Below are positions 1 to 64,000 of a stretch of DNA of 64,000 nucleotides, one piece after another. The position numbers and the translations under genes are program-made. Source of the DNA: a virus; IMG/VR virus record IMGVR_UViG_3300032116_000108, positions 16,133 through 80,132 of that record; one strand, given 5' to 3'. Positions within the stretch are counted from its first letter, which is position 1. Each line of letters opens with the position of its first letter. The notes under the pieces are model-generated. The model saw only the letters and a program-made list of their open reading frames with translations. It did not search any database and was not told the origin of the DNA.

Positions 1-743
1 GTATTAATTACACATGTAGAAGTGTTAACTTTCCAAATTCCGTATTCGATTGGGGTACTAGCACTAATCACTACATTTTCAGTATTGGCGGTGGTCAGTC
101 CATAATCATAAACAACCGCATTATAAATTCCTGAACTCAATCCATTAATTAAATAAGGTAATGTGTTTGTTTGGTATAACGAATAATAAATCCCGTTTTT
201 ATAAAGTATTATATTATATGGAGATGAGTTTGATGTTGCATTTATATAAAATGATCCGTCATTATCACCACAAGTAGTTCCTGAAACACTATCTATTGTA
301 GTTTCAAAACATTGTGATATATTAACGTTAAAATAAAGTTCATTATTTTGTGGTGCTAATGAGTCATTTATCCTAAAAACGTATGTACTAGCACTTAAAC
401 CTGTATATGAAAATAAACTCGAACTAGTTTGTACAGGTATTGTGCCTGGTTGTGTGTTAGTAATGGTATACGGTGGTGTACCACCTAAAACTTGTGCAGA
501 AATAGTACCTCCACTTACATTATCACAAGTACCCGTTACTCCATATAAATAACTAATAGGTCCTTGATTACAGTTTAATGAACAAGTCGCACCACTATCA
601 ATGATTAAACCAACAGTACTAGCGGTGTATGTTTGATCAACACAAACAGAAACATCTGCAAATGCAAACCCTTGTTGAGCATTACCACAAGAGTCCACAT
701 AACTATAATAACCACCTAACGTTTTACCCGATATTCCCGCCAT
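1..743 (-). CDS. Partial adhesin-like tail protein with SprB-like repeats (C-terminus outside window)
   Basis: The frame is open from an ATG at 743 to the left edge, giving the first ~247 residues of a longer protein. Residues ~73-135 and ~145-235 each look like an Ig-like repeat of the SprB/gliding-adhesin type: a Cys near the start, a 'GGTPPYTI' or 'SSPYNIIL' strand, then 'YTGLSASTYVFRI' or 'INGLSSGIYNAVVYD', which matches the family pattern GGxPPY...GLxxGxYxVxVxD. It is Cys- and Ser/Thr-rich. The ATG overlaps the stop of the next gene upstream by one base, so it is probably co-translated with the baseplate cluster. Seen: the repeats and the open frame. Inferred: a host-binding or tip adhesin. 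The repeat call is by eye. Confidence 0.6.
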   Translation of the reverse strand, partial: MAGISGKTLGGYYSYVDSCGNAQQGFAFADVSVCVDQTYTASTVGLIIDSGATCSLNCNQGPISYLYGVTGTCDNVSGGTISAQVLGGTPPYTITNTQPGTIPVQTSSSLFSYTGLSASTYVFRINDSLAPQNNELYFNVNISQCFETTIDSVSGTTCGDNDGSFYINATSNSSPYNIILYKNGIYYSLYQTNTLPYLINGLSSGIYNAVVYDYGLTTANTENVVISASTPIEYGIWKVNTSTCVIN

Positions 744-3733
744 TATCCACAATTAATTTGTACGTCCAAACCAATATATAATTTGATTTGTTTATTATTG
801 AAATCATCATAACAACTAGAATTACTTATTATAAGATTTCCTCCCGATAAATAGTAATTTAAACCGTCTTGGTATAATAATTCTAATTTATCGTCGATTG
901 CATTTATTATATCATAATAAGTTAAAGGTAAACCTGTAGTTAAATTTGAGGCATTTTGACCATATCCTGTATAAAATTTTTCCAATATTAAACTTTGCTC
1001 AGTATTTGTCAAAATATCTTTTAATCTTAAATCAACATACCAATCAGACAAGATCGTATTAAAATTACATTGGTTTGTTGTATAACCACTACTTGTTATT
1101 AATTGGTTTATTTTATTATTTAATACAGTTGCCGGATTAAAACTCGGTATATTACATGTTGTTGTTTGATCAATACAATCATACGTAAATGGCTCTCCAT
1201 TATATTCACATGGAGGACATATACTTTCAATAAATGAACACCCTCTTTGTCTTCTCCAAACTACTTTTTGTCTGTGAAATGCCGAATTATCCATTTTTTG
1301 TCCCGTCATCCACAACGCTGTTGCAGGAACAAATTGTTCCACAAGTCTAACCCAATAATCACCTAACCCAAGTGTATAATCTATCATTTTTTGATAAGTG
1401 TAATTATTTGTTGGTATATTTACAGTTTGTTGTGATTGAAGATATTTCCAAAAAATAGACTGTAGAGTTGGATACCCTCCTGTTTTACCATCAGATATTG
1501 TTTGTCTATTTCTAACATTAATCATGTTATTATAAAAAGTTTGAGCAAACTCAAAAAATGTTTTTTCTTTTGGTTTTGGGTTTATAACTGTCCAATCGTT
1601 TAAACCTGGTGATGGATAATTACCGGACAACCCACTATTCGGTATAGGGTAATTATATTGTACTGAAGTATTCCATACATCGTATGTCAATCCTTGTCCC
1701 ATATTTAAATATAACTCCATGTTTTTACTATTTATAACTAACCTATCATCACTAGTTTCATAAAGTGTCGATCCAAGACCATTAGTATATTTTCGTCTAC
1801 CAACCTCATCTTTTCTCCAAGATTTTTTGTTATCAATAGTCCTATATAAATTATATCCAAGTTCCATATATGGAAAATTTTCAAACCTATCTAAATATTC
1901 TTTTCCATATGTAAATGGAGCCAGTTTAGTCCTAACAATAGATGGTGTTACCGTAAAATTAGATAACTCAAAATCAACCACTTCCTGAGATCTATGTTGT
2001 GGTGTTACTTCAAACCAACCAGATCCTTTTTGGAAATAATAATCTGCAGTAAAAATAGGAACTTCGGGGTAACCCGTAATTAAATTTATTGGGTAATCTG
2101 TTTCATCTATTATGGTACTTTGTATAAACCCGTCAGTAGTAAACGCAGTGTATTTTACACCTCTAATTTTAAAAGTGTTGTTTGAATCTAAAGAAGGTCT
2201 TGTAAAAAACTTAGTACCTCCAGAAATTGTCGCATATTGGGAATCAAAATCTTCAATAGGGATTCTACTATCGGCCAAATAAATGTACTCGTTAAATTCT
2301 ATTAATTGTTCGGGAGCACCAATAAATCTTAAAATATATTCAATTGATTTTCTAGTACCTTTAGATCTAAAAAGATATGAAGCATTTAAAATTAAATTTC
2401 TATAAAACTGGTAGTTTAATTCTTGTGGTGTTTTTTGAACGGCCTGTCCCGAATAAATTTGTTCTTTTGATGTTGTAAAAATAGAATTCATTAAATCATC
2501 GTTAGTTATTGGTGTTGTTTTAGTATCAAACCCTAAAGTGTTTGCTAAATTCACTAACAACTGTGAGGGTATATCGTTACTCACTTTATAATTAACCGAT
2601 GTCATATACGCTAAAGAATCAATAAACTTTTTTGTTTCATCAAAACTTCTTCCGTATAACTGTAATACTTTTTCTACTTTTTGATCGTTAGTATCAAATT
2701 CTTTTATAGATCCTGAAGTTAAAAATCTACTTATTAAATTGGTTCTGTAGCTATCAATATTTTCCGTTATATTACTTAAATCTTGTAAGTATGTCTCAAA
2801 ATTATTGCTGAATATATCTAAATTCCAAAGTCCGTCTAACCCCCATGATAATTTTTGTGAATACATAGTTAACTCTCCGTTATCATCATATTCAGGATAT
2901 TCGTAAACAGAAGTATATAATGGAAAACTTTGTCTATTAAGAATATATTTTTCAACATAATCAAAATTTGTATTAAATATTTCTTCTGTTTTTTCATCAT
3001 TTGGTTTTATGATTAAAGTATCCGTTGTTGCGGTTTGTGAAGAAAAGGGGTTACCTTCAACAATAAAACTTAAAGTTCCCGCACTTATAAATGTCGATGG
3101 TGTAAAATCAAGTACCTTATATTGTGTGTTTAAATTTGAAACGTATAAAGAGAATTTTGTATAATTTACTTTAAGATTTCTATATTCACTAACTTTTATT
3201 GGTCTTGTTGCTAGATTCGATGTTGCGTTTATAGAGTAATCAATATCGAATGGGTTTTTTATTAATGAAATGTTTATATCAAAACTAGTTTCATTTTCAA
3301 TACTATCGTATTGTATATTAAAAGCGGTGTTTCCCGTAAACTGTGAAAAATTTTTAAAATCTACTTGTAATGCTGCGGGAAAATTACTTATAATTTTTGT
3401 AATAGATGAAGAAATTCTTTTACTAAAAGACCCATATAGTGAAAAACTAGTTACTTGTGATAAATCAAAGTTTGGTACTACTTGAAAGTTCTTTTCAACA
3501 AGTAATTTGCTTTGCTCTATATTATCAATTTTTAATGTTTCAAGGGTGTATGGTTGTGAAAAAACCCCAAGAGAAAAACTTCTATTTACTTTTTCAAAAG
3601 ATGATGTTGTAAATTGAAAATTACCTTGGGTTAATCCTCCGCCATCCACGACTTGAAATCCGACTAAATTGTCGGAAAAAGTTGCAGAACCTGTGGCTGC
3701 AATTGGTGGACATAAAAATTTAGTTTTAGCCAT
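743..3733 (-). CDS. Large baseplate/tail protein with gpI-like segment
   Basis: 996 aa. Residues ~445-470 read 'RSKGTRKSIEYILRFIGAP', the pattern of tail protein I (P2 gpI) and related baseplate proteins, where a helical 'KGT..aI...L..lG' segment links wedge to fibre. The N-terminal ~300 residues are beta-rich with no recognised fold. The ~120 C-terminal residues are Cys-containing ('CSFIESICPPCEY') followed by a helical tail. The start ATG overlaps the end of its own upstream neighbour, and the stop overlaps the next gene by one base, so the cluster is translationally coupled. A role in joining baseplate to fibres is inferred from the motif and from lying beside the adhesin-like gene. It could instead be a fibre-network component. 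Confidence 0.55.
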   Translation of the reverse strand: MAKTKFLCPPIAATGSATFSDNLVGFQVVDGGGLTQGNFQFTTSSFEKVNRSFSLGVFSQPYTLETLKIDNIEQSKLLVEKNFQVVPNFDLSQVTSFSLYGSFSKRISSSITKIISNFPAALQVDFKNFSQFTGNTAFNIQYDSIENETSFDINISLIKNPFDIDYSINATSNLATRPIKVSEYRNLKVNYTKFSLYVSNLNTQYKVLDFTPSTFISAGTLSFIVEGNPFSSQTATTDTLIIKPNDEKTEEIFNTNFDYVEKYILNRQSFPLYTSVYEYPEYDDNGELTMYSQKLSWGLDGLWNLDIFSNNFETYLQDLSNITENIDSYRTNLISRFLTSGSIKEFDTNDQKVEKVLQLYGRSFDETKKFIDSLAYMTSVNYKVSNDIPSQLLVNLANTLGFDTKTTPITNDDLMNSIFTTSKEQIYSGQAVQKTPQELNYQFYRNLILNASYLFRSKGTRKSIEYILRFIGAPEQLIEFNEYIYLADSRIPIEDFDSQYATISGGTKFFTRPSLDSNNTFKIRGVKYTAFTTDGFIQSTIIDETDYPINLITGYPEVPIFTADYYFQKGSGWFEVTPQHRSQEVVDFELSNFTVTPSIVRTKLAPFTYGKEYLDRFENFPYMELGYNLYRTIDNKKSWRKDEVGRRKYTNGLGSTLYETSDDRLVINSKNMELYLNMGQGLTYDVWNTSVQYNYPIPNSGLSGNYPSPGLNDWTVINPKPKEKTFFEFAQTFYNNMINVRNRQTISDGKTGGYPTLQSIFWKYLQSQQTVNIPTNNYTYQKMIDYTLGLGDYWVRLVEQFVPATALWMTGQKMDNSAFHRQKVVWRRQRGCSFIESICPPCEYNGEPFTYDCIDQTTTCNIPSFNPATVLNNKINQLITSSGYTTNQCNFNTILSDWYVDLRLKDILTNTEQSLILEKFYTGYGQNASNLTTGLPLTYYDIINAIDDKLELLYQDGLNYYLSGGNLIISNSSCYDDFNNKQIKLYIGLDVQINCG

Positions 3734-4641
3734 TAAGTAATTATATTTGTAAAGTTTTTAGTAAAATCAATATTACTACCTCTATCTTGTCTAACTTCGT
3801 ATAGTAATTCGTTGAAATTATCCCTAACTTCAAATAAGTTATATTGTTTATATATGTTTCCTGCCCTATCATATAAAGTATAAATCCCGTCATCGATACT
3901 TTTAGTTTGATTACCATAAAGAGCAATACCTAAAGTATCTAAGTCATACTCTCCTATTTCTATATCTACAGATATTGGATTGAAAAAAGTATTTGTTATA
4001 ATAATATTTTGATTGGGTTGTCCTATAAATGGGGTTGCGTTTGGTTTATTTGTAGGTGAAGATGATGGTGATAACGTACAAAATATTAAATTACTACCCG
4101 TTTCAACATATCTATATCTTAAAGTTTTTTGAGAACTATTAACCTGATCTGTTAGTGTCGGTTCACAAAAAAATGAAGATGTTATAATTCTAAAAAAGTT
4201 AGGAATTTTACTTCCGTCATTATTCAAATATTCTACTCTGTAACCAACAAGTCCTTGATTAACGAATTTGTTTCTAAAATTTTGAGGTACATTACTTATA
4301 TCCACTATAATCCCTTTAACGTTTGGTAAGGCGGATAGAGTACCACAATCGCTAATTCTCGTTCTTATTTGTGCAGGTCTTAAATAAACCGTGTAAACAC
4401 CTATCGCGTTAAACTCTTCTGCTGGTAGTTTTAAATTATATAAACCACCTAACACTTCAATATTAGTATTACCACCTGTGTTTCCATTATGGAAATAAGG
4501 TGTTAAAATTTGTGTTGAGTTTAATTTTTTAAGCGTAAAGTTTGCTGTAACATCTCTAGACGGAGTATAATGTAAAATTATCTCTACGTCTGCTGGTGAA
4601 ACGTCTGCGGGTCTTATTGTACCATATGAACCAAGTGCCAT
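3733..4641 (-). CDS. Baseplate-cluster protein of unknown function
   Basis: 302 aa, no recognised family. The N-terminus ('MALGSYGTIRPADVSPADVEI') is followed by beta-rich sequence with short 'TLKKL', 'NLKLPAEEF' and 'GVYTVYLRPAQI' strands. There is no signal peptide or membrane segment. It is the first gene of a tightly packed run (3733 to 1), has its own TATTTAT element 13 nt upstream of the ATG, and overlaps the following gene by one base. Its position between baseplate-type genes argues for a virion structural role; nothing more specific can be supported. Confidence 0.55.
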   Translation of the reverse strand: MALGSYGTIRPADVSPADVEIILHYTPSRDVTANFTLKKLNSTQILTPYFHNGNTGGNTNIEVLGGLYNLKLPAEEFNAIGVYTVYLRPAQIRTRISDCGTLSALPNVKGIIVDISNVPQNFRNKFVNQGLVGYRVEYLNNDGSKIPNFFRIITSSFFCEPTLTDQVNSSQKTLRYRYVETGSNLIFCTLSPSSSPTNKPNATPFIGQPNQNIIITNTFFNPISVDIEIGEYDLDTLGIALYGNQTKSIDDGIYTLYDRAGNIYKQYNLFEVRDNFNELLYEVRQDRGSNIDFTKNFTNIIT

Positions 4642-4654
4642 ATTTTTTTTATTT

Positions 4655-4661
4655 ATAAATA
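4655..4661 (-). promoter_or_regulatory. TATTTAT upstream element
   Basis: Sense-strand TATTTAT (inside the palindrome TATTTATAAATA), 13 nt before the ATG at 4641. It is one of 18 such elements and a candidate late-promoter core. Confidence 0.4.
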
Positions 4662-4677
4662 GTTTATGTCCCTTTTT

Positions 4678-5760
4678 TTAGGTGGTGTTAATTTTAAAAA
4701 AACCATAACCATACCTTTGTAAATCCCCTACATTATCCACCTCACCAAGTCTTTGTGTGTATTCAAAAGGAGAGTATTTACCTCTTTCTACAAAAACGTC
4801 TGTCTGAACTTCAGGCGCCATAACAAAATCTAAAAGTAATTCGTCTTTTGTTAATCCAGATGATGCTAAATCATTAATAGTAAACCCTGATGACTCAAAA
4901 GAAAAGAAAGTCGTCCCACTAAAATAATCTATATAGTGTATTCCATCGATAGTGTATGCTATATAATCAGCCTCAATTTCATCAACAACACCAATACTAT
5001 TATCACTTATTTGTACAAAAAAACCAGGAATGTATTCTTGTGGTCCCCATAACCTAAGAAGTCTCAACTTAGATTTTGTCTTACCTACAATATTAAAAGG
5101 TACTTGTGTGTAGTTACTTGATACATGATATTGAGCATCATTAACAGAATCACCTGTAAAAATGTAGTTATATGAAATTGGTATCCCTGACCAAGACCCA
5201 CCTTGTTGTGTAAAAAAAACTTCACCTAATTGGTTATCTATGGTTACTCCCGTAAATGGTAAAAAGACTGGTTTTTGAATAGTTGTTAACCCAAAAGGAT
5301 TTAATTGTGATAATGTAATAATATAATTACCTGGTGAGTTTTGATACGTGTGTGATTGTTGCCCATTACTTGTAGATAATTGCCCTGATACGGATCCGTC
5401 TCCCCAATCTATTGTGTAATTAGCTAACTGCAAGTAACTGTTGAACACAAAAGAACTTGAATTATAAACGGTTACAGTATACGGGTTTTGACTATTACCT
5501 GAAATGACAAAATTTCCAACAATATCTTTTTGATCAATAAAACCACTAAACTCAGAATAATAACCAATATCATTATATGACTGATTTAAAATAATAGGTA
5601 TAGTTAAACCAGTTAAATATGAATTACCATTAGTTCCTCCACTAACTATTTCAGTCATAGATGAATAAACCCCAAAATCTACTCCATTATATGTTTCTTC
5701 AAAAATATCAGTTTTAAGAAACTCAGGACTAATTCTATATTTTAAAAAACTATTAGACAT
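4678..5760 (-). CDS. PKD-domain baseplate-associated protein
   Basis: 360 aa. Residues ~80-165 form a PKD-type Ig fold, with 'IDWGDGS' (117-123), 'HTY' (137-139) and 'GNYIITLSQLNPFG'. PKD domains are common in Bacteroidota surface proteins and phage tails, where they act as spacer or adhesion modules. The C-terminus has a segment 'VFVERGKYSPFEYTQRLGE' that looks like a conserved attachment motif rather than part of PKD. The stop lies 17 nt before the next TATTTAT element, and the ATG overlaps the stop of the upstream gene by one base. Probably a virion protein of the baseplate periphery; the attachment role of the C-terminus is inference. Confidence 0.6.
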   Translation of the reverse strand: MSNSFLKYRISPEFLKTDIFEETYNGVDFGVYSSMTEIVSGGTNGNSYLTGLTIPIILNQSYNDIGYYSEFSGFIDQKDIVGNFVISGNSQNPYTVTVYNSSSFVFNSYLQLANYTIDWGDGSVSGQLSTSNGQQSHTYQNSPGNYIITLSQLNPFGLTTIQKPVFLPFTGVTIDNQLGEVFFTQQGGSWSGIPISYNYIFTGDSVNDAQYHVSSNYTQVPFNIVGKTKSKLRLLRLWGPQEYIPGFFVQISDNSIGVVDEIEADYIAYTIDGIHYIDYFSGTTFFSFESSGFTINDLASSGLTKDELLLDFVMAPEVQTDVFVERGKYSPFEYTQRLGEVDNVGDLQRYGYGFFKINTT

Positions 5761-6653
5761 TATGGGTTAACGTATTCATACCATTTTATGGGTTCGTTAG
5801 TAGTTCCAACCCTTATTGTTGTGTTATTGTTTTCTTGAAAAACAACGTACTCATTTGTGTCGTAATCCAATTTATATTTCAAATAGAAATATATTTCTTG
5901 TTCCAAGTTTAACATGTTTATCCCTGAAAAATCGGACTGTGGTTTATTTATCATTCTTATAAATTCACCTTTTTTTGCGTTAAAGAATTTTACTGAACAA
6001 TATATTTCATTTGTAAGTAAGTAATCTTTATTTTTTAACCAGTATAAAAAATAACCCTCCTTATCTTTTCCTATTGAATCTAAAATAAATTTTGGTTTTT
6101 TTACTTCAACATTTGTTTGATTAGCCACGGGACCTATTGTGCCCGGTTCTTTAAGTCCTTGTTGTGTTGGTATAATAACGGTAAATAATAACAATTGATT
6201 TTGTGAATTATTTGTATCATAAAAATCTAATTTAAAAAAACTACCCTTAAATGAATTAGCAAAATAATATATTTCGGCATCTGTAAAACTGGCATTTTCA
6301 TAATCTGTTGCCCAATTGTTAATAGTAGAAGCAGTGACATTTGTTAAAAAATCAAAAAAGTAAAACTCATAATTTATAGAAGTTTCTATATTTGGTACGG
6401 TTACCGGTAATGTTACTTGTACACCTGATGGTAAAGTTGTTGTTATAACACTACTAATTAATTGGGTATAAGCCGAATGTGAAAACTTAGTAGTGTCTAA
6501 ATCAACTATGGGATTAATTAACTTATTTTTTATTTCTGTTTCATATTTTTGTATGGCATTATCTCTACCCTCAAAATCGAAATTCATATCAATAGGGATA
6601 TTAATATATTTACTATTACTTGATATTGAAAATCTATAATTACTCACACCCAT
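5760..6653 (-). CDS. Structural-cluster protein of unknown function
   Basis: 297 aa, unrecognised. An N-terminal ~45 residues are rich in Asn/Ile with 'DMNFDFEGRDNAIQKYE', then alternating beta segments ('FILDSIGKDKEGYFLYWLKN') and a C-terminal 'EPIKWYEYVNP'. There is no signal or membrane segment. It overlaps its upstream neighbour by 14 nt (6640-6653) and its downstream neighbour by one base, so it is probably co-translated with them and part of the same baseplate assembly. Confidence 0.5.
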   Translation of the reverse strand: MGVSNYRFSISSNSKYINIPIDMNFDFEGRDNAIQKYETEIKNKLINPIVDLDTTKFSHSAYTQLISSVITTTLPSGVQVTLPVTVPNIETSINYEFYFFDFLTNVTASTINNWATDYENASFTDAEIYYFANSFKGSFFKLDFYDTNNSQNQLLLFTVIIPTQQGLKEPGTIGPVANQTNVEVKKPKFILDSIGKDKEGYFLYWLKNKDYLLTNEIYCSVKFFNAKKGEFIRMINKPQSDFSGINMLNLEQEIYFYLKYKLDYDTNEYVVFQENNNTTIRVGTTNEPIKWYEYVNP

Positions 6654-8349
6654 CTACTTCTATTGGATTTATTAGTATTGTATCAATTGTTTCAGTGTTT
6701 CTAAATACAGGGTGATGTAAAAATACTATATTTTTATATGGATAATGTGCCCCATTTACAAACGGTACATTCAATCCGTTTCCATCATTATCAATAAACC
6801 CATAATCATAGATATCTCTCCATATGAATTTCTCAAAATAGTTAGAGTAATAAGCATAAAATGGAGCGTTGTCAATCTCATCTATACCTGATCTTTCTTG
6901 GTAATCACTAAAAACCCTTACAGGTACACTATAATGTGGTTTATATAAGTAACCTGAAGGATATTGTGGGGCATTTATTGTTTGGTCATCTAAAAAAATA
7001 TTAGGATTATAAGAGTATTTGTGATATATAGGTGAAAGTATTTTTTCTATTTGTTCAATATTATTATATTCGCAAAAATCACCTTTTATCACATCCCCAT
7101 CATTTAAAAGTTTGTTATAGTAAAATGTTTGGTTGGACCTATTATATGAATCAACAAAAATGTTATCTTTATTATCTGTTGAGTTATGATTCCACCAATT
7201 ATCATAAGAGTCTTTTGAAAAGTTAAACTCCCATCCAACATCAATTGCCCTTGTTCCGTTACCGCTAGGTTGGTTAAACCAACCCATATATCCTCTATTA
7301 ACTATAGTAATAAACAATTCAGTAATTGGCCTACCATTACAATCGAGTAAATTCTCAATATCTATGTCCGAATTTACAGAAAACCCATAAGTTTGAGACC
7401 CGTCTTTTACTGAAATTCTTTGAACACTATTTGGTGTTAGACCTGAAAATTCTAATTTTTTCTTTATTGGAAATGGGTTATTTTCATACCCACTATTAAC
7501 TAAAAAAATGTCTTTTGGTGTTTTTAAAATCTTATGAAGTCTAACATAATAGTTAGATGTTGTTTCTGCAATATTAGAAATATCTGTCACTCTTTTAAAG
7601 TTGCCAACTCTTCCTGATACAATATCACTTGTATTAAATTTTAAATTGTATATTGCAAATACTCTTTTTTCTGATCTATAAGTTCCGTCACCTAAAGAAT
7701 ATACACTATATAAATCTTTATTGTTAATTGATATATTTAATTTAACGTAATCATTTTCTTTCAAATTGTGATCGGTGGCACAGTAAAAGAAAACTAATGA
7801 TTTTCCATCTATGGTTCCTGTATCTATAACAAAAGGTATCCCTTCACTTACTGAAAATGTGTTATTTACACCAAACTTTTCACTATAATATGTCATAGTT
7901 TGAGCGGTAGTACTACTATACGCATAACTAGTATAAACACCCCAATTATATGTTGTTGCACTTTTAGAAACAAAATCAATATGTGAAGTAACTGCTAAAT
8001 TTCTTATAAAAGAAAACTCATCATATTGAGGATATCCTTTCCATACATTAGTATTTACTGAATTTGCTGGATCTAAATAATATAAATTATTTTTAAACGG
8101 CGCATAATTAGTTTTTCCTGAAATTGAGTTATCAAATATGTTTATAATTTTACCACTTATTCTAAATATAGATGAGTTTTGTCTTTCAAAATCAAAAATT
8201 TGTGGTAAATCTACAAGTGTACTTCTATCTCCTTGGACATAGTTTCTGTAATTACTTTGTAGGTTTAAAGGTATTTGTTGTGGAGTTATTGTACTACCGG
8301 CAAATCTTTTATTACCTAAAATGTATGATATTTTTTTTTCTCCACTCAT
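6640..8349 (-). CDS. Large structural-cluster protein of unknown function
   Basis: 569 aa, unrecognised. It starts 'MSGEKKISYILGNKRFAG' and continues as aromatic- and Asn-rich beta sequence ('YYNKLLNDGDVIKGDF', 'QYPSGYLYKPHYSVPVRVF'). The C-terminus ends in an acidic 'INPIEVDGCE'. No catalytic motif is visible. The ATG overlaps the stop of the 2101-aa giant by one base, and the gene overlaps the 297-aa gene by 14 nt. Together the three form a coupled block, so a stoichiometric virion complex with the giant protein is plausible. Confidence 0.5.
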   Translation of the reverse strand: MSGEKKISYILGNKRFAGSTITPQQIPLNLQSNYRNYVQGDRSTLVDLPQIFDFERQNSSIFRISGKIINIFDNSISGKTNYAPFKNNLYYLDPANSVNTNVWKGYPQYDEFSFIRNLAVTSHIDFVSKSATTYNWGVYTSYAYSSTTAQTMTYYSEKFGVNNTFSVSEGIPFVIDTGTIDGKSLVFFYCATDHNLKENDYVKLNISINNKDLYSVYSLGDGTYRSEKRVFAIYNLKFNTSDIVSGRVGNFKRVTDISNIAETTSNYYVRLHKILKTPKDIFLVNSGYENNPFPIKKKLEFSGLTPNSVQRISVKDGSQTYGFSVNSDIDIENLLDCNGRPITELFITIVNRGYMGWFNQPSGNGTRAIDVGWEFNFSKDSYDNWWNHNSTDNKDNIFVDSYNRSNQTFYYNKLLNDGDVIKGDFCEYNNIEQIEKILSPIYHKYSYNPNIFLDDQTINAPQYPSGYLYKPHYSVPVRVFSDYQERSGIDEIDNAPFYAYYSNYFEKFIWRDIYDYGFIDNDGNGLNVPFVNGAHYPYKNIVFLHHPVFRNTETIDTILINPIEVDGCE

Positions 8350-11300
8350 TACTCTTGACCTACTATATATTTTGATATGTACCTGTTCATTGCACTTTTT
8401 CCTTTATTTAAACCAAAATAAAAATGATAAGGGGCGCCAACAATAAAAGAATCAGTCGCTTGATTTTGCGAAGGTACCGGTGTTGGTTGTCCGTTATTAT
8501 CATAGTTTATAATGTATCCGGTATTATTACCGTTAGTTGCTTGAAAATATGGTATCCCGTTAAATGACATTGTTTGGTAATTTACCGAATATAAATTATT
8601 AGTTGTTTGTAAATCAGTATTCCAATCATTTAATTCGGATCCAAATATTGTTGGTGCGGGTTGTGGGTCGCTGGGTGTTGATGCTTGTGGGTCAACTTTT
8701 CTCCATTTGTAAAAAGGTACTTCTTGTGTTTTTGGATAAGGTATTAATTGTTGTACATTTCCAAAAGTATTAATTCCAGGGGTAAGAAGTATCCTATTTT
8801 CAGTATTAGCACTAAAGAAAATTCCAATTAATGCACTTCCTTGAGAATCTAAATATATATCAAAATCATCATAAAATTGATCATTAAATGGTACTATACC
8901 GTACTCTGAATTTATACTGAATAATTGTGCTAAATCTCCGTCTATTCTATTTTCACTTCTACTAAATATAGTATTAATTGAAGCATCTCCAGACCCTATA
9001 AGCCTTTGTCCGTTAGTTGAACTAAGTAATCTTGATAAAATAAAAAATAAAAGTATATCTGAAGTTTCATTAAATGATGTGGATTTTATAGTTTCTATTA
9101 AATAACCTTCAAGTTCAGGATTAAAACATATTTCTTTCGCAAATTGATCTCTAGCCCCTAAATCCATTATTGTTGTTGGGAAATGGATATTTCTTTTATT
9201 CATTCCTTTAAACTTAGGTTCAGCATCAACCCATGTTATTGTTGTGGTGTCAAAATATTTAGGTTTTTGACCTATGAAACCATTTGTTATATTATATGGT
9301 GTTGCCCTATAGAAATAACCGTTATAGTCTTCGTTGTAGTAAACAGGCCCCTGATCGCTGTAAAAAGTATCTTTTGATCCGCAGTGTATTCTTTTTGTTG
9401 GGTTTCCTTGTATATCAAATATTGTTTGTTTTTTTATTGGAAACATGTATAGACTTCCGTTGACCCAATTATTTTGAAATACGTGACTTATAACTCCTCT
9501 ACATGCTGCGTATGTGAATCTGAATCTAGCCTTCCATTCGGCAAAAAAATTAATGTCTTTTTTAATACTCTCAACTTTAAAAAATGGTTCTTGTACGAAA
9601 TAATAACAACCACCAATCACTCTTTGTGTTGATAAACTTGTATCTTCATTTGTTAGACATGGGTCTGAAACAGAAAAAGAGGTTCCTTGTCCAACATAAC
9701 AATCAAGTGGCTTTAAACCCTCACAGGTTAAAGTATTAAGAATCGCATCATTAACTTGACTTGAGTTATCATCAGCAAAATCTTGAAAATTATTAGTAGT
9801 ATCTGTTTGTTGATTTATTTGGTAAGTAAGACCTTCTAAAATTCCTTGATCTGAAATTCTATATATTGCAAAATTATCATTTAAGAAAAGTGAATAAGAA
9901 GTGTTTCCATTAACTTCTGTCGTAGTCGATGTTGGTAATCTGTCGCTTCTAAATACTAATCTAGTTTTATTTGTCATTATAGTGTCTGTCAAATAGTCCA
10001 TATGATATGCCGGCGAAAATATTCTCACAAATGTTAGGGGATCGACTAAATTAACCCTTTCTCCTGGGCTTTTTGTTGATGCCAAAAAAGTGGATCCTTC
10101 AACAATACCTTGTTTAAAAACAGGTGTACCATTGTTAGGGTCGGTATAGATTGGTCCCACGTTATCTGGAGGATCTCCTTGTGTCCATTGAACCCCTATG
10201 GTATTACTACCTTGTGTCCATTGATAACTAACCAAAGTCTCTCTTCCTAATCCATTTGTAAAGTCCCCAATATTATATATATCATTAGGAAATGCGACGT
10301 GTGAAACTCTAGATTTATCAGTAGAGTTATAATATTTTAATGAATTATTTGTAAATGCGCTCCAAGGTTGTGTTATGTTAAAATTATTATACGGTCTGTG
10401 GTACAAAACAGGGTTTGTATTATTTATAACATCGTGACTTTCAGGCGTGATTCCACCTGTATACCATTGTGAGTTTGAAATTCCTTGTTCTTGCCATGCC
10501 AAATTTGTTGTTGATGGTCCCGTTAATCCTTGTTGCCATTGTGGAAAATTTGGTTGTACGGGTATATTCAAATAATAGTCTCCTTTTATTTTTAAAGTAC
10601 TACCTATTAAAGGAGATAAATCATATTCGATTGTTTGTTTTTGTGTGTATGGATCAACCCCTCTAGTTAATATTAAAATTTCTTTATTATAGAAATTTTC
10701 AAAAAAGAATTTTGGGTAAGCATTAAATCCTGAGGCAACATTTCTCCAATAACTTAAAGGATCGGCGTTTGATATAGTTCCTGTTTCTGATAAACTTCCG
10801 TCTGTTCCTATTTTTGCAAAATTTAGTCTTTGGGTATTATTTGCACTATTGAAGCTAAAATTCCCACCAACATAATAACCTCCATTTGGATCTTCTTTTA
10901 TTGTATTTACTGATGTTCCCCAATCATTTCCAGCATCGAAAGTGGGATCAATTGATCCGTCTTGATTAATTTTTAAAATGTTAGTCCTATCAAGTGCGGC
11001 AAAAACACCACCAATCAATATTTGATTATTACTATCAATTTCCACACTTCTTATTTCAGATAGTGCGGTAAAATCTTGTAAATTCTGTTGTAATTCTGTG
11101 AAAATATTAAATAAAGTATCCACAATACCTGTCGGTGTTATCCTTACTAATTTTTGTATATTTGAATCCCCTCTAAACTTCGTCATTTTACCTCCGACAA
11201 GTATATTGTCATTAGCATCTACTTTTACAATTTTTACTTCTCCCACAAACCCATTTGGTTCACCAGGAATTAGTGTCGTCACATCAAAACTGGCGTCTAT

Positions 11301-14300
11301 GGTACCATTAGTATTTAAAATAACTATGTTTTTATAGTTTGCGTTAGAATTCCAAGAATTAAAAGAACCACCAACAACTATTCTCCCATCCGATAGTAAA
11401 TCAATAGAATTAACATACCCACCACCATTCGCACCACCACCAACACCACCTAAATTAACACCAAAAGATACGTCGTAGGTACCATCACTATTTAATCTTG
11501 CAAGACCGTATGGGGCATTAGCACCACCAAATTGTGAGAATATTCCACCTACTAAAATTTTACCATCAGGCTGAATTTTAATCGCCTTAACTTTACTACC
11601 TGAAGCGGTTCCAGCAAAAAATCCACTACTAGTGTTTGTTTTAAAAACTGTGTCATATAAACCAGTTGTACCATCTAATCTTATTATACCACCAAAGTTA
11701 AGAACACTATTATAAGTGGTAAACCAACCACCTACTAAAATTTTACCATCCGCCTGAACGGCAACCGCCTCTACAGGTAAATTAAAACCATTATTATAAT
11801 TATTACCACCATTACCAGTATTAAATTGACTATTTAATGACCCATCTGTTTGATTAAGTTTTGCAATTCCTATTGTATATACATTTGGTGATGATCCAAA
11901 AGTATACTGAACAAACGCACCTCCTAATACCGGATTATTAGTACTATCAAATGCAATGGAATTTATATAATCACTAAATTTACCACCAAAACTACCCGCA
12001 GTAAAATATCCATTACCCCACCTAAATTTAATTCCGTTTTCGTATATAAAATTTCTCAAAGGACCATAAGTAGAATAAAGGTCAACTGTTTGTTCTAATT
12101 GACCTAATGTCATTCCTGTAATGATTTGAAAATACTCTACCCCTGCAGGAAATTTATAATCTTTACTCTGTTCAGTTAATCTTAATTTTAATTGTGCAGT
12201 ACCAATTTGTTGATTAGTTTTTATATATGTTTTATTTACGTTATTTAAACCATTTTGAATGTTATTTGTTGTTCCAGTTACTGATGTTGTTCCAAATTGG
12301 TTTAACGTAGAACCTGTTAAGTTTGGGTCGTTTATTAAATTTAAATCAGTGAATGTTAATAATTGTCCAGCACCACCTAATTGTTCTAAAGTACCTTCAT
12401 CACATAAAAGAATCAAAGGTAAATCCGTAAAAGGTACTGATGGGTCTTCTAAATTTGTTTGTGGGTTGGTGTTTTTAACGGTAGTCGTAATATAAGTACC
12501 ATCTTCAAAGTATGCTCCTCTTGAATTTAATTTATTTAATGATTGTGACCAATGTGGTGTGAATCCTACTGCACCTATTTTACTATCTTGTTTTGGCCAA
12601 ACGGCAATATTAGTTTTTGCGAACTTAGTATATGGTCCACTATAACCAGCGAAACCTTGATTTATTCCATAATAAAATGATTGTTCGTCAGTTTCGCATG
12701 TTTGAAATGTTGAACAATAATTAGGTGAAATTAATTTTTGGTATTCTTGTAATTCTGTAAAAGTATATTCGCCAACACTATTACTATCAATTAAAACACT
12801 ATAATTAATTCTTTCTGATGTGTATACTGGGTCGGTTAAATCCCTATCCATTTCATATGTTTCACAAGTACAAGCCTCACAATCAGGATAACCCATCATA
12901 GGTAATGATAATCTAGGAAATGCCCTATCGTCTAACCTAATTGGGTTACTATCAGGACAATTTAATTCTGTTAAATTAAATTTTCTTCTAAGCCAATTTA
13001 TTGCATTACAAATTGCAATTATGATAACAAATATTATATCAAAAATTAAATTTATTATTTTTCTTATTATTGGATAAAATCTAGCAACAAAATGCCATAT
13101 AATAATTATTATTGGAAATACAACCGTAAATAATGTTATTAATAAATTGAATACGAAAAATAAACTATCAAAATTTCTAACTCCATCATTTACAGGAAAC
13201 CTGTTTGTTGTCGTTGTACATGACCTATCGGTTATTTCTTTAATCCCTAAATGTCTACTTCTATTGAAACCCCATTTCCACCTATCTAAAAAAGCAGATA
13301 CTGTATAAACTCTATTAAAATTAAACTCAAAAAACCTATCTTCACAATTGATTGCTTCTTGAATCATTTGATTTCCTAGTGTTGTTCCTGTGTCTCCATA
13401 TTCGTTCCAGTCTAAACTAAACGCATAACTTTGTTTTTGTAATAAGTCGTTTGCAGGTTTTTGTTCAGGAAATAAATTCCAACCATACTCTTTAATGTTT
13501 GGTATTAGATAATCGGGTCTTATTACATCGTCATTTGCTCCACCCTCATTTTGGTACACTACCCTAAATCTATATTTTGCCTTTGTTGGTATTCCTACTG
13601 TTGGGTCGTTAGATAATACTTGTTCTCCAAATTCGTTTGTAGAAACAAAATCCAAATTCATTGGTAGTTCCACTAACCATGTTCCGTTATCATCAACTAC
13701 GTTACCTCCTTCAGGTAATTGATACTGTTCTAAAACAGGGAGTCCGGCACTATCGTTATCTATTGTTTGTCTTATTGCTAAAATTTTAGCAGGTCCTGTA
13801 ACTAAATCACAAAGATTACCAGTATCAAACTTAGGTTTACAATTAATACCCAAAGCGTCATCATCTGTTGCTGAAAATAATGATCCCATAAAAATTGATT
13901 GTGGTTCAATTACAATTCCTAAATCTCTTAAATCAAAATCTACTCTTGTGATACCGACATTACAAATATCACCTTCACCCCAAAATGAAGCGACATCCAC
14001 ATCTTTTTTAGAGTTTATAATTTGAGGTAAGGCGTCTAAGTCTGAGGACGATCTAAATTGTGTTCCAGCAAATTGTGACTCAACACCCATACCCATTCTA
14101 ATCAAATCTGAGGGTCTTTGGGAGAAGCACCCTATGTTAGATATGTCCATGTCCATGATAACCGTTTGTATTCCTAATGGAACACCGACTATCATAAAGT
14201 CTCCGCTGTCGTTAGTTCTTACGGTATATTTATAATATTTTTCATATACTTCTAATACTTCTTGTCTTGTTAACACATCTTCTCTACTAGGGAATGTACC

Positions 14301-14654
14301 TGTTGGTGTGTGTCCCCCGTATTCTTTTTCGTAAGGTAAGAGGTTATATCTATACCCGTCTTCGTTTTTTTGATCAACTCTTTTATATGGGTAAAGTGTT
14401 GATATTACAACATCATTCTCGTCTTCTTGGGTTAATGGGACAAAAACAGAAACGGCAACATTAGGTACACCATAACCACCGTTAGCTACAACTCTACCTG
14501 TTACCACACCGTAATCAGCACAAAATCTTGTATAAACATCTGATTGTTTTAGTTTTAAAGATAAAATCTCAATGAAATCGAAATCTTGTTCGATATTCAT
14601 TCTTATATTTTTATCTTTCCCTGGTGTGGTTCTGAATCTATAACTTTTTCCCAT
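8349..14654 (-). CDS. Giant tail protein: carboxypeptidase-regulatory-like domain, membrane helices, delta-60 beta-propeller
   Basis: 2101 aa. Four parts are visible. (1) Residues ~45-175: a regulatory-like beta-sandwich ('GRVVANGGYGVPNVAVSVFV', later 'TNDSGDFMIVGVPLG'). (2) Residues ~495-555: two long hydrophobic stretches ('FPIIIIIWHFVA', 'LIFDIIFVIIIAIC') separated by a basic 'RKIIN' and followed by 'WLRRKF', resembling a helical hairpin. (3) Residues ~880-1290: at least five delta-60-type repeats with 'ADGKILVGGWF', 'PDGKILVGGIFSQFGG', 'SDGRIVVGGSF', which is the DUF5122/TIGR02608 beta-propeller pattern. (4) A long unassigned C-terminal ~700 residues. It is the first gene after gp6 and has a TATTTAT element 14 nt upstream. 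A virion role is inferred from the cluster. Membrane helices are unusual in a tail protein. Confidence 0.65.
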   Translation of the reverse strand: MGKSYRFRTTPGKDKNIRMNIEQDFDFIEILSLKLKQSDVYTRFCADYGVVTGRVVANGGYGVPNVAVSVFVPLTQEDENDVVISTLYPYKRVDQKNEDGYRYNLLPYEKEYGGHTPTGTFPSREDVLTRQEVLEVYEKYYKYTVRTNDSGDFMIVGVPLGIQTVIMDMDISNIGCFSQRPSDLIRMGMGVESQFAGTQFRSSSDLDALPQIINSKKDVDVASFWGEGDICNVGITRVDFDLRDLGIVIEPQSIFMGSLFSATDDDALGINCKPKFDTGNLCDLVTGPAKILAIRQTIDNDSAGLPVLEQYQLPEGGNVVDDNGTWLVELPMNLDFVSTNEFGEQVLSNDPTVGIPTKAKYRFRVVYQNEGGANDDVIRPDYLIPNIKEYGWNLFPEQKPANDLLQKQSYAFSLDWNEYGDTGTTLGNQMIQEAINCEDRFFEFNFNRVYTVSAFLDRWKWGFNRSRHLGIKEITDRSCTTTTNRFPVNDGVRNFDSLFFVFNLLITLFTVVFPIIIIIWHFVARFYPIIRKIINLIFDIIFVIIIAICNAINWLRRKFNLTELNCPDSNPIRLDDRAFPRLSLPMMGYPDCEACTCETYEMDRDLTDPVYTSERINYSVLIDSNSVGEYTFTELQEYQKLISPNYCSTFQTCETDEQSFYYGINQGFAGYSGPYTKFAKTNIAVWPKQDSKIGAVGFTPHWSQSLNKLNSRGAYFEDGTYITTTVKNTNPQTNLEDPSVPFTDLPLILLCDEGTLEQLGGAGQLLTFTDLNLINDPNLTGSTLNQFGTTSVTGTTNNIQNGLNNVNKTYIKTNQQIGTAQLKLRLTEQSKDYKFPAGVEYFQIITGMTLGQLEQTVDLYSTYGPLRNFIYENGIKFRWGNGYFTAGSFGGKFSDYINSIAFDSTNNPVLGGAFVQYTFGSSPNVYTIGIAKLNQTDGSLNSQFNTGNGGNNYNNGFNLPVEAVAVQADGKILVGGWFTTYNSVLNFGGIIRLDGTTGLYDTVFKTNTSSGFFAGTASGSKVKAIKIQPDGKILVGGIFSQFGGANAPYGLARLNSDGTYDVSFGVNLGGVGGGANGGGYVNSIDLLSDGRIVVGGSFNSWNSNANYKNIVILNTNGTIDASFDVTTLIPGEPNGFVGEVKIVKVDANDNILVGGKMTKFRGDSNIQKLVRITPTGIVDTLFNIFTELQQNLQDFTALSEIRSVEIDSNNQILIGGVFAALDRTNILKINQDGSIDPTFDAGNDWGTSVNTIKEDPNGGYYVGGNFSFNSANNTQRLNFAKIGTDGSLSETGTISNADPLSYWRNVASGFNAYPKFFFENFYNKEILILTRGVDPYTQKQTIEYDLSPLIGSTLKIKGDYYLNIPVQPNFPQWQQGLTGPSTTNLAWQEQGISNSQWYTGGITPESHDVINNTNPVLYHRPYNNFNITQPWSAFTNNSLKYYNSTDKSRVSHVAFPNDIYNIGDFTNGLGRETLVSYQWTQGSNTIGVQWTQGDPPDNVGPIYTDPNNGTPVFKQGIVEGSTFLASTKSPGERVNLVDPLTFVRIFSPAYHMDYLTDTIMTNKTRLVFRSDRLPTSTTTEVNGNTSYSLFLNDNFAIYRISDQGILEGLTYQINQQTDTTNNFQDFADDNSSQVNDAILNTLTCEGLKPLDCYVGQGTSFSVSDPCLTNEDTSLSTQRVIGGCYYFVQEPFFKVESIKKDINFFAEWKARFRFTYAACRGVISHVFQNNWVNGSLYMFPIKKQTIFDIQGNPTKRIHCGSKDTFYSDQGPVYYNEDYNGYFYRATPYNITNGFIGQKPKYFDTTTITWVDAEPKFKGMNKRNIHFPTTIMDLGARDQFAKEICFNPELEGYLIETIKSTSFNETSDILLFFILSRLLSSTNGQRLIGSGDASINTIFSRSENRIDGDLAQLFSINSEYGIVPFNDQFYDDFDIYLDSQGSALIGIFFSANTENRILLTPGINTFGNVQQLIPYPKTQEVPFYKWRKVDPQASTPSDPQPAPTIFGSELNDWNTDLQTTNNLYSVNYQTMSFNGIPYFQATNGNNTGYIINYDNNGQPTPVPSQNQATDSFIVGAPYHFYFGLNKGKSAMNRYISKYIVGQE

Positions 14655-14668
14655 TATTACCTTTGTTG

Positions 14669-14675
14669 ATAAATA
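14669..14675 (-). promoter_or_regulatory. TATTTAT upstream element
   Basis: TATTTAT 14 nt before the ATG of the 2101-aa gene, lying between that start and the weak hairpin after gp6. Confidence 0.4.
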
Positions 14676-14694
14676 GTTATTTTATCAATTTTAA

Positions 14695-14712
14695 GATAAG
14701 TCATAACTTATC
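14695..14712 (-). terminator. Weak hairpin after gp6-like gene
   Basis: Inverted repeat GATAAGT-N4-ACTTATC in the 70-nt gap between the gp6-like stop (14725) and the next start (14654). The stem is 7 bp and AT-rich, followed on the minus strand by TTAAAATT, so termination would be inefficient at best. Confidence 0.3.
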
Positions 14713-14724
14713 AAAATAAATAAT

Positions 14725-16563
14725 TTAACCAAAGTCAACGGTACTTAGATTTAAGACACTTACTTTAATGTCCTTATTAGGGAATCTTATTTGATATATT
14801 TGGTCAGGTTCTGCAAATATCGTATTATTAATTAGTCGTATCTGTTTTGTTGTTGTGTTCACATAACTTTGTGAAGTTTCTGATGATGAGTATTGACCTC
14901 CAACTTTATTATAGACTTTAACTTCACTTAATGTATTAACACCAGCAATATCTTGTATTTGTTTATTAAGGTCAGATATATTAACATTCTGACCCAAATC
15001 TCTATTTGCTGGATTCATGAAGTTTGAAGTTGTATTAATAATTTCAGTTATTACTTGAGATTGGCTACCAGGTGAATCTAAAACTACAAAAAATTCAAAC
15101 TCTAAATCAATAACTTTTGCAACTTCTACGGAAATATAATCATTAATCATTCTATATCTTGATAAATAAGTTGCCAAATTTGAGATCAAGTTATTAGAAA
15201 CCGTTTGTGTTAATGCCCCTGAAACATCATACGATAAAACTTTAACCGATATTTTATTATTAAATTCACTTATTTGAACCTTTGCAGGTGCACCAAATTT
15301 TCCAGGCATTGTCTCTATAAGAGATTTATAATCATTAATTGTTACAGCCCTTCTTTGTGCCGCAAAATTAAATGAAACCATATTTCTTACTTCATTAACG
15401 CTAGGTTGATTTGCCCCTCCTATTGCTGCCGTAATATTATTTACAGTTAATGACTGGACAACATTAGTATTGTCTTGTTGTGACGGACCATTAACACTAA
15501 AATCTATTTGACCTAATTGATTTATCGCACCAACACCAATATTGGACGATAAACCACCACCAATTCTATATTGTATAAACAATGTTGTGTTTGGTATAAC
15601 GGTTAAACCTAAACCAATATTATTTTGATAATTCGCTAAGTTTAATTTTATACCTGTATTTGTAAAATTGTTTAATTGTTGTTCAGGTGTTGTTGTTCCT
15701 CCACCAAATTGTAACTTTAAAAACCCTTCAGGTGTATATTCAGTTATAAATCTATTTTGAGTTTTTATATATTTCCCTACTTTTACACCAGCGTTATCTG
15801 TTGGTTTTGTTGGGTCTTCTACAAATATTGTGTCTTCAACTAAAGAATCGACTTCATACCATCTATTTGTTGATGTCGAAAACTCGGCAAATGTTGGTGT
15901 TGTTTGGTATTGTGTTCCGTCTTTTTGTATTACTGAAGTTACCCCTAAAACATTTCTTTCAGGTAAGAAAAAATTAAAAAAGGGAACAACATCTTGTGGG
16001 TTAATTACTTTTTTAAATACTTTTGTGGCCCCATTTACTACCACTTCTTGTTTAGTAATGACATAACTTGATAACTTATTATCTTGATCAAATATAGGTC
16101 TAACTGTTCTATTGATAAAACCTTCATTATTAAATTGAGTGGAAAAATCAACGTCGTTAACTAATTCAAAGATCTGTCCTCCTCCTTGAAACTGGGATCC
16201 TGCCCTTAAAATACCTAAATATCTTGAATCAGGGGAATCACCAAATGGTCGTACTGTTATTGAAATATTAACAATCGCAACCGATGGTCTGTATCCCGGA
16301 ATTTTAAGTCCGTAGGTTCTAGCAATATTAAATACTGAAGATCTTTGTTGTGCAAACTGTAATACTGTTTCTTGAACACTTCTATCAATATGATAATGTA
16401 AGTTGTCACCTATCGCAGCATTTAAATCCATGAACACAGAAAAAAGAGATGCGTCATTAAAATTTTGTATTAACTCAGGGTAATACTGTTGTGTATAATT
16501 TAATAAGTCTTCTCTTAAACTTACAAAATCTCTGTTTGTGTATGAAATTTTATTATTTGCCAT
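14725..16563 (-). CDS. Baseplate wedge protein, T4 gp6-like (gpJ family)
   Basis: 612 aa, close to T4 gp6 (660 aa). The N-terminus 'ISYTNRDFVSLREDLLNY' and the following 'DLNAAIGDNLHYHIDRSVQE' are the hallmark of the gp6/baseplate J-like family. The central 'FGGGTTTPEQQLNN' and C-terminal 'RRAVTINDYKSLIETMPGKFG' are also typical. gp6 dimerises to form the wedge ring and triggers sheath contraction. It sits 6 nt downstream of the gp25-like gene, the conserved gp25-gp6 order of contractile machines. The start ATG is at 16563; the leader lacks a Shine-Dalgarno sequence. Confidence 0.9.
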   Translation of the reverse strand: MANNKISYTNRDFVSLREDLLNYTQQYYPELIQNFNDASLFSVFMDLNAAIGDNLHYHIDRSVQETVLQFAQQRSSVFNIARTYGLKIPGYRPSVAIVNISITVRPFGDSPDSRYLGILRAGSQFQGGGQIFELVNDVDFSTQFNNEGFINRTVRPIFDQDNKLSSYVITKQEVVVNGATKVFKKVINPQDVVPFFNFFLPERNVLGVTSVIQKDGTQYQTTPTFAEFSTSTNRWYEVDSLVEDTIFVEDPTKPTDNAGVKVGKYIKTQNRFITEYTPEGFLKLQFGGGTTTPEQQLNNFTNTGIKLNLANYQNNIGLGLTVIPNTTLFIQYRIGGGLSSNIGVGAINQLGQIDFSVNGPSQQDNTNVVQSLTVNNITAAIGGANQPSVNEVRNMVSFNFAAQRRAVTINDYKSLIETMPGKFGAPAKVQISEFNNKISVKVLSYDVSGALTQTVSNNLISNLATYLSRYRMINDYISVEVAKVIDLEFEFFVVLDSPGSQSQVITEIINTTSNFMNPANRDLGQNVNISDLNKQIQDIAGVNTLSEVKVYNKVGGQYSSSETSQSYVNTTTKQIRLINNTIFAEPDQIYQIRFPNKDIKVSVLNLSTVDFG

Positions 16564-16569
16564 ATAACA

Positions 16570-17031
16570 TTAAATATTAATTATTACAAATTCTCTAGAA
16601 CCAAATGGGTTACTTTCATTTGTGTACTCTATTTTAACTTTTGCCGTGTATTCTTCGGTATTTGCACCAGGTAATCTGTAAATCTCGTCGTTAAATTCTT
16701 GTGATTCAATTCTTTCGATGCTATTTTCATCTTTAATATACGGTTCTATTGATATGTTTTGTATAGTTAAATTTGGAATGTATTCAGAAACGCTTTGTTG
16801 TATTTCATTTTTAATGGCTTCAAAAGTTTCCCCGTCAAGTGGTTCAAAAATATACTCATAGAGTCTTGTACCAAAATCAGGTAGGTAATACCTATAACCT
16901 TTTCTTGTTAATAATAAATGAATCAAATTACTTCTTATTTCCTCATCCGTTTGTTCTGATAATGAAAGATATTTTCCTGTTATACTTTGTCTAAAAGGAA
17001 AATTTATACCGTATGTTATACCATTTGCCAT
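16570..17031 (-). CDS. Baseplate wedge protein, T4 gp25-like
   Basis: 153 aa from ATG 17031, close to T4 gp25 (132 aa). A longer reading from a TTG at 17049 is less likely because a TATTTAT element sits just upstream of the ATG. Diagnostic features are 'TDEEIRSNLIHLLLTRKGYR' and 'LPDFGTRLYEYIFEPLD', the GPW/gp25 pattern (loss of the lysozyme name's catalytic site is normal for this family). gp25 nucleates sheath assembly at the baseplate and binds gp6, whose gene follows after 6 nt. Confidence 0.92.
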   Translation of the reverse strand: MANGITYGINFPFRQSITGKYLSLSEQTDEEIRSNLIHLLLTRKGYRYYLPDFGTRLYEYIFEPLDGETFEAIKNEIQQSVSEYIPNLTIQNISIEPYIKDENSIERIESQEFNDEIYRLPGANTEEYTAKVKIEYTNESNPFGSREFVIINI

Positions 17032-17036
17032 ATATA

Positions 17037-17043
17037 ATAAATA
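17037..17043 (-). promoter_or_regulatory. TATTTAT upstream element
   Basis: TATTTAT 5 nt before the ATG of the gp25-like gene. It favours 17031 over the TTG at 17049 as the start. Confidence 0.4.
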
Positions 17044-17076
17044 TAACAAAACATAATTTGCATTATATGGTAAAAA

Positions 17077-18159
17077 CTATTTTACTAAATTGTGTTTTGT
17101 TTTATCATGAACAAACTCATATTCTTTACTCATTGCACCAAATGTAACCTTATCCAAACTAATTGTTTTGATCCATGAAGGTAAAACAACATAATCTAAA
17201 GCCTTACAATTCATATTTGCGTTTTCTTCATTAATTAAATACCAATAAATCCAAACCAATTGCATTTTAGTAAATTGTTTTCCTGATTTATTAGTTATCC
17301 TATATTTGTTTATTGTTTTATCAAATTTAATTTCAGCTTGGAATGGGTTTAACCCAATGTCTGGTAAATCTGTTTTTAATCCTAATGTGTCATTATTTGT
17401 TAAAATTTTACACATTAATATATTAGTATTATTTATTTTTACAGTTTTAGACCCATAGTATGATGAATCCATACTAGTTCTATTTGATTCTGTTTGTTTA
17501 AATTTTTCATTAGCATCAAAAGGGGGGATTTGTTTTTCTTTTTTTTTAGTATTGAATTTTATTTTGAATGTTGCTTGTTGTCCAGGTATTGGGTATAATT
17601 TAGTATCTCTTTTTTCGTCTATTTTACCTCCCGTATCCATGATTCTAGAATACGTTTGTACTATAACATTACTAGATGGAAATTCTTTAATTAAAACATT
17701 TTTTAAAGAATTTGCCCTATTTTTTGCATACTCTAAATTTTTTTCTCTGTTTTTTTCACCTGATAGTCCTTCGTATTTATTTGTAACTTTTTCTATTTTA
17801 AAAGGATCATTCGCATCTGTATTTTTATAATCGGCATTCATCGGTCCGTCAACATAATTACTAGCACCACCATAAACTGTAACATTTAACAAGTTAGTCA
17901 TTTCTATCCCCTGTTTGTCTAAATCCTCTTTAATTTTTTGTATAGCATTATTAATAGTAATTTCACTTTTTGTAACATCAAAACTTATGAAACCATTAAC
18001 CATATACTCGTTAGGGTTATCTTTAGAATTTGTTTTATTTAAAGTTATTAATGGTTTAGAAAAATCTAACCCTTCTAATAATACCTGTTGTTTGTTAAAT
18101 TTAACATACATTTCAAGTATATTTTTTTTTTCATTTTCACTTATAAATAATTTTTTCAT
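17077..18159 (-). CDS. OmpA-like-domain protein with capsid-targeting-like N-terminus
   Basis: 360 aa from ATG 18159; a GTG extension to 18192 would run into a terminator hairpin and is rejected. The first 29 residues ('MKKLFISENEKKNILEMY'... 'VLLE') resemble the leaders seen on four other proteins here and contain two I/L-x-E sites. Residues ~95-190 carry an OmpA_C-like pattern: 'VTVYGGASNYVDG', then 'NLEYAKNRANSLKNVLIKEF', corresponding to the family's N..LS..RA..V..YL helix. OmpA-like domains bind peptidoglycan. The remaining ~170 residues are unrecognised. A virion or envelope-interacting role is inferred from the leader and its place beside baseplate genes. Confidence 0.6.
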   Translation of the reverse strand: MKKLFISENEKKNILEMYVKFNKQQVLLEGLDFSKPLITLNKTNSKDNPNEYMVNGFISFDVTKSEITINNAIQKIKEDLDKQGIEMTNLLNVTVYGGASNYVDGPMNADYKNTDANDPFKIEKVTNKYEGLSGEKNREKNLEYAKNRANSLKNVLIKEFPSSNVIVQTYSRIMDTGGKIDEKRDTKLYPIPGQQATFKIKFNTKKKEKQIPPFDANEKFKQTESNRTSMDSSYYGSKTVKINNTNILMCKILTNNDTLGLKTDLPDIGLNPFQAEIKFDKTINKYRITNKSGKQFTKMQLVWIYWYLINEENANMNCKALDYVVLPSWIKTISLDKVTFGAMSKEYEFVHDKTKHNLVK

Positions 18160-18166
18160 ACATATA

Positions 18167-18173
18167 ATAAATA
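18167..18173 (-). promoter_or_regulatory. TATTTAT upstream element
   Basis: TATTTAT 7 nt before the ATG at 18159, directly downstream of the hairpin at 18184-18211. If it is a promoter core the message would be nearly leaderless. Confidence 0.4.
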
Positions 18174-18183
18174 TGTATATAAA

Positions 18184-18211
18184 AAAAATCACTAATTACT
18201 TAGTGATTTTT
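18184..18211 (-). terminator. Terminator after DUF5522-like gene
   Basis: 12-bp perfect stem AAAAATCACTAA / TTAGTGATTTTT with a 4-nt loop, followed on the minus strand by further T residues. The TAG stop of the gene (18192-18194) lies inside the stem, so translation to the stop would occlude part of the hairpin. Confidence 0.65.
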
Positions 18212-18422
18212 CTTGTAGGTTTGTATTTCCTCTTTCATGTCTTGGTTCGTATGGACAATGTAAACATCCGTTACCACAACATTTACCACGTTTCATATGG
18301 TAATCTTCTGTCATGACCATTCTACCTTGACTATCATAATAAAACTCAGTTGGTTGAAGTTTTGGTCCAAACTCTCTAACATATTGTTGTTGTATCCAAT
18401 CTTTTGATGCCCCTACATTCAT
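18192..18422 (-). CDS. Small Cys-rich DUF5522-like protein
   Basis: 76 aa. The signature 'YHMKRGKCCGNGCLHCPY' (residues ~41-58) matches the DUF5522 pattern YHxxRGxCCGNGCRHCPY, four cysteines and a histidine that suggest a metal-binding knuckle. Function of the family is unknown. The preceding residues 'EFYYDSQGRMVMTEDY' are also family-like. It lies between two hairpins (18184-18211 and 18449-18478), so it is probably transcribed as a single gene or by readthrough from the reductase. The family is mostly known from Bacteroidota genomes, which fits the proposed host; that is recalled knowledge, not a search. Confidence 0.75.
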   Translation of the reverse strand: MNVGASKDWIQQQYVREFGPKLQPTEFYYDSQGRMVMTEDYHMKRGKCCGNGCLHCPYEPRHERGNTNLQEKSLSN

Positions 18423-18448
18423 TTTAGTTAGTTTTTCTTTGGTTATAA

Positions 18449-18478
18449 AACGCCAACAAAACTTGGTATGTTAGCGTT
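18449..18478 (-). terminator. Hairpin ending the replication operon
   Basis: AACGCCAACA / TGTTAGCGTT, 10-bp stem with one G-U pair and a 10-nt loop, 30 nt past the reductase stop. It is followed by TTATAACC rather than a long U-run, so efficiency is uncertain. Confidence 0.5.
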
Positions 18479-18507
18479 ATATCATTTCCCCATTGTACTT
18501 TCATGAC

Positions 18508-20367
18508 TTAGACAATTTCACATGCTCCACCGGCACACGCAGCTTCTCCTCGTAGGTCAGTGTTATCTTGTAACTCAATAACTTTTGTAAGATCAACATT
18601 TGATAGTGTTTTAACCAATCTTTCAAAATCTTCTTTCGTACAGTCTTCAAAAGGTGCTTGTGTATATGTTCCTCCGTTGTATGGTAATACTGAAAGTCCG
18701 TTATAAAAGTCTCTATTATTCCACATCCAATCACCAACTAATTCCCACTCATCTTCTTTAATTGAAACGGTTGCCGATACGTTGTGAGTATTTTGTCCGT
18801 TTCTATGACCAGGTTTGATCCATTCTTGAGATACTTTTTTAACTCTCTCTAACATCTGAAATACTGACTCATGTCTAACAATTGAACCTTCAGGTGCTCT
18901 TTGTGGAATAGTAATTACCGCAGTATCATGTGGTCTAAAGTATTCATCTTCAATCAACTCAGGGTGATTAATTGCCAAGTATGAATAGATTGATTCGTTT
19001 TTACCAACACGGATTCTTCTTAGGTAATAATCATTATGCCAAGCGTGAATACCTGATGATGTCCCTAATACTAAAGATGATGTTCCTGATGGTTTAACTG
19101 TTGTTGTTCTTGCAGATTTGTTAATTTTAATTAATGATGCAACTCTTTCGTTTTCTTCTTTAACTGCCTTAGCAGCCCTTTTCATGTCATAACCTAAAAC
19201 AACACCTGAACCAATACCTGTCATACCAACACCGATAAGTGCGTCTTTTTCGGTTGTTCTTTTCCAAATATCTCTCAAGTAGTGAAAGTCAGTGTATCCT
19301 GCCTGTAAAGTACCAATGAATGATGCCGCTTTAACTCTTTTATCAAAATCTTCTTGTGATTCAATATCTGAAGCATTTACCTCACATAAATTACAGAATT
19401 GGAATGGTCTTAGTGCGATTTCACAACAAGGGTTTGTTCCCCAATCTTTATCGTTAGATAGATAAATTCCTGGTTCCCCTGCTCCTGATAATTCAATACG
19501 TTTCCACAAATCCATAAAGAATTCTTTTGTAATTTTGTGACGAAGAAGTACCGCTGAGTTATTTGCTCTACCTCTTTGTGCGTTTTGTTCCCACCAATTT
19601 CCTGACTTACAAGAAATCATTTCTTCATCGTCAGCCGAAAATAATGAAATAAGTGCCGCTCGTCTGATACCACCTGCAAGTACCGCGTCTGCAATATGAC
19701 AAACGATGTCGTGTGTTTCAATAGGTGTTAATCTTTCACCATCTTTTTTGTTATCCAAAACTTTAGTAATGTGGTGGATACAATCTTTTAATGGTTGAGG
19801 TCCGGGAGCCTTACCTCCTGATGTTACAAGCATCGCACCTTTTTGTCTAATATCTGAAAAATCAAACACAGGTGTTGATGATTTGTAACCTAAATACGAT
19901 TCCATTAATACTTTAATGGCATCTGCCCATCCTTCAATAGAGTCACCAATAAGATAACGTCTCGTTCTTTCAGGGTTTGGTTTTTTTATTTCTGGTAGTT
20001 TTTCAACGTGGTGTTTTTGAACTGAGTATCCAACTCCTGTTCCACCTAAAAGTAAAAACATTGTTTCAGAAAATGCATCTACGTGATCGATTGGCATATA
20101 TGCACAATTGTAGACTCTGTTTGGTGAGATTTCAATTGGTTTTCCACCAAATTGTAATGATCTCATAGATGGTAAAACTTTTTTGTCATACACCATTTTA
20201 TATACCTCTTCTATCTCATCTTTGATGTGGGGGTACTTACGTTGGTGCATCTCTTTGTTACGTGTTACCAACTCTTCCCAAGTCTCTCTCCTGTTTAATT
20301 CAGGTTGAAACTTAGCGTATTTCATAAAGACAGTAATGTCACTTAATATTTTTTGCGAAATATCCAT
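18508..20367 (-). CDS. nrdJ: Class II (adenosylcobalamin-dependent) ribonucleoside-triphosphate reductase
   Basis: 619 aa from ATG 20367 (a TTG nine bases earlier is possible). It makes dNTPs from NTPs using coenzyme B12, so needs neither oxygen nor a second subunit. Sequence signs are 'NRVYNCAYMPID', 'LLLGGTGVGYSVQ', 'GGIRRAALISLF', 'NPCCEIALRPFQFCNLCEVN' with the active-site Cys, 'VKPSGTSSLVLG', and a C-terminal 'CAGGACEIV' with the redox-shuttle Cys pair. Length and motifs match the monomeric RTPR type (Lactobacillus leichmannii-like) rather than T4 NrdA/NrdB. It closes the SSB-recombinase-nuclease-helicase operon and is followed by a hairpin. Its host must supply B12 or import it. Confidence 0.93.
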   Translation of the reverse strand: MDISQKILSDITVFMKYAKFQPELNRRETWEELVTRNKEMHQRKYPHIKDEIEEVYKMVYDKKVLPSMRSLQFGGKPIEISPNRVYNCAYMPIDHVDAFSETMFLLLGGTGVGYSVQKHHVEKLPEIKKPNPERTRRYLIGDSIEGWADAIKVLMESYLGYKSSTPVFDFSDIRQKGAMLVTSGGKAPGPQPLKDCIHHITKVLDNKKDGERLTPIETHDIVCHIADAVLAGGIRRAALISLFSADDEEMISCKSGNWWEQNAQRGRANNSAVLLRHKITKEFFMDLWKRIELSGAGEPGIYLSNDKDWGTNPCCEIALRPFQFCNLCEVNASDIESQEDFDKRVKAASFIGTLQAGYTDFHYLRDIWKRTTEKDALIGVGMTGIGSGVVLGYDMKRAAKAVKEENERVASLIKINKSARTTTVKPSGTSSLVLGTSSGIHAWHNDYYLRRIRVGKNESIYSYLAINHPELIEDEYFRPHDTAVITIPQRAPEGSIVRHESVFQMLERVKKVSQEWIKPGHRNGQNTHNVSATVSIKEDEWELVGDWMWNNRDFYNGLSVLPYNGGTYTQAPFEDCTKEDFERLVKTLSNVDLTKVIELQDNTDLRGEAACAGGACEIV

Positions 20368-20391
20368 TTTATTCAAATTTAATAATTTATT

Positions 20392-21774
20392 TTAAGATTC
20401 TTGTTGTTCTTTTTGTTTTTTTCTTTCTAACAGCTCCTTAATTCTGTTCCTATTCTTTTCTTCTTTTTGTTCCTCGTGGCCAAGGAATGTTACACTTTGT
20501 TCTGTATCTATCTCTAACATACCATTGTCAAACTTACAGTTCTCAAATATAATCCCATCTTTACCGATCCTTGATTTTGTGATTGCGATTGTTGCCAAGT
20601 TCATTTCTTTTTGTTGTAATGATTTTGCGACCGTGATAATAACGTGTCCAACTTGTGCCTTTTTAATAGAACCACCCATTTGATCTGTTGTTACAACCTC
20701 TGATGATATTGAATTTCTGTTACCTTGTGTTGCTGTCCATCCCGCAATATCCAACTCGTGACACATTGCTTCAAATCCTCGCATTACCGATCCTTCACTC
20801 TTCCATTCATCACCTAACATCTTGTCTGGTACTACACAATCAATATAATCTAAAATAATCATATCAACTTTTATCCCTTCGGCAATCATTTTTCTAACCT
20901 GATTTTTAATCTGATTCATAGTTACGGTATCAGATGCCAATTTTTTCATAATCAACTTATTTTTTCTTGTTGACTGAATTTCTTTGACTCTCTCAGTTAC
21001 TTCTTTTCTATTTTCAGAAAGGTCGTCGGGGTGTATTCCTGTCCAAAGTGTAAAGTGTTTTCTTTGGATAATTTTTGGGTTGTCTTCAAAAAATATCTGA
21101 AGAACGTTATACCCTAAGTTAAATGCGTGGTTAGCAATCTTTGTTGTGAACGTGGATTTACCAACACCGGTTGGTGCCAAAATAACACCGATTTCACCTT
21201 TAGCTAGACCACCTTTTAATAGGTTGTCAATACCAGGTACTCCAATTGGAATTGGGTGTCTATAATCGTCATCCAATACCTCATCAAGGTTAAAAAATAC
21301 ATCAGTAGTTCCCTTATCTACTTCACCAACTTGAAGTGCTCCCCTTACCATTTCTTCTAACTTATCATAACTCTCGAAATCACCTTTATCGATGATTGAT
21401 TGAGCCTTGGTCATTACTTTTTGGAGTTCTTGTTGTTTACAGAATTTAAGGGACTTTTCTTGAACAAAGATTGAGCCTTCGTCTGAGACGTTCTTAACCT
21501 GATCTAATGTGTCTAAAACGCTCTTTTGAGCCATCGGTGAACTAATTTCTGACTTAGTCAATTGTTCAAGGGTATCAAATGTCGGTGTATGCTCATATTT
21601 TGAATAATATTCTTTGATCATTTGACAAATAATCTTGAAATATTGGTTATCAAAATAATGAGGATCAATAACTTCAATTATGGAATTAGAGAAATCTTTG
21701 TAAGTAATTATGTTATTTAGTAATTGAATTTGAAAAGTATTTCCTAAGTATCCGAAGTTCTTTTTGTCTGACAT
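20392..21774 (-). CDS. Replicative DNA helicase, T4 gp41/DnaB-like
   Basis: 460 aa, similar to T4 gp41 (475 aa). RecA-type core: Walker A 'LAPTGVGKST' (residues ~199-207), Walker B 'VDMIILDYID' (303-312, Asp309), and 'VSMRGFE'-region helices followed by 'TQGNRNS' (sensor/motif H3-like) and 'QMGGSIKKAQVGH' (H4-like DNA-binding loop). The N-terminal ~150 residues are helical, as in DnaB. It would unwind the fork as a hexamer with the polymerase at 53026-55926; no primase is in the window. It lies between the 150-aa gene and the reductase in one operon, with a TATTTAT element 28 nt upstream. Confidence 0.92.
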   Translation of the reverse strand: MSDKKNFGYLGNTFQIQLLNNIITYKDFSNSIIEVIDPHYFDNQYFKIICQMIKEYYSKYEHTPTFDTLEQLTKSEISSPMAQKSVLDTLDQVKNVSDEGSIFVQEKSLKFCKQQELQKVMTKAQSIIDKGDFESYDKLEEMVRGALQVGEVDKGTTDVFFNLDEVLDDDYRHPIPIGVPGIDNLLKGGLAKGEIGVILAPTGVGKSTFTTKIANHAFNLGYNVLQIFFEDNPKIIQRKHFTLWTGIHPDDLSENRKEVTERVKEIQSTRKNKLIMKKLASDTVTMNQIKNQVRKMIAEGIKVDMIILDYIDCVVPDKMLGDEWKSEGSVMRGFEAMCHELDIAGWTATQGNRNSISSEVVTTDQMGGSIKKAQVGHVIITVAKSLQQKEMNLATIAITKSRIGKDGIIFENCKFDNGMLEIDTEQSVTFLGHEEQKEEKNRNRIKELLERKKQKEQQES

Positions 21775-21802
21775 ATTGTATAGATTTTTGTTCCTTGTTT
21801 TA

Positions 21803-21809
21803 ATAAATA
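21803..21809 (-). promoter_or_regulatory. TATTTAT upstream element
   Basis: TATTTAT 28 nt before the helicase ATG. This is the only such element inside the replication operon and may allow separate late expression of helicase and reductase, or may be chance. Confidence 0.3.
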
Positions 21810-21812
21810 TAG

Positions 21813-22265
21813 TTAAGCGAACGAATAATTAAGGTACTGATAAGATAAATTTTTCTCTGATAAAATGTCAGTTAACTCTCTTAAAATGTTTTTTATGTCT
21901 GGGCGTATATCCAGTGTATATCTTACCTTTGGCGGGTATAGTTTCGCGTCAATAATTCTATGACAAATTGTCTTGTTTCCAACCTTTAAGATTATGTTAA
22001 ATATCTCAGGTCCATCTGTGTTTGATGTTTCTAAAACGTTTGGGTCCTCTTCAATCTGGTATCTATTGTCTAACATATATACCATACACTTGTTTCTCAA
22101 TTTTGTTTGAAGTGACTCAGATAGATACTTAATGTACTCATATAATTCAACTGAACTTTCAGCCTTTTCATGATATCCTTTTACATTAAAAAATCTTTGT
22201 ACCACAAAATTGTTGTTAAGTGTAATCAGAAACTCAACCTTTGTTACATCATTCTGCTCTTTCAT
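21813..22265 (-). CDS. Replication-operon protein of unknown function
   Basis: 150 aa, no recognised family. It has alpha/beta sequence: 'VEFLITLNNNFVVQRFFNVKG' strands, a helical 'ELYEYIKYLSESLQTKL', then 'ICHRIIDAKLYPPKVRYTLD' and a C-terminal helix. It sits 4 nt after the FEN nuclease and 38 nt before the helicase, where T4-like phages often keep accessory replication factors. A replication role is inferred only from the operon. It is not obviously a gp59-type loader (too short, no matching motif seen). Confidence 0.6.
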   Translation of the reverse strand: MKEQNDVTKVEFLITLNNNFVVQRFFNVKGYHEKAESSVELYEYIKYLSESLQTKLRNKCMVYMLDNRYQIEEDPNVLETSNTDGPEIFNIILKVGNKTICHRIIDAKLYPPKVRYTLDIRPDIKNILRELTDILSEKNLSYQYLNYSFA

Positions 22266-22269
22266 AATT

Positions 22270-23277
22270 TTACTTTTTTGTTTTAAACTTTGTTTTTTCT
22301 TTTCTTGTTAACTTTAAAAATGGTTTTAAAAAATATACCCACTGATCGTCACCTTTTGGTAGGTATTTAAATAATCCGTCGTCCATCATCATCCGAATTA
22401 GATTCTTATATCCTCTTCCGTCAGGATCCAATGACTCAGAGTAATAAGCTTGTACTAATTCTTTTCCTTCTTCACTAATTAGTGGTTCCGATAAATCCAC
22501 AATCTTTTTATTGATTTCAAAAAACTCGTCACCAAATATACCTTCTTTTGTTTTACCCGTCAGTAAATTTTTTAAAGCGGTATTATCTTTTTGTTCTTTT
22601 AGAAGTTCTTCACCTCTTGTTAAAATATCGGTAAAAGAAACTTCTCTTTCAAGTAGCTCAGGAAATAATTTAACAATAGTCTTCTCACCTAAGTAGTATA
22701 TTCCATCTATATTATCTGATTTGTCACCAGATATTATCTTAAATGTTTTTACGTTATAGTGTGGAATTTCTATTTCGTGTAGTTTGATCTTATCTCCGTT
22801 CTTATAATACTTTTTGGTGTTAGGTGAATAGATTGTAACATCTTCAGAGATAAGTTGTGTGAGGTCTCTATCTCCACTGAAAATTGTTTTATCTTCGTCT
22901 TTTGAAATTTTGCAATAATATGCGATGAGGTCATCGGCTTCAGAGTTTTCAAATTCAACTTGTCTAACAAACATTTCTTCCAAGTATTCTTTTACTCTTT
23001 GTTTTTGTTTGTTAAATGATTGCTCTTTAAAATCTTCTGTAACCCCTTTTCGGTTAAGTTTGTATTTTGGGTAGATTAACCTTCTTTGTGAAGTACTTGT
23101 TTCTCCGTCCCAAAATACAACAACCTTGTTGAAGTTTTCGTCTTCTATGAACCTACGTAATGTGTTAAGGAAATGCCAAATACCTCCTACGTGCTCCGTA
23201 CCGTTAAAGTAATCTTTAACTCCGTGAAATCCAATTTTTAATAAATTATTCCCGTCTACTAATAGGGTTTTTGTCAT
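22270..23277 (-). CDS. 5'-3' exonuclease, T4 RNase H-like (FEN family)
   Basis: 335 aa, close to T4 RNase H (305 aa). The acidic metal-binding clusters of FEN nucleases are all present: 'LLVDGNNL' (Asp8), 'VFWDGE' (Asp57), 'SEADDLIAY' (Glu113, Asp115, Asp116), 'FSGDRDLTQL' (Asp136, Asp138) and 'SGDKSDNIDGI' (Asp185, Asp188) leading into the helix-three-turn-helix. It would remove RNA primers and flaps during lagging-strand synthesis. It lies 20 nt downstream of the UvsX-like gene in the replication operon. The C-terminal ~60 residues are Lys-rich and end 'KTKFKTKK'. Confidence 0.92.
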   Translation of the reverse strand: MTKTLLVDGNNLLKIGFHGVKDYFNGTEHVGGIWHFLNTLRRFIEDENFNKVVVFWDGETSTSQRRLIYPKYKLNRKGVTEDFKEQSFNKQKQRVKEYLEEMFVRQVEFENSEADDLIAYYCKISKDEDKTIFSGDRDLTQLISEDVTIYSPNTKKYYKNGDKIKLHEIEIPHYNVKTFKIISGDKSDNIDGIYYLGEKTIVKLFPELLEREVSFTDILTRGEELLKEQKDNTALKNLLTGKTKEGIFGDEFFEINKKIVDLSEPLISEEGKELVQAYYSESLDPDGRGYKNLIRMMMDDGLFKYLPKGDDQWVYFLKPFLKLTRKEKTKFKTKK

Positions 23278-23297
23278 TTCTGTAAATTACAGGGTTC

Positions 23298-24305
23298 TTA
23301 CTCAACTTCTTCTTTTTCTGCCTTTAAATCAAAGTCACCATCAACACCGATGATTTCTTTCCAATACTCAGCATATTCTTTTTTGTATTGTTCGATGGAT
23401 GCCTTTTCTTCAGACGCTTCTTTACCTGGTAAAAATCCATGTGGTGTTACAATTATTTTACCGTCCTCGAATCCAAGACCGTTGATGTGGTTTTTCATTA
23501 CGGACACTTTTGTTCTTGATGCAAACTTAACAGTTCTTTTGTCTTTAGTTGCGGTAATCTTTGTTGTTCCTGCACCTTTTTGATTTCCAAATAAGAAAAC
23601 TAAAGATGAGTTTAACCAAATTGCTTCACCACCTTTCGCCTTAATTTTTGGTTGACCAAATGGATTGTCAGGTAATTCTACCCAAGGCTGATTAACAATA
23701 ATCAAAGTGTTTTCATATTTTGAATCCGCTTTACGAGACCCTGAAATACGTTGGTTGATTCCCATTCCAATCTTGTCGGCTAAAACACTTGCATTGTGTT
23801 GTTTACCACCCTTACCTTCATAAGTCATCTTACATGGTACAGATCCAACAGAATCCCACATAATACATAGTGAATAGTCTAAATCGCCCTTTTCTTGTGC
23901 GTCTAACAAATCATTAATATAATCCGTAATTTGTTCAATGTAATCAAAGTTATTATTAAAGATATAAAAACCATCCCACTCTAATTCACCCGTTTCAGTA
24001 TCAACAACCTCATCACATTCAAACCCCATTAGTTTAGCATGTTCAAAGGACCATTTTTGTTCCGTAATAATGAACACAGGAAGTACACCTTTCTTTTGTG
24101 CGTCAACTGCCGTTTTAACTAAGGCGGTTGTTTTACCTGTATCACTATGACCTAAAAACATATTGATGTGTCCCATCGCAGGTCCCGGTAATCCAACAGC
24201 ATCTAAGAATGGTTCACCTAAATCAAAGAATCTTTGTGGTTTATATTTTGCTGACGTAGAAAACTTTTTCTTTAATGAACTAAAATCATTCTTTTTAATT
24301 GCCAT
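23298..24305 (-). CDS. uvsX: RecA/UvsX-like recombinase
   Basis: 335 aa. Walker A 'GHSDTGKTT' (52-60), catalytic 'TEQKWSFE' after strand 2, Walker B 'LCIMWDSVGS' (146-155, Asp151) and a DNA-binding-loop region 'MTYEGKGGKQHNASVLADKI'. The C-terminus is acidic, as in RecA family members. It catalyses strand exchange for recombination-dependent replication and repair. It overlaps the 97-aa gene upstream by 11 nt and follows the SSB gene in the same operon, the usual pairing for UvsX with gp32. UvsX is the nearest functional equivalent; bacterial RecA origin is not excluded. Confidence 0.92.
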   Translation of the reverse strand: MAIKKNDFSSLKKKFSTSAKYKPQRFFDLGEPFLDAVGLPGPAMGHINMFLGHSDTGKTTALVKTAVDAQKKGVLPVFIITEQKWSFEHAKLMGFECDEVVDTETGELEWDGFYIFNNNFDYIEQITDYINDLLDAQEKGDLDYSLCIMWDSVGSVPCKMTYEGKGGKQHNASVLADKIGMGINQRISGSRKADSKYENTLIIVNQPWVELPDNPFGQPKIKAKGGEAIWLNSSLVFLFGNQKGAGTTKITATKDKRTVKFASRTKVSVMKNHINGLGFEDGKIIVTPHGFLPGKEASEEKASIEQYKKEYAEYWKEIIGVDGDFDLKAEKEEVE

Positions 24306-24588
24306 TTTCTTCTTTTTGTTCGTTTAATATTTTTAACATGTCTTCAGTGATTTCAAACTTCTCATCTCTTTTGACATTATACTTGTAAACTGTTTCTAAC
24401 ATTTCAAGTTTATCTTTTGCGTTTGTCATTTTTTCAACAAACTTATCCATTTCTTCTAAGTGTTGTGGGTGTTCTCCAATACCAACGGAATTATTGAAAT
24501 AAATTAAAAGTGTTGCTTCGGCTTCAGCCATTTCTGACCTATATTTCAAGGTCAGGGCTTCATACATTTTTTGTGATATCTTATTCAT
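24295..24588 (-). CDS. Small helical protein between SSB and recombinase
   Basis: 97 aa, almost entirely helical and charged. A central 'YFNNSVGIGEHPQHLEEMD' loop looks conserved-type rather than random. It starts 12 nt after the SSB stop and overlaps the UvsX-like start by 11 nt, so it is translated with both. Its place suggests a recombination mediator (a UvsY role: loading recombinase onto SSB-coated DNA), but no UvsY motif is seen and this is inference from position and size only. Confidence 0.6.
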   Translation of the reverse strand: MNKISQKMYEALTLKYRSEMAEAEATLLIYFNNSVGIGEHPQHLEEMDKFVEKMTNAKDKLEMLETVYKYNVKRDEKFEITEDMLKILNEQKEENGN

Positions 24589-24600
24589 GTTTTAATAAAA

Positions 24601-25455
24601 TTAAAATGGTAATTCTTCTGATGGTTCATCATCCGCTTGTGGATCAACAATTGGTGTTTCTACTTTTGTTTCAGTTCCTCCACCAAGAGAAATTTCAGCC
24701 TCTTCTCCGTAAACATATTTTTTAAGTTCAGAACTCCACATTGGAGTCTCTCCTACTGCCACCGCTTCTAAATACTCAACAGGTTTTTTAGAGTAAACAT
24801 CTTTCCAAGTAAGTTCATCTACTAACCATCCGTCCATGATTTCTTTATCTGTGTGTACAGGTGCCGGATCATCATACATAATTGTTTGAACAACTGTGTA
24901 TTCTTTTCCTTGTGGTGTTTTTGCTTTGATCAATTCAATAATCAAATCACGTCCTTTTTCAGAATCAGTTAAATCACCTTTTGCTTTCCAAATAGGTAAG
25001 ATTTTATCTAACACACCTTCCTGTTTATAGTTGTGTTTGAATCTCCAAAACTTAACTCCGTCTTGTTCGTTATCACGATCAATAACTTTTACGATGTAGA
25101 ATAAACGTGAACGGTATTGAGATGCCAAATCTTTATCTTCTTTTTTCCCTGTGGAGATAAGTTCATTATAAACTTCCGTTAGTGGTGATCTTTCGTTGTC
25201 GTTTTTTTCAGGGTCATACAACTTAACCCATTGTCCATTAACTTGAATTTCGTGATACCAAACTTCTACGAATGGTGAAGAACCATCTTTTGTTGGTAGG
25301 ATACGAATTCTTCGTTGTGCAGATTTTTCGTTCTTTTGAAGAACGGCAGAAAAATACCTTTTCAATCTGTCTTCTTGTGAAATGTTTTGTTTTTGTGAAC
25401 TCGGTGTTGAGTTCTTTTCGTACTGTGCAAGTACTGCATCAATTGAATTTGCCAT
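24601..25455 (-). CDS. Single-stranded DNA-binding protein, T4 gp32-like
   Basis: 284 aa, near T4 gp32 (301 aa). The pattern 'RLKRYFSAVLQKNEKSAQRR' then 'VEVWYHEIQVNGQWVKLYDP' and 'LFYIVKVIDRD...VKFWRFKHNYK' matches the OB-fold core of phage gp32-like SSBs. The C-terminus is acidic and ends 'DDEPSEELPF', the protein-interaction tail typical of SSBs. It coats ssDNA and recruits recombinase and replisome. First gene of the replication operon, 39 nt downstream of a TTGACA/TATAAT promoter, which fits early, strong expression. Unlike T4 gp32, no Cys/His zinc site is visible. Confidence 0.9.
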   Translation of the reverse strand: MANSIDAVLAQYEKNSTPSSQKQNISQEDRLKRYFSAVLQKNEKSAQRRIRILPTKDGSSPFVEVWYHEIQVNGQWVKLYDPEKNDNERSPLTEVYNELISTGKKEDKDLASQYRSRLFYIVKVIDRDNEQDGVKFWRFKHNYKQEGVLDKILPIWKAKGDLTDSEKGRDLIIELIKAKTPQGKEYTVVQTIMYDDPAPVHTDKEIMDGWLVDELTWKDVYSKKPVEYLEAVAVGETPMWSSELKKYVYGEEAEISLGGGTETKVETPIVDPQADDEPSEELPF

Positions 25456-25494
25456 AGATTTTGTTTTTAATTTTTAACTCTTTTATCTATAACA

Positions 25495-25522
25495 ATTATA
25501 AGTGAATTTGGTAGAATGTCAA
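25495..25522 (-). promoter_or_regulatory. Sigma70-consensus promoter for the replication operon
   Basis: Minus strand reads TTGACA (25522-25517), a 16-nt spacer, then TATAAT (25500-25495). Both hexamers are perfect consensus. It lies directly downstream of the terminator at 25529-25549 and would start transcription near 25488, ~33 nt before the SSB ATG. A 'TTTG' overlapping the -35 also fits a Bacteroidota -33 box. Confidence 0.8.
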
Positions 25523-25528
25523 ATAAAA

Positions 25529-25549
25529 AAGGGACCTTTTGGGTCCCTT
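25529..25549 (-). terminator. Rho-independent terminator
   Basis: Minus-strand stem AAGGGACC / GGTCCCTT (8 bp, 5-nt loop) followed by a run of T. It begins 7 nt past the stop of the acidic coiled-coil gene and insulates that late-type cluster from the replication-operon promoter. Confidence 0.85.
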
Positions 25550-25555
25550 ATATTT

Positions 25556-26266
25556 TTACATTTCTTCTTCATCATCATAAATATTGAAGGTTTTTTTAAT
25601 TTCTCCTGGTGAGAAATTTTCAACTTCGTCAGATGTTAAAATATATTCATTTTTTCCTGACTTTTCCATATCTACTTTTTTATCATCAAAAAAATCGGTT
25701 AGTTTTTGATTATATGGGTAAGAGTCTAAAGATCTTAACATTAGTTTTTCTTCAGGTGTTTTATCTCTATATCTATCAAATTTTTTCTCTAAGTTTTCAA
25801 TTTTACTTAAAATTTGATCCATGCTTTGTAATTTAGATTGCAATTCGTCCAATTTAGAAATCATGTCGTCCATAAACCCATCCTGTTTATCTTTAATTTC
25901 TTGTTGTGTTGTAACTAAATCAGTGATGTCAATTTCTTCAGATTCCTCTTCACCCCCTTCAGCACCTTCGGTTTCAGCACCTACTTCTTCAACATCAGGA
26001 TCGTTTGCAACATCTACAGGTTCAGGCACTTCAGTCCCTCCTGTTGGTGGTGCACCTGCGTCTCCACCAGGTGCCGGTGCCCCTGCATCTGCAGGTGGTG
26101 GCACATCACCAATAGGACCCTCTTCTCCACCTGGAGGTGCTGCAGGATCTGCCGGTGGTTCAGCCGGTGGTTCTTGTTCATTAAGAATATATCTGTTTAT
26201 ATTTTTAATTCTTTGTATTTCTTGTAAAATCTTTTTATCTACACTCATTTTAATATTTTTAACCAT
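25556..26266 (-). CDS. Acidic, Pro/Ala/Gly-rich disordered protein with coiled coil and targeting-like leader
   Basis: 236 aa from ATG 26266; an ATG at 26248 ('MSVDKKILQEIQRI') is an equally good start. Residues ~7-30 are a basic amphipathic leader ending 'YILNE', an L-x-E site. Residues ~31-110 are Pro/Ala/Gly/Glu-rich and surely disordered ('AEPPADPAAPPGGEEG'). Residues ~125-165 form a coiled coil ('MISKLDELQSKLQSMDQIL'). The C-terminus is acidic. Function is unknown; the leader and composition suggest an internal head or scaffold-type protein, as in T4 prohead core proteins, by analogy only. It ends at a strong terminator and overlaps the 75-aa gene by 8 nt. Confidence 0.6.
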   Translation of the reverse strand: MVKNIKMSVDKKILQEIQRIKNINRYILNEQEPPAEPPADPAAPPGGEEGPIGDVPPPADAGAPAPGGDAGAPPTGGTEVPEPVDVANDPDVEEVGAETEGAEGGEEESEEIDITDLVTTQQEIKDKQDGFMDDMISKLDELQSKLQSMDQILSKIENLEKKFDRYRDKTPEEKLMLRSLDSYPYNQKLTDFFDDKKVDMEKSGKNEYILTSDEVENFSPGEIKKTFNIYDDEEEM

Positions 26267-26486
26267 TCAATAATGTTTTCACACCTGTTGGTGTTTCTAC
26301 CTTTAATGTTCTATTTGTTTTAAGAGTATTGTCTACCCTCTCTATTAAACCATCTTTCATTCTAATGGTATAACAATCACCAGTATCCAAATCACAAACT
26401 TGTTTGTGGTCAGCATCTATTTGTTTTTCAGATAATCTAGTATCTTTTTTCAAATAATCATCTAATAAATTTTTAATATTGCTCAT
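26259..26486 (-). CDS. Small hypothetical protein
   Basis: 75 aa: a helical N-terminus 'MSNIKNLLDDYLKK' with 'RLSE' at 17-20, then a beta part 'CDLDTGDCYTIRMKDGLIER' and 'LKVETPTGVKTLLNG'. No family recognised. The TATTTAT element 13 nt upstream of the ATG and the 8-nt overlap with the next gene support it being real and co-expressed with the acidic protein. The Cys pair could be structural. Confidence 0.55.
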   Translation of the reverse strand: MSNIKNLLDDYLKKDTRLSEKQIDADHKQVCDLDTGDCYTIRMKDGLIERVDNTLKTNRTLKVETPTGVKTLLNG

Positions 26487-26499
26487 AGTTTTTTTTATT

Positions 26500-26506
26500 A
26501 TAAATA
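26500..26506 (-). promoter_or_regulatory. TATTTAT upstream element
   Basis: TATTTAT 13 nt before the ATG at 26486, in the short gap after the hub gene. Confidence 0.4.
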
Positions 26507-26516
26507 TATCGTTATT

Positions 26517-29500
26517 TTAAAATTTATCTATACATATAGACGCAAGAGAAAATAAGTAGGTTGCATATTCAGGTGTTATTTCCGCCGATACAATTTTTTG
26601 TCTATAAAAATCAAATATATCTTGTCCTGTTCTTGTCCCTGTAAATAAAAACTTTGTGTCATATGCAAATAAAAGTGCGGAGATTGCGGTAGAATACGCA
26701 TCTTTATCACTTAAAGATGGGTTAGTTGTTTTTGCTGAATTTTTAATTGCTTCTATTATTGGCGCTGTGGATCCTAAAATACCATTTATTGTTTCTAACC
26801 CTCCATCTACATCATCAAAACTAAATAAGGGAACCGCTCCTTCAGGAAAACTAACACAAGTTAATTTAGATAATGCCGGGTTAGTTACATATAAATTGTT
26901 TGCAGATAAAAGAAATAAATTATTATTAATACATGAGACAATACCGTCATTTGTTAGTGTTGTTGCTTCAGCAGCACTTATTGGTTTATTATCAAATAAG
27001 TTTGTCGGCCTAGACATTAATAATAATAAAATTAATGCGTCAACATATTTTTCAGGTTGTTTATTTTTAATTTTCAACACTAATTCACCTATCGATATTG
27101 TGGTTATTGTATTATTAACATATGGTAATGTTTTATAATCATTAATTACTAATTTATCACACTCCTCCTCTGGTGAGGTTTTTGGTTCGTTACTTTGTTT
27201 TGATGGGTCTAAAATTGTTTCAACATCTTCTTGATATCTATTTTCATTATTTTCTTTTAAAATTTCTTTTTTGTATTTTTCTAAGTAATTTTTCTTAATA
27301 AATGTTGATATACTATCAACATCGGGTAGCGCATATTTAGGTATTCTAACACCATTAAATTTTGTTTCAAATGATGATTCATTAATTGTGTGTGTTACTT
27401 CTAAAATTTGATATGGTCCATAAAATAATGGAATATGTCTTAAATTAAAATACATTAATGGTTGTATCATCGCATTACCCATACTAGTAACATCTATATT
27501 ATAACTTAATGATTTATAATAAGAGTACATTGATTGTGTCTCTTGAGCGACTTTGTCTCCTGAAGATCCGCCAGCAAGTCTTTCATTAACCTTGAATGTG
27601 ACTGCGGTTTGTTTACCTCCACCCATACCAACTGAAAACTTTTTAAACATGTTTTGATTTCTTATACCAAAATCAACATTAAAAGCAACAACTTTATTTG
27701 TTTTATAAAAATTAGTTTCGGGTGTTTGTGGTATACTTATTGGGCAATCTGCTGGATTTCTTATATCGAATGAATCATCACCATAAACAACATTTCTGTT
27801 ATCATTCAATTGTGGATGTTCTGATGTTTTTCCAACATATAAAAATATAAATTTTTGTCTTGAATCTAAGTAATTAACGTTTCTAAAAGTTCCAAAAAGA
27901 CTATTTGGTATATCAATGTCTGTTGGTTTATTATAGTTTTCAGCATCTAAAACTCCATTAAAATTTATAAATGATGGTGTTGCGTAAAATAATGTAGTTC
28001 TATCTTCATCTAGTATGTGACCTATTACATCTGAAATGGTCATATTTTTTTCCATTTTCAAATATTTTGTAACATCTTCAAGAAAAAATTGTAATTGATC
28101 ACCAATATCTGCGTTAGCGGTGTTCATAAAAAGAAAATCTTCAAATAATGGTCTTGTTAATAAATCACTTCCAGCAGTCCATCTATTATTGAAAGTTTGT
28201 AGTTGTATGTATGTTGATAGTTTATTAATGTCTCCATTTACGTTTCCTTGATTACTATTTGTTTGTAAACTAACTCCTGGTATTTTATCTCTCATATATT
28301 GAAACACTTGGTTTGTGAGATTTTTTTGTGTGTCTAAATTTTCTTGTAACAGGTTATCTATGTATGAAATGAAGTTTGTTTTGTTATAGCTATTACCATT
28401 AGAAATTGCATAAAACTTTTGTAATGAATATCTTTTTATTAATTCCTCACATGTTTCTACATTTTCTTTTGTAAAATCAATATTCATATCTATAAAAAAG
28501 TCTGTAATTGTACTGCCAGTATTATTATATGAGATATAATCAGCATTACCAAAACCATTATAATTATGTAATTGTAAAGACTTCCAAGCATCTACATTTT
28601 TTTGACTCAAAGTTCTACTTGTTAAAAGAGCATTTGGTCCTGTTAAAATACCATCACCAGGTAACGTACCTGGTACATATGGGTCAAATGTTATAGGTGA
28701 TAAATTTTTTAATTCAGGTATAGTTGTTAAACTTGTAAATAATTTTCTGTTAAAATTTAATGGATTACCATTTTTAAAAATAATAGGATTTTCTATCAAA
28801 AATTCCCTGAAAGTATTCGCATTATTTTTTTTCTGTGTGGTTGCTAAACTTAGTCCATCATTATTTTCTTGTATTTTTGTTAGTGGTGATGATGCATCAT
28901 TTACTGAAAAAATAGATAACATTTGATCAAATAATTTTCTATTTTTTAATGAAGTTATACCACCTGAAGAAAAATAAGATGGGTCTTGTACATCATCTTC
29001 TAAAATTAAAACGTCTTTTGGTTCTGGATTTCTTTTACAAAAACCTAAAAATAATTCTTCAAATTTATCCAATATTTCTTTTCTAAATGATTTAAAATAA
29101 TAAAATAAACCATTACCTTCAAAAAGATCTTGGTATGGACTAAGATAAATATTATTTTCTAATATGTTTGATGTTTTTGAAAAATATCCATAGTTTGGTT
29201 GTCCCCATAATGTTCTAACAGAACCATTAAACAATTCCTTACTACTTAAAATTTCATAAGTTAATTTATCATTTTTAAAAAATTCAAATTTTGCTTGGTT
29301 TAATGGTATACCTCCGTTTGACGGTATTAAAATGTGAATCTTATTTTGCGCATCTATATTGTATTTCTTATCAAATGTAAGATATGAAAAATATGGATTT
29401 AAAATAATACTTCTTTTTAAGTTATTAGGGTCTCCACCAAAAGGCATAAAGTATGATGCATCTTTATTTACTCCAATATTTAAAGTACCAGCAGTGTACG

Positions 29501-32500
29501 CATTTGTGAATTCACTTTCAGTATAACCTGTAAATAAATCTTTACCAGTAAAATAGTAATGTACATCTGAAATAAGTTTTGGATAAAATCCTGTATTAAT
29601 AATATCAACATATTTAGTATTATCATTTGCGTCTATTTTTTTATACTGACAAATAAAATCTTGTGACCCTCCTGTATAATTTTTTATTTTATATATTTTT
29701 TCTAAATTTTGTGATAATGGATCATAATTTTTTGTAAAATCAAAATCATTAATGACACCATCTAAAATATCTTCTCCTGTCTCTATATATTTTTTATATC
29801 TATGATAAAATGATCCAATTTTTAAAATTTGTGAGTATTCATATTCATCTAATTTAGATATAATGTTATCGGAAAATATAACATCAGTATAGTTAAAATC
29901 TTTGTCGTAAGTATAATAATATGATAAAGGACTACCATATGAGTTTAAGTACATATATCCTAACGCAACATAAGCGGTTGTAGTGTTTCCTGATTTTTCT
30001 AATTCGACTCCTTTCTGTAACGCATTTACAAAATATGGTGTATTAATATTACTATTTATTTGTGTACTTGAAACATTTCCTGAATAGTTTGGTATGTCTC
30101 TATAGGTTTTTTCTGTAAAATTTAAGTTTTCTACTCCTTTTGAAAGATAATCTTTAAGTTCTATTAAATTATTTATTGGGTTATTTGTTGTTGGGTTTAC
30201 TAAGATATCTTTTTTACTGTTATTTACTATATAATCCATTCTATCATATGGTAAAATATTTGTATAATAATCATTTTTTTTAAGTCTTGCTAAAACTTTA
30301 ATATCATCTAAAAATGTTAATGACTTTTCATTAATAGTTGATTTAGATAAAAAATCGTCTTGCGCGTAATCAAGTTGTTTTGTTTCTTCAACATACTGTT
30401 TAAATTTCGGCGCTAAAGGATCATTATTTTCTAAAGCCAAGGTATACCCATCAATACTTTTTTTACTATATAATCCAAAACTATTTTCTGTTAAATTTTG
30501 TAAATAAGGTGTATTAAAAATACCTCTTTCTAAATTTAACCAATGATCTGCGGTTCCATTATTTGCTAATGTTTTTAAATAATTAAAAGCGTTTTCATAG
30601 TTAAAATTTGTATTTTTTAATTTCTCTTGTACTGTAAAGTTTTCAGTTATTGCATTAATTATATTTTGTCCCTCTAAATGTGAAACAAAGGTATCCGCCT
30701 GTAGACTCTGTGGGTTAAATTGTTTTGCCAATATATTACTATAATTTGATAAAACGTATAACCTTTCATATAACTCATACATTACACTTAATTCGGTAGT
30801 ACTATTATATGGTTTGTTATTAAACGGAAATTCAAGAGCGTTTACTGTTGTAAAATTTTGTAAATTTTGTAAATTTTGATATACGTTTTGTTGCGACGAA
30901 CTTGCTCTTCTTACTGTAGCATCTAAAAAGTTTTCAGTAAAATGTACTTCAGGCCATGTTGCATAATCAAATGCAAATGTTTTAGAAGCATATTTAGGAT
31001 CCCCCAAATATCTAACAACAAAACTTTCCCTTCCATCTTGTAGTTTTTCTTGAACATAATATGTTGGCCAAGGATATACAACATTTTGTTCGTTTAATTT
31101 TCCTGTTGAGTAGTTTACAACATTTTTAGAATCAATTCCTGAAGATTTTTCAGCAGGTATTACGCTTTTTATTCTTAAAGGATCGTTTCTTTTATCCCAA
31201 GCCAATCTATGGGTTCTATCCATTAATCTATAAAATGTATCACATCCGGCAATTATTATTGCCATAATATTTCTAATGGTTGGTTTAAAACCTAATGTTC
31301 CGTCTACCTTTGTTACCCTATCTGATAATTCATTAGAAAATTTTGTTTCAATTTCTTGTTCTTTTGCGGTTAACTGTTGTTGGTAATTATTAATTCTATC
31401 TAAAAATCCACCAGGAAAAAGTGTTTGACTATTTGGGTCAGTGATTCCAAATTTCATATAGGTCGGTTCAGTACTTATTGGTTGGTTTGTTGTTGGGTCT
31501 AGTCTTGTTTCTGCGTTTTGTAAAACCAAAAATAATTGTACTTTAAAATCCGTTAGTTCCGCTTGGTCGGGTGTTCTACCATATCTAATTGTATATGTGT
31601 TAATAAAGTCTTTATCACTTAATTTATCTGGTGTTATTTTTACAAATAACTCGTCTTCAGAAAAAGACACAGGTATTTCAGATGGAAAACTCTTACCACC
31701 TATTGTGTAGAAACCACCAATACCGAAAGTTTTATTTTTTTGTAGTATTTCGACACTATTTTTTATTTCATTTTTTATAGCAGTTTCAATCTCATTTCTT
31801 TTTTCTAAAGGAATGGTTTGTTTAAAATCATAGTAAATTTGAGGTCCCTTACCATCATCATAAGATATATAATTAGTAGTGTCTAAATACCTACTTAATA
31901 AAACTGTATAATTTCTATCTTTAATTTCATTTAATTCTTCCCTAAAAGATTTAATATCATTTAGCGCAATAAAGTCTTTTTTTTCAATACTTTGTTTTAT
32001 TGAAGTTACAAAATCGTCAGTATTTTTTATAAATTGGTCTATTGTTAATCTTGGAAATCCTGGTGAAATTAACTTTTTATTTTCATATTCTTGATATACT
32101 TGATTTAAAATTTGTCTACCTAAATAATCTACGTCTAAATTTTTTATAGAAGTATTAGAACCTCCAGGTGCATTGTTAGATGTTCCTCCTTTTGCAACAA
32201 TTATTGGAAACATTTTAGGTGCTGTTTTAGCATATGTAAGAGATGTGTCTTGTAAAAGTGAAACTAAATTTGATGTTAGTTTTATGTCTATATCAAAACT
32301 AGCCGTATCATCATTAAATTTAGCCGTAAAATCTGTCATGAACAAAGTGTATCTAATTGCCTTACCATAAAACCCTTTTACTGTTAAATAAAATTGTGGA
32401 TAAGGTAAATTAAAAAATGTAGAATATATTGAATTTTCTCCTTGCTCAAATAAAGTCTTACCCCCAACATCTGTTAATGCTATTTTAACATCAGGTACAT

Positions 32501-32990
32501 AACCTCCAGGTCCCGCATTTGGTTTAACGGTAATGCTTATGGATTTAATACCTAACGCTTGCGTGTCTTCATAATTTCTAACATTTCTGAAAGCCCTAAT
32601 TGTACCATCTTTTGTTTCAAATCTTTCCCCTGTTTGATTTGCACCTAGACCTTGTCTTGACCCTTTTCCTGTGAATTGATCTGACCAACTTGTGTCAAAA
32701 ACTTTTTTCCCTTTTGGTTGTAGAAAATTTAATTTTTCAAACGAATCCGATTGTCCTTGTATTGTAGCAACTAAAGTATTTACAACAGGGCTATCAAAAC
32801 TTTCCCCAACCGCCAATTTTGTTCTTGGTATTACTCTAGCCTCTAAATTTGCATAAAAAACTAAGTCTTCGTGTCTAACTAACCTATCTTGAACTTGATT
32901 TCCTATTAATACTTTATTAGGGTCGATTAGTATTATATTATCATAATCGGTTTCTATATAAATTTTTTCTTGCTGAAACTTATCTGCCAT
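26517..32990 (-). CDS. Giant baseplate hub-like protein
   Basis: 2157 aa from ATG 32990; a TTG at 33041 is rejected as it overlaps deep into the gp53-like gene. Residues ~125-260 ('ALGIKSISITVKPN', 'FYLTVKGFYGKAIRYTLFMT') and residues ~1810-1890 ('YNIDVTSMGNAMIQPLMYFN', then 'GPYQILEVTHTINESSFETK') carry the pattern of tail hub proteins (gp27/gpD-like), in which the second part ends the hub fold. About 1500 residues are inserted between them. A further ~250 C-terminal residues are unrecognised. T4 gp27 is 391 aa, so this is greatly enlarged. It follows the LysM/gp53-like gene, as expected for a baseplate set. The hub assignment is by pattern only. Confidence 0.55.
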   Translation of the reverse strand: MADKFQQEKIYIETDYDNIILIDPNKVLIGNQVQDRLVRHEDLVFYANLEARVIPRTKLAVGESFDSPVVNTLVATIQGQSDSFEKLNFLQPKGKKVFDTSWSDQFTGKGSRQGLGANQTGERFETKDGTIRAFRNVRNYEDTQALGIKSISITVKPNAGPGGYVPDVKIALTDVGGKTLFEQGENSIYSTFFNLPYPQFYLTVKGFYGKAIRYTLFMTDFTAKFNDDTASFDIDIKLTSNLVSLLQDTSLTYAKTAPKMFPIIVAKGGTSNNAPGGSNTSIKNLDVDYLGRQILNQVYQEYENKKLISPGFPRLTIDQFIKNTDDFVTSIKQSIEKKDFIALNDIKSFREELNEIKDRNYTVLLSRYLDTTNYISYDDGKGPQIYYDFKQTIPLEKRNEIETAIKNEIKNSVEILQKNKTFGIGGFYTIGGKSFPSEIPVSFSEDELFVKITPDKLSDKDFINTYTIRYGRTPDQAELTDFKVQLFLVLQNAETRLDPTTNQPISTEPTYMKFGITDPNSQTLFPGGFLDRINNYQQQLTAKEQEIETKFSNELSDRVTKVDGTLGFKPTIRNIMAIIIAGCDTFYRLMDRTHRLAWDKRNDPLRIKSVIPAEKSSGIDSKNVVNYSTGKLNEQNVVYPWPTYYVQEKLQDGRESFVVRYLGDPKYASKTFAFDYATWPEVHFTENFLDATVRRASSSQQNVYQNLQNLQNFTTVNALEFPFNNKPYNSTTELSVMYELYERLYVLSNYSNILAKQFNPQSLQADTFVSHLEGQNIINAITENFTVQEKLKNTNFNYENAFNYLKTLANNGTADHWLNLERGIFNTPYLQNLTENSFGLYSKKSIDGYTLALENNDPLAPKFKQYVEETKQLDYAQDDFLSKSTINEKSLTFLDDIKVLARLKKNDYYTNILPYDRMDYIVNNSKKDILVNPTTNNPINNLIELKDYLSKGVENLNFTEKTYRDIPNYSGNVSSTQINSNINTPYFVNALQKGVELEKSGNTTTAYVALGYMYLNSYGSPLSYYYTYDKDFNYTDVIFSDNIISKLDEYEYSQILKIGSFYHRYKKYIETGEDILDGVINDFDFTKNYDPLSQNLEKIYKIKNYTGGSQDFICQYKKIDANDNTKYVDIINTGFYPKLISDVHYYFTGKDLFTGYTESEFTNAYTAGTLNIGVNKDASYFMPFGGDPNNLKRSIILNPYFSYLTFDKKYNIDAQNKIHILIPSNGGIPLNQAKFEFFKNDKLTYEILSSKELFNGSVRTLWGQPNYGYFSKTSNILENNIYLSPYQDLFEGNGLFYYFKSFRKEILDKFEELFLGFCKRNPEPKDVLILEDDVQDPSYFSSGGITSLKNRKLFDQMLSIFSVNDASSPLTKIQENNDGLSLATTQKKNNANTFREFLIENPIIFKNGNPLNFNRKLFTSLTTIPELKNLSPITFDPYVPGTLPGDGILTGPNALLTSRTLSQKNVDAWKSLQLHNYNGFGNADYISYNNTGSTITDFFIDMNIDFTKENVETCEELIKRYSLQKFYAISNGNSYNKTNFISYIDNLLQENLDTQKNLTNQVFQYMRDKIPGVSLQTNSNQGNVNGDINKLSTYIQLQTFNNRWTAGSDLLTRPLFEDFLFMNTANADIGDQLQFFLEDVTKYLKMEKNMTISDVIGHILDEDRTTLFYATPSFINFNGVLDAENYNKPTDIDIPNSLFGTFRNVNYLDSRQKFIFLYVGKTSEHPQLNDNRNVVYGDDSFDIRNPADCPISIPQTPETNFYKTNKVVAFNVDFGIRNQNMFKKFSVGMGGGKQTAVTFKVNERLAGGSSGDKVAQETQSMYSYYKSLSYNIDVTSMGNAMIQPLMYFNLRHIPLFYGPYQILEVTHTINESSFETKFNGVRIPKYALPDVDSISTFIKKNYLEKYKKEILKENNENRYQEDVETILDPSKQSNEPKTSPEEECDKLVINDYKTLPYVNNTITTISIGELVLKIKNKQPEKYVDALILLLLMSRPTNLFDNKPISAAEATTLTNDGIVSCINNNLFLLSANNLYVTNPALSKLTCVSFPEGAVPLFSFDDVDGGLETINGILGSTAPIIEAIKNSAKTTNPSLSDKDAYSTAISALLFAYDTKFLFTGTRTGQDIFDFYRQKIVSAEITPEYATYLFSLASICIDKF

Positions 32991-33297
32991 AATAAAATAT
33001 ATATGTGTCCACAGCGTTTTTGTAGTCTTGTAGTGCAGCAATCAAAGGAAAAGGTACAATAATTGCCGATCCGTCAGGAATGTTTTCCTCTAAACCACCA
33101 AAAGACGGATTTGCCTGTAAAATTAACCAACCGAAATATGGTGTACCATATTTTTCAAAACTAAGCTTATCGAGTCTAGATTGATTTTTTCTATATATAA
33201 ATTTTTGGTCTGATGGTCTAGGTGGTAAAGTAACAAACGGAACAACCGTCTGTCTTCCATCTATTAAAAAACTTCTATATCTATCATAATACTCCAT
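32980..33297 (-). CDS. LysM-type baseplate protein, gp53-like
   Basis: 105 aa. 'RLDKLSFEKYGTPYFGWLIL' followed by 'ANPSFGGLEENIPDGSAIIV' is the LysM-like fold seen in T4 gp53 and P2 gpX-type proteins: D-L-s..yYGtp..w..i...N, then P.G..I.vP. These sit in the baseplate and hold wedges around the hub. It overlaps the hub-like start by 11 nt and begins 2 nt after the 1910-aa stop, so the three are co-translated. T4 gp53 is larger (196 aa); this keeps only the LysM core. Confidence 0.75.
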   Translation of the reverse strand: MEYYDRYRSFLIDGRQTVVPFVTLPPRPSDQKFIYRKNQSRLDKLSFEKYGTPYFGWLILQANPSFGGLEENIPDGSAIIVPFPLIAALQDYKNAVDTYIFYYGR

Positions 33298-33298
33298 A

Positions 33299-36200
33299 TT
33301 ATTTCATTTGTCTTTTTAAGTTAAAATAATCCCAAGTTGATTCAACATTTGACCAAATAGCTCTTAAATTTTCATCATTTGGTGGTACAATTGGAACTTG
33401 TGATTCGTAAGTAAATTTTCTAAGCTTATCTCTATTATACGGTTTATAATTAAGTGCATTTTCTTCTCCAAAAAATCTTTTATACACCTCATCATTTGTG
33501 TATTTATCTTTGTAAGAAACCACTAATTTGTCAAAACTATTCTTTAATTTAGTGTATAATGTATTAACTGGATTATTCGGATTGTAAACATTTGGTATAT
33601 ATAGATTTCCTTGAGGTCTAAATATAACTTTGAACCCTAAATTTTTAAATATGAAGTTTTTCCAATTTTCTTTTTGTACTGAACCATCAATAACTGAAAT
33701 TATTTGATCAACAAAAAAATCGTAGTTACCTACTAATAAATCTCCCATAGTCATTGCAAATCTTCTATCAAAAACCGAAACATCAGGAGCATCTTCATTA
33801 TCTTCAATTTTGTTAACTAAATATAAATTGAATAAATAATCGCTATTATAAACATTTTTATCACCATTAGGGATTAATTGATAATTTTTTAGTATTTGAT
33901 TAAAATCATTTAAGTCTGTTCTAATTTTTAAAAAATCGTTTTTCAACTCGTCGTAAGTGTTTGTTGCACCAACACTTGATGCTTCAACTTCTGATGTTCC
34001 TGATATATTATAAATGTTAACACCACCTCTTTTATTTTCTCTACCGTCTATTTTGTTTGAAACAAAATTAATTTTATCGGTTATTTTAATAAATTCTAAT
34101 TGATTTTTTACTATGTCATTTGCAAATTTATCTAATTGTTGCTGATAAAGATTTTTTTGTTCGTCAAGTATTTCTTTAATTTTTCTTTTAATTTTCCTTA
34201 TATCTTGATTTTTAAAATCTTTTTGGAACTCTAAACCCCCTAATATTGGTATTGTTTCATCATCAACATCTTGGTTTGTTTTTTGAAAAAGGTCGTCTAT
34301 TTTTTCTTGGTAATTAACTGGTTTTCCAATAATGTTAACCTTATTAGATGTATTACCACTTAAATAGTCAAATAAACCTTCAGAATATTTTCTATCTTTT
34401 GTTAAAATAATTAATCCTCCCCACCCTTTAACTATTATTGTATTTTGTATTGCCTGATTGAACCCATTAACCATGTCCGCAGTTTTATCAATCAATTGAT
34501 TCATAACTTCTTTATAATTAATTCTACCTGAAATTAAATTTGTATTTATGTCCGCAAAACTTGATTCAATTGTTCCGATAGTATCTCCAGCATCGTTTTG
34601 TCTTGGCCTATTAGGGTCTATGTCTCCTACCTCATCTTGTATACTTTTTAAAATTTCGTCATCTATTTCTTGTAAAAAGTTTTCAGTTTCATCCGCTCTA
34701 TCATCATAAATTTCTGTATTAGCATAAAAGTTAAATGATAAACCATTTTGTAATTTAGCGATTGGTTCTGCTATTCCATGTCCACCAATAAAGTCAAAAC
34801 TTAGTGTGACATTAGCCATCATTGGCTGAACTCCAATCCCTTCAGGATTCAAATCATATTTTAAATCATCGTATTTTAATGAAATACTTCTAGGTACTAT
34901 TTTAGTATGATAAAAATCTCCAATCCTTAAAACTAGAATTGGTGGGGAACCAAAAGCACTATTAAATGCGTCGTTATATTGTAAGGTAAACCCTCCTTGT
35001 CCGTTATCAACGGCGGTTGGTATTGTGTCTCCTGGTCTTACACACTGTTGTAAAAATGTAAGTCTAGCATTTAAACCTTCAGGTGTTGTTGAATGGAATA
35101 CTGGATGAAAATTTTTAAATTTACTTTTTATACCATCATAAACCATTGGTTGTTGTTCTTGAATCATATCAAAATAGTTGCATTCAGTTAACAACTTTCT
35201 TAGTAGTCTTTTAGTTAAACCAGCCCTTAGTTTATTTGTTTTATCTTTAATTTGAGTAGTAACTACTTGTTGTTTTTTTATTTGTTCAGAAGGTGGTGTT
35301 GTGTTTTGGTCATCTTGACCTGCTTGTTCGTTTACTCCTGTACTTTCCGCAACATTATCAGTAGTTGCTTGGTCTTTTTTATTTTCTTCATTAGGTGTAT
35401 CAATGTTCAAACCTGTTATTTTAACTCTTCTACATAACATAGCCTGTACAGAATATTTACCGTCATAAAAACCATCAACATTAAAATCTTTTTGACAATC
35501 AATATCTTTATATGTCGGTTCATCTATTGTTGCTACGTCTCCTTTAGCTTCTGATTTATAAGTTAAATTACCGTTATCTAAATAAGTTTTAATTTTATCT
35601 CCACCAGATTCAAAATTTTTAATAAAATTTTCAACAGTTTTTAGTCTTCTTTCTGAAAGTGATTGATTATCATTTCCGCTTGAATTTGCAGATGCCTCAA
35701 TTTTAAAAAAAACTTTTTTACCTTGTTTCAAAGTAGATAATACTGCCGGTAAAAATTCTTTTTCTAAAGTTGTAAATTCTTTTTCACCAAAATCAAATAC
35801 CCCTGATAATGAATCAACTCTAGCATCAACATATTCTGTATATGAAAAAGATTCGGTATTATTGGGTAACGTGTCTATAAAATTATAATTACTAGATCCA
35901 GAACCCTTTCTACTATCATATTTAATTATTTTATCAGGAGCTTGTGATATTAATGGGGGGTCAACCGATGGGTCTCCTAAATATAAATCTTTAGTGTCTT
36001 TACTATAAAGATTATCATAATAGGTTTTATAACTGTCTTCTGCTTTAAAATTGTCTTTTTTAGGTTGTGATTGTTCAAAAAGTAATATTATTTCTTTAAA
36101 TTCTTCTTTTTGTAAAATATCTTCTTGCCCTTGGTTTTCATTATTATTTACTTGTCCTGTTTTATCTATTTCCGTTGTTTTTGTTACTATAGGTTTTTGT

Positions 36201-39031
36201 ATTGTTTCAAAATAGTCCCTATATTGTTCTACTGTTGATAATTCGTTTATTACTTCATAAACATCAGATAGTGTGAACTCTCTATATTTTTTTAATAGGT
36301 CATAAATGTCGTATTTTAAGCATCCAGCAATAAACGAATCAACTATTCTCGTTACTTCACTATTATCTTTTACATTTTGTAGTTCTTTATCTAAAAGTAA
36401 ATTCATAACAGATGAATGGTCAACAACCATAGACCAACTTATAGAACCTGTTCTTACCGTATTTTTATATGTTTTTATTGGTTCAACTCTACCTAAAAAA
36501 GTGTGGTCTTGCCAACTAGCGTTGGACCCTTCATCGAAGGATAAATTATAAGGTGGAAACCACATGATTCTACCACCATTAGGTCCTATTTCACAAGCAG
36601 GTAAGTCCTCAACTCTGAAACCATTTCTATCCGATGTTCTCCAAGCTAAGTTTTCTAATGAAAACATATATTTTTTTACCTTACCTTTATTATCCAAATT
36701 TGTCGATCCCTTACCTCTCATAGGTGCGATGTTCAAATTATATGTGTTATCTAATACAGAGTAGGTTGATTTACCTCCACTTCTTATAAGGCCATCGGCC
36801 TTTTGTAACTCATTATATGTGTAGTAAGGTCTATCTTTTGTAAATAATCTACAATATTCATAACCCTTTACTTCGGATGGTTCACCGTTTGGTTTTTTAG
36901 AAGTCGGAGTTACATATCTGATAACTCTAGATCCTTTGGTTAATTCTATGTATCCATCATTAAAGACTTTAGAAACTTGATTAATCGCGTTACCTACGTG
37001 TTCTAATTTACGTGTAGATTTATTACCAGCATCTATTAATTTTTGTGTAATATCTAAAATAGAACCGTCAGTAAATGTAACGTTTGTGGATTTTGTTTTA
37101 TCAAAGAATGGTTTAAATGCCGATGTCTCAAATAAACTATCGGTGTTAAATCTTGCTAAGATATTTTTTTTATTCGATGGTCCTACAAATGTTCCAGGTT
37201 CAATGTAATTATTTTTCGATATCCAAGTAAAACCCCCTTGTGGATCAACACTATCAAATAAATTTCTTGAGTTTAAACCAAAAAGAAAATCACTTATTCT
37301 ACTACCTTCAAAATCTTTTCCTACTTCACCATAACTATAAACTGGACCATCCTGTGGTCTATTGTTTCTTCCTTTAGGTAAATCCACTTTAGGACTAACT
37401 AAATCTCTGATATAATTTTTAGTAATTCCAACATAAAAATTAGATTGTGGTGCCAATAAATTAGTGGCACTTAAACCCGCAAATCTATAAGATGGTCTAT
37501 ATGTGTTATAAAATAATTGATCAAATAATAAACTTTTGGTTGCATCAGATGTATATGATAAAAACTTTTCAGACGCTTGGTCAATAAATAAGGAACTAAT
37601 TTGTTGTGCTAAATTACCTACGGCACCAGCAACCGCACCAATAGGATTAAGGGCCGCTTGTGATAAAAAGTTTTTATTTGGGTAGTCGAAATATTCACCA
37701 GGTATTAACGAATATGGACTATAAAGTCCCGCAAGTCTTGCTGTAAAACTTAAAGCATTTGCAACAGAATTTGGTCCTCCTGTTATTTTATAATTTTTTT
37801 GAACTATAGGTATATTATTTGTTACAATACCTAAAGCATCAAATGGGTCAGTATTTGGTCTAACCGATGTTGTATTTGTTGCAGGATCAACTTCACCCGT
37901 AAAAAGGTTTGTCCTACCTACTGTTTGTTGTAATAATTCAAAAGCAACTCTTGCTTTAAATTCTTTTTGTAATTGTTTAGCCGCGAACTGAGCCAAAAGT
38001 GAATCTTGACTTAATGTTCCTTCAGATCCTGTTGGGTTTTCATTTTGAATAATATTTACAGGGTTATACTCTGATGGTATAAAAGAGAAGGTAGTTTCGC
38101 TACTAACATATGGGGTGTTTATTGTTTCTTGTGCCAAATCTTCAACTGTAATTTCATCATAAGCACCGTCACCTGTGTTATATTTGTTTTTAATATACGC
38201 ATAACTTTGTGATTGTTCTGTTGTTTTGTTCGGTTCAGATGAAAAATATTCATATTCTCCTTCATTAGTTTTTGTATTTTGATTTACATTTGGGTATTTT
38301 TCTTGATTTCCGTATCCATTTGGTAAATTTTCAGGACCATATTGGTTTAAAACATACGCCAATCTTCTTGATTGTTCTTTTGTTCTTTCTCGTTCAGAGG
38401 CGGTGTATTCGTATTCACCTTTATTTGCGTCAGTTTGTTTATTAATGTTAATAATAATTGTTTCACCAAAACCATTAACTTTACCCTCCGGCCCGTATTC
38501 ATTTGCAAGGTATGAAATTATTTGTGATTGTTCTGTTGTTATGTTTGGTGCAGACGCAGTAAAACTATATTCTCCAAAATTACTTTCAGTACCCTTATTA
38601 ACATTTATTATAATTGGTTCTCCAAATCCGAGTGATACATTTTCAGGATTAAATTTATTTAATACTCTAAGTAAATTTTCTTGTTGGTCTCCTTTTTGTT
38701 CTAATGAACTATTATTAGCAATTGATTGATTATATGCGTCGTATTCTCCAAAATTTGAAAATGCGTTTAAATTAGTGTTAATTGCTACCACTTCTCCAAA
38801 TCCCCCTTTTTGTGAATACTTATTTAATCCAATTAACTCAGGTTCTTTTAATTCTTGATAGAAATTAATTGGTGGGCTATCAATGATAGAATAATCAACA
38901 ATTTGTATTTCACTAATAGGTAATTGTTCACTATAACTAAAATACCCTTCGACTTTATATGGTCTTAGGTTTCTTGTTATTAACTTTTTCCTAAAATTTT
39001 CTGTTGAATTAAATGATAGTGGGCTTTCCAT
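33299..39031 (-). CDS. Giant baseplate protein: tandem repeats, OmpA-like domain, tube-initiator-like segment
   Basis: 1910 aa. (1) Residues 75-288: four ~52-aa tandem repeats built on 'GFGE.I.IN.N..T..N.GEY.Y.AS....T.EQS'. (2) Residues ~755-860: a conserved-looking block ('MFSLENLAWRTSDRNG', 'GGRIMWFPPYNLSFDEG'). (3) Residues ~1080-1160: an OmpA_C-like domain ('VFFKIEASANSSGNDNQSLS' then 'ERRLKTVENFIKNF'), a peptidoglycan-binding fold. (4) Residues ~1355-1420: 'PILVLRIGDFYHTKIVPRSI' and 'NPEGIGVQPMMANVTLSFDF', resembling tail-tube-like initiator proteins (gp48/gp54 role). It sits between the tape measure and the gp53-like gene. A hub-tube-initiator with cell-wall contact is inferred. Confidence 0.55.
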   Translation of the reverse strand: MESPLSFNSTENFRKKLITRNLRPYKVEGYFSYSEQLPISEIQIVDYSIIDSPPINFYQELKEPELIGLNKYSQKGGFGEVVAINTNLNAFSNFGEYDAYNQSIANNSSLEQKGDQQENLLRVLNKFNPENVSLGFGEPIIINVNKGTESNFGEYSFTASAPNITTEQSQIISYLANEYGPEGKVNGFGETIIININKQTDANKGEYEYTASERERTKEQSRRLAYVLNQYGPENLPNGYGNQEKYPNVNQNTKTNEGEYEYFSSEPNKTTEQSQSYAYIKNKYNTGDGAYDEITVEDLAQETINTPYVSSETTFSFIPSEYNPVNIIQNENPTGSEGTLSQDSLLAQFAAKQLQKEFKARVAFELLQQTVGRTNLFTGEVDPATNTTSVRPNTDPFDALGIVTNNIPIVQKNYKITGGPNSVANALSFTARLAGLYSPYSLIPGEYFDYPNKNFLSQAALNPIGAVAGAVGNLAQQISSLFIDQASEKFLSYTSDATKSLLFDQLFYNTYRPSYRFAGLSATNLLAPQSNFYVGITKNYIRDLVSPKVDLPKGRNNRPQDGPVYSYGEVGKDFEGSRISDFLFGLNSRNLFDSVDPQGGFTWISKNNYIEPGTFVGPSNKKNILARFNTDSLFETSAFKPFFDKTKSTNVTFTDGSILDITQKLIDAGNKSTRKLEHVGNAINQVSKVFNDGYIELTKGSRVIRYVTPTSKKPNGEPSEVKGYEYCRLFTKDRPYYTYNELQKADGLIRSGGKSTYSVLDNTYNLNIAPMRGKGSTNLDNKGKVKKYMFSLENLAWRTSDRNGFRVEDLPACEIGPNGGRIMWFPPYNLSFDEGSNASWQDHTFLGRVEPIKTYKNTVRTGSISWSMVVDHSSVMNLLLDKELQNVKDNSEVTRIVDSFIAGCLKYDIYDLLKKYREFTLSDVYEVINELSTVEQYRDYFETIQKPIVTKTTEIDKTGQVNNNENQGQEDILQKEEFKEIILLFEQSQPKKDNFKAEDSYKTYYDNLYSKDTKDLYLGDPSVDPPLISQAPDKIIKYDSRKGSGSSNYNFIDTLPNNTESFSYTEYVDARVDSLSGVFDFGEKEFTTLEKEFLPAVLSTLKQGKKVFFKIEASANSSGNDNQSLSERRLKTVENFIKNFESGGDKIKTYLDNGNLTYKSEAKGDVATIDEPTYKDIDCQKDFNVDGFYDGKYSVQAMLCRRVKITGLNIDTPNEENKKDQATTDNVAESTGVNEQAGQDDQNTTPPSEQIKKQQVVTTQIKDKTNKLRAGLTKRLLRKLLTECNYFDMIQEQQPMVYDGIKSKFKNFHPVFHSTTPEGLNARLTFLQQCVRPGDTIPTAVDNGQGGFTLQYNDAFNSAFGSPPILVLRIGDFYHTKIVPRSISLKYDDLKYDLNPEGIGVQPMMANVTLSFDFIGGHGIAEPIAKLQNGLSFNFYANTEIYDDRADETENFLQEIDDEILKSIQDEVGDIDPNRPRQNDAGDTIGTIESSFADINTNLISGRINYKEVMNQLIDKTADMVNGFNQAIQNTIIVKGWGGLIILTKDRKYSEGLFDYLSGNTSNKVNIIGKPVNYQEKIDDLFQKTNQDVDDETIPILGGLEFQKDFKNQDIRKIKRKIKEILDEQKNLYQQQLDKFANDIVKNQLEFIKITDKINFVSNKIDGRENKRGGVNIYNISGTSEVEASSVGATNTYDELKNDFLKIRTDLNDFNQILKNYQLIPNGDKNVYNSDYLFNLYLVNKIEDNEDAPDVSVFDRRFAMTMGDLLVGNYDFFVDQIISVIDGSVQKENWKNFIFKNLGFKVIFRPQGNLYIPNVYNPNNPVNTLYTKLKNSFDKLVVSYKDKYTNDEVYKRFFGEENALNYKPYNRDKLRKFTYESQVPIVPPNDENLRAIWSNVESTWDYFNLKRQMK
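38168..38809 (-). repeat. Four tandem ~52-codon repeats
   Basis: Residues 75-133, 134-185, 186-237 and 238-288 of the 1910-aa protein. Each has 'GFGE' or 'GYGN', then 'NxNxxTxxNxGEYxY', 'TxEQS' and 'YxxNxYGPE'. The first unit is longer and most diverged; units 2 and 3 are closest. Confidence 0.8.
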
Positions 39032-39048
39032 TAATATCTATTTTATAT

Positions 39049-39055
39049 ATAAATA
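39049..39055 (-). promoter_or_regulatory. TATTTAT upstream element
   Basis: TATTTAT 17 nt before the ATG at 39031, in the 40-nt gap after the tape-measure candidate. Confidence 0.4.
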
Positions 39056-39071
39056 GATTATTTTAAATTTT

Positions 39072-40991
39072 TTAATAACCGAAGACACCTTTTTCTCCCA
39101 TGATTTTTGGCATCTTAGAAAACTCTTCTCTAATTTTATCGGTTAATAATGTTGCGTTGTCTCCTTTTTCTAACATTTGTTTTAATGTGCCATCAACACC
39201 TTTAACTTCAATTACTATTGGGCTGAACTTAACTTCGGTGGTGTTATTTGTATTAACGGTAGTTTCTACTTTTGCAAAAGTCTCACCCGGTGTTTTTGTT
39301 TGCATAGGTAGTGGTTTTGATGACATATCATTTAGTGCGTATGCGGTATCAAAACTTAGTTTTGCTTTATTTAAAATCTCATTTAATCTTGGTGCTGCTA
39401 AAAAATCATCTTCTTTATCAAAAACCATTTTTGAAATGGTTCCTTTATCACCACTTATTAAGGTGTTACTTTCAAACGGAGTTTCAGTTATCATATAATC
39501 TTTAGCAGTACCCGACCAACTTGTGTTTGCCATGTCCTGTTGCATTTTATCTTCTTCTGTTGCTGAAACAGCTAAAATATCTTTAATATTTACACCACTA
39601 ACAATTTTAGACATAAAATCACCCATTCCTACATTTTCTTGAATTCTAGCATAATATTCAGTAGATTCTTTCATGTTACTTTCTAAATTCTTCATGATTT
39701 TATTTTGTTCTGATGCATTCTGTGATAAAACTCCTTTATCACCAGTAAGAAGATAGTCATGTATTGCTCTAACATCTTTTGCTTGTTTTTCGGATATACT
39801 TAAATTTGACATCGCAATTCCTCTTTCATCCAACTTAGCCTTTTCCTGATACTCCTTTATGTTATTCATTTGTGCAACCGTAGCGTTAGTTACATCTTCA
39901 ATTTCACCTACTCCAGGTATGTTTAAACTAATTTTTCCATCTTTTATTTCTCCGACACTTTTTATTAATTCTAATTGGTCTTTATCAAATTTGTTAGGCG
40001 TTAAACTATTAATTTTATCTTCAATAAATGATTGTTTTACTCTTTCTTGACCTATTTGCATTGCGGTGTCTAAATTACTACCCATTAATGTTGCTTGTTT
40101 TTCTAATCTCATTAATTCTGAAGGGCTTGGTGGTATGGGATTTCCGAGTTCGTCTAATTTAAATGCCGATTCATATACTTTTAACATTTCATCCTGTAAC
40201 CCTTGAGCATCATATTGTCCCATTCTCATAACTTCAAAGAAATTCCCTAACTTTCCTATTTCCCCACCATACATTTGCATACCCTGAGATAATTTAACTG
40301 CTTGTTCAGGGTCCCATAATGTTTTAGCCAATTTAAGCGCACCGATACCATCAATACTAGTTCTTAAACTAGCGGCTTCTGATGCCATTTGAGTTAAACC
40401 TTCAGAACTTAATCTAAATGTTTGTAGACTTTGTATATTTTTAGAGACATCATCAACAACTGTTTTTACATCTAAACCTAATTTTTGAGCTTCATTAGTG
40501 ATTTTTTGTATTTCTTTAAATGAATTTTCTTGAGAATTAAAAATTCTCATAAAAGTGGCCTCTGTTTTTATTAAGTCAGCAGTCGCCATACCCGTCGCTT
40601 TTGAATACTCGATTTGATCCATCAAGAGTCTCTGTGTTGGGACAACCGCCTTATTTAATGCACTACTTGTTTCACCAGCGGCGGTTGTTATTTCTGAAAT
40701 ATTGACACCTAACTGATCTAATCCCTCACCTAACTGCGTTGTTCCAACATAAGCGTCAGTAATATATTTTTGAAACGCATTACTGTTTATTACAACACCG
40801 TCTGTAATTTCTCTTTGTTTTTTTATTGTGGTGTCTTGTATTTCAACTAATCCCTTTACCGCATTTGATAATGCGTTCTGTAAATATGTTGCTTCTTCTA
40901 GCGCGGTTTTTGCCTGTGAGGCACTAGAAAAAACACTCTTACCGGCAGCTCCGGCACCTAGATTAGTTGGTATAGTGTCTGATAAAAACAT
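39072..40991 (-). CDS. Tape-measure-like tail protein
   Basis: 639 aa, predominantly helical with few aromatic residues, long stretches of Ala/Gln/Lys ('SQAKTALEEATYLQNALSNA') and no catalytic motif. It lies directly after the gp26-like gene and a 40-aa ORF, and before the hub genes, which is where the tape measure stands in contractile phages. The tape measure sets tail length and fills the tube lumen. 639 aa at the usual ~1.5 Angstrom per residue would give a ~95 nm tail, close to T4; that is an estimate. No lysozyme or peptidase domain is visible. Confidence 0.6.
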   Translation of the reverse strand: MFLSDTIPTNLGAGAAGKSVFSSASQAKTALEEATYLQNALSNAVKGLVEIQDTTIKKQREITDGVVINSNAFQKYITDAYVGTTQLGEGLDQLGVNISEITTAAGETSSALNKAVVPTQRLLMDQIEYSKATGMATADLIKTEATFMRIFNSQENSFKEIQKITNEAQKLGLDVKTVVDDVSKNIQSLQTFRLSSEGLTQMASEAASLRTSIDGIGALKLAKTLWDPEQAVKLSQGMQMYGGEIGKLGNFFEVMRMGQYDAQGLQDEMLKVYESAFKLDELGNPIPPSPSELMRLEKQATLMGSNLDTAMQIGQERVKQSFIEDKINSLTPNKFDKDQLELIKSVGEIKDGKISLNIPGVGEIEDVTNATVAQMNNIKEYQEKAKLDERGIAMSNLSISEKQAKDVRAIHDYLLTGDKGVLSQNASEQNKIMKNLESNMKESTEYYARIQENVGMGDFMSKIVSGVNIKDILAVSATEEDKMQQDMANTSWSGTAKDYMITETPFESNTLISGDKGTISKMVFDKEDDFLAAPRLNEILNKAKLSFDTAYALNDMSSKPLPMQTKTPGETFAKVETTVNTNNTTEVKFSPIVIEVKGVDGTLKQMLEKGDNATLLTDKIREEFSKMPKIMGEKGVFGY

Positions 40992-41002
40992 AACTTTATT
41001 TT

Positions 41003-41009
41003 ATAAATA
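41003..41009 (-). promoter_or_regulatory. TATTTAT upstream element
   Basis: TATTTAT 11 nt before the ATG of the tape-measure candidate, just past the stop of the 40-aa ORF. Confidence 0.4.
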
Positions 41010-41015
41010 GAGGAA

Positions 41016-41138
41016 TTATTTTTTTTCGTATTCAGTATACAACTTATCCATGAAATATCTTCTTTCAAAACTTGGCATAATTAAAATATCCGAATACGAA
41101 AAATTTCCGTATTTAGTAAGATAATAAAATTCGTCCAT
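41016..41138 (-). CDS. 40-aa ORF between gp26-like and tape measure (chaperone-like)
   Basis: Forty residues starting 'MDEFYYLTKYGNFSYSD', then 'ILIMPSFERRYFMDKLYTEY' and a Lys-Lys end. The ATG is 13 nt past the gp26-like stop, and the ORF ends 24 nt before the tape-measure start. The 'MPxxERRxFxxKL' pattern recalls the short second component of tail assembly chaperones (the lambda G-T type 'P..ER..f...L'), which always sits just upstream of the tape measure. Conserved position, clean frame and pattern support a real gene; the chaperone role is inference. Confidence 0.6.
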   Translation of the reverse strand: MDEFYYLTKYGNFSYSDILIMPSFERRYFMDKLYTEYEKK

Positions 41139-41151
41139 TAAATTTTTCTTA

Positions 41152-41907
41152 TTATTCAAAGAAAGGCCGAAAAAACTCCACCCCAAACGTAACATTCACA
41201 GTAACGTTTTCTCCTGACGGGGCTTGAACTTCTCTTACAAGGTTTAATTTAGGTTGGCATTCTTCCATGAATCTTCTTAAACTTTTAGAATCAGATATTG
41301 GTAAATTTATAATAATTGATCCAATAAACCCCTTATCTTTATTTCCGTCAATATCTACTATTTGTGTTTCAAGTTTTTTTGTTACAACAGGTGCAATCAT
41401 TCCTTTAGGGTATTTAGCTGTAAGATTGTCGATTTCTGTTTCTTCTCTCATATTTAACACCTTAAATCTTACCTTTTTTTGTGTTTTCGGTAATGTGTAT
41501 ATAAAAAGTCCATCTTCATCTGGAATATGTTTTAATTCTTGCATATCAACACTATCTAATATAATAGTAGTTTCAAATTCTATTTTAGTTTTAGGGTCCA
41601 TTAGTTTAAACCTATAGTCGGGACCGAAAGCGGTATTTCTTAAAAATAATAGTATTGCTTGAACATCTCCAGGTAATAATAGTTCAACATCAAACCCATG
41701 TTCATAAATTTTATTTCTTAAAAGAGTTTTAATTAATTCAGCACCTGTCATGTTTTGAGACATAAGAAGGTTTTCATCTTGTGCGGTCAGATAACCAATT
41801 TTTAAAGATTCTTTTTTTGGTTTGTAAAAAATACCTCTTGATGGTAATTTAATTACGTCATGTGGTAAGTTAAAATTTTCTTGACCATATTTTAAAGCGT
41901 CGTCCAT
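41152..41907 (-). CDS. Baseplate hub assembly protein, T4 gp26-like
   Basis: 251 aa. 'NLPHDVIKLPSRGIFYKPKK' and 'LKIGYLTAQDENLLMSQN' are the signature of the T4_baseplate (gp26) family, followed by 'LLPGDVQAILLFLRNTAFGP' and 'MREETEIDNL'. gp26 is needed for hub assembly. T4 gp26 is 208 aa. It follows the tail tube gene after a terminator, and has no TATTTAT element immediately upstream, so it may be read by leakage past the hairpin at 41955-41977. Confidence 0.8.
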   Translation of the reverse strand: MDDALKYGQENFNLPHDVIKLPSRGIFYKPKKESLKIGYLTAQDENLLMSQNMTGAELIKTLLRNKIYEHGFDVELLLPGDVQAILLFLRNTAFGPDYRFKLMDPKTKIEFETTIILDSVDMQELKHIPDEDGLFIYTLPKTQKKVRFKVLNMREETEIDNLTAKYPKGMIAPVVTKKLETQIVDIDGNKDKGFIGSIIINLPISDSKSLRRFMEECQPKLNLVREVQAPSGENVTVNVTFGVEFFRPFFE

Positions 41908-41954
41908 AGTTTTTTATTAAAAAAATAAAACAATCAAACTGTTTGTAAATAAAA

Positions 41955-41977
41955 AACCTCACTTTGTTAGTGAGGTT
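41955..41977 (-). terminator. Rho-independent terminator after tail tube gene
   Basis: Minus-strand AACCTCACT / AGTGAGGTT (9 bp, 5-nt loop) followed by TTTTA, starting 25 nt past the gp19-like stop. It would make a short, abundant tube message. Confidence 0.85.
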
Positions 41978-42001
41978 CATTATAAAATATTTAAAAGTTA
42001 A

Positions 42002-42490
42002 TTAATATACTAAAATACATCTGTCAGGTTGTAATTTCATATCAACTCCCATGATATCATCTCCACCGTAGTTTAGTGAACCAAAGTTTACGCTTGTAAT
42101 TAAACAACCTTGTAGAATCCACTTTTCAACCGCCACACCTGTTGGGTCTAACAATTCTAAGTCAAGATCTTTTTTATAACCGGCAGCATATCCCATACGA
42201 CCCGTTACTGATTCTGCATGTAATCTAACCCATTCCATTGCCGCTTGTGCTGCCGAAGGTCCGATTGGGTCTCTTAATTTAACACCAATCTCACCCCATG
42301 AAAAGTTACTTGAAACGTAAGTTTGTGTGTTTAAGAATTTTATTTCTTTTTTTCCAATTGTTATTTGAGGTCTATTGGTAGTTTCAACATACCAAGAATT
42401 AATCCCCAAAGAAGATGGGAAAGTCAATATAAACCTATTTGCTCTTTTAGGTTCATACTGAAAAGGCATTCTCATTAATAAATCAGCCAT
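42002..42490 (-). CDS. Tail tube protein, T4 gp19-like
   Basis: 162 aa, essentially the length of T4 gp19 (163 aa). It matches in layout: 'RANRFILTFPSSLGINSWYV', 'TTNRPQITIGKKEIKFLNT', 'IGVKLRDPIGPSAAQAAMEW' and 'LDLLDPTGVAVEKW'-type strands, ending 'GVDMKLQPDRCILVY'. It stacks as hexameric rings around which the sheath (43751-46963) assembles. Framed by its own TATTTAT element (33 nt upstream) and a strong terminator, suggesting separate high-level late transcription. Confidence 0.93.
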   Translation of the reverse strand: MADLLMRMPFQYEPKRANRFILTFPSSLGINSWYVETTNRPQITIGKKEIKFLNTQTYVSSNFSWGEIGVKLRDPIGPSAAQAAMEWVRLHAESVTGRMGYAAGYKKDLDLELLDPTGVAVEKWILQGCLITSVNFGSLNYGGDDIMGVDMKLQPDRCILVY

Positions 42491-42523
42491 AGTTATTAGT
42501 TTAAATTGTTTTTATTTTTTATT

Positions 42524-42530
42524 ATAAATA
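42524..42530 (-). promoter_or_regulatory. TATTTAT upstream element
   Basis: TATTTAT 33 nt before the tail tube ATG, the longest spacing in the set. The rest of the gap down to 42597 holds no gene that can be seen. Confidence 0.4.
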
Positions 42531-42596
42531 TTAGTTCGTTATTTTTTTTCTATTTACTTTAAATTATTTTTCAAATATTCTCTATATATAGAATTA

Positions 42597-43550
42597 CTAA
42601 TCATATTTAGTTTTAGTTCCTCCTTTAGTTAAATATAAATTAACTGGACTTTTTTCATATTCTTTTTTCAAAAATTCAGAAGATGCTTGAATATTTCTTG
42701 GATCATCATCTGAAAAACCAATTGAAACGTTTCTAGAAACAAACTCTTCTATGTCTTGTGTTGGTTCGTTCATATTAACATCATTTTTAAATTTTGGAGA
42801 AATGTCTTCTAATTTTTTATTTGGGTTTTTATTTAAAATGTCTTGTACCAAATCTCTTGCTTGTTGTTTACAATAAATTATAAATTTTTGAAGTGCTTTA
42901 TTTTTTTCTTCTTCAGGTGATGCTGCGCTGCCGGCACCAAAAGAAACTGGATGAAATTTACACATATCTAAGTAATCCATAATAAGTTCTTTATCATCAT
43001 ACTTTAAGTCTCTTACAGTTTCGAACATTCCTTGAGTTTGTAACCCCCTATATTTTTTTAGGTTCTCCACTAAAACTTTAGAATTTATACCCAAATGATT
43101 TGATATAATATAATTTAAAACCGCCTCTTTTAATGTTTCAGGATTATGTCCTCTTGCTGTTATAATTGCAAAAATTGACCCCCCATTAATACATTCCACA
43201 AAGTCATTCCATGATGGTCCTGGACTTGCAATCATCGAGTCGATTATAAATCTTTTATCCCCTTCTGTTCTAAAATTTCTAAAGGGATTATTTGCATAAC
43301 CAACAACAGTAGTTCCTTTATAATTAAAAGGTTCAACACCTATTTGGTGTCTGTGTTCAGCAAAATCTTCGGTTGACAGTCCAATCTCATCCTCATTTTC
43401 TGTTAAAACAATAATTTTAGTTGGCATAAATGCAATATTATCATCCCAATCAAACGCATAATAATTTAAATCTGGTCTCCCTTCTTCAGTAATACCTTCA
43501 TTTAATCTTCGTTTATTAATCTCTCTATATATGTGTTTTCTAATATTCAT
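42597..43550 (-). CDS. HAD-superfamily phosphatase-like protein with capsid-targeting-like leader
   Basis: 317 aa. HAD motif I 'YYAFDWDDNIAF' (Asp34-x-Asp36), motif II 'FAIITARGHN' (Thr) and motif IV 'IGFSDDDPRNI' are present; motif III Lys is not certain. Such enzymes hydrolyse phosphate esters, e.g. nucleotides or polynucleotide 3'-phosphates. The first 18 residues 'MNIRKHIYREINKRRLNE' are a basic leader ending in L-N-E, as on four other proteins, so the enzyme may be packaged in the head and processed. It overlaps the 45-aa gene by one base. A C-terminal ~70 residues after motif IV are unassigned. Substrate unknown. Confidence 0.7.
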   Translation of the reverse strand: MNIRKHIYREINKRRLNEGITEEGRPDLNYYAFDWDDNIAFMPTKIIVLTENEDEIGLSTEDFAEHRHQIGVEPFNYKGTTVVGYANNPFRNFRTEGDKRFIIDSMIASPGPSWNDFVECINGGSIFAIITARGHNPETLKEAVLNYIISNHLGINSKVLVENLKKYRGLQTQGMFETVRDLKYDDKELIMDYLDMCKFHPVSFGAGSAASPEEEKNKALQKFIIYCKQQARDLVQDILNKNPNKKLEDISPKFKNDVNMNEPTQDIEEFVSRNVSIGFSDDDPRNIQASSEFLKKEYEKSPVNLYLTKGGTKTKYD

Positions 43551-43687
43551 TATTTTTTTACAATCAAAAGAAGTTTCTGAAGTTGTTCTTCAGTTATAAT
43601 AATATTTTGTTTTTTTGATGAAAAAGTTTTTTCAGATCTTGAAAAATCATTAACAGTTTCTTTGATAATTTTCTTTTCTATTTTCAT
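43550..43687 (-). CDS. 45-aa basic hypothetical protein
   Basis: Starts 'MKIEKKIIKETVNDFSRSEK' and ends with 'QNIIITEEQLQKLLLIVKK'. The ATG at 43687 is preferred to one at 43735, because the latter lies inside the hairpin that terminates the sheath gene and because a TATTTAT element precedes 43687 by 12 nt. The C-terminal half resembles the leader of the OmpA-like protein ('ISENEKKNIL'). It is joined to the HAD gene by a one-base overlap. Function unknown. Confidence 0.5.
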   Translation of the reverse strand: MKIEKKIIKETVNDFSRSEKTFSSKKQNIIITEEQLQKLLLIVKK

Positions 43688-43699
43688 ATACTTTTTTTT

Positions 43700-43706
43700 A
43701 TAAATA
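43700..43706 (-). promoter_or_regulatory. TATTTAT upstream element
   Basis: TATTTAT 12 nt before the ATG at 43687, immediately after the sheath terminator stem. Confidence 0.4.
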
Positions 43707-43711
43707 TATAA

Positions 43712-43735
43712 ATGGGGAATATTTCTATCCCCCAT
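43712..43735 (-). terminator. Terminator after tail sheath gene
   Basis: Minus-strand ATGGGG / CCCCAT stem (6 bp GC-rich core, 12-nt loop) followed by TTATATATTT. It begins 15 nt past the sheath stop. Confidence 0.6.
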
Positions 43736-43750
43736 TAAATTTATTTTCTT

Positions 43751-46700
43751 TTATACGTCATCGAACGATGCTCCTGTTGGTGTGATAACAAACTCTATGT
43801 CTATGTATTCTAACGCTCTTGTTGGTTTCAAGAAGATTTTACCCGTTAAAGTATTTGAATCCAAATCTTCAGGAGTATTAGAAACAGTAACTCTAAAGTC
43901 AATTAAACCTCTATCTCTTCTGATTGAATCCAAGATTGGGTTAACCGCATCTAAGAAATCTTGTCTCACTTTGTCGTCATTTTGTTCAAATAACAATCTA
44001 ACCGCAACCGCTGAAATTAACTTTCTTGCTTGTAGTAACAATCTTCTAACGTTAATTCTATCTAAAGCGGATTCTCTAATTTGTAAAGTTTTATTACCCC
44101 AAATAACCGTACCAACATCAGAGAAAGTAGCTATTGGATTAATTCTTCCTTTATATAGTGTATCTCTATCTTCTTGAGTTAGTTTCTTTCTTGCTTTAAT
44201 AGAGTTAACCAAACCTCTTGTGTAACCAGCCGATGCGAACCAAGGGAATGCAATATTATCGGTTAATGCTAAGTTTTTAGTTACCTCACCTGTTGGTGGA
44301 AGATAAATTTGAGTATTATTTACAGAATCTCTTGTCAAAATCCACGGATAGTAAGTTGCTGTGTAATTTGAATCAATTCCTGTATTCTCTAAATTATCTA
44401 CCACTTCTTGTGGATAAATTAATCCTTCCGTTAAGTCACTGTATGAAGGTAAGAAAAGATTAAAGTCAGGTGTTGTACAAATGTAAATTGAGTCAGCCCT
44501 ATCAGTTTCAACAACATCTATAGCGTTTTCAACAAGATTTGAATTATTAACATAATCAATTCCTGGTGTAACAAAAACGTTAATGTTAGTTGCTTCAGGA
44601 TTTGCAAATGATGTTTGACCCCATAGATATGCATAATAGTCAGTATTTGCCCACACTTCTTGGTTAGGTCCTGTAATTTGTTTAAATGCCCCCCATCCTG
44701 TTGCTGTTGGGTATGTGGCAGACGCCGCAGCACCTTTTTTATAACCTGATTGACCTAATTGGAATCTATCGGTATTGGTTCTACTTTCTCTGTATATATC
44801 CCAACCATCAAAACCGCCAGCGGCTAATAATGTAAATTTACGAGTATTTAATCTAAAATATGCATTATCTGAATCCGTAGGTTCAGAGTTGAAAGAAGAA
44901 ACCCCAACCTCAAAAGCCGAAGTATTAGCAGACATAAGTACATCAAACATAGTAACTATAGTTGCTCCACTATCCATGTGGAAACCTTTTGTCTTGTAAC
45001 CCCATTCTGATCCTGTAGTATCTACCGCAATATTTGAAGGTAATTGTTTTCCTTTATAATTAAAGAAGTCATAATCTATTCCTGTAATATTAGATATACC
45101 TAAATAAGCCCTTCTTGGATTTTCTCCATTTGAGATTACTGGATTATCTCCGCCCGCTGATGAACCAAATGGTGGGTTATATATTACTTCACCAGGTGTT
45201 AAGTATTTAGTTTTATAAATAACAAAAGGAGGGGTTGCAGTTTGGTATTGTCTAGAAATATAACCCTCAAATCCACAAGGTAATGCATCGGTTGGGTACT
45301 CTTCACTTAACTCAACCATTATGTATTTAGAATTTAGTTGGTATTCTCCATTTGCGGTACCAACTTTGTTTGCCACAAAATTATTAAGATTAGGATCCAT
45401 TGAACAATTTGTGAAACTTTCAATTACTCTAACGTTTTGATCATTATCATAAAAGTCTCTTACAAAAATATCAAACGTTCCATTATTAAATGAAATATTC
45501 CCAATAGAAATCTTAACAAGTCTGTTAGAGGCATCTCCATCTGAAATAAGTTTGAATTTAAATAATTTATAAACTTTGTTACCTCTTAATTCAGAAACAA
45601 CAAATGGAGTTTCAGGTGTTTGGTATTGTTCTAAATAAAAACCTAAAGTGTCGTTATCTCCACTTCTTGCATCATCAATAGCGATAAAGTCACAATACAA
45701 ACCTCTAACTTTACCGGCCCTATAACCTGATGTTAATAGACTACTGTAAGATTCCTCAACAAATAAAGGAACCTCATTTCTATCTTTAGCAAAATTAGAC
45801 CTACCAAATATTTTAGAAATATATCTACTATCTGTTGAAAGGAGTGAAGTTTCAAAACTAAAAGTGTCACTATCTTTTGTAATACCTGAAATAACAAATG
45901 TACCGTATGGGTCTTTAGTAATTCCTGAATAATTTCCTGAACATACCATAATTGCGTCACTTGTACCACTAACTTCATAAACAGGACCATCATCTGTTGA
46001 ATATGTTGATATACCTCTTGATCTTAAAGTTGCAACTACTAAATCGTCATAATCAGAATATGGTGTACCTGAATAGAATGTTGCATATAATTTACAAGTA
46101 CCTGTAAATTGTGAGGTAGTTGCGCCTGTGCCAATAGCATCAAGAGCAGCACCAAAACCAAAACCATAATAACTTCCAACACTATTAGTTTTAGTATAAT
46201 CAAATAATGAGTAATACCAAGGGTCGTTAACGTCCGAACTTAAATCTGCATTTGCTAAAATTACATTATCAACACCAAAAGTTTCAGTTGTTGCAGAAAC
46301 AGGAACTCCAAATAATGTAGTACCGGTTACTTGGTTAAACGTTCCTCCACTTACTGTTCCCCAAAATACTGCGTTACCTACTGTTGCTCCACTACCACCA
46401 CTTGCAAAATTATTAATTTTATTTGATAAGAAATTTATAAAATCTTGATTTAATGATGAAGTACCTCCATTAAATGTTGTATAGTTGTTATAAAATATTG
46501 ATGATAACAATGATGACGGGTTAGTTACTGTAACATTTGCACTTGAACCTGTTGTACCTGTGAAAGTTAATGTGTATGATGTGCTAACACCTGTTGCCGC
46601 TATTGTTGATGTATCGGGGTTTCCTATCGTTGTAATAGACCAAGATGGTCCCGCATCATAACCCGATAAACCAAGAACTCTTGTTACAAAAAGTTGGTTA

Positions 46701-46963
46701 GATTGTTGCAAATAAGATTTTGCAATATAAGATGTTTCATATTTAGGAATTTGAGTATTAACAAATTTTTCAGGGCTTGTGCCACCGAAATAAACTTGAT
46801 ACTCGTCAAAACTTGTAATGAAGATTGGTTCAAATGCCGGACCTTGTAGTGTTTCACCTACAATACCTAATGTTGTTACACCGACACTTTGAGCCACAAA
46901 AGTTAAATCTCTTTCTGATGTATAAACACCTGGAGATACAAATACTTTGTTAGTTGAAGCCAT
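43751..46963 (-). CDS. Tail sheath protein, T4 gp18-like
   Basis: 1070 aa, versus 659 in T4. The N-terminus 'VFVSPGVYTSERDLTFVAQS' and 'GVTTLGIVGETLQGPAFEP' and the C-terminal 'DRINVRRLLLQARKLISAVA' with 'FRVTVSNTPEDLDSNTLTGK' are hallmark sheath segments: the two ends that form the conserved inter-subunit mesh. The extra ~400 residues lie in the middle (roughly 130-550) and would be surface-exposed protrusion domains. It forms the contractile sheath. Preceded by a TATTTAT element at 30 nt and followed by a terminator. Divergent from the ribbon-helix-helix gene at 47100. Confidence 0.95.
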   Translation of the reverse strand: MASTNKVFVSPGVYTSERDLTFVAQSVGVTTLGIVGETLQGPAFEPIFITSFDEYQVYFGGTSPEKFVNTQIPKYETSYIAKSYLQQSNQLFVTRVLGLSGYDAGPSWSITTIGNPDTSTIAATGVSTSYTLTFTGTTGSSANVTVTNPSSLLSSIFYNNYTTFNGGTSSLNQDFINFLSNKINNFASGGSGATVGNAVFWGTVSGGTFNQVTGTTLFGVPVSATTETFGVDNVILANADLSSDVNDPWYYSLFDYTKTNSVGSYYGFGFGAALDAIGTGATTSQFTGTCKLYATFYSGTPYSDYDDLVVATLRSRGISTYSTDDGPVYEVSGTSDAIMVCSGNYSGITKDPYGTFVISGITKDSDTFSFETSLLSTDSRYISKIFGRSNFAKDRNEVPLFVEESYSSLLTSGYRAGKVRGLYCDFIAIDDARSGDNDTLGFYLEQYQTPETPFVVSELRGNKVYKLFKFKLISDGDASNRLVKISIGNISFNNGTFDIFVRDFYDNDQNVRVIESFTNCSMDPNLNNFVANKVGTANGEYQLNSKYIMVELSEEYPTDALPCGFEGYISRQYQTATPPFVIYKTKYLTPGEVIYNPPFGSSAGGDNPVISNGENPRRAYLGISNITGIDYDFFNYKGKQLPSNIAVDTTGSEWGYKTKGFHMDSGATIVTMFDVLMSANTSAFEVGVSSFNSEPTDSDNAYFRLNTRKFTLLAAGGFDGWDIYRESRTNTDRFQLGQSGYKKGAAASATYPTATGWGAFKQITGPNQEVWANTDYYAYLWGQTSFANPEATNINVFVTPGIDYVNNSNLVENAIDVVETDRADSIYICTTPDFNLFLPSYSDLTEGLIYPQEVVDNLENTGIDSNYTATYYPWILTRDSVNNTQIYLPPTGEVTKNLALTDNIAFPWFASAGYTRGLVNSIKARKKLTQEDRDTLYKGRINPIATFSDVGTVIWGNKTLQIRESALDRINVRRLLLQARKLISAVAVRLLFEQNDDKVRQDFLDAVNPILDSIRRDRGLIDFRVTVSNTPEDLDSNTLTGKIFLKPTRALEYIDIEFVITPTGASFDDV

Positions 46964-46996
46964 TATTTTACTGTATTTTTAAATTTATTTTTTTAT

Positions 46997-47003
46997 ATAA
47001 ATA
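46997..47003 (-). promoter_or_regulatory. TATTTAT upstream element
   Basis: TATTTAT 33 nt before the sheath ATG, ~50 nt from the inverted repeat at 47053-47081. Confidence 0.4.
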
Positions 47004-47052
47004 CAATCATTTAAAGCAAAAAACACTTATAAAATGTAATTATTTAAGATGT

Positions 47053-47081
47053 GGCAGAAATAATTCTACCTTTTTTCTGCC
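47053..47081. promoter_or_regulatory. Inverted repeat between divergent sheath and RHH genes (candidate operator)
   Basis: Perfect 8-bp arms GGCAGAAA / TTTCTGCC separated by 13 nt, in the divergent gap between the sheath start (46963) and the RHH start (47100). No T-run follows on either strand, so it is unlikely to be a terminator. Arm-to-arm centre spacing of ~21 bp (two helical turns) fits a dimeric or tetrameric repressor. Confidence 0.5.
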
Positions 47082-47099
47082 CTAATTATTTACTTTATT

Positions 47100-47255
47100 A
47101 TGAAAAAAATTAAAAACATTAAAATTTCAGAAGAATCACATAAACTATTAAAAGAGTATTGTGAAAAAAAAGGATTTAAAGTATATAAGTTTTTAGAAAA
47201 CTTAATTATAAAAAATTGCCAAAAAGAAAAAGACATTTACGGTGAAGATTTATAA
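47100..47255 (+). CDS. Small ribbon-helix-helix-like DNA-binding protein
   Basis: 51 aa: 'MKKIKNIKISEESHKLLKEY' then 'CEKKGFKVYKFLENLIIKN'. An N-terminal basic strand ('KNIKIS'), a first helix ('EESHKLLKEYCEKKG') and a second helix ('VYKFLENLIIKN') follow the ribbon-helix-helix (Arc/MetJ/antitoxin) layout. It is the only plus-strand gene in the ~23 kb minus-strand structural run, starts 18 nt after an 8-bp inverted repeat, and overlaps the 3' end of the gp15-like gene by 6 nt. Probable autorepressor or regulator of the divergent sheath promoter; inference. No partner toxin is adjacent. Confidence 0.65.
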   Translation: MKKIKNIKISEESHKLLKEYCEKKGFKVYKFLENLIIKNCQKEKDIYGEDL

Positions 47256-48479
47256 TAATTTTACAACTGTTTTAATAATAGATTCTTTTGTTATATCTTC
47301 TTTATAAACTACAATTTTTAAAACGTCTCCATTATTTACTTGTATTAGTGATAAGTTGTCCCCGTAAAAATTATTATTAATAAAAACAGAATAACCGTTA
47401 GCACAAGAATCAATAGCAGTAATTGTACCACCACTTGTGTTTGAAAAGTATGGTTGTGTTGATGATTTTACGCAAACAGTACCATAATTTCCAGATACTG
47501 TTGGTAGGGTAATGGTTGTACCTGAACAATTAGTATAGATTAAATTGTTATTTGTTATTGATGAGTATTCTGCAGAAAAACAGTTAATAATATTTGTGGC
47601 ACTATCAACTAAGATATCGGCATCGTACCTCATTACCTCAACCAATTCTGTATTTCCTGAAACAAATAAAAAATCTAAATCAAAATTATCGGGTCTTGGA
47701 GGTTCTATCTTTACTTTTCTACCTCTAGTTCTTGTATCTACTTCAAACATAGAAACTTGTCTAGATATTGCAGGGGCAATTGTAAATTCTTCTTCATCTA
47801 ATAAAAACCCCATAAGTGTTAGTTTATAGGTTTGAATATAATATTTTCTTTTTTCTATATCTTTTGCCGATTCATCGGAAGGATCTTCCATTTTTAATGG
47901 CATAAAATGACCTTTGATTTGTGTATACCCCTGTTTAGATGTGAAGGTCTGCATCATTATTTTATTAAATTCATTCACCTCCCTCATTCTAGAACAAAAA
48001 ATCTTTACCGAATATGTTATATCAACAGGAACCGGTTGTGGTATTTTATATACATCGGCACCTTTTCTATCCCCGTCCCAAGTTGGTACAGAATAATAAT
48101 AAAACTTTAATCTGTCAGGAATGTTTGCCTGACCCCCCCAAATTTTACCGTATTTTACAGTTGGTTCCCTTACTGTTATAATAAATGGTAATGATACGTT
48201 TTTATCTAAATCTTGAAACTCCCACGTTTCAGTAAATTGAGCCCAACTTTGATTTGTTATGATTTTATCTACTGTTGGTACTTCTTTGCCATCAATAACT
48301 AATTTAAGTTTTTCTTTTACAAAATCTAAAACTCCTCTGTCTAAATCGGCATGTAAAACCCCTTTAGGTAGAAATGTACCACCGTCAGTCACTTGGTCTA
48401 ACATTTCTTGTCTTCTTTCTTTACCTACTTTTTTAGGTACAAGTGGTAATGTCTTTTTTATTTTTTTTGGTAATGCCAT
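47250..48479 (-). CDS. Tail completion/sheath-terminator protein, gp15-like, with extra C-terminal domain
   Basis: 409 aa. Residues ~75-235 have the look of the gp15 tail terminator family: 'LPFIITVREPTVKYGKIWGG', 'RLKFYYYSVPTWDGD', 'IPQPVPVDITYSVKIFCSRM' and 'NEFNKIMMQTFTSKQGYTQI'. T4 gp15 is 272 aa and caps the tube and sheath below the head. Residues ~285-409 are an added beta-rich domain with repeated 'SGTTITLP', 'SGGTITAID' and Asn-rich turns. It sits 2 nt after the 171-aa neck-type gene and upstream of the sheath, the T4 order. The family call rests on pattern and synteny. Confidence 0.5.
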   Translation of the reverse strand: MALPKKIKKTLPLVPKKVGKERRQEMLDQVTDGGTFLPKGVLHADLDRGVLDFVKEKLKLVIDGKEVPTVDKIITNQSWAQFTETWEFQDLDKNVSLPFIITVREPTVKYGKIWGGQANIPDRLKFYYYSVPTWDGDRKGADVYKIPQPVPVDITYSVKIFCSRMREVNEFNKIMMQTFTSKQGYTQIKGHFMPLKMEDPSDESAKDIEKRKYYIQTYKLTLMGFLLDEEEFTIAPAISRQVSMFEVDTRTRGRKVKIEPPRPDNFDLDFLFVSGNTELVEVMRYDADILVDSATNIINCFSAEYSSITNNNLIYTNCSGTTITLPTVSGNYGTVCVKSSTQPYFSNTSGGTITAIDSCANGYSVFINNNFYGDNLSLIQVNNGDVLKIVVYKEDITKESIIKTVVKLL

Positions 48480-48480
48480 T

Positions 48481-48996
48481 TTATACTCCGTTAAAGGTTT
48501 CTTGTGTTGTTGGTGCTGCGATTATTGTTCTATAATATTTTTTATATCCACCATAAGAGTGCTTCAAATCTGAATTAACTCTACCATCATTTACTACCGT
48601 ATAGTATCTTACTCTATCTTCTGTTTCATAATAGGCTAAATAATCACCTAAAGATATTTCTACAGCAAATTGATCTAAATGTGATTGATAAACACTAAAG
48701 GTCATATTTCCTGGTTCTACTTGTGATAATTTAGACGAACCATAGTCTGAATTTGATGGTGAATCTATTTTAACTAAACCTCTTAATTCGATAGGTGCTA
48801 AAAATTGTATTCCATTTGTTAACGCTTCTCCATAAACATCATCATTATTTGTTTTTTGTCTATCTACTCGATATAAAACAACTGTGAAATTCATATCCCC
48901 AATTTGCCATTCCATTCCCATATTAATATCTAAATTAAAATCTTCCTCTGAGAAAAACTTATTTAATCTTGTAATTGGAACTTTATTCTGTGACAT
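48481..48996 (-). CDS. Putative neck / head-tail joining protein
   Basis: 171 aa, beta-rich, 'WQIGDMNFTVVLYRVDRQKT', 'GIQFLAPIELRGLVKID' and 'ISLGDYLAYYETEDRVRYYT'. No confident family. It lies two bases before the gp15-like gene and faces the gp13-like gene across a plus-strand island, so a gp14-type neck role is suggested by synteny. A TATTTAT element is 4 nt upstream of the ATG. Confidence 0.45.
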   Translation of the reverse strand: MSQNKVPITRLNKFFSEEDFNLDINMGMEWQIGDMNFTVVLYRVDRQKTNNDDVYGEALTNGIQFLAPIELRGLVKIDSPSNSDYGSSKLSQVEPGNMTFSVYQSHLDQFAVEISLGDYLAYYETEDRVRYYTVVNDGRVNSDLKHSYGGYKKYYRTIIAAPTTQETFNGV

Positions 48997-49000
48997 ATTA

Positions 49001-49007
49001 ATAAATA
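49001..49007 (-). promoter_or_regulatory. TATTTAT upstream element (leftward)
   Basis: TATTTAT 4 nt before the ATG at 48996; one of a back-to-back pair in the 58-nt divergent gap. Function as a promoter would imply a leaderless message. Confidence 0.4.
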
Positions 49008-49041
49008 CTTTGATTGATTTTTTTATATTATTTACTATTTT

Positions 49042-49048
49042 TATTTAT
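49042..49048 (+). promoter_or_regulatory. TATTTAT upstream element (rightward)
   Basis: TATTTAT 6 nt before the SNF2 helicase ATG; the rightward partner of the element at 49001. Confidence 0.4.
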
Positions 49049-49054
49049 AATATA

Positions 49055-50818
49055 ATGGAAGAATTAATTTCAAAAACACCTGAAACAAGGGCCCTTCAAA
49101 TGTTAGATGATTATGTTGGGTCAAATAACTATATCTTGTCATTAAAAAACAAAAAACAAAATAGTAAGTCTTTTACCCCCACAAGATCTCAAGCGGAATA
49201 CATAATTAACTTTCACGGACGAACACCAAAGGTGGCAAAAAAATGGGTCAAGTTAGATTCGTATTTTGGAAAAAAAATGATGGAAGATAAGATGTACACT
49301 AAAGAACCAACGGAAATATATGTTGAAAAACTTTTGGTGGAGAAGGATAAGTCATACCATATATGGGGTAAAATATTTAGTGGTGAGACCATACATGATT
49401 TTTGGATTCCAAAAACTGCACTTATTAAAGATAATGAGGTAAAGAATGTTGTTATTGAATATTCAAAATATGACCACAGGGCTCCGATGGATCACCAAAA
49501 AGAGGCGATTGAAAAACTTGTTAGAAACAAAAAGTTTATTTTGGCCGATGACATGGGTCTTGGTAAAACAACCTCAACAATTATTTCGGCACTTGAAACG
49601 GGTGCAAAAAAAATATTAATTGTGTGTCCCGCATCTTTAAAAATTAATTGGCAACGCGAAATTGAAAATTATTCAGATAGAACTGTTTATATTGCGGAAG
49701 GCAAAAAGTTTTCAACTGAATCTGATTTTGTTATAATTAACTACGACATATTAAAAAACTTTCACGACCCAAAAAAGAAAGACGACTCCATAATTTTAAA
49801 TTCTAATTTTGATTTAGTTATCATGGATGAGGCACATATGATTTCAAATCCACAAGCACAAAGAACAAAAATAGTTAACGATTTATGTGATAAAGTTGAA
49901 AGGGTTTGGTTATTAACAGGAACCCCAATGACCTCAAGACCAATGAACTACTACAATCTTTTAAGTTTAGTTGAAAGTCCTGTTGCCGCAAATTGGATGG
50001 CTTACGCAAAAAGATACTGTAATGGATTTCAATTTAGTGTTGGTAAAAGAAAGGTATGGAACGTTACGGGAGCATCAAACTTAGATGAGTTAAGAGAAAG
50101 GACACAAAGCCATATTTTAAGAAGATTAAAAGAAGATGTTTTAGATTTACCAGATAAAATTATTACTCCTGTTTATTTAAGGTTAAAATCAAAAGACTAT
50201 GAAGAATTAATGGGTGAATACTTTAATTGGTATGACAACAACTCAGAAGAGTCTTCATCTTTAACCATTCAGTTTGGTAAATTAATGAAAGTTAGAAAAG
50301 TGATTGCTGAAGAAAAAATTAAAAATACAATTGAATTGGCTGAAAATATTATTGATCAAGGAAAAAAAGTAATCATATTTACAAACTTTACGGATACGTT
50401 ACGAACCATTTATGAACATTTTGGAAAACAGGCAGTTTATTTAGACGGGTCTTGTTCAAAACCACATCGTCAAAAAGCGGTGGATGATTTTCAAGAAAAC
50501 GACAAAATAAAAGTTTTTGTTGGTAATTTAAAGGCCGCTGGTGTTGGTATTACTTTAACATCTGCAGAAGCCGTAATCATGAATGATTTATCTTTTGTCC
50601 CCGCAGAACACGCACAAGCAGAAGATAGATCACACAGAATAGGTCAAAAAAACTCAACATCGGTTTATTATCCATTATTTGAAAACACAATAGAAGGGGT
50701 GATTTATGATATTTTAAATAGAAAGAAAAAAATCATATCAACAGTCATGGGTGATGATATTATGGAAGATGCATCGACAATTGAAGAAATGTTAAATTTA
50801 ATTTCTCATAAGAGGTGA
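49055..50818 (+). CDS. SNF2-family (SMARCAL1/UvsW-like) DNA helicase
   Basis: 587 aa from ATG 49055. An in-frame 57-codon extension to 48884 is rejected: it overlaps the divergent neck gene and encodes hydrophobic junk. Superfamily 2 motifs are complete: I 'ADDMGLGKTTS' (Lys171), Ia 'ILIVCPASLKINW', II 'DEAH' (258-261), III 'LLTGTPM', V 'GNLKAAGVGITLTSA', VI 'QAEDRSHRIGQ'. This set is that of SNF2/SMARCAL1-like annealing helicases, which anneal ssDNA and regress forks, the job UvsW does in T4. Likely acts in recombination-dependent replication with the UvsX-like protein. The first gene of the plus-strand island. Confidence 0.9.
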   Translation: MEELISKTPETRALQMLDDYVGSNNYILSLKNKKQNSKSFTPTRSQAEYIINFHGRTPKVAKKWVKLDSYFGKKMMEDKMYTKEPTEIYVEKLLVEKDKSYHIWGKIFSGETIHDFWIPKTALIKDNEVKNVVIEYSKYDHRAPMDHQKEAIEKLVRNKKFILADDMGLGKTTSTIISALETGAKKILIVCPASLKINWQREIENYSDRTVYIAEGKKFSTESDFVIINYDILKNFHDPKKKDDSIILNSNFDLVIMDEAHMISNPQAQRTKIVNDLCDKVERVWLLTGTPMTSRPMNYYNLLSLVESPVAANWMAYAKRYCNGFQFSVGKRKVWNVTGASNLDELRERTQSHILRRLKEDVLDLPDKIITPVYLRLKSKDYEELMGEYFNWYDNNSEESSSLTIQFGKLMKVRKVIAEEKIKNTIELAENIIDQGKKVIIFTNFTDTLRTIYEHFGKQAVYLDGSCSKPHRQKAVDDFQENDKIKVFVGNLKAAGVGITLTSAEAVIMNDLSFVPAEHAQAEDRSHRIGQKNSTSVYYPLFENTIEGVIYDILNRKKKIISTVMGDDIMEDASTIEEMLNLISHKR

Positions 50819-50825
50819 TATTTAT
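50819..50825 (+). promoter_or_regulatory. TATTTAT upstream element
   Basis: TATTTAT beginning one base after the helicase stop and 4 nt before ATG 50830. It supports 50830 rather than the upstream start at 50815 for the superoxide dismutase. Confidence 0.4.
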
Positions 50826-50829
50826 TATT

Positions 50830-51546
50830 ATGATATTTAGAAAGTTAAATGAAAAAATAAATTTAATAGAAAATAAGTTAGGGGTAAAATCACTAATAAA
50901 CGAATCTTTAATTAATGAAATTAAAAAAATTTCAATAGAAAAATTACCTTATCAGTTTGACGATTTAGAAGACTTCATAGATGGTGAGACAATGAAAACA
51001 CACTACACAAAACACTACAAGGCGTACGTTGAAAAGTTGAATAAAGAATTAGAAAAAATAAAAGGTAAAGATTTAGATTTAGAAGAAATTGTTTCGAGTA
51101 TTTCCAAATTCAATACAAAGGTAAGAAACAATGGTGGTGGTGCGTTTAATCACGCATTATTTTGGAAAATGTTATCACCTAAAAAAACTAAGTTAGAAAA
51201 TCCTTTATTATATAAGTTAGAGTCCACATTTGGGTCATTTGAAAAATTTAAAGAAAAGTTTGAAGAAGAAGCGAAATCCAGATTTGGATCAGGTTGGGTA
51301 TGGTTAGTACTAACAAAAACAAATAGATTAAAAATTGTCACAACACCAAATCAAGATAATCCACTAATGATGACAGGAAAAAATAAGTCATATCCATTGT
51401 TAGGTTTAGACTTATGGGAACACGCATATTATTTAAAATATAAAAACGAAAGAGACCGTTATATTCATAATTTTTGGAAAGTAGTGAATTGGGATTTTGT
51501 TACTGATTTATACACAACTCAATTAGAAAGAAATAAAGCAGAATAA
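50830..51546 (+). CDS. sodA: Mn-type superoxide dismutase with capsid-targeting-like leader
   Basis: 238 aa. Converts superoxide to oxygen and hydrogen peroxide. The SOD domain starts at ~36 ('EKLPYQFDDLEDFID'). All four metal ligands are present: His58 ('TMKTHYTKHY'), His108 ('GAFNHALFW'), Asp194 and His198 ('GLDLWEHAYYL'). Gly104 and Gln175 ('TPNQDNPL') are the positions that mark Mn rather than Fe enzymes. The first 30 residues are not part of any SOD and end in a tandem 'SLINESLINE', two I-N-E sites like those of T4 gp21 protease; cleavage would leave an exact SOD domain. It is not a secretion signal (no hydrophobic core). It stands between helicase and neck genes. Confidence 0.9.
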   Translation: MIFRKLNEKINLIENKLGVKSLINESLINEIKKISIEKLPYQFDDLEDFIDGETMKTHYTKHYKAYVEKLNKELEKIKGKDLDLEEIVSSISKFNTKVRNNGGGAFNHALFWKMLSPKKTKLENPLLYKLESTFGSFEKFKEKFEEEAKSRFGSGWVWLVLTKTNRLKIVTTPNQDNPLMMTGKNKSYPLLGLDLWEHAYYLKYKNERDRYIHNFWKVVNWDFVTDLYTTQLERNKAE

Positions 51547-51551
51547 TAAGA

Positions 51552-51558
51552 TATTTAT
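51552..51558 (+). promoter_or_regulatory. TATTTAT upstream element
   Basis: TATTTAT 15 nt before the ATG of the gp13-like gene. Confidence 0.4.
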
Positions 51559-51573
51559 ATATAAAATATTCTT

Positions 51574-52692
51574 ATGTCAACATCAATTATTTCAGAACCG
51601 CATAGAAGTAAACTTTATAAAAGAATTAGAAATCTTTTAGGTGCACCTTTAAGAGGTGTTGAGTTAGAAGATGAAATGATGGACTCTCTTTTAGAGTTAT
51701 CCATTCAAGATTATTCTCAACACGTTAATGATTGGTTAATTGAGACCCAATGGTCGGCATTGTACGGGTTAAACCTTGATGAACAATCTTTAACTAAAGC
51801 ATTTACAACTAGAAGTTTAGATTGGGAAACACAATACACTTACGCATACTCAAAAATTGTTGGTTTACAGGCTGGGGGTGATTACGTACTTCAAAAAGAT
51901 TATATAGACTTAGTTCCGCATCAACAAATTTATGAGATACCGGCAGGTAGAGAGGTTAATGAATTACTTTGGTTTGCTCGTTCTGAATTGGACGCAGCAT
52001 ATTTTGATCCATTTATGGGTGGATTCGGTGGATTCGGCGGTATTGGTTTAGGTGGTGGTGCTGGATTTTCTCAGATGGGTACAACAGGAAACTATTTTAT
52101 AACCCCAGCATTTGATATTCTTTTGAGAATGGCGGACATACAATTAAAAAGAAGAATTATTACAGGTGATTTAACTTATAGAATAACCGCGTTACCCGAA
52201 GGAAAAAAGGCAATACATTTATATAATGTTCCTGGTGGTAAATTTGATTTTGGTAATATGAGAAGAAACGATTATAGAGTTTGGTATTGGTATTATGATA
52301 CATTTGATAGGGACGATTGTTTGGCAAAAAATCCTGATGTGGTTAGATTACCTTCCGATATACCTATAGATGAAACAAGGTGGGACGAATTAAATTCTCC
52401 TGCACAAACATGGGTAAGAAGATGGTTTACAGCATATTGTAAAGAAACACTTGCAAGAGTAAGAGGTAAGTTTAGTGGAAATTTAAAAACACCTGATAGT
52501 GAATTAACTCTTGAATATACAACGTTACAATCAGAAGCCAAAGATGAAAAATCAATTCTTTGGGAAGAACTCAAAACAAGACTTGAAAGGTTAAGACCTG
52601 AAAAACAATGGGAAATAAAGGGTGCTATGGCTGAAAATATGAATAAGGCTCTAAAATATAGACCATTTAATTACCCAATAAACGTAATTTAA
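51574..52692 (+). CDS. Neck protein, T4 gp13-like
   Basis: 372 aa, against 309 in T4. 'KLYKRIRNLLGAPLRGVELE' and 'SIQDYSQHVNDWLIETQW' at the N-terminus and 'FGNMRRNDYRVWYWYYDTFD', 'VRRWFTAYCKETLARVRGKF' in the C-terminal half follow the gp13 neck family. A Gly/Phe-rich insertion ('GGFGGFGGIGLGGGAGFS', residues ~149-166) is probably a flexible loop. gp13 joins portal to tail. Plus-strand, 27 nt after the SOD stop; the other neck/completion genes lie on the minus strand at 47250-48996. Confidence 0.7.
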   Translation: MSTSIISEPHRSKLYKRIRNLLGAPLRGVELEDEMMDSLLELSIQDYSQHVNDWLIETQWSALYGLNLDEQSLTKAFTTRSLDWETQYTYAYSKIVGLQAGGDYVLQKDYIDLVPHQQIYEIPAGREVNELLWFARSELDAAYFDPFMGGFGGFGGIGLGGGAGFSQMGTTGNYFITPAFDILLRMADIQLKRRIITGDLTYRITALPEGKKAIHLYNVPGGKFDFGNMRRNDYRVWYWYYDTFDRDDCLAKNPDVVRLPSDIPIDETRWDELNSPAQTWVRRWFTAYCKETLARVRGKFSGNLKTPDSELTLEYTTLQSEAKDEKSILWEELKTRLERLRPEKQWEIKGAMAENMNKALKYRPFNYPINVI

Positions 52693-52696
52693 TATT

Positions 52697-53029
52697 ATGG
52701 CTATTTTTAGATCAATCCCATCAAAAAGGATTATAAATGGTGTTATTATAGAAACATCCGACTCGTCTATTGTTTCTGAAAAAGAATATACAACAAGTGG
52801 TGAATATGTGATAATAACAAAAGGTGTTGAATATTGTGTAATCAATTTAAATCATAAAACATCCGATCATATTGTAATAAAACCCTTAACTCAAACATTA
52901 GTTAGGTCTGAAAAATTAATAGATGAAGAATTTAACGAAGTTGAATTAGATAAAGGGTCTTGTGTTGAATTTAAATTTGTTGGTGATTCTTGGTACATAC
53001 TTTCTTCAGACGGACTAAAAAATTCTTAG
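52697..53029 (+). CDS. Small structural-type protein
   Basis: 110 aa, beta-rich: 'EYTTSGEYVIITKGVEYCVI', 'HIVIKPLTQTLVRSEK', 'CVEFKFVGDSWYILSSDGLK'. It starts 4 nt after the gp13-like stop and so is co-transcribed with it. It has the composition of a small virion decoration or neck-associated protein, but no family is recognised. Its stop converges with that of the DNA polymerase (4-nt overlap), with no hairpin between. Confidence 0.5.
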   Translation: MAIFRSIPSKRIINGVIIETSDSSIVSEKEYTTSGEYVIITKGVEYCVINLNHKTSDHIVIKPLTQTLVRSEKLIDEEFNEVELDKGSCVEFKFVGDSWYILSSDGLKNS

Positions 53030-55926
53030 TCAAAAATTAAAGACATTAAATCACCATCCTCATCAAATTCATATATCTCTTCATCATCAACCTTACTTTT
53101 AGATACTCTAGTTTTCATTAGTTCCATATTACTATTAACATAATCAGTATTAACTAAATTAATTGTATCATCAATATACATGTAATAAGGGTTAATACCT
53201 ACAGATTGCCAAAATTCTAACTCCATATCAGATAACGTTAATACCTCATCTAAATTATCCTGATCTTTTTCTTTCATCGGGTAACCTCTACCTAACTCTG
53301 TTTGTGATTTAGTAAATATTGGTTGGTCTTTTGGATCCTCAATTAAAATGTCTTTTCTAATATCAGGACTATAAACAACAAGTAATGGTTCAATTCTTTT
53401 ATTAAAAGCTGCCAAATATCTTGGAACATTATACTCACCTAATAAGTCCGGGTTATTTTCAATTTCTTTTTCATCAATCAAATAACAATTTAAAATAACC
53501 TCACTTTTTGATAACATTTCAGGTGGTATTGCTCCATGAATTTTTGTATAATCTTCGATTTGTTTTTTAGTCATTTTTGTCGTTTTTTTCTGAACATCAC
53601 CATGTGATTTCTTTTCACCATTATTAACATAATAAATGGTGTCACCTAAACCCGGGTTTTTTCCTGCGTTCATTAAAAGTTCCATATGCGCTTGTCGGGA
53701 CATTAAACTTCCCGCCTTTGTTGTTTTTGTTATGTGAACTTTATAATCATCTATTGATTGTTTAACACGAGACTTGTTTGCAATCTTTGCCAATGGAATT
53801 TCTCTATTATAGATTTTACTTACATACTCATAATAGAAATCTAAAAACTCACCACCCTTACCATCAAGTAACATTCTAAGACCTTTATCCAAAAATTCAG
53901 CAACGTATGTTTGAAGTTTTTTAGATTTAATTGAATTACCTGTAAGTTTAACTTTACCTTTATCTGTAAGAAGTGCGTAGTTTTTACGAGCCACGTTAAT
54001 TGTTGCTGGCCATACACCATCAATATCAAGACCCATTTCGTTTCTCATAAATAAGTCATTGTATTCTGCAACGTCAGCTTCTGCACCTGTATAAACCTCA
54101 CCCTCATTTACTAACCCATTAAGACCCTTACCCACATATGTATAATTTTCTCTATCAACAGGAGTTTCAAAGTTTACACCATCGGTATCCATTACCAAAG
54201 GAACATAACCTCGTTTCATAAAATACATAATCATCTGTCTAAGGTACTGTCTACCGGTACACGTAATCTGTTCTCCCATGTCAATGTCACCCCACGGGAA
54301 TACGTGTGGTGCAGATAATGATCCAAAGAATGCGTTGATAAAGATTTTGATTGGTAACTGTTTTCTGTCGTATGAGACAGAAAGTTTCGGATCCGTTTTT
54401 TTAAATTCACTTGCCAAGTTTTTATATTTTATACGAGTATCTCTAAAGTACTTTAACATACTCTTCATCGCGCCTGTCACATCACAAGCGGGGAATACGT
54501 CATGTACTAATTGAATAGAGGGGTATAGTGATGAGTAGTCAAGTTTTAATACCTTTCTTGAATAACCAACCTGAACTAACCTAGAAAGTCCACCCGTAAA
54601 CTTTCTTTTTTCTTTTTTCTTAGGTAAAGCCAAATTGTTTTTGTATGACCATGCACACATAATCATTTTCCATAATGTTGCGGTACCCATTGTTGATAAT
54701 CTTTCATAAGTTGTTGGTACAAGTTTAGAAAGTAAAAAGTTTGCTTGGTTGAACTGTTCGTCAACAACCATAGTTTCATAAAGGTCATCGTCAAGATAGT
54801 CTTCAATAATTTTTGAACCTGAAGTTAACTTATAGACATCAGTTCTTCTTGAACAAACCTCATCTATTTTTTCATTAATACCTACTTTTTTATAGTTACC
54901 GTTTTCTTTATTCATCCAATAGTCTTCGTTATCGAAGTATATTTTACCAATCTTATCCCCTTCAACATAAACACGATTTTCTTTTTCAGCCTCAATAAAT
55001 TTGGTAATGTATTTCAATGACCAACTTTTAATATCTGAGTTGATTGCTTGTGCTCTACGAACAGCATGTGCAATATCTATAATGTTGTAACCCCACATTT
55101 GTGTTTGAACATAAGGTTCCATTTCATTGGCTAACTTTAAAATCCCATCCTTTTGTTTTAATGAATAATCAGGATTTAATGTTTTTGCAATTTTTTTAAT
55201 ATTAAGTTTTAGTATTTCTGCACGTTTTAAAATAAAAGGAAAGTCAAAGAATGCTGAGTTGTATCCACCAACAAGAGACGGCTTTAATTCGTCAATAGTT
55301 TTAAAAAATTCAATAATCATTTGACGTTCTTCTTCTTCATTTTGTGCTGATAATAATTTTATAAAACCACGATTGTCTTTCATCCCAATCAAGAATATTT
55401 TACTTGTTTTTGGATCTAAACCTGTGGTCTCAATATCGAATACAAACCTGTGAATTTCATCATATTCATCAAACCCTTTGAAAAGTCTTTTACTTTTTTG
55501 AATAAGGTATTGTTCTACTGGTGATAGTATTGTTATTACGTCTGAATTATCTCTACCCCAAGGATCGAGTCCTCCACCTTTAAAAAAGTTTACAAGGTTT
55601 GAATATGATTTTGTTGTTTTAACCAAGAACGTCAACCCATTCTTTAATCTTTCATCTCCGTGATCTTCTAATTTTTCTATTATAATGCCGTTTTCAGACA
55701 TCGCTTTCTTTTGAAAGTCTTTATTACCTTTGTAAAAGTTTTTACTTCTAAGGTCACCAACCCAAGCAAATGGAATAAATGTATCCATTCTTAAAAGTTT
55801 ACCTTTAATTGGGTCTTGAATTACTTTAAATATTTTATCTGATTTGTAATCGTATTCGAGTGCTACGATATATTTCTCATCGTCTTCGCCATGTAAAAAG
55901 CGTTCGATTTCTTCTTGTGGAACCAT
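53026..55926 (-). CDS. DNA polymerase, family B, T4 gp43-like
   Basis: 966 aa, near T4 gp43 (898 aa). Proofreading exonuclease: Exo I 'FVFDIETTGLD' (Asp164, Glu166), Exo II 'GGYNSAFFDFP'. Polymerase: motif A 'LKLDYSSLYPS' (~460), motif B 'RKQLPIKIFINAFFGS' (~520), motif C 'PLVMDTDGVNF' (~575). These are complete, so both activities are expected. The C-terminus ends acidic ('EDGDLMSLIFD'), where T4 polymerase binds its clamp. It stands apart from the replication operon and has its own TTGACA/TATATT promoter. No intein or split is seen. Confidence 0.95.
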   Translation of the reverse strand: MVPQEEIERFLHGEDDEKYIVALEYDYKSDKIFKVIQDPIKGKLLRMDTFIPFAWVGDLRSKNFYKGNKDFQKKAMSENGIIIEKLEDHGDERLKNGLTFLVKTTKSYSNLVNFFKGGGLDPWGRDNSDVITILSPVEQYLIQKSKRLFKGFDEYDEIHRFVFDIETTGLDPKTSKIFLIGMKDNRGFIKLLSAQNEEEERQMIIEFFKTIDELKPSLVGGYNSAFFDFPFILKRAEILKLNIKKIAKTLNPDYSLKQKDGILKLANEMEPYVQTQMWGYNIIDIAHAVRRAQAINSDIKSWSLKYITKFIEAEKENRVYVEGDKIGKIYFDNEDYWMNKENGNYKKVGINEKIDEVCSRRTDVYKLTSGSKIIEDYLDDDLYETMVVDEQFNQANFLLSKLVPTTYERLSTMGTATLWKMIMCAWSYKNNLALPKKKEKRKFTGGLSRLVQVGYSRKVLKLDYSSLYPSIQLVHDVFPACDVTGAMKSMLKYFRDTRIKYKNLASEFKKTDPKLSVSYDRKQLPIKIFINAFFGSLSAPHVFPWGDIDMGEQITCTGRQYLRQMIMYFMKRGYVPLVMDTDGVNFETPVDRENYTYVGKGLNGLVNEGEVYTGAEADVAEYNDLFMRNEMGLDIDGVWPATINVARKNYALLTDKGKVKLTGNSIKSKKLQTYVAEFLDKGLRMLLDGKGGEFLDFYYEYVSKIYNREIPLAKIANKSRVKQSIDDYKVHITKTTKAGSLMSRQAHMELLMNAGKNPGLGDTIYYVNNGEKKSHGDVQKKTTKMTKKQIEDYTKIHGAIPPEMLSKSEVILNCYLIDEKEIENNPDLLGEYNVPRYLAAFNKRIEPLLVVYSPDIRKDILIEDPKDQPIFTKSQTELGRGYPMKEKDQDNLDEVLTLSDMELEFWQSVGINPYYMYIDDTINLVNTDYVNSNMELMKTRVSKSKVDDEEIYEFDEDGDLMSLIFD

Positions 55927-55990
55927 AATTTTATATTTTTGAGTTTGGTGTATTATCTGTTACACATGGGCAACATTTACCTTCGTCTTA

Positions 55991-56019
55991 AATATAAGAG
56001 TAAAACCTACTCTTGTCAA
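55991..56019 (-). promoter_or_regulatory. Sigma70-like promoter of DNA polymerase, with palindromic spacer
   Basis: Minus strand TTGACA (56019-56014), 17-nt spacer, TATATT (55996-55991). The spacer contains AGAGTA-N5-TACTCT, an inverted repeat lying exactly between the two hexamers, a place where a repressor would block polymerase. The -35 overlaps the stop of the 117-aa gene. Transcription would start ~58 nt before the polymerase ATG. Confidence 0.7.
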
Positions 56020-56369
56020 ATAATATTGATATAAAGATTTTCTCTAATTGGTCCTATTAGTTCTCCGTTTGATAACTCAATTAAAAATTCTCCGATGAAT
56101 CTACCTTTTTTTGCGGTGTCTTTTCCTCTCCACTTGTAGTAAATATAATATTCTCTTGGTGAGTCGGGATTTCTTCTTTCTTTTTCTGTAATGTATGCGG
56201 GTCTCATAAATATTTTTTGAATTCCATCGTTTTCACTTTTCATAGAAAATCTAATGGTTGCGTTGTCTAAAACAGAATAAAAATCTTTCCAAGAGTCAGT
56301 TCTTCCATCTCTTACAACATCCATTTTTAAAATGGGTAAATTACTATTTTGTTTTATAAAGAATTCCAT
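56016..56369 (-). CDS. Small hypothetical protein next to fibre gene
   Basis: 117 aa, beta-rich: 'LPILKMDVVRDGRTDSW', 'NATIRFSMKSENDGIQKIF' and 'YYIYYKWRGKDTAKKGRFIG', 'ELIGPIRENLYINII'. The layout suggests one compact beta domain. No family recognised with confidence. It follows the fibre gene at 56393 by 23 nt and ends inside the polymerase promoter. Probably a virion or fibre-associated protein by position. Confidence 0.5.
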   Translation of the reverse strand: MEFFIKQNSNLPILKMDVVRDGRTDSWKDFYSVLDNATIRFSMKSENDGIQKIFMRPAYITEKERRNPDSPREYYIYYKWRGKDTAKKGRFIGEFLIELSNGELIGPIRENLYINII

Positions 56370-56392
56370 TTAATATGAATAATTATTTTTTA

Positions 56393-58111
56393 TTATCCTA
56401 CCCACCTTGCTTGGAACCAAGACCTTGAGTCGTATTGTGCTCTTGATAATGATGCTCCACCAACATTTATAATGCTTATATAATCAGTTGAACCGTTTAG
56501 ATATACAATTTTTGTTATCTGTTGAGCCACCGCATCAAAAGAACCTGCTGCCGCAACGATGTCGGCATTTTTCTTAATTGCCAAACTTGCTTCAGTATTT
56601 CTATAAACATCATAAGATGCGGTAATTTCCCAATAACCCGACCTTTGTGGTGTAAATCTATAAGTTGAAGTATTAAACCAACCACTTGGTACGTTAACGG
56701 TATTATTTACAATACTATATCTACAAGGATCTTCAGTAAAAGAACCCGGTAAAGTATAAGTTTCATTAGCATATGATTCAAGTAAATAAAGAGTAGGAGA
56801 AATCCCACTAATACCCGTTAAATTAGACCCATCACCATATAATGTCCCACCACTTATTGTTGTTGCAGATATTGTTGAAGATTGGATATTTGTTTGACCT
56901 GTTAATATTCCATTTTCCCAATCAAAAGAAACCGTTGATCCGTCAGATTTTGTTAATGTTCTAATATCCCAATCTAAGGATTCGTTAGATGAGACATCAT
57001 AAAGTCTTCTTCTACCATACTGCCAATCTATTGACAATACGCCTAAATCATCGTAAGTTTGTCTACTAAACCAATCAACTGATGGTATTGAAGTAGAATC
57101 ATATAATATTGCTCCATCATAATTAATGGTAGCATTTCCAGCACCATTATATAAAAGTCTTGTTCTCCAATCTACACTGACAAGTCCCGATGAGTCCACC
57201 AATTCTCTAGTTGATGTATCAATAGCGGTTGAGGTACCCGTTGAATCGGTTATAATCGTATCTCCCGTAATAGTTAATCCTGAAGTAAAAGACGTTTGTC
57301 CTGTTACGGTACCTCCACTTAATGGTAAATAATTTCCTGTAACGTTATCAGGTAAATTAAAATATGTTGTTGCAGATATTGTATTTGCGGTTAAACCATT
57401 TGTAAAATTAGTTGCCCCTGTTACAGTCCCTCCAGTAAATGTTTGTATGTCGGATAATAAAGCAACCGTACCACTATTATCAGGAAACAATATAACTCTA
57501 TTTGATGTTAATGTATTTGTATTAATGTTATTATTATATCCAGCATATTTAAAAATAATATTATCACTTTCACTCATTATGATATTATTACCATTACTAA
57601 TATTTCCATTTACTAATACTTGTTGTAAGGTATTCCCTGTTGTAAATCCGGTCACATTAAATGTTCCACCTGTATTATTTGTAAAAATTGCAGTTCCATT
57701 TGAATATGTTCCACCGGTTACAAAAGTGTCTTGTGTTGAAATTCCTGTTAAATTAGATCCATCACCATATAAAGTACCACCACTTATTGTTGTTGCAGAT
57801 AAAACACCATTTACAGTTAATCCGCTAACTGAATCAACATAAACATTAAATGATGTGTTTGCATTATCAGTTAATGTGATTGTGTTTGTTAAGTCGTTAT
57901 ATGTTGCCGCAGTTATAAAAGTATTTGTATCACTTGCAATATTAACAGATTTTGTTCCTCCTGTTGGGTTTGTTATTGTTAAGGTATTTGCAGAATAAGT
58001 AAAACCTGAAACTCCTAACCCTTGCAAATAATAAAGGTTATTGTCCATATCTGCAAAGGTAAGTTTACTACCCTTAGCGTCTGGTCCTATTTGTCTTGTA
58101 ATTAATCCCAT
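56393..58111 (-). CDS. Tail fibre protein with C1q-like head
   Basis: 572 aa. The shaft is built of short Gly/Thr/Asn-rich beta units, including two copies of 'ISGGTLYGDGSNLTGIS' (residues ~110-126 and ~420-436), a motif of many marine phage fibres. A central block ~285-400 has 'YDSTSIPSVDWFSRQTYD' and related 'SVDW'/'SLDW' repeats (at least four). The C-terminal ~135 residues ('YRFTPQRSGYWEITASYDVY', 'IVYLNGSTDYISIINVGG') have the spacing of a C1q/TNF-like jelly roll, usually a trimeric receptor-binding head. Inferred trimeric fibre. TATTTAT element 10 nt upstream. Confidence 0.65.
   Translation of the reverse strand: MGLITRQIGPDAKGSKLTFADMDNNLYYLQGLGVSGFTYSANTLTITNPTGGTKSVNIASDTNTFITAATYNDLTNTITLTDNANTSFNVYVDSVSGLTVNGVLSATTISGGTLYGDGSNLTGISTQDTFVTGGTYSNGTAIFTNNTGGTFNVTGFTTGNTLQQVLVNGNISNGNNIIMSESDNIIFKYAGYNNNINTNTLTSNRVILFPDNSGTVALLSDIQTFTGGTVTGATNFTNGLTANTISATTYFNLPDNVTGNYLPLSGGTVTGQTSFTSGLTITGDTIITDSTGTSTAIDTSTRELVDSSGLVSVDWRTRLLYNGAGNATINYDGAILYDSTSIPSVDWFSRQTYDDLGVLSIDWQYGRRRLYDVSSNESLDWDIRTLTKSDGSTVSFDWENGILTGQTNIQSSTISATTISGGTLYGDGSNLTGISGISPTLYLLESYANETYTLPGSFTEDPCRYSIVNNTVNVPSGWFNTSTYRFTPQRSGYWEITASYDVYRNTEASLAIKKNADIVAAAGSFDAVAQQITKIVYLNGSTDYISIINVGGASLSRAQYDSRSWFQARWVG
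56817..56871. repeat. 55-bp direct repeat in fibre gene, copy 1
   Basis: 52 of 55 bases identical to the copy at 57747-57801. It encodes one of two 'GTLYGDGSNLTGIS' units; near-identity at the DNA level suggests recent duplication or gene conversion. Confidence 0.85.
57747..57801. repeat. 55-bp direct repeat in fibre gene, copy 2
   Basis: Second copy of the 55-bp repeat, 930 bp from the first. Recombination between copies would delete the central 'SVDW' block in frame (930 = 310 codons). Confidence 0.85.
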
Positions 58112-58121
58112 TTTTTATTTA

Positions 58122-58128
58122 ATAAATA
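58122..58128 (-). promoter_or_regulatory. TATTTAT upstream element
   Basis: TATTTAT 10 nt before the fibre ATG at 58111. Confidence 0.4.
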
Positions 58129-58134
58129 TAAAGT

Positions 58135-60063
58135 TTATTCAAAATAAAACTCATCAACATAACCTTCAGGTAAATATCCATTTGTCACAAGACAATCAGG
58201 ACACCAAAAGTCAAATAAATTAAATTTATTTTTTAATACTCTAAAATTATGTTGTACTTGCGGAGAACCTAATGGTTCAACATACATTCTAAATTGTGAA
58301 ATTCCACCCATAAATGTTCCACCAAAATTTTGTTCTAATAAAATATTTGTTGAAAGTCCTGAAAGTGTTGTTGCAGATAAAATATTATTTGGAAATAATT
58401 CAGGATCTTGTGTGTAAGGCCCGTTTGGTAAAGAACAACCTGAAAAAATCAAATGGTCATGTAGACCTTGAGTTCCTCCACCAAATGAAATATTAAATGG
58501 AACCCCAACTTGTTTTTCTTTTTCGGTGTTTAACTCTCTTGGTATTATTTCTTCAAAGTCTTCTATAACTAAAAACAAATAACCATTTACGTAAAGTTTT
58601 AATGTTCCTAATCTGTAGTTTAAATCATCAAACCATTTTCTATCAAATTTTACAATATGAATTTTTCTTTCAGGTGTTGACCCCGGATGTGTTTCGGGAG
58701 GAGATATTAATTTATATGACTGACCATCTATTGATGATTGTGTGGTTACAGTTCTTAAATCATTTAACCCCCCTAAATTTTCTAAATCACACTCTTCTAT
58801 TGTTGTGTATCTTTCAAAAACCGCACTTATCATTACCCATCTTTCTTCATCCGTGTCACCACATTGTAAACCACAAATATCATAGATTGGATCTGACAAT
58901 ACTTCTGTTATTGTATACCCTGTCTGAAATGTCACCCCCGTTGTTTCACAAGTACCTGTTGTTACACAGTCACCCGTTATTTTTATATATTTAATTCCAA
59001 TTCTAGGATTTAATGCACATCCATCAAATCTTAAAGAAATGGCGTTTGATAATACGTCAAATTTTGGATCAGTTTCAGGTAAAGGGACATTTTCTGTACT
59101 TGCACAACCACAATTACAACCAGTATTGTGAACGGTAGTAAACCCGCTACTTGGATAGACTTTTATACAATCAGAGTTAGTTATACCTGTGTCTGAACAT
59201 CCGCAAGTTTCAATACATGTTAATTCATTTGTATTTCTCGTATATCCACTATCACTTGCCGGTGATCCACTAACTGTATGATAAAACTTGTTTTCAGCTC
59301 TCGTACCAAAATAAAAAAACGTTCCGGAATTAGATGGGTATTTGTCATTTAGATATTCTTGAGTTGTACTATTAATAAAATATTCATCTGTAATTCTTGG
59401 TTTTAAAACCATTTCTGCAGTCCATCCTTTATTTACCCTTTCAGGAAAAACTTCGTAGTCATATCCGTTCAGTTTATAAAATCCTTGATAAAATCCGCCA
59501 TAAAGTTCTTGATAATATCCTACTGTGTCGGCACTTTTTGATACGATATTGTAAATAGTTTCTTTAGGTCTACCTGAAAATCTAACGTTTGGTGAATTTA
59601 CTAAACTTCTTACAGGGTGCATTTTGAATCTACTATCTCTATAATGTGGATCAAATTTGTAATTATCATCAATACCTTTAATATAATATAATGTTTGTCC
59701 CGTTAACCCCGTAAATAATCCATTATCTGTACCAACTAAACCTACGTCACAAATTCCTGTGTATGCCGTATAACAACTAAAATCTAAATTTTTTGGGTTA
59801 TAATAGTTAGAAGAAACTAAAGTATTAGATGGTATGTAATTTCCAAATGTGATATTTGATTGTAAAGTATTACCTGAATTATCTAATTGTATTGATATTG
59901 GAAGTCTGTTTCCGTCATTTAAACCAATCACATCTGTTGAAAATACAACTTCCTCATCATAACTTGTTTCATCTGACGCTAAAGTTAAGTCAAAATACTG
60001 ACCATAATTTAATTTTGTCGTGTATTTTGGGTAATAATAAGAATTAATATTTTGACTTGGCAT
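58135..60063 (-). CDS. LamG/concanavalin-like virion protein with Cys cluster
   Basis: 642 aa. 'YGGFYQGFYKLNGYDYEVFP' and 'VNKGWTAEMVLKPR' precede 'GTFFYFGTRAENKFYH', and 'LGTLKLYVNGYLFLVIEDFE' with 'VPFNISFGGGTQGLHDHLIF' follow; this is the arrangement of a LamG/concanavalin A-like beta sandwich (W..E..lk, l.lYvnG) split by an insertion. In the insertion (residues ~280-320) eight cysteines occur in ~42 residues ('CIETCGCSDTG', 'NTGCNCGCAST'), a possible metal-binding or disulphide knot. Likely a carbohydrate-binding tail component. It lies 23 nt before the fibre gene and has a TATTTAT element upstream. Confidence 0.6.
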   Translation of the reverse strand: MPSQNINSYYYPKYTTKLNYGQYFDLTLASDETSYDEEVVFSTDVIGLNDGNRLPISIQLDNSGNTLQSNITFGNYIPSNTLVSSNYYNPKNLDFSCYTAYTGICDVGLVGTDNGLFTGLTGQTLYYIKGIDDNYKFDPHYRDSRFKMHPVRSLVNSPNVRFSGRPKETIYNIVSKSADTVGYYQELYGGFYQGFYKLNGYDYEVFPERVNKGWTAEMVLKPRITDEYFINSTTQEYLNDKYPSNSGTFFYFGTRAENKFYHTVSGSPASDSGYTRNTNELTCIETCGCSDTGITNSDCIKVYPSSGFTTVHNTGCNCGCASTENVPLPETDPKFDVLSNAISLRFDGCALNPRIGIKYIKITGDCVTTGTCETTGVTFQTGYTITEVLSDPIYDICGLQCGDTDEERWVMISAVFERYTTIEECDLENLGGLNDLRTVTTQSSIDGQSYKLISPPETHPGSTPERKIHIVKFDRKWFDDLNYRLGTLKLYVNGYLFLVIEDFEEIIPRELNTEKEKQVGVPFNISFGGGTQGLHDHLIFSGCSLPNGPYTQDPELFPNNILSATTLSGLSTNILLEQNFGGTFMGGISQFRMYVEPLGSPQVQHNFRVLKNKFNLFDFWCPDCLVTNGYLPEGYVDEFYFE

Positions 60064-60074
60064 TCTTTTTTATG

Positions 60075-60081
60075 ATAAATA
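60075..60081 (-). promoter_or_regulatory. TATTTAT upstream element (leftward)
   Basis: TATTTAT 11 nt before the ATG at 60063; leftward half of a divergent pair in a 51-nt gap. Confidence 0.4.
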
Positions 60082-60093
60082 GTTTAATCGCGG

Positions 60094-60100
60094 TATTTAT
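60094..60100 (+). promoter_or_regulatory. TATTTAT upstream element (rightward)
   Basis: TATTTAT 14 nt before the ATG at 60115; rightward half of the divergent pair. Confidence 0.4.
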
Positions 60101-60114
60101 AGGTAAAAGCTTAG

Positions 60115-60858
60115 ATGAAAACATATAAATATTCAACAAAGGAAAGAGCTGAAAGGGTTGCAAAATCTTTAGGGTGTACCGGATCCCATTATCATAATGA
60201 AGATGGTGATAGAAAATACATGCCTTGTAAAGATATGAAAACCTTTAACCAAAAAACAAAAAAAGAAGTGGAAGGAAAAGAAACTGAAGTTACTGAATTA
60301 GTTGGTGATGACGGTACGTGGTTAACATCCGACATTCCAATATTAGACCCACAGTCATCAATTGATGGTTCCGTATTTACCGATAAGATAGTTCCTATGA
60401 GTAGAAACCCAAGAGACCCATTACTTAGAGGTTGGTATGGTTACTATGGTGAGGGTAAACTTGCAGAAGAAGATATGGAAGGAGCGTTTGGTTTTGAAGA
60501 TACTATGTTTATGGATTTTAAAGATACGGTTAAACATTATGAAAAAAAATTAGGTTTAGACAAAGAAGATGCGGTTGATAGGGCGGTACAACAAGGAAAA
60601 AAACCTAATCTACACAAAAGGGTACCAAAAAATATAAAAAAGAAAAAAAATTTTATAGACAGGTTGATATTGAAAGAGCTTGATGATGAAATAACGGAAG
60701 ACACTTTATTTAAAAAAAATTCATCAAATAATGAAATATCAACTAAGGATAAAAAAACTAATCCAATTTTATTAAGAAACATAAATGCATTAAAAAATAT
60801 GGCAGACAAATTAGGTGTTTCAAAAATGGAACTTATAAGATTGTTAAAAGATGAATAA
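60115..60858 (+). CDS. Hypothetical protein with N-terminal Cys/His module
   Basis: 247 aa. The N-terminus 'STKERAERVAKSLGCTGSHY' then 'HNEDGDRKYMPCKDM' has Cys21, His25, His27 and Cys38 in a spacing that could bind a metal ion. The middle is acidic with 'PRDPLLRGWYGYYGEGK'. The C-terminus is Lys-rich then helical ('NALKNMADKLGVSKMELIRL'). No family is assigned. First of five plus-strand genes that overlap or nearly touch, so it is probably a morphogenesis cassette. Overlaps the next gene by 8 nt. Confidence 0.6.
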   Translation: MKTYKYSTKERAERVAKSLGCTGSHYHNEDGDRKYMPCKDMKTFNQKTKKEVEGKETEVTELVGDDGTWLTSDIPILDPQSSIDGSVFTDKIVPMSRNPRDPLLRGWYGYYGEGKLAEEDMEGAFGFEDTMFMDFKDTVKHYEKKLGLDKEDAVDRAVQQGKKPNLHKRVPKNIKKKKNFIDRLILKELDDEITEDTLFKKNSSNNEISTKDKKTNPILLRNINALKNMADKLGVSKMELIRLLKDE

Positions 60859-61300
60859 AAAATTATACGGAAATATTATAATATTACCTAAAACTTTATT
60901 GAAACATCTTGATGATTGTTTTAATTCAGTTCAAGGTGATAATAATACTGAAGGATTTAAAAGAAACCAAAACCTTAGACAGTCTAAACAAATAACATAT
61001 CAAGATTTAAAAAGGGTTAAAAATTGGTTTGATGCGTATAGTGGAAAAAAAGAAGACGCCCCTTTTATTTTGAATGGTGGTGATAGAATGCAAAATTGGG
61101 TAAATCACGCACTACAACAAATGAGAGGTAGTGTTAACAATTCAAAAAAAATAAAATCAGATGGTGGGATGCAAAATCAGTATTTATCTTCACATGAGAA
61201 AAATAGTTTTAATTTAAATGATAAGCACACAACAACCGCAGATGATTTAAAATTGGAGAATGAAATAATAAGAATAAACAGTTTAATAAAAGTAATTTAA
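60851..61300 (+). CDS. Hypothetical protein of plus-strand cassette
   Basis: 149 aa, helical, with 'LPKTLLKHLDDCFNSVQGDN' and 'QDLKRVKNWFDAYSGKKED' and a central 'FILNGGDRMQNWVNHALQQM'. This last looks conserved rather than random. No family recognised and no catalytic motif seen. Overlaps the previous gene by 8 nt and ends one base before the next start, so it is translated as part of the cassette; a virion or head-assembly role is possible. Confidence 0.55.
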   Translation: MNKKLYGNIIILPKTLLKHLDDCFNSVQGDNNTEGFKRNQNLRQSKQITYQDLKRVKNWFDAYSGKKEDAPFILNGGDRMQNWVNHALQQMRGSVNNSKKIKSDGGMQNQYLSSHEKNSFNLNDKHTTTADDLKLENEIIRINSLIKVI

Positions 61301-61301
61301 A

Positions 61302-61595
61302 ATGGCAGTACAAAGTGATAAAATTGATCTTTCACAACCCGAAAATGAAATGTCAAGAATAGCGGAAGAACAAAGAAAAAGACTATTCCCAAGAAATGAT
61401 TTTAAACCAACCGATCAATATTCGGCAGTACATCCTGACGCAATTGCTGATGGTGACGTAAATGGTAAAGGTACGGGAGGTGATTTAGATATTTATAACC
61501 AAAGGGCCGGATCAAGTGTAGATAGGGCTGAAAGAATTGATGATATAAAAATAAACAAATTTTCACCTAACAACCCATATTATCAAGTTAGATGA
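61302..61595 (+). CDS. Small hydrophilic hypothetical protein
   Basis: 97 aa, charged and lacking hydrophobic core: 'DLSQPENEMSRIAEEQRKRL', 'FPRNDFKPTDQYSAVHPDAI', ending 'KFSPNNPYYQVR'. Likely extended or disordered. Overlaps the next gene by 4 nt (ATGA), which supports translation. Function unknown; the composition would suit an assembly or minor structural protein. Confidence 0.55.
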   Translation: MAVQSDKIDLSQPENEMSRIAEEQRKRLFPRNDFKPTDQYSAVHPDAIADGDVNGKGTGGDLDIYNQRAGSSVDRAERIDDIKINKFSPNNPYYQVR

Positions 61596-61993
61596 AACTA
61601 ATTAAAACTTTAAAACACGTCATCAACGAAGCGGCATCAATAGACGATGTTAGAAATTCCATACGCAATAAAAAAGTCATGATTATATATTATGATGGTG
61701 AAGACAATGGTGGTAAAGGGTATCGAACAATAGAACCGGTATGTTTAGGTGTAAGTAAAAGGGGTAATTTTGTTTTAAGAGCGTGGGAAGTTGAGGGTTC
61801 TTCTTGGAGTGCACAAAATGAAGGTAACATTTTACCCGGATGGAGACTTTTTAGATTAGATAAAATCTTTACATATAGACCAACTATGGATAATTTTTAT
61901 ACTATGAGACCTAAGTATAACCCTAATGGTGATAAAAGTATGGAAAGGGTCTTTATAAACGCAAAATTCGACAATGAAGAAAATATAACTTAA
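61592..61993 (+). CDS. WYL-like-domain protein with targeting-like leader
   Basis: 133 aa. After a leader 'MKLIKTLKHVINE' ending I-N-E, the body ('KKVMIIYYDGEDNGGKGYRT', 'IEPVCLGVSKRGNFVLRAWE', 'LPGWRLFRLDKIFTYRPT') follows the layout of WYL domains: Y-x-x-x...R-x-x-x-P...L....G...LRA......R.FRLDKI. WYL domains sense nucleic-acid ligands and regulate defence and repair in bacteria; here there is no DNA-binding domain, so it is a stand-alone fold. The leader suggests packaging in the head. Start overlaps the previous stop (ATGA). Confidence 0.6.
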   Translation: MKLIKTLKHVINEAASIDDVRNSIRNKKVMIIYYDGEDNGGKGYRTIEPVCLGVSKRGNFVLRAWEVEGSSWSAQNEGNILPGWRLFRLDKIFTYRPTMDNFYTMRPKYNPNGDKSMERVFINAKFDNEENIT

Positions 61994-61995
61994 TT

Positions 61996-62610
61996 ATGGC
62001 AAATGAAATGGATTTAATGCAAAGACTTGCAGTATCAAGAAAAATAATGGAAAAAACCGAACAAATTAAAAGAGGTGATGTAATAAACGTAAACCCATCT
62101 GTTCAAAATTTTGAACCGGTAAATGGCACATATAACTTACCAGAAGAATTATTGGCCGAAAACGCACAGACAACTTATCACGACCCAACAAGACCTTTAG
62201 AACAAGATAGAATTATGAACTCAAAATTACCCGATGAAATAAAAAGACTAATGATTGAACAACCAATTGTTCAACCAAACAGCACCGCAGGAGCGACTTT
62301 ATCAAACGAAGTCATTGAAGGCGCACAAAGATTAATGAAAAAAGAGGGGTTTACTGAACAAAAACAAATTCCAAAAAAACAAGAAACAAATAAAATTAAC
62401 GAACAAACGTCAAACACTAATTTATCTGAGATGAGAAATATGATTAGAGATGTTGTGAGAGACACAGTTAGAGATGTGGTTAGAGAAGAATTAAAAGATG
62501 CGGGTATGTTAGTTGAGTCAACCATTAACACAAATGAAACAATACAATTTAAAGTTGGTAACACTCTTTTTGTAGGTAAAGTAACAAAGATAAAAAATTT
62601 AGAAAAATAA
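61996..62610 (+). CDS. Hypothetical protein with C-terminal amphipathic helix
   Basis: 204 aa. Mostly hydrophilic: Gln/Asn/Pro-rich middle ('QKQIPKKQETNKINEQTSNT') followed by a long amphipathic helix with a heptad-like 'RDVVRDTVRDVVREELKDAG' and a short beta C-terminus ('IQFKVGNTLFVGKVTKI'). Such proteins occur among minor head or scaffold proteins, but no family is assigned. Starts 2 nt after the WYL-like gene; followed by a terminator that ends the cassette. Confidence 0.55.
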   Translation: MANEMDLMQRLAVSRKIMEKTEQIKRGDVINVNPSVQNFEPVNGTYNLPEELLAENAQTTYHDPTRPLEQDRIMNSKLPDEIKRLMIEQPIVQPNSTAGATLSNEVIEGAQRLMKKEGFTEQKQIPKKQETNKINEQTSNTNLSEMRNMIRDVVRDTVRDVVREELKDAGMLVESTINTNETIQFKVGNTLFVGKVTKIKNLEK

Positions 62611-62627
62611 GTTTCGTATCATCTGTT

Positions 62628-62652
62628 AAATCCACCTCACAAGGGTGGATTT
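62628..62652 (+). terminator. Rho-independent terminator ending plus-strand cassette
   Basis: AAATCCACC / GGTGGATTT (9-bp stem, 7-nt loop) followed by TTTTG, 17 nt past the stop at 62610. Confidence 0.85.
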
Positions 62653-62694
62653 TTTGTTTTATAATCTTTATATTTTACTTAAATAAATTTTTAT

Positions 62695-63906
62695 ATGAGT
62701 AAAATTAAAGTATTAGTACTTCCTTCAGACCGTACCGGCGTTGGAAAATTTCGTTCTGTGGACCCTCACGTAATGTTACAAAATAATCACGGAGACGATT
62801 TTCACGTAGATATAGACTACGACCCAAAAATAAACGATATAAATTATTGGAGACAATACGATATTGTCCATTTTCATAGAAGCATTGGTCAGAACTATGA
62901 TGCGGCCCCTTCAATAATTCAAAACCTTAATAATTTAGGAATCGTAACTATTATGGATTTAGATGATTATTGGTTACCAACAAAAGAACATCCGGTACAT
63001 CAATTAGTTGTTCAAAACAAATTACATGAAAAAATAATGGCAAATTTAAAAGTTTCTAAATATGTAACAACAACCACAAATATTTTTGCTAATGAAATTT
63101 CAAAACTTAATAAAAATGTTTTTGTTTTACCAAACGCAATAAACCCTAACGAACCTCAGTTTCAATCAGAAACATTACAATCAGAAAAGTTAAGGTTTGG
63201 TTGGTTAGGTGGGTCTTCACATTTACATGATCTTAAATTATTAGATGGGACAATAAATAAATTAAAACCATTAAAAGATAAATTTAGTATGTATCTTTGT
63301 GGTTTTGATACCAGAGGAAGTGTTACAGAAATTAATAAACAAACGGGAGAACAAAAACAAAGACCTATTAGACCTGAAGAAACTGTTTGGGCAAGATATG
63401 AAGAAATTTTTACAGATAACTACAGAATGGTAGATCCCGAACATAAAGATTTTTTAATGAAATTTAAAGAAGAAGAATTTGTTTCAAACGAACTACCTTT
63501 TTATAATAGAATATGGACAAAACCTGTAACCACTTATGCGTCTAATTACAGATGGTTTGACGTTTCACTTGCACCAATTAAAAATCATATATTCAATAGA
63601 GTTAAATCACAATTAAAAGTCATTGAAGCGGGGTTCTATAAGAAAGCGATTATTGCATCAAATGTTGGTCCGTACACAATTGACTTGAAACATTCATTAC
63701 AAAATGGTAACTTTGTTGATGGAAACGCACTTTTAGTCGATGAAGTGAGAAATGGTGATTGGTCTAAATATATGAAAAAATTAATTGATAACCCTAATTG
63801 GGCTTATGATTTAGGTCAAAGATTATATGAAACAGTTAAAGACACATATGACTTAAATAAGGTAACAAAAGATAGAGCGGAATTATATAAAACATTAGTA
63901 AAATGA
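62695..63906 (+). CDS. Glycosyltransferase (GT-B, group 4-like)
   Basis: 403 aa. 'YDIVHFHRSIGQNYDAAPSI', 'IVTIMDLDDYWLP', 'FVLPNAINPNEPQF', 'LRFGWLGGSSHLHDLKLL' (the second-domain nucleotide-binding start) and 'IEAGFYKKAIIASNVGPY' near the C-terminus follow the GT-B family-4 plan, with the conserved E...G of the donor site. Likely transfers a sugar; the acceptor (DNA base, virion protein or host surface) cannot be read from sequence. Preceded by a terminator, so it has its own transcription start. No signal peptide. Stop overlaps the next ATG (ATGA). Confidence 0.85.
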   Translation: MSKIKVLVLPSDRTGVGKFRSVDPHVMLQNNHGDDFHVDIDYDPKINDINYWRQYDIVHFHRSIGQNYDAAPSIIQNLNNLGIVTIMDLDDYWLPTKEHPVHQLVVQNKLHEKIMANLKVSKYVTTTTNIFANEISKLNKNVFVLPNAINPNEPQFQSETLQSEKLRFGWLGGSSHLHDLKLLDGTINKLKPLKDKFSMYLCGFDTRGSVTEINKQTGEQKQRPIRPEETVWARYEEIFTDNYRMVDPEHKDFLMKFKEEEFVSNELPFYNRIWTKPVTTYASNYRWFDVSLAPIKNHIFNRVKSQLKVIEAGFYKKAIIASNVGPYTIDLKHSLQNGNFVDGNALLVDEVRNGDWSKYMKKLIDNPNWAYDLGQRLYETVKDTYDLNKVTKDRAELYKTLVK

Positions 63907-64000
63907 TAAACATACCCATTACAAAAATATTATTCTTGGATATTGAAACTGTCGGTATCTGTAAAGATTGGTCGACATGTCAAGAAACTAACCCAAAGGT
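63903..64000 (+). CDS. Partial DEDD-type 3'-5' exonuclease (N-terminus only)
   Basis: 32 codons to the right edge, starting at an ATG that overlaps the glycosyltransferase stop. 'KILFLDIETVGICKDW' is Exo motif I of DEDD (DnaQ/family B-like) 3'-5' exonucleases, with the Asp and Glu ligands. The remainder is outside the window, so a polymerase fusion or stand-alone exonuclease cannot be told apart. Confidence 0.75.
   Translation, partial: MINIPITKILFLDIETVGICKDWSTCQETNPK

Follow-up and report, generated by a model that had tools for sequence, protein, structure and literature searches.

In phage T4, the prohead protease gp21 cuts after the motif L/I-X-E (PMC9026906), and Alt, an enzyme cargo, is cleaved at ITE-6 and LTE-619 (PMC5694885). 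For superoxide dismutases (SODs), the Cu,Zn-SOD of Megavirus, found in giant eukaryotic viruses, is listed among virion-packaged proteins (PMC9405923); it is a virion SOD too, but its fold and the viruses that carry it are unrelated to those considered here. Large phages also encode Fe/Mn SODs, as is the case for the Pseudomonas PA5oct/Callisto group and Vibrio phage 2.275.O; these proteins share ~27% identity with the SOD described below, are shorter, have no leader, and are encoded among metabolic and chaperone genes. Our literature searches turned up no tailed phage reported to package an antioxidant enzyme, no virion containing a phage SOD, and no proteomics of the uncultured phages studied here.

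The SOD gene that we have analysed belongs to a large, uncultured phage of the T4-like kind and lies at 50830..51546 on the + strand of the window, by which we mean the whole 64,000-nucleotide stretch under study (positions 16,133 to 80,132 of IMG/VR record IMGVR_UViG_3300032116_000108, an 80,132-bp fragment). It starts with ATG, runs for 238 residues (28.3 kDa) without internal stop, and encodes a complete Fe/Mn superoxide dismutase. Both Pfam matches are above the curated cut-offs (Sod_Fe_N, E=6e-24, 84.7 bits against a cut-off of 27; Sod_Fe_C, E=2e-40, 137.3 bits against 20.9), and the closest solved structures are bacterial Mn-SODs such as S. aureus SodA (5n56, E=3e-59, residues 36-229). 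The metal ligands His58, His108, Asp194 and His198 and the Mn-type Gln175 are found exactly where a sequence-only reading of this DNA had placed them, and they are invariant in an alignment of ten sequences (A2), as are His62, Tyr66 and Glu197, which presumably form the usual second shell. The best explanation would include an active enzyme of the Mn type. With the bacterial Fe/Mn SODs (PF00081 + PF02777; S. aureus SodA, Sphingobacterium Mn-SOD) the phage protein has the fold, the metal ligands, the Mn-type Gln and the second-shell residues in common; it differs from them by a leader or linker of 30 residues in which (I/L)-x-E is conserved, and by the modules that are fused to it in relatives.

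The cellular relatives recovered are ~35-52% identical over the main match and largely come from Bacteroidota, and in a quick tree one branch sets all the phage SODs apart, with weak support. A search of PHROGs gave no family matching this SOD, and an Rfam search gave no match near its gene. Several top database matches labelled 'phage' were dropped as relatives, since their records, short or unannotated and with bacterial-type SODs, look like host DNA as they are listed. A SOD with an LxE-type start (MNLKIVDILREG) was also seen at L168:2953-3678, on a contig binned as Fluviicola.

The leader (MIFRKLNEKINLIENKLGVKSLINESLINE) occupies 50830..50919 on the + strand, and part of it reads SLINE SLINE IKK. 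It contains I-N-E at residues 28-30 (50911..50919, + strand), which is a predicted prohead-protease site, and again at residues 23-25 (50896..50904, + strand), a second possible site; L-N-E at 6-8 and L-I-E at 12-14 are present as well. In a single IMG/VR scan at least 588 stretches were found to encode relatives of this SOD, and the best 80 were fetched; among these best 80 of at least 588, (I/L)-x-E stands directly ahead of the SOD fold in 56 of 56 distinct N-terminal regions, with S, N, T, L or V as the middle residue. The tandem pair of I-N-E sites that had been pointed out earlier does exist, but it is the one at 28-30 that is conserved throughout, while the one at 23-25 is kept in the closest relatives only. 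When the leader was shuffled at constant composition, four (I/L)xE were weakly above expectation (p=0.04), so that the count by itself could still be due to chance; two exact LINE gave p=0.0001, although this pattern was picked after the fact. We therefore base the view that the motif is not there by chance on its conservation at residues 28-30 in relatives. A cut behind Glu30 would leave a protein of 24.8 kDa beginning IKKISIEK-LPY, with 8 residues ahead of LPY compared to 7 in many cytosolic SODs; cleavage at this point would give a SOD whose N-terminus is close to canonical length.

Relatives of this SOD are often fused to other domains, which changes how the leader is to be read. In a census of 60 distinct open reading frames (from the best 80 of at least 588 relatives), a domain of ~120-130 residues with an HExxH motif precedes the leader in 31, an extra module follows the SOD in 6, and 23 carry neither. 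The front domain is fused in L006-L070 (e.g. L006:7626-8711), and a stand-alone gene for it was found at G002:66915-67304; we call it metallopeptidase-like because of HExxH and a downstream Glu, while Pfam returned a weak DUF6055 match alone and no confident family. The C-terminal module is present in L071-L081 and also at G002:118104-119060 and G003:261346-262263, and Pfam and PDB profile searches gave no confident family for it; nuclease-like refers to its invariant E...D...QxK residues. Fold searches with models of the fusions returned only SODs among the matches listed (the SOD part being ~40-47% identical to the top PDB matches), and did not place the extra domains by structure.

On the tree, the front domain changes between presence and absence at least 11 times, and two proteins, L079 and L042, start with what appear to be the first residues of this domain joined directly to the linker. 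The leader in the window shares homology with the linker that joins metallopeptidase-like domain and SOD in the fusions, and based on this and on these two proteins we regard it as the fusion linker minus its front domain. The 30-residue leader described earlier is thus indeed present, but it is not a dedicated, added presequence. Where the front domain is missing, the protein starts 30-52 residues ahead of the cut, and exactly 30 ahead in 19 of 36 (L080, whose start is unclear, is an exception); since even these unfused versions keep at least 30 residues, the segment seems to be needed. In five of the nuclease-fused proteins, a second (I/L)-x-E pair links the SOD to the C-terminal module. In structure models, pLDDT falls below 50 at residues 145-156 in L006 and at 15-37 and 233-246 in L081, and in the metallopeptidase-SOD model the linker is the sole segment below this value, so that the motif-bearing junctions are predicted to lie in unstructured linkers.

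The element TATTTAT is found just ahead of the SOD start codon (50819..50825, + strand), and 51 of the 53 distinct regions upstream of SOD genes have it, mostly 11-13 bp ahead of the start codon. In sibling contigs it also precedes genes for sheath, tube, scaffold, protease and neck proteins, and it is absent before DNA polymerase B and the SNF2 helicase. Upstream of genes it occurs in strong excess and with a strand bias (238 vs 79 of 776), and we interpret it as a late-promoter-like element; its absence before the major capsid protein and portal genes counts against packaging. A possible phage sigma factor is encoded at G002:301298.

A gp21-type (S77) protease is encoded in 7 of 15 sibling contigs and a T4-type gp23 capsid protein in 8 of 15. 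In each gp23-bearing sibling the capsid propeptide ends in ...SHLINE|A, where we have placed the cut by analogy with the T4 gp23 site, and the LINE tetrapeptide is also present in the SOD leader. A homologue of the nuclease-like module of L080 (E=5.5e-29) is encoded in G002, with the protease gene on one side and the scaffold gene on the other, and has an (I/L)-x-E start of its own. Protease and capsid genes were found neither in the window's own record nor in the close relatives searched, all of these contigs being fragments. The idea that the SOD is packaged therefore gains from the conserved gp21-type motif, the protease and LINE|A site of siblings, the modules joined by motifs, the nuclease homologue in the head operon and TATTTAT, and loses by the lack of protease and capsid genes in its own record; taken together, the support that sequence gives to packaging is substantial but indirect.

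We suggest, with a probability of roughly 0.55, that the SOD is made late as a precursor that enters the prohead, is trimmed by the S77 protease, and is delivered with the DNA. The precursor would be produced in the structural phase, and its N-terminal linker segment would carry it into the prohead core, where the gp21-type protease would cut behind the conserved (I/L)-x-E, here Glu30, during head maturation. The freed SOD of canonical length would then stay in the head and, like T4 Alt and the internal proteins, enter the cell along with the DNA. In relatives the gene would be a small polyprotein, and the metallopeptidase-like module in front or the nuclease-like module behind might be freed by the same protease. 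Cleavage, packaging and ejection are thus steps that we infer, as is a benefit, which could be that superoxide is removed as infection begins or in the surroundings of packaged DNA; a blunted oxidative burst of the host or protected DNA, as the sequence-only reading had proposed, may be the purpose. More tentatively, a widespread group of large T4-like phages might pack such a cargo polyprotein, in which the SOD is constant, the metallopeptidase- and nuclease-like modules are optional, and cuts by the prohead protease inside the head yield several separate effector enzymes from one gene, all entering the host with the DNA.

The likeness to T4 consists in an (I/L)-x-E after an N-terminal segment, as in the internal head proteins and Alt, in an enzyme as cargo, as with Alt, and in the gp21-type protease and gp23 capsid protein of the sibling contigs. 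In contrast to the T4 proteins, the leader is longer (30 vs 10-20 residues) and sometimes internal in fusions, the cargo is a SOD, and its packaging is a prediction. The SOD would work like Alt and the internal proteins, and we regard it as a candidate member of their class. Two further observations count against packaging. While the T4 CTS is N-terminal, the segment presumed to target the metallopeptidase fusions lies within the protein, and the P1' residue after the SOD motif is Ile or Met, whereas it is Ala at the capsid site and Gly in the leaders of a HAD-like protein (see below).

The main rival is a phage SOD of the ordinary cytosolic kind, unpackaged and at work in the infected cell, with the leader as a leftover interdomain linker in which (I/L)-x-E is kept for structural reasons. 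Such a role would fit the leaderless SODs of Vibrio phage 2.275.O and Pseudomonas phage Callisto and the homology between leader and fusion linker, and it would also account for the flanking E-I-K-K being just as conserved as the motif itself; the conserved EIKK..IEKLPY could belong to the SOD fold instead. The pattern of a fixed I/L, a free middle position and a fixed E, however, looks like a protease site and not like packing, and the segment is predicted to be disordered. The nuclease fusions, moreover, have such sites at both ends, and the unfused versions retain their leader of at least 30 residues. We thus consider the cytosolic explanation unlikely, while taking it more seriously than those that follow.

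The position of the gene bears on a further alternative. Among the 81 loci, each on a phage contig, every one that can be read on both sides has the order SNF2 helicase, SOD, neck protein; in the window, the SNF2-family helicase is at 48884..50818 (+ strand, listed from a GTG, the true start probably being further in) and the neck protein, PHROG head-tail adaptor Ad2, at 51574..52692 (+ strand). Because this neighbourhood is kept at all readable loci, we consider the SOD to be a resident gene of this phage group and not a stray acquisition. The sequence-only reading had placed it among head-neck genes, which is right for the downstream side but not for the upstream one, and the sheath and other tail genes sit on the opposite strand. 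A plain auxiliary metabolic gene would be free-standing, without phage-specific additions and among metabolic genes; here we find a leader, fusions and a place beside a neck gene. The invariant adjacency could mean that the SOD serves the neck or tail as a structural accessory, with its leader docking to the neighbouring neck protein, but the helicase is just as invariant a neighbour, and a motif of head-protease type at the end of the leader would be superfluous in a protein docked to the neck, which makes such a role very improbable. Least probable of all is that the metallopeptidase-like domain itself processes the linker, which would make the leader a relic of self-processing, as the direct fusion of an HExxH domain upstream and its repeated changes of presence on the tree might suggest, since the motif is kept in unfused and nuclease-fused versions that have no such domain, and at the SOD-nuclease junction as well.

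If the SOD is indeed packaged and delivered, superoxide would seem to be of importance when the DNA enters or while the virion is stored, and cargo delivery of the T4 type would be widened to cover redox control besides host-takeover factors. The fusions also provide a sequence rule, in that (I/L)-x-E leaders or linkers, together with an S77 protease in the genome, could be used to predict packaged proteins of uncultured phages.

Other proteins in the window and its siblings bear similar N-termini. Between tail genes, a protein at 42597..43550 (- strand), HAD-like by motif only and without a Pfam match, has a short basic leader, RRLNE|GITEEG; among 45 matches to leader-bearing relatives, with 32 distinct N-termini, (I/L/V)-x-E-G is kept while leader length varies. 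A WYL-domain protein at 61592..61993 (+ strand) has the leader KHVINE|AAS, which is nearly identical to the sibling capsid site HLINE|AAS. In the proteins of G001, G002 and G003, (L/I)(L/I)xE is enriched within the first 40 residues (z of 5.1, 6.8 and 5.7, respectively), with G003 alone showing a weak rise at residues 40-80 and none of the three an enrichment at C-termini. In these same three genomes (loci L100-L144), dozens of unrelated proteins share the N-terminal tags MKIIITESQ, RLTESDLxRIVKRVINEN or IIRKVLKE, all of which hold (I/L)xE. We did not adopt the idea that every protein with such a genome-wide tag is packaged, as one of them, at G003:257849-258772, has phage lysozyme and LysM domains. 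The apparent orthologues at G003:149774 and G002:130110 bear tags of different types.
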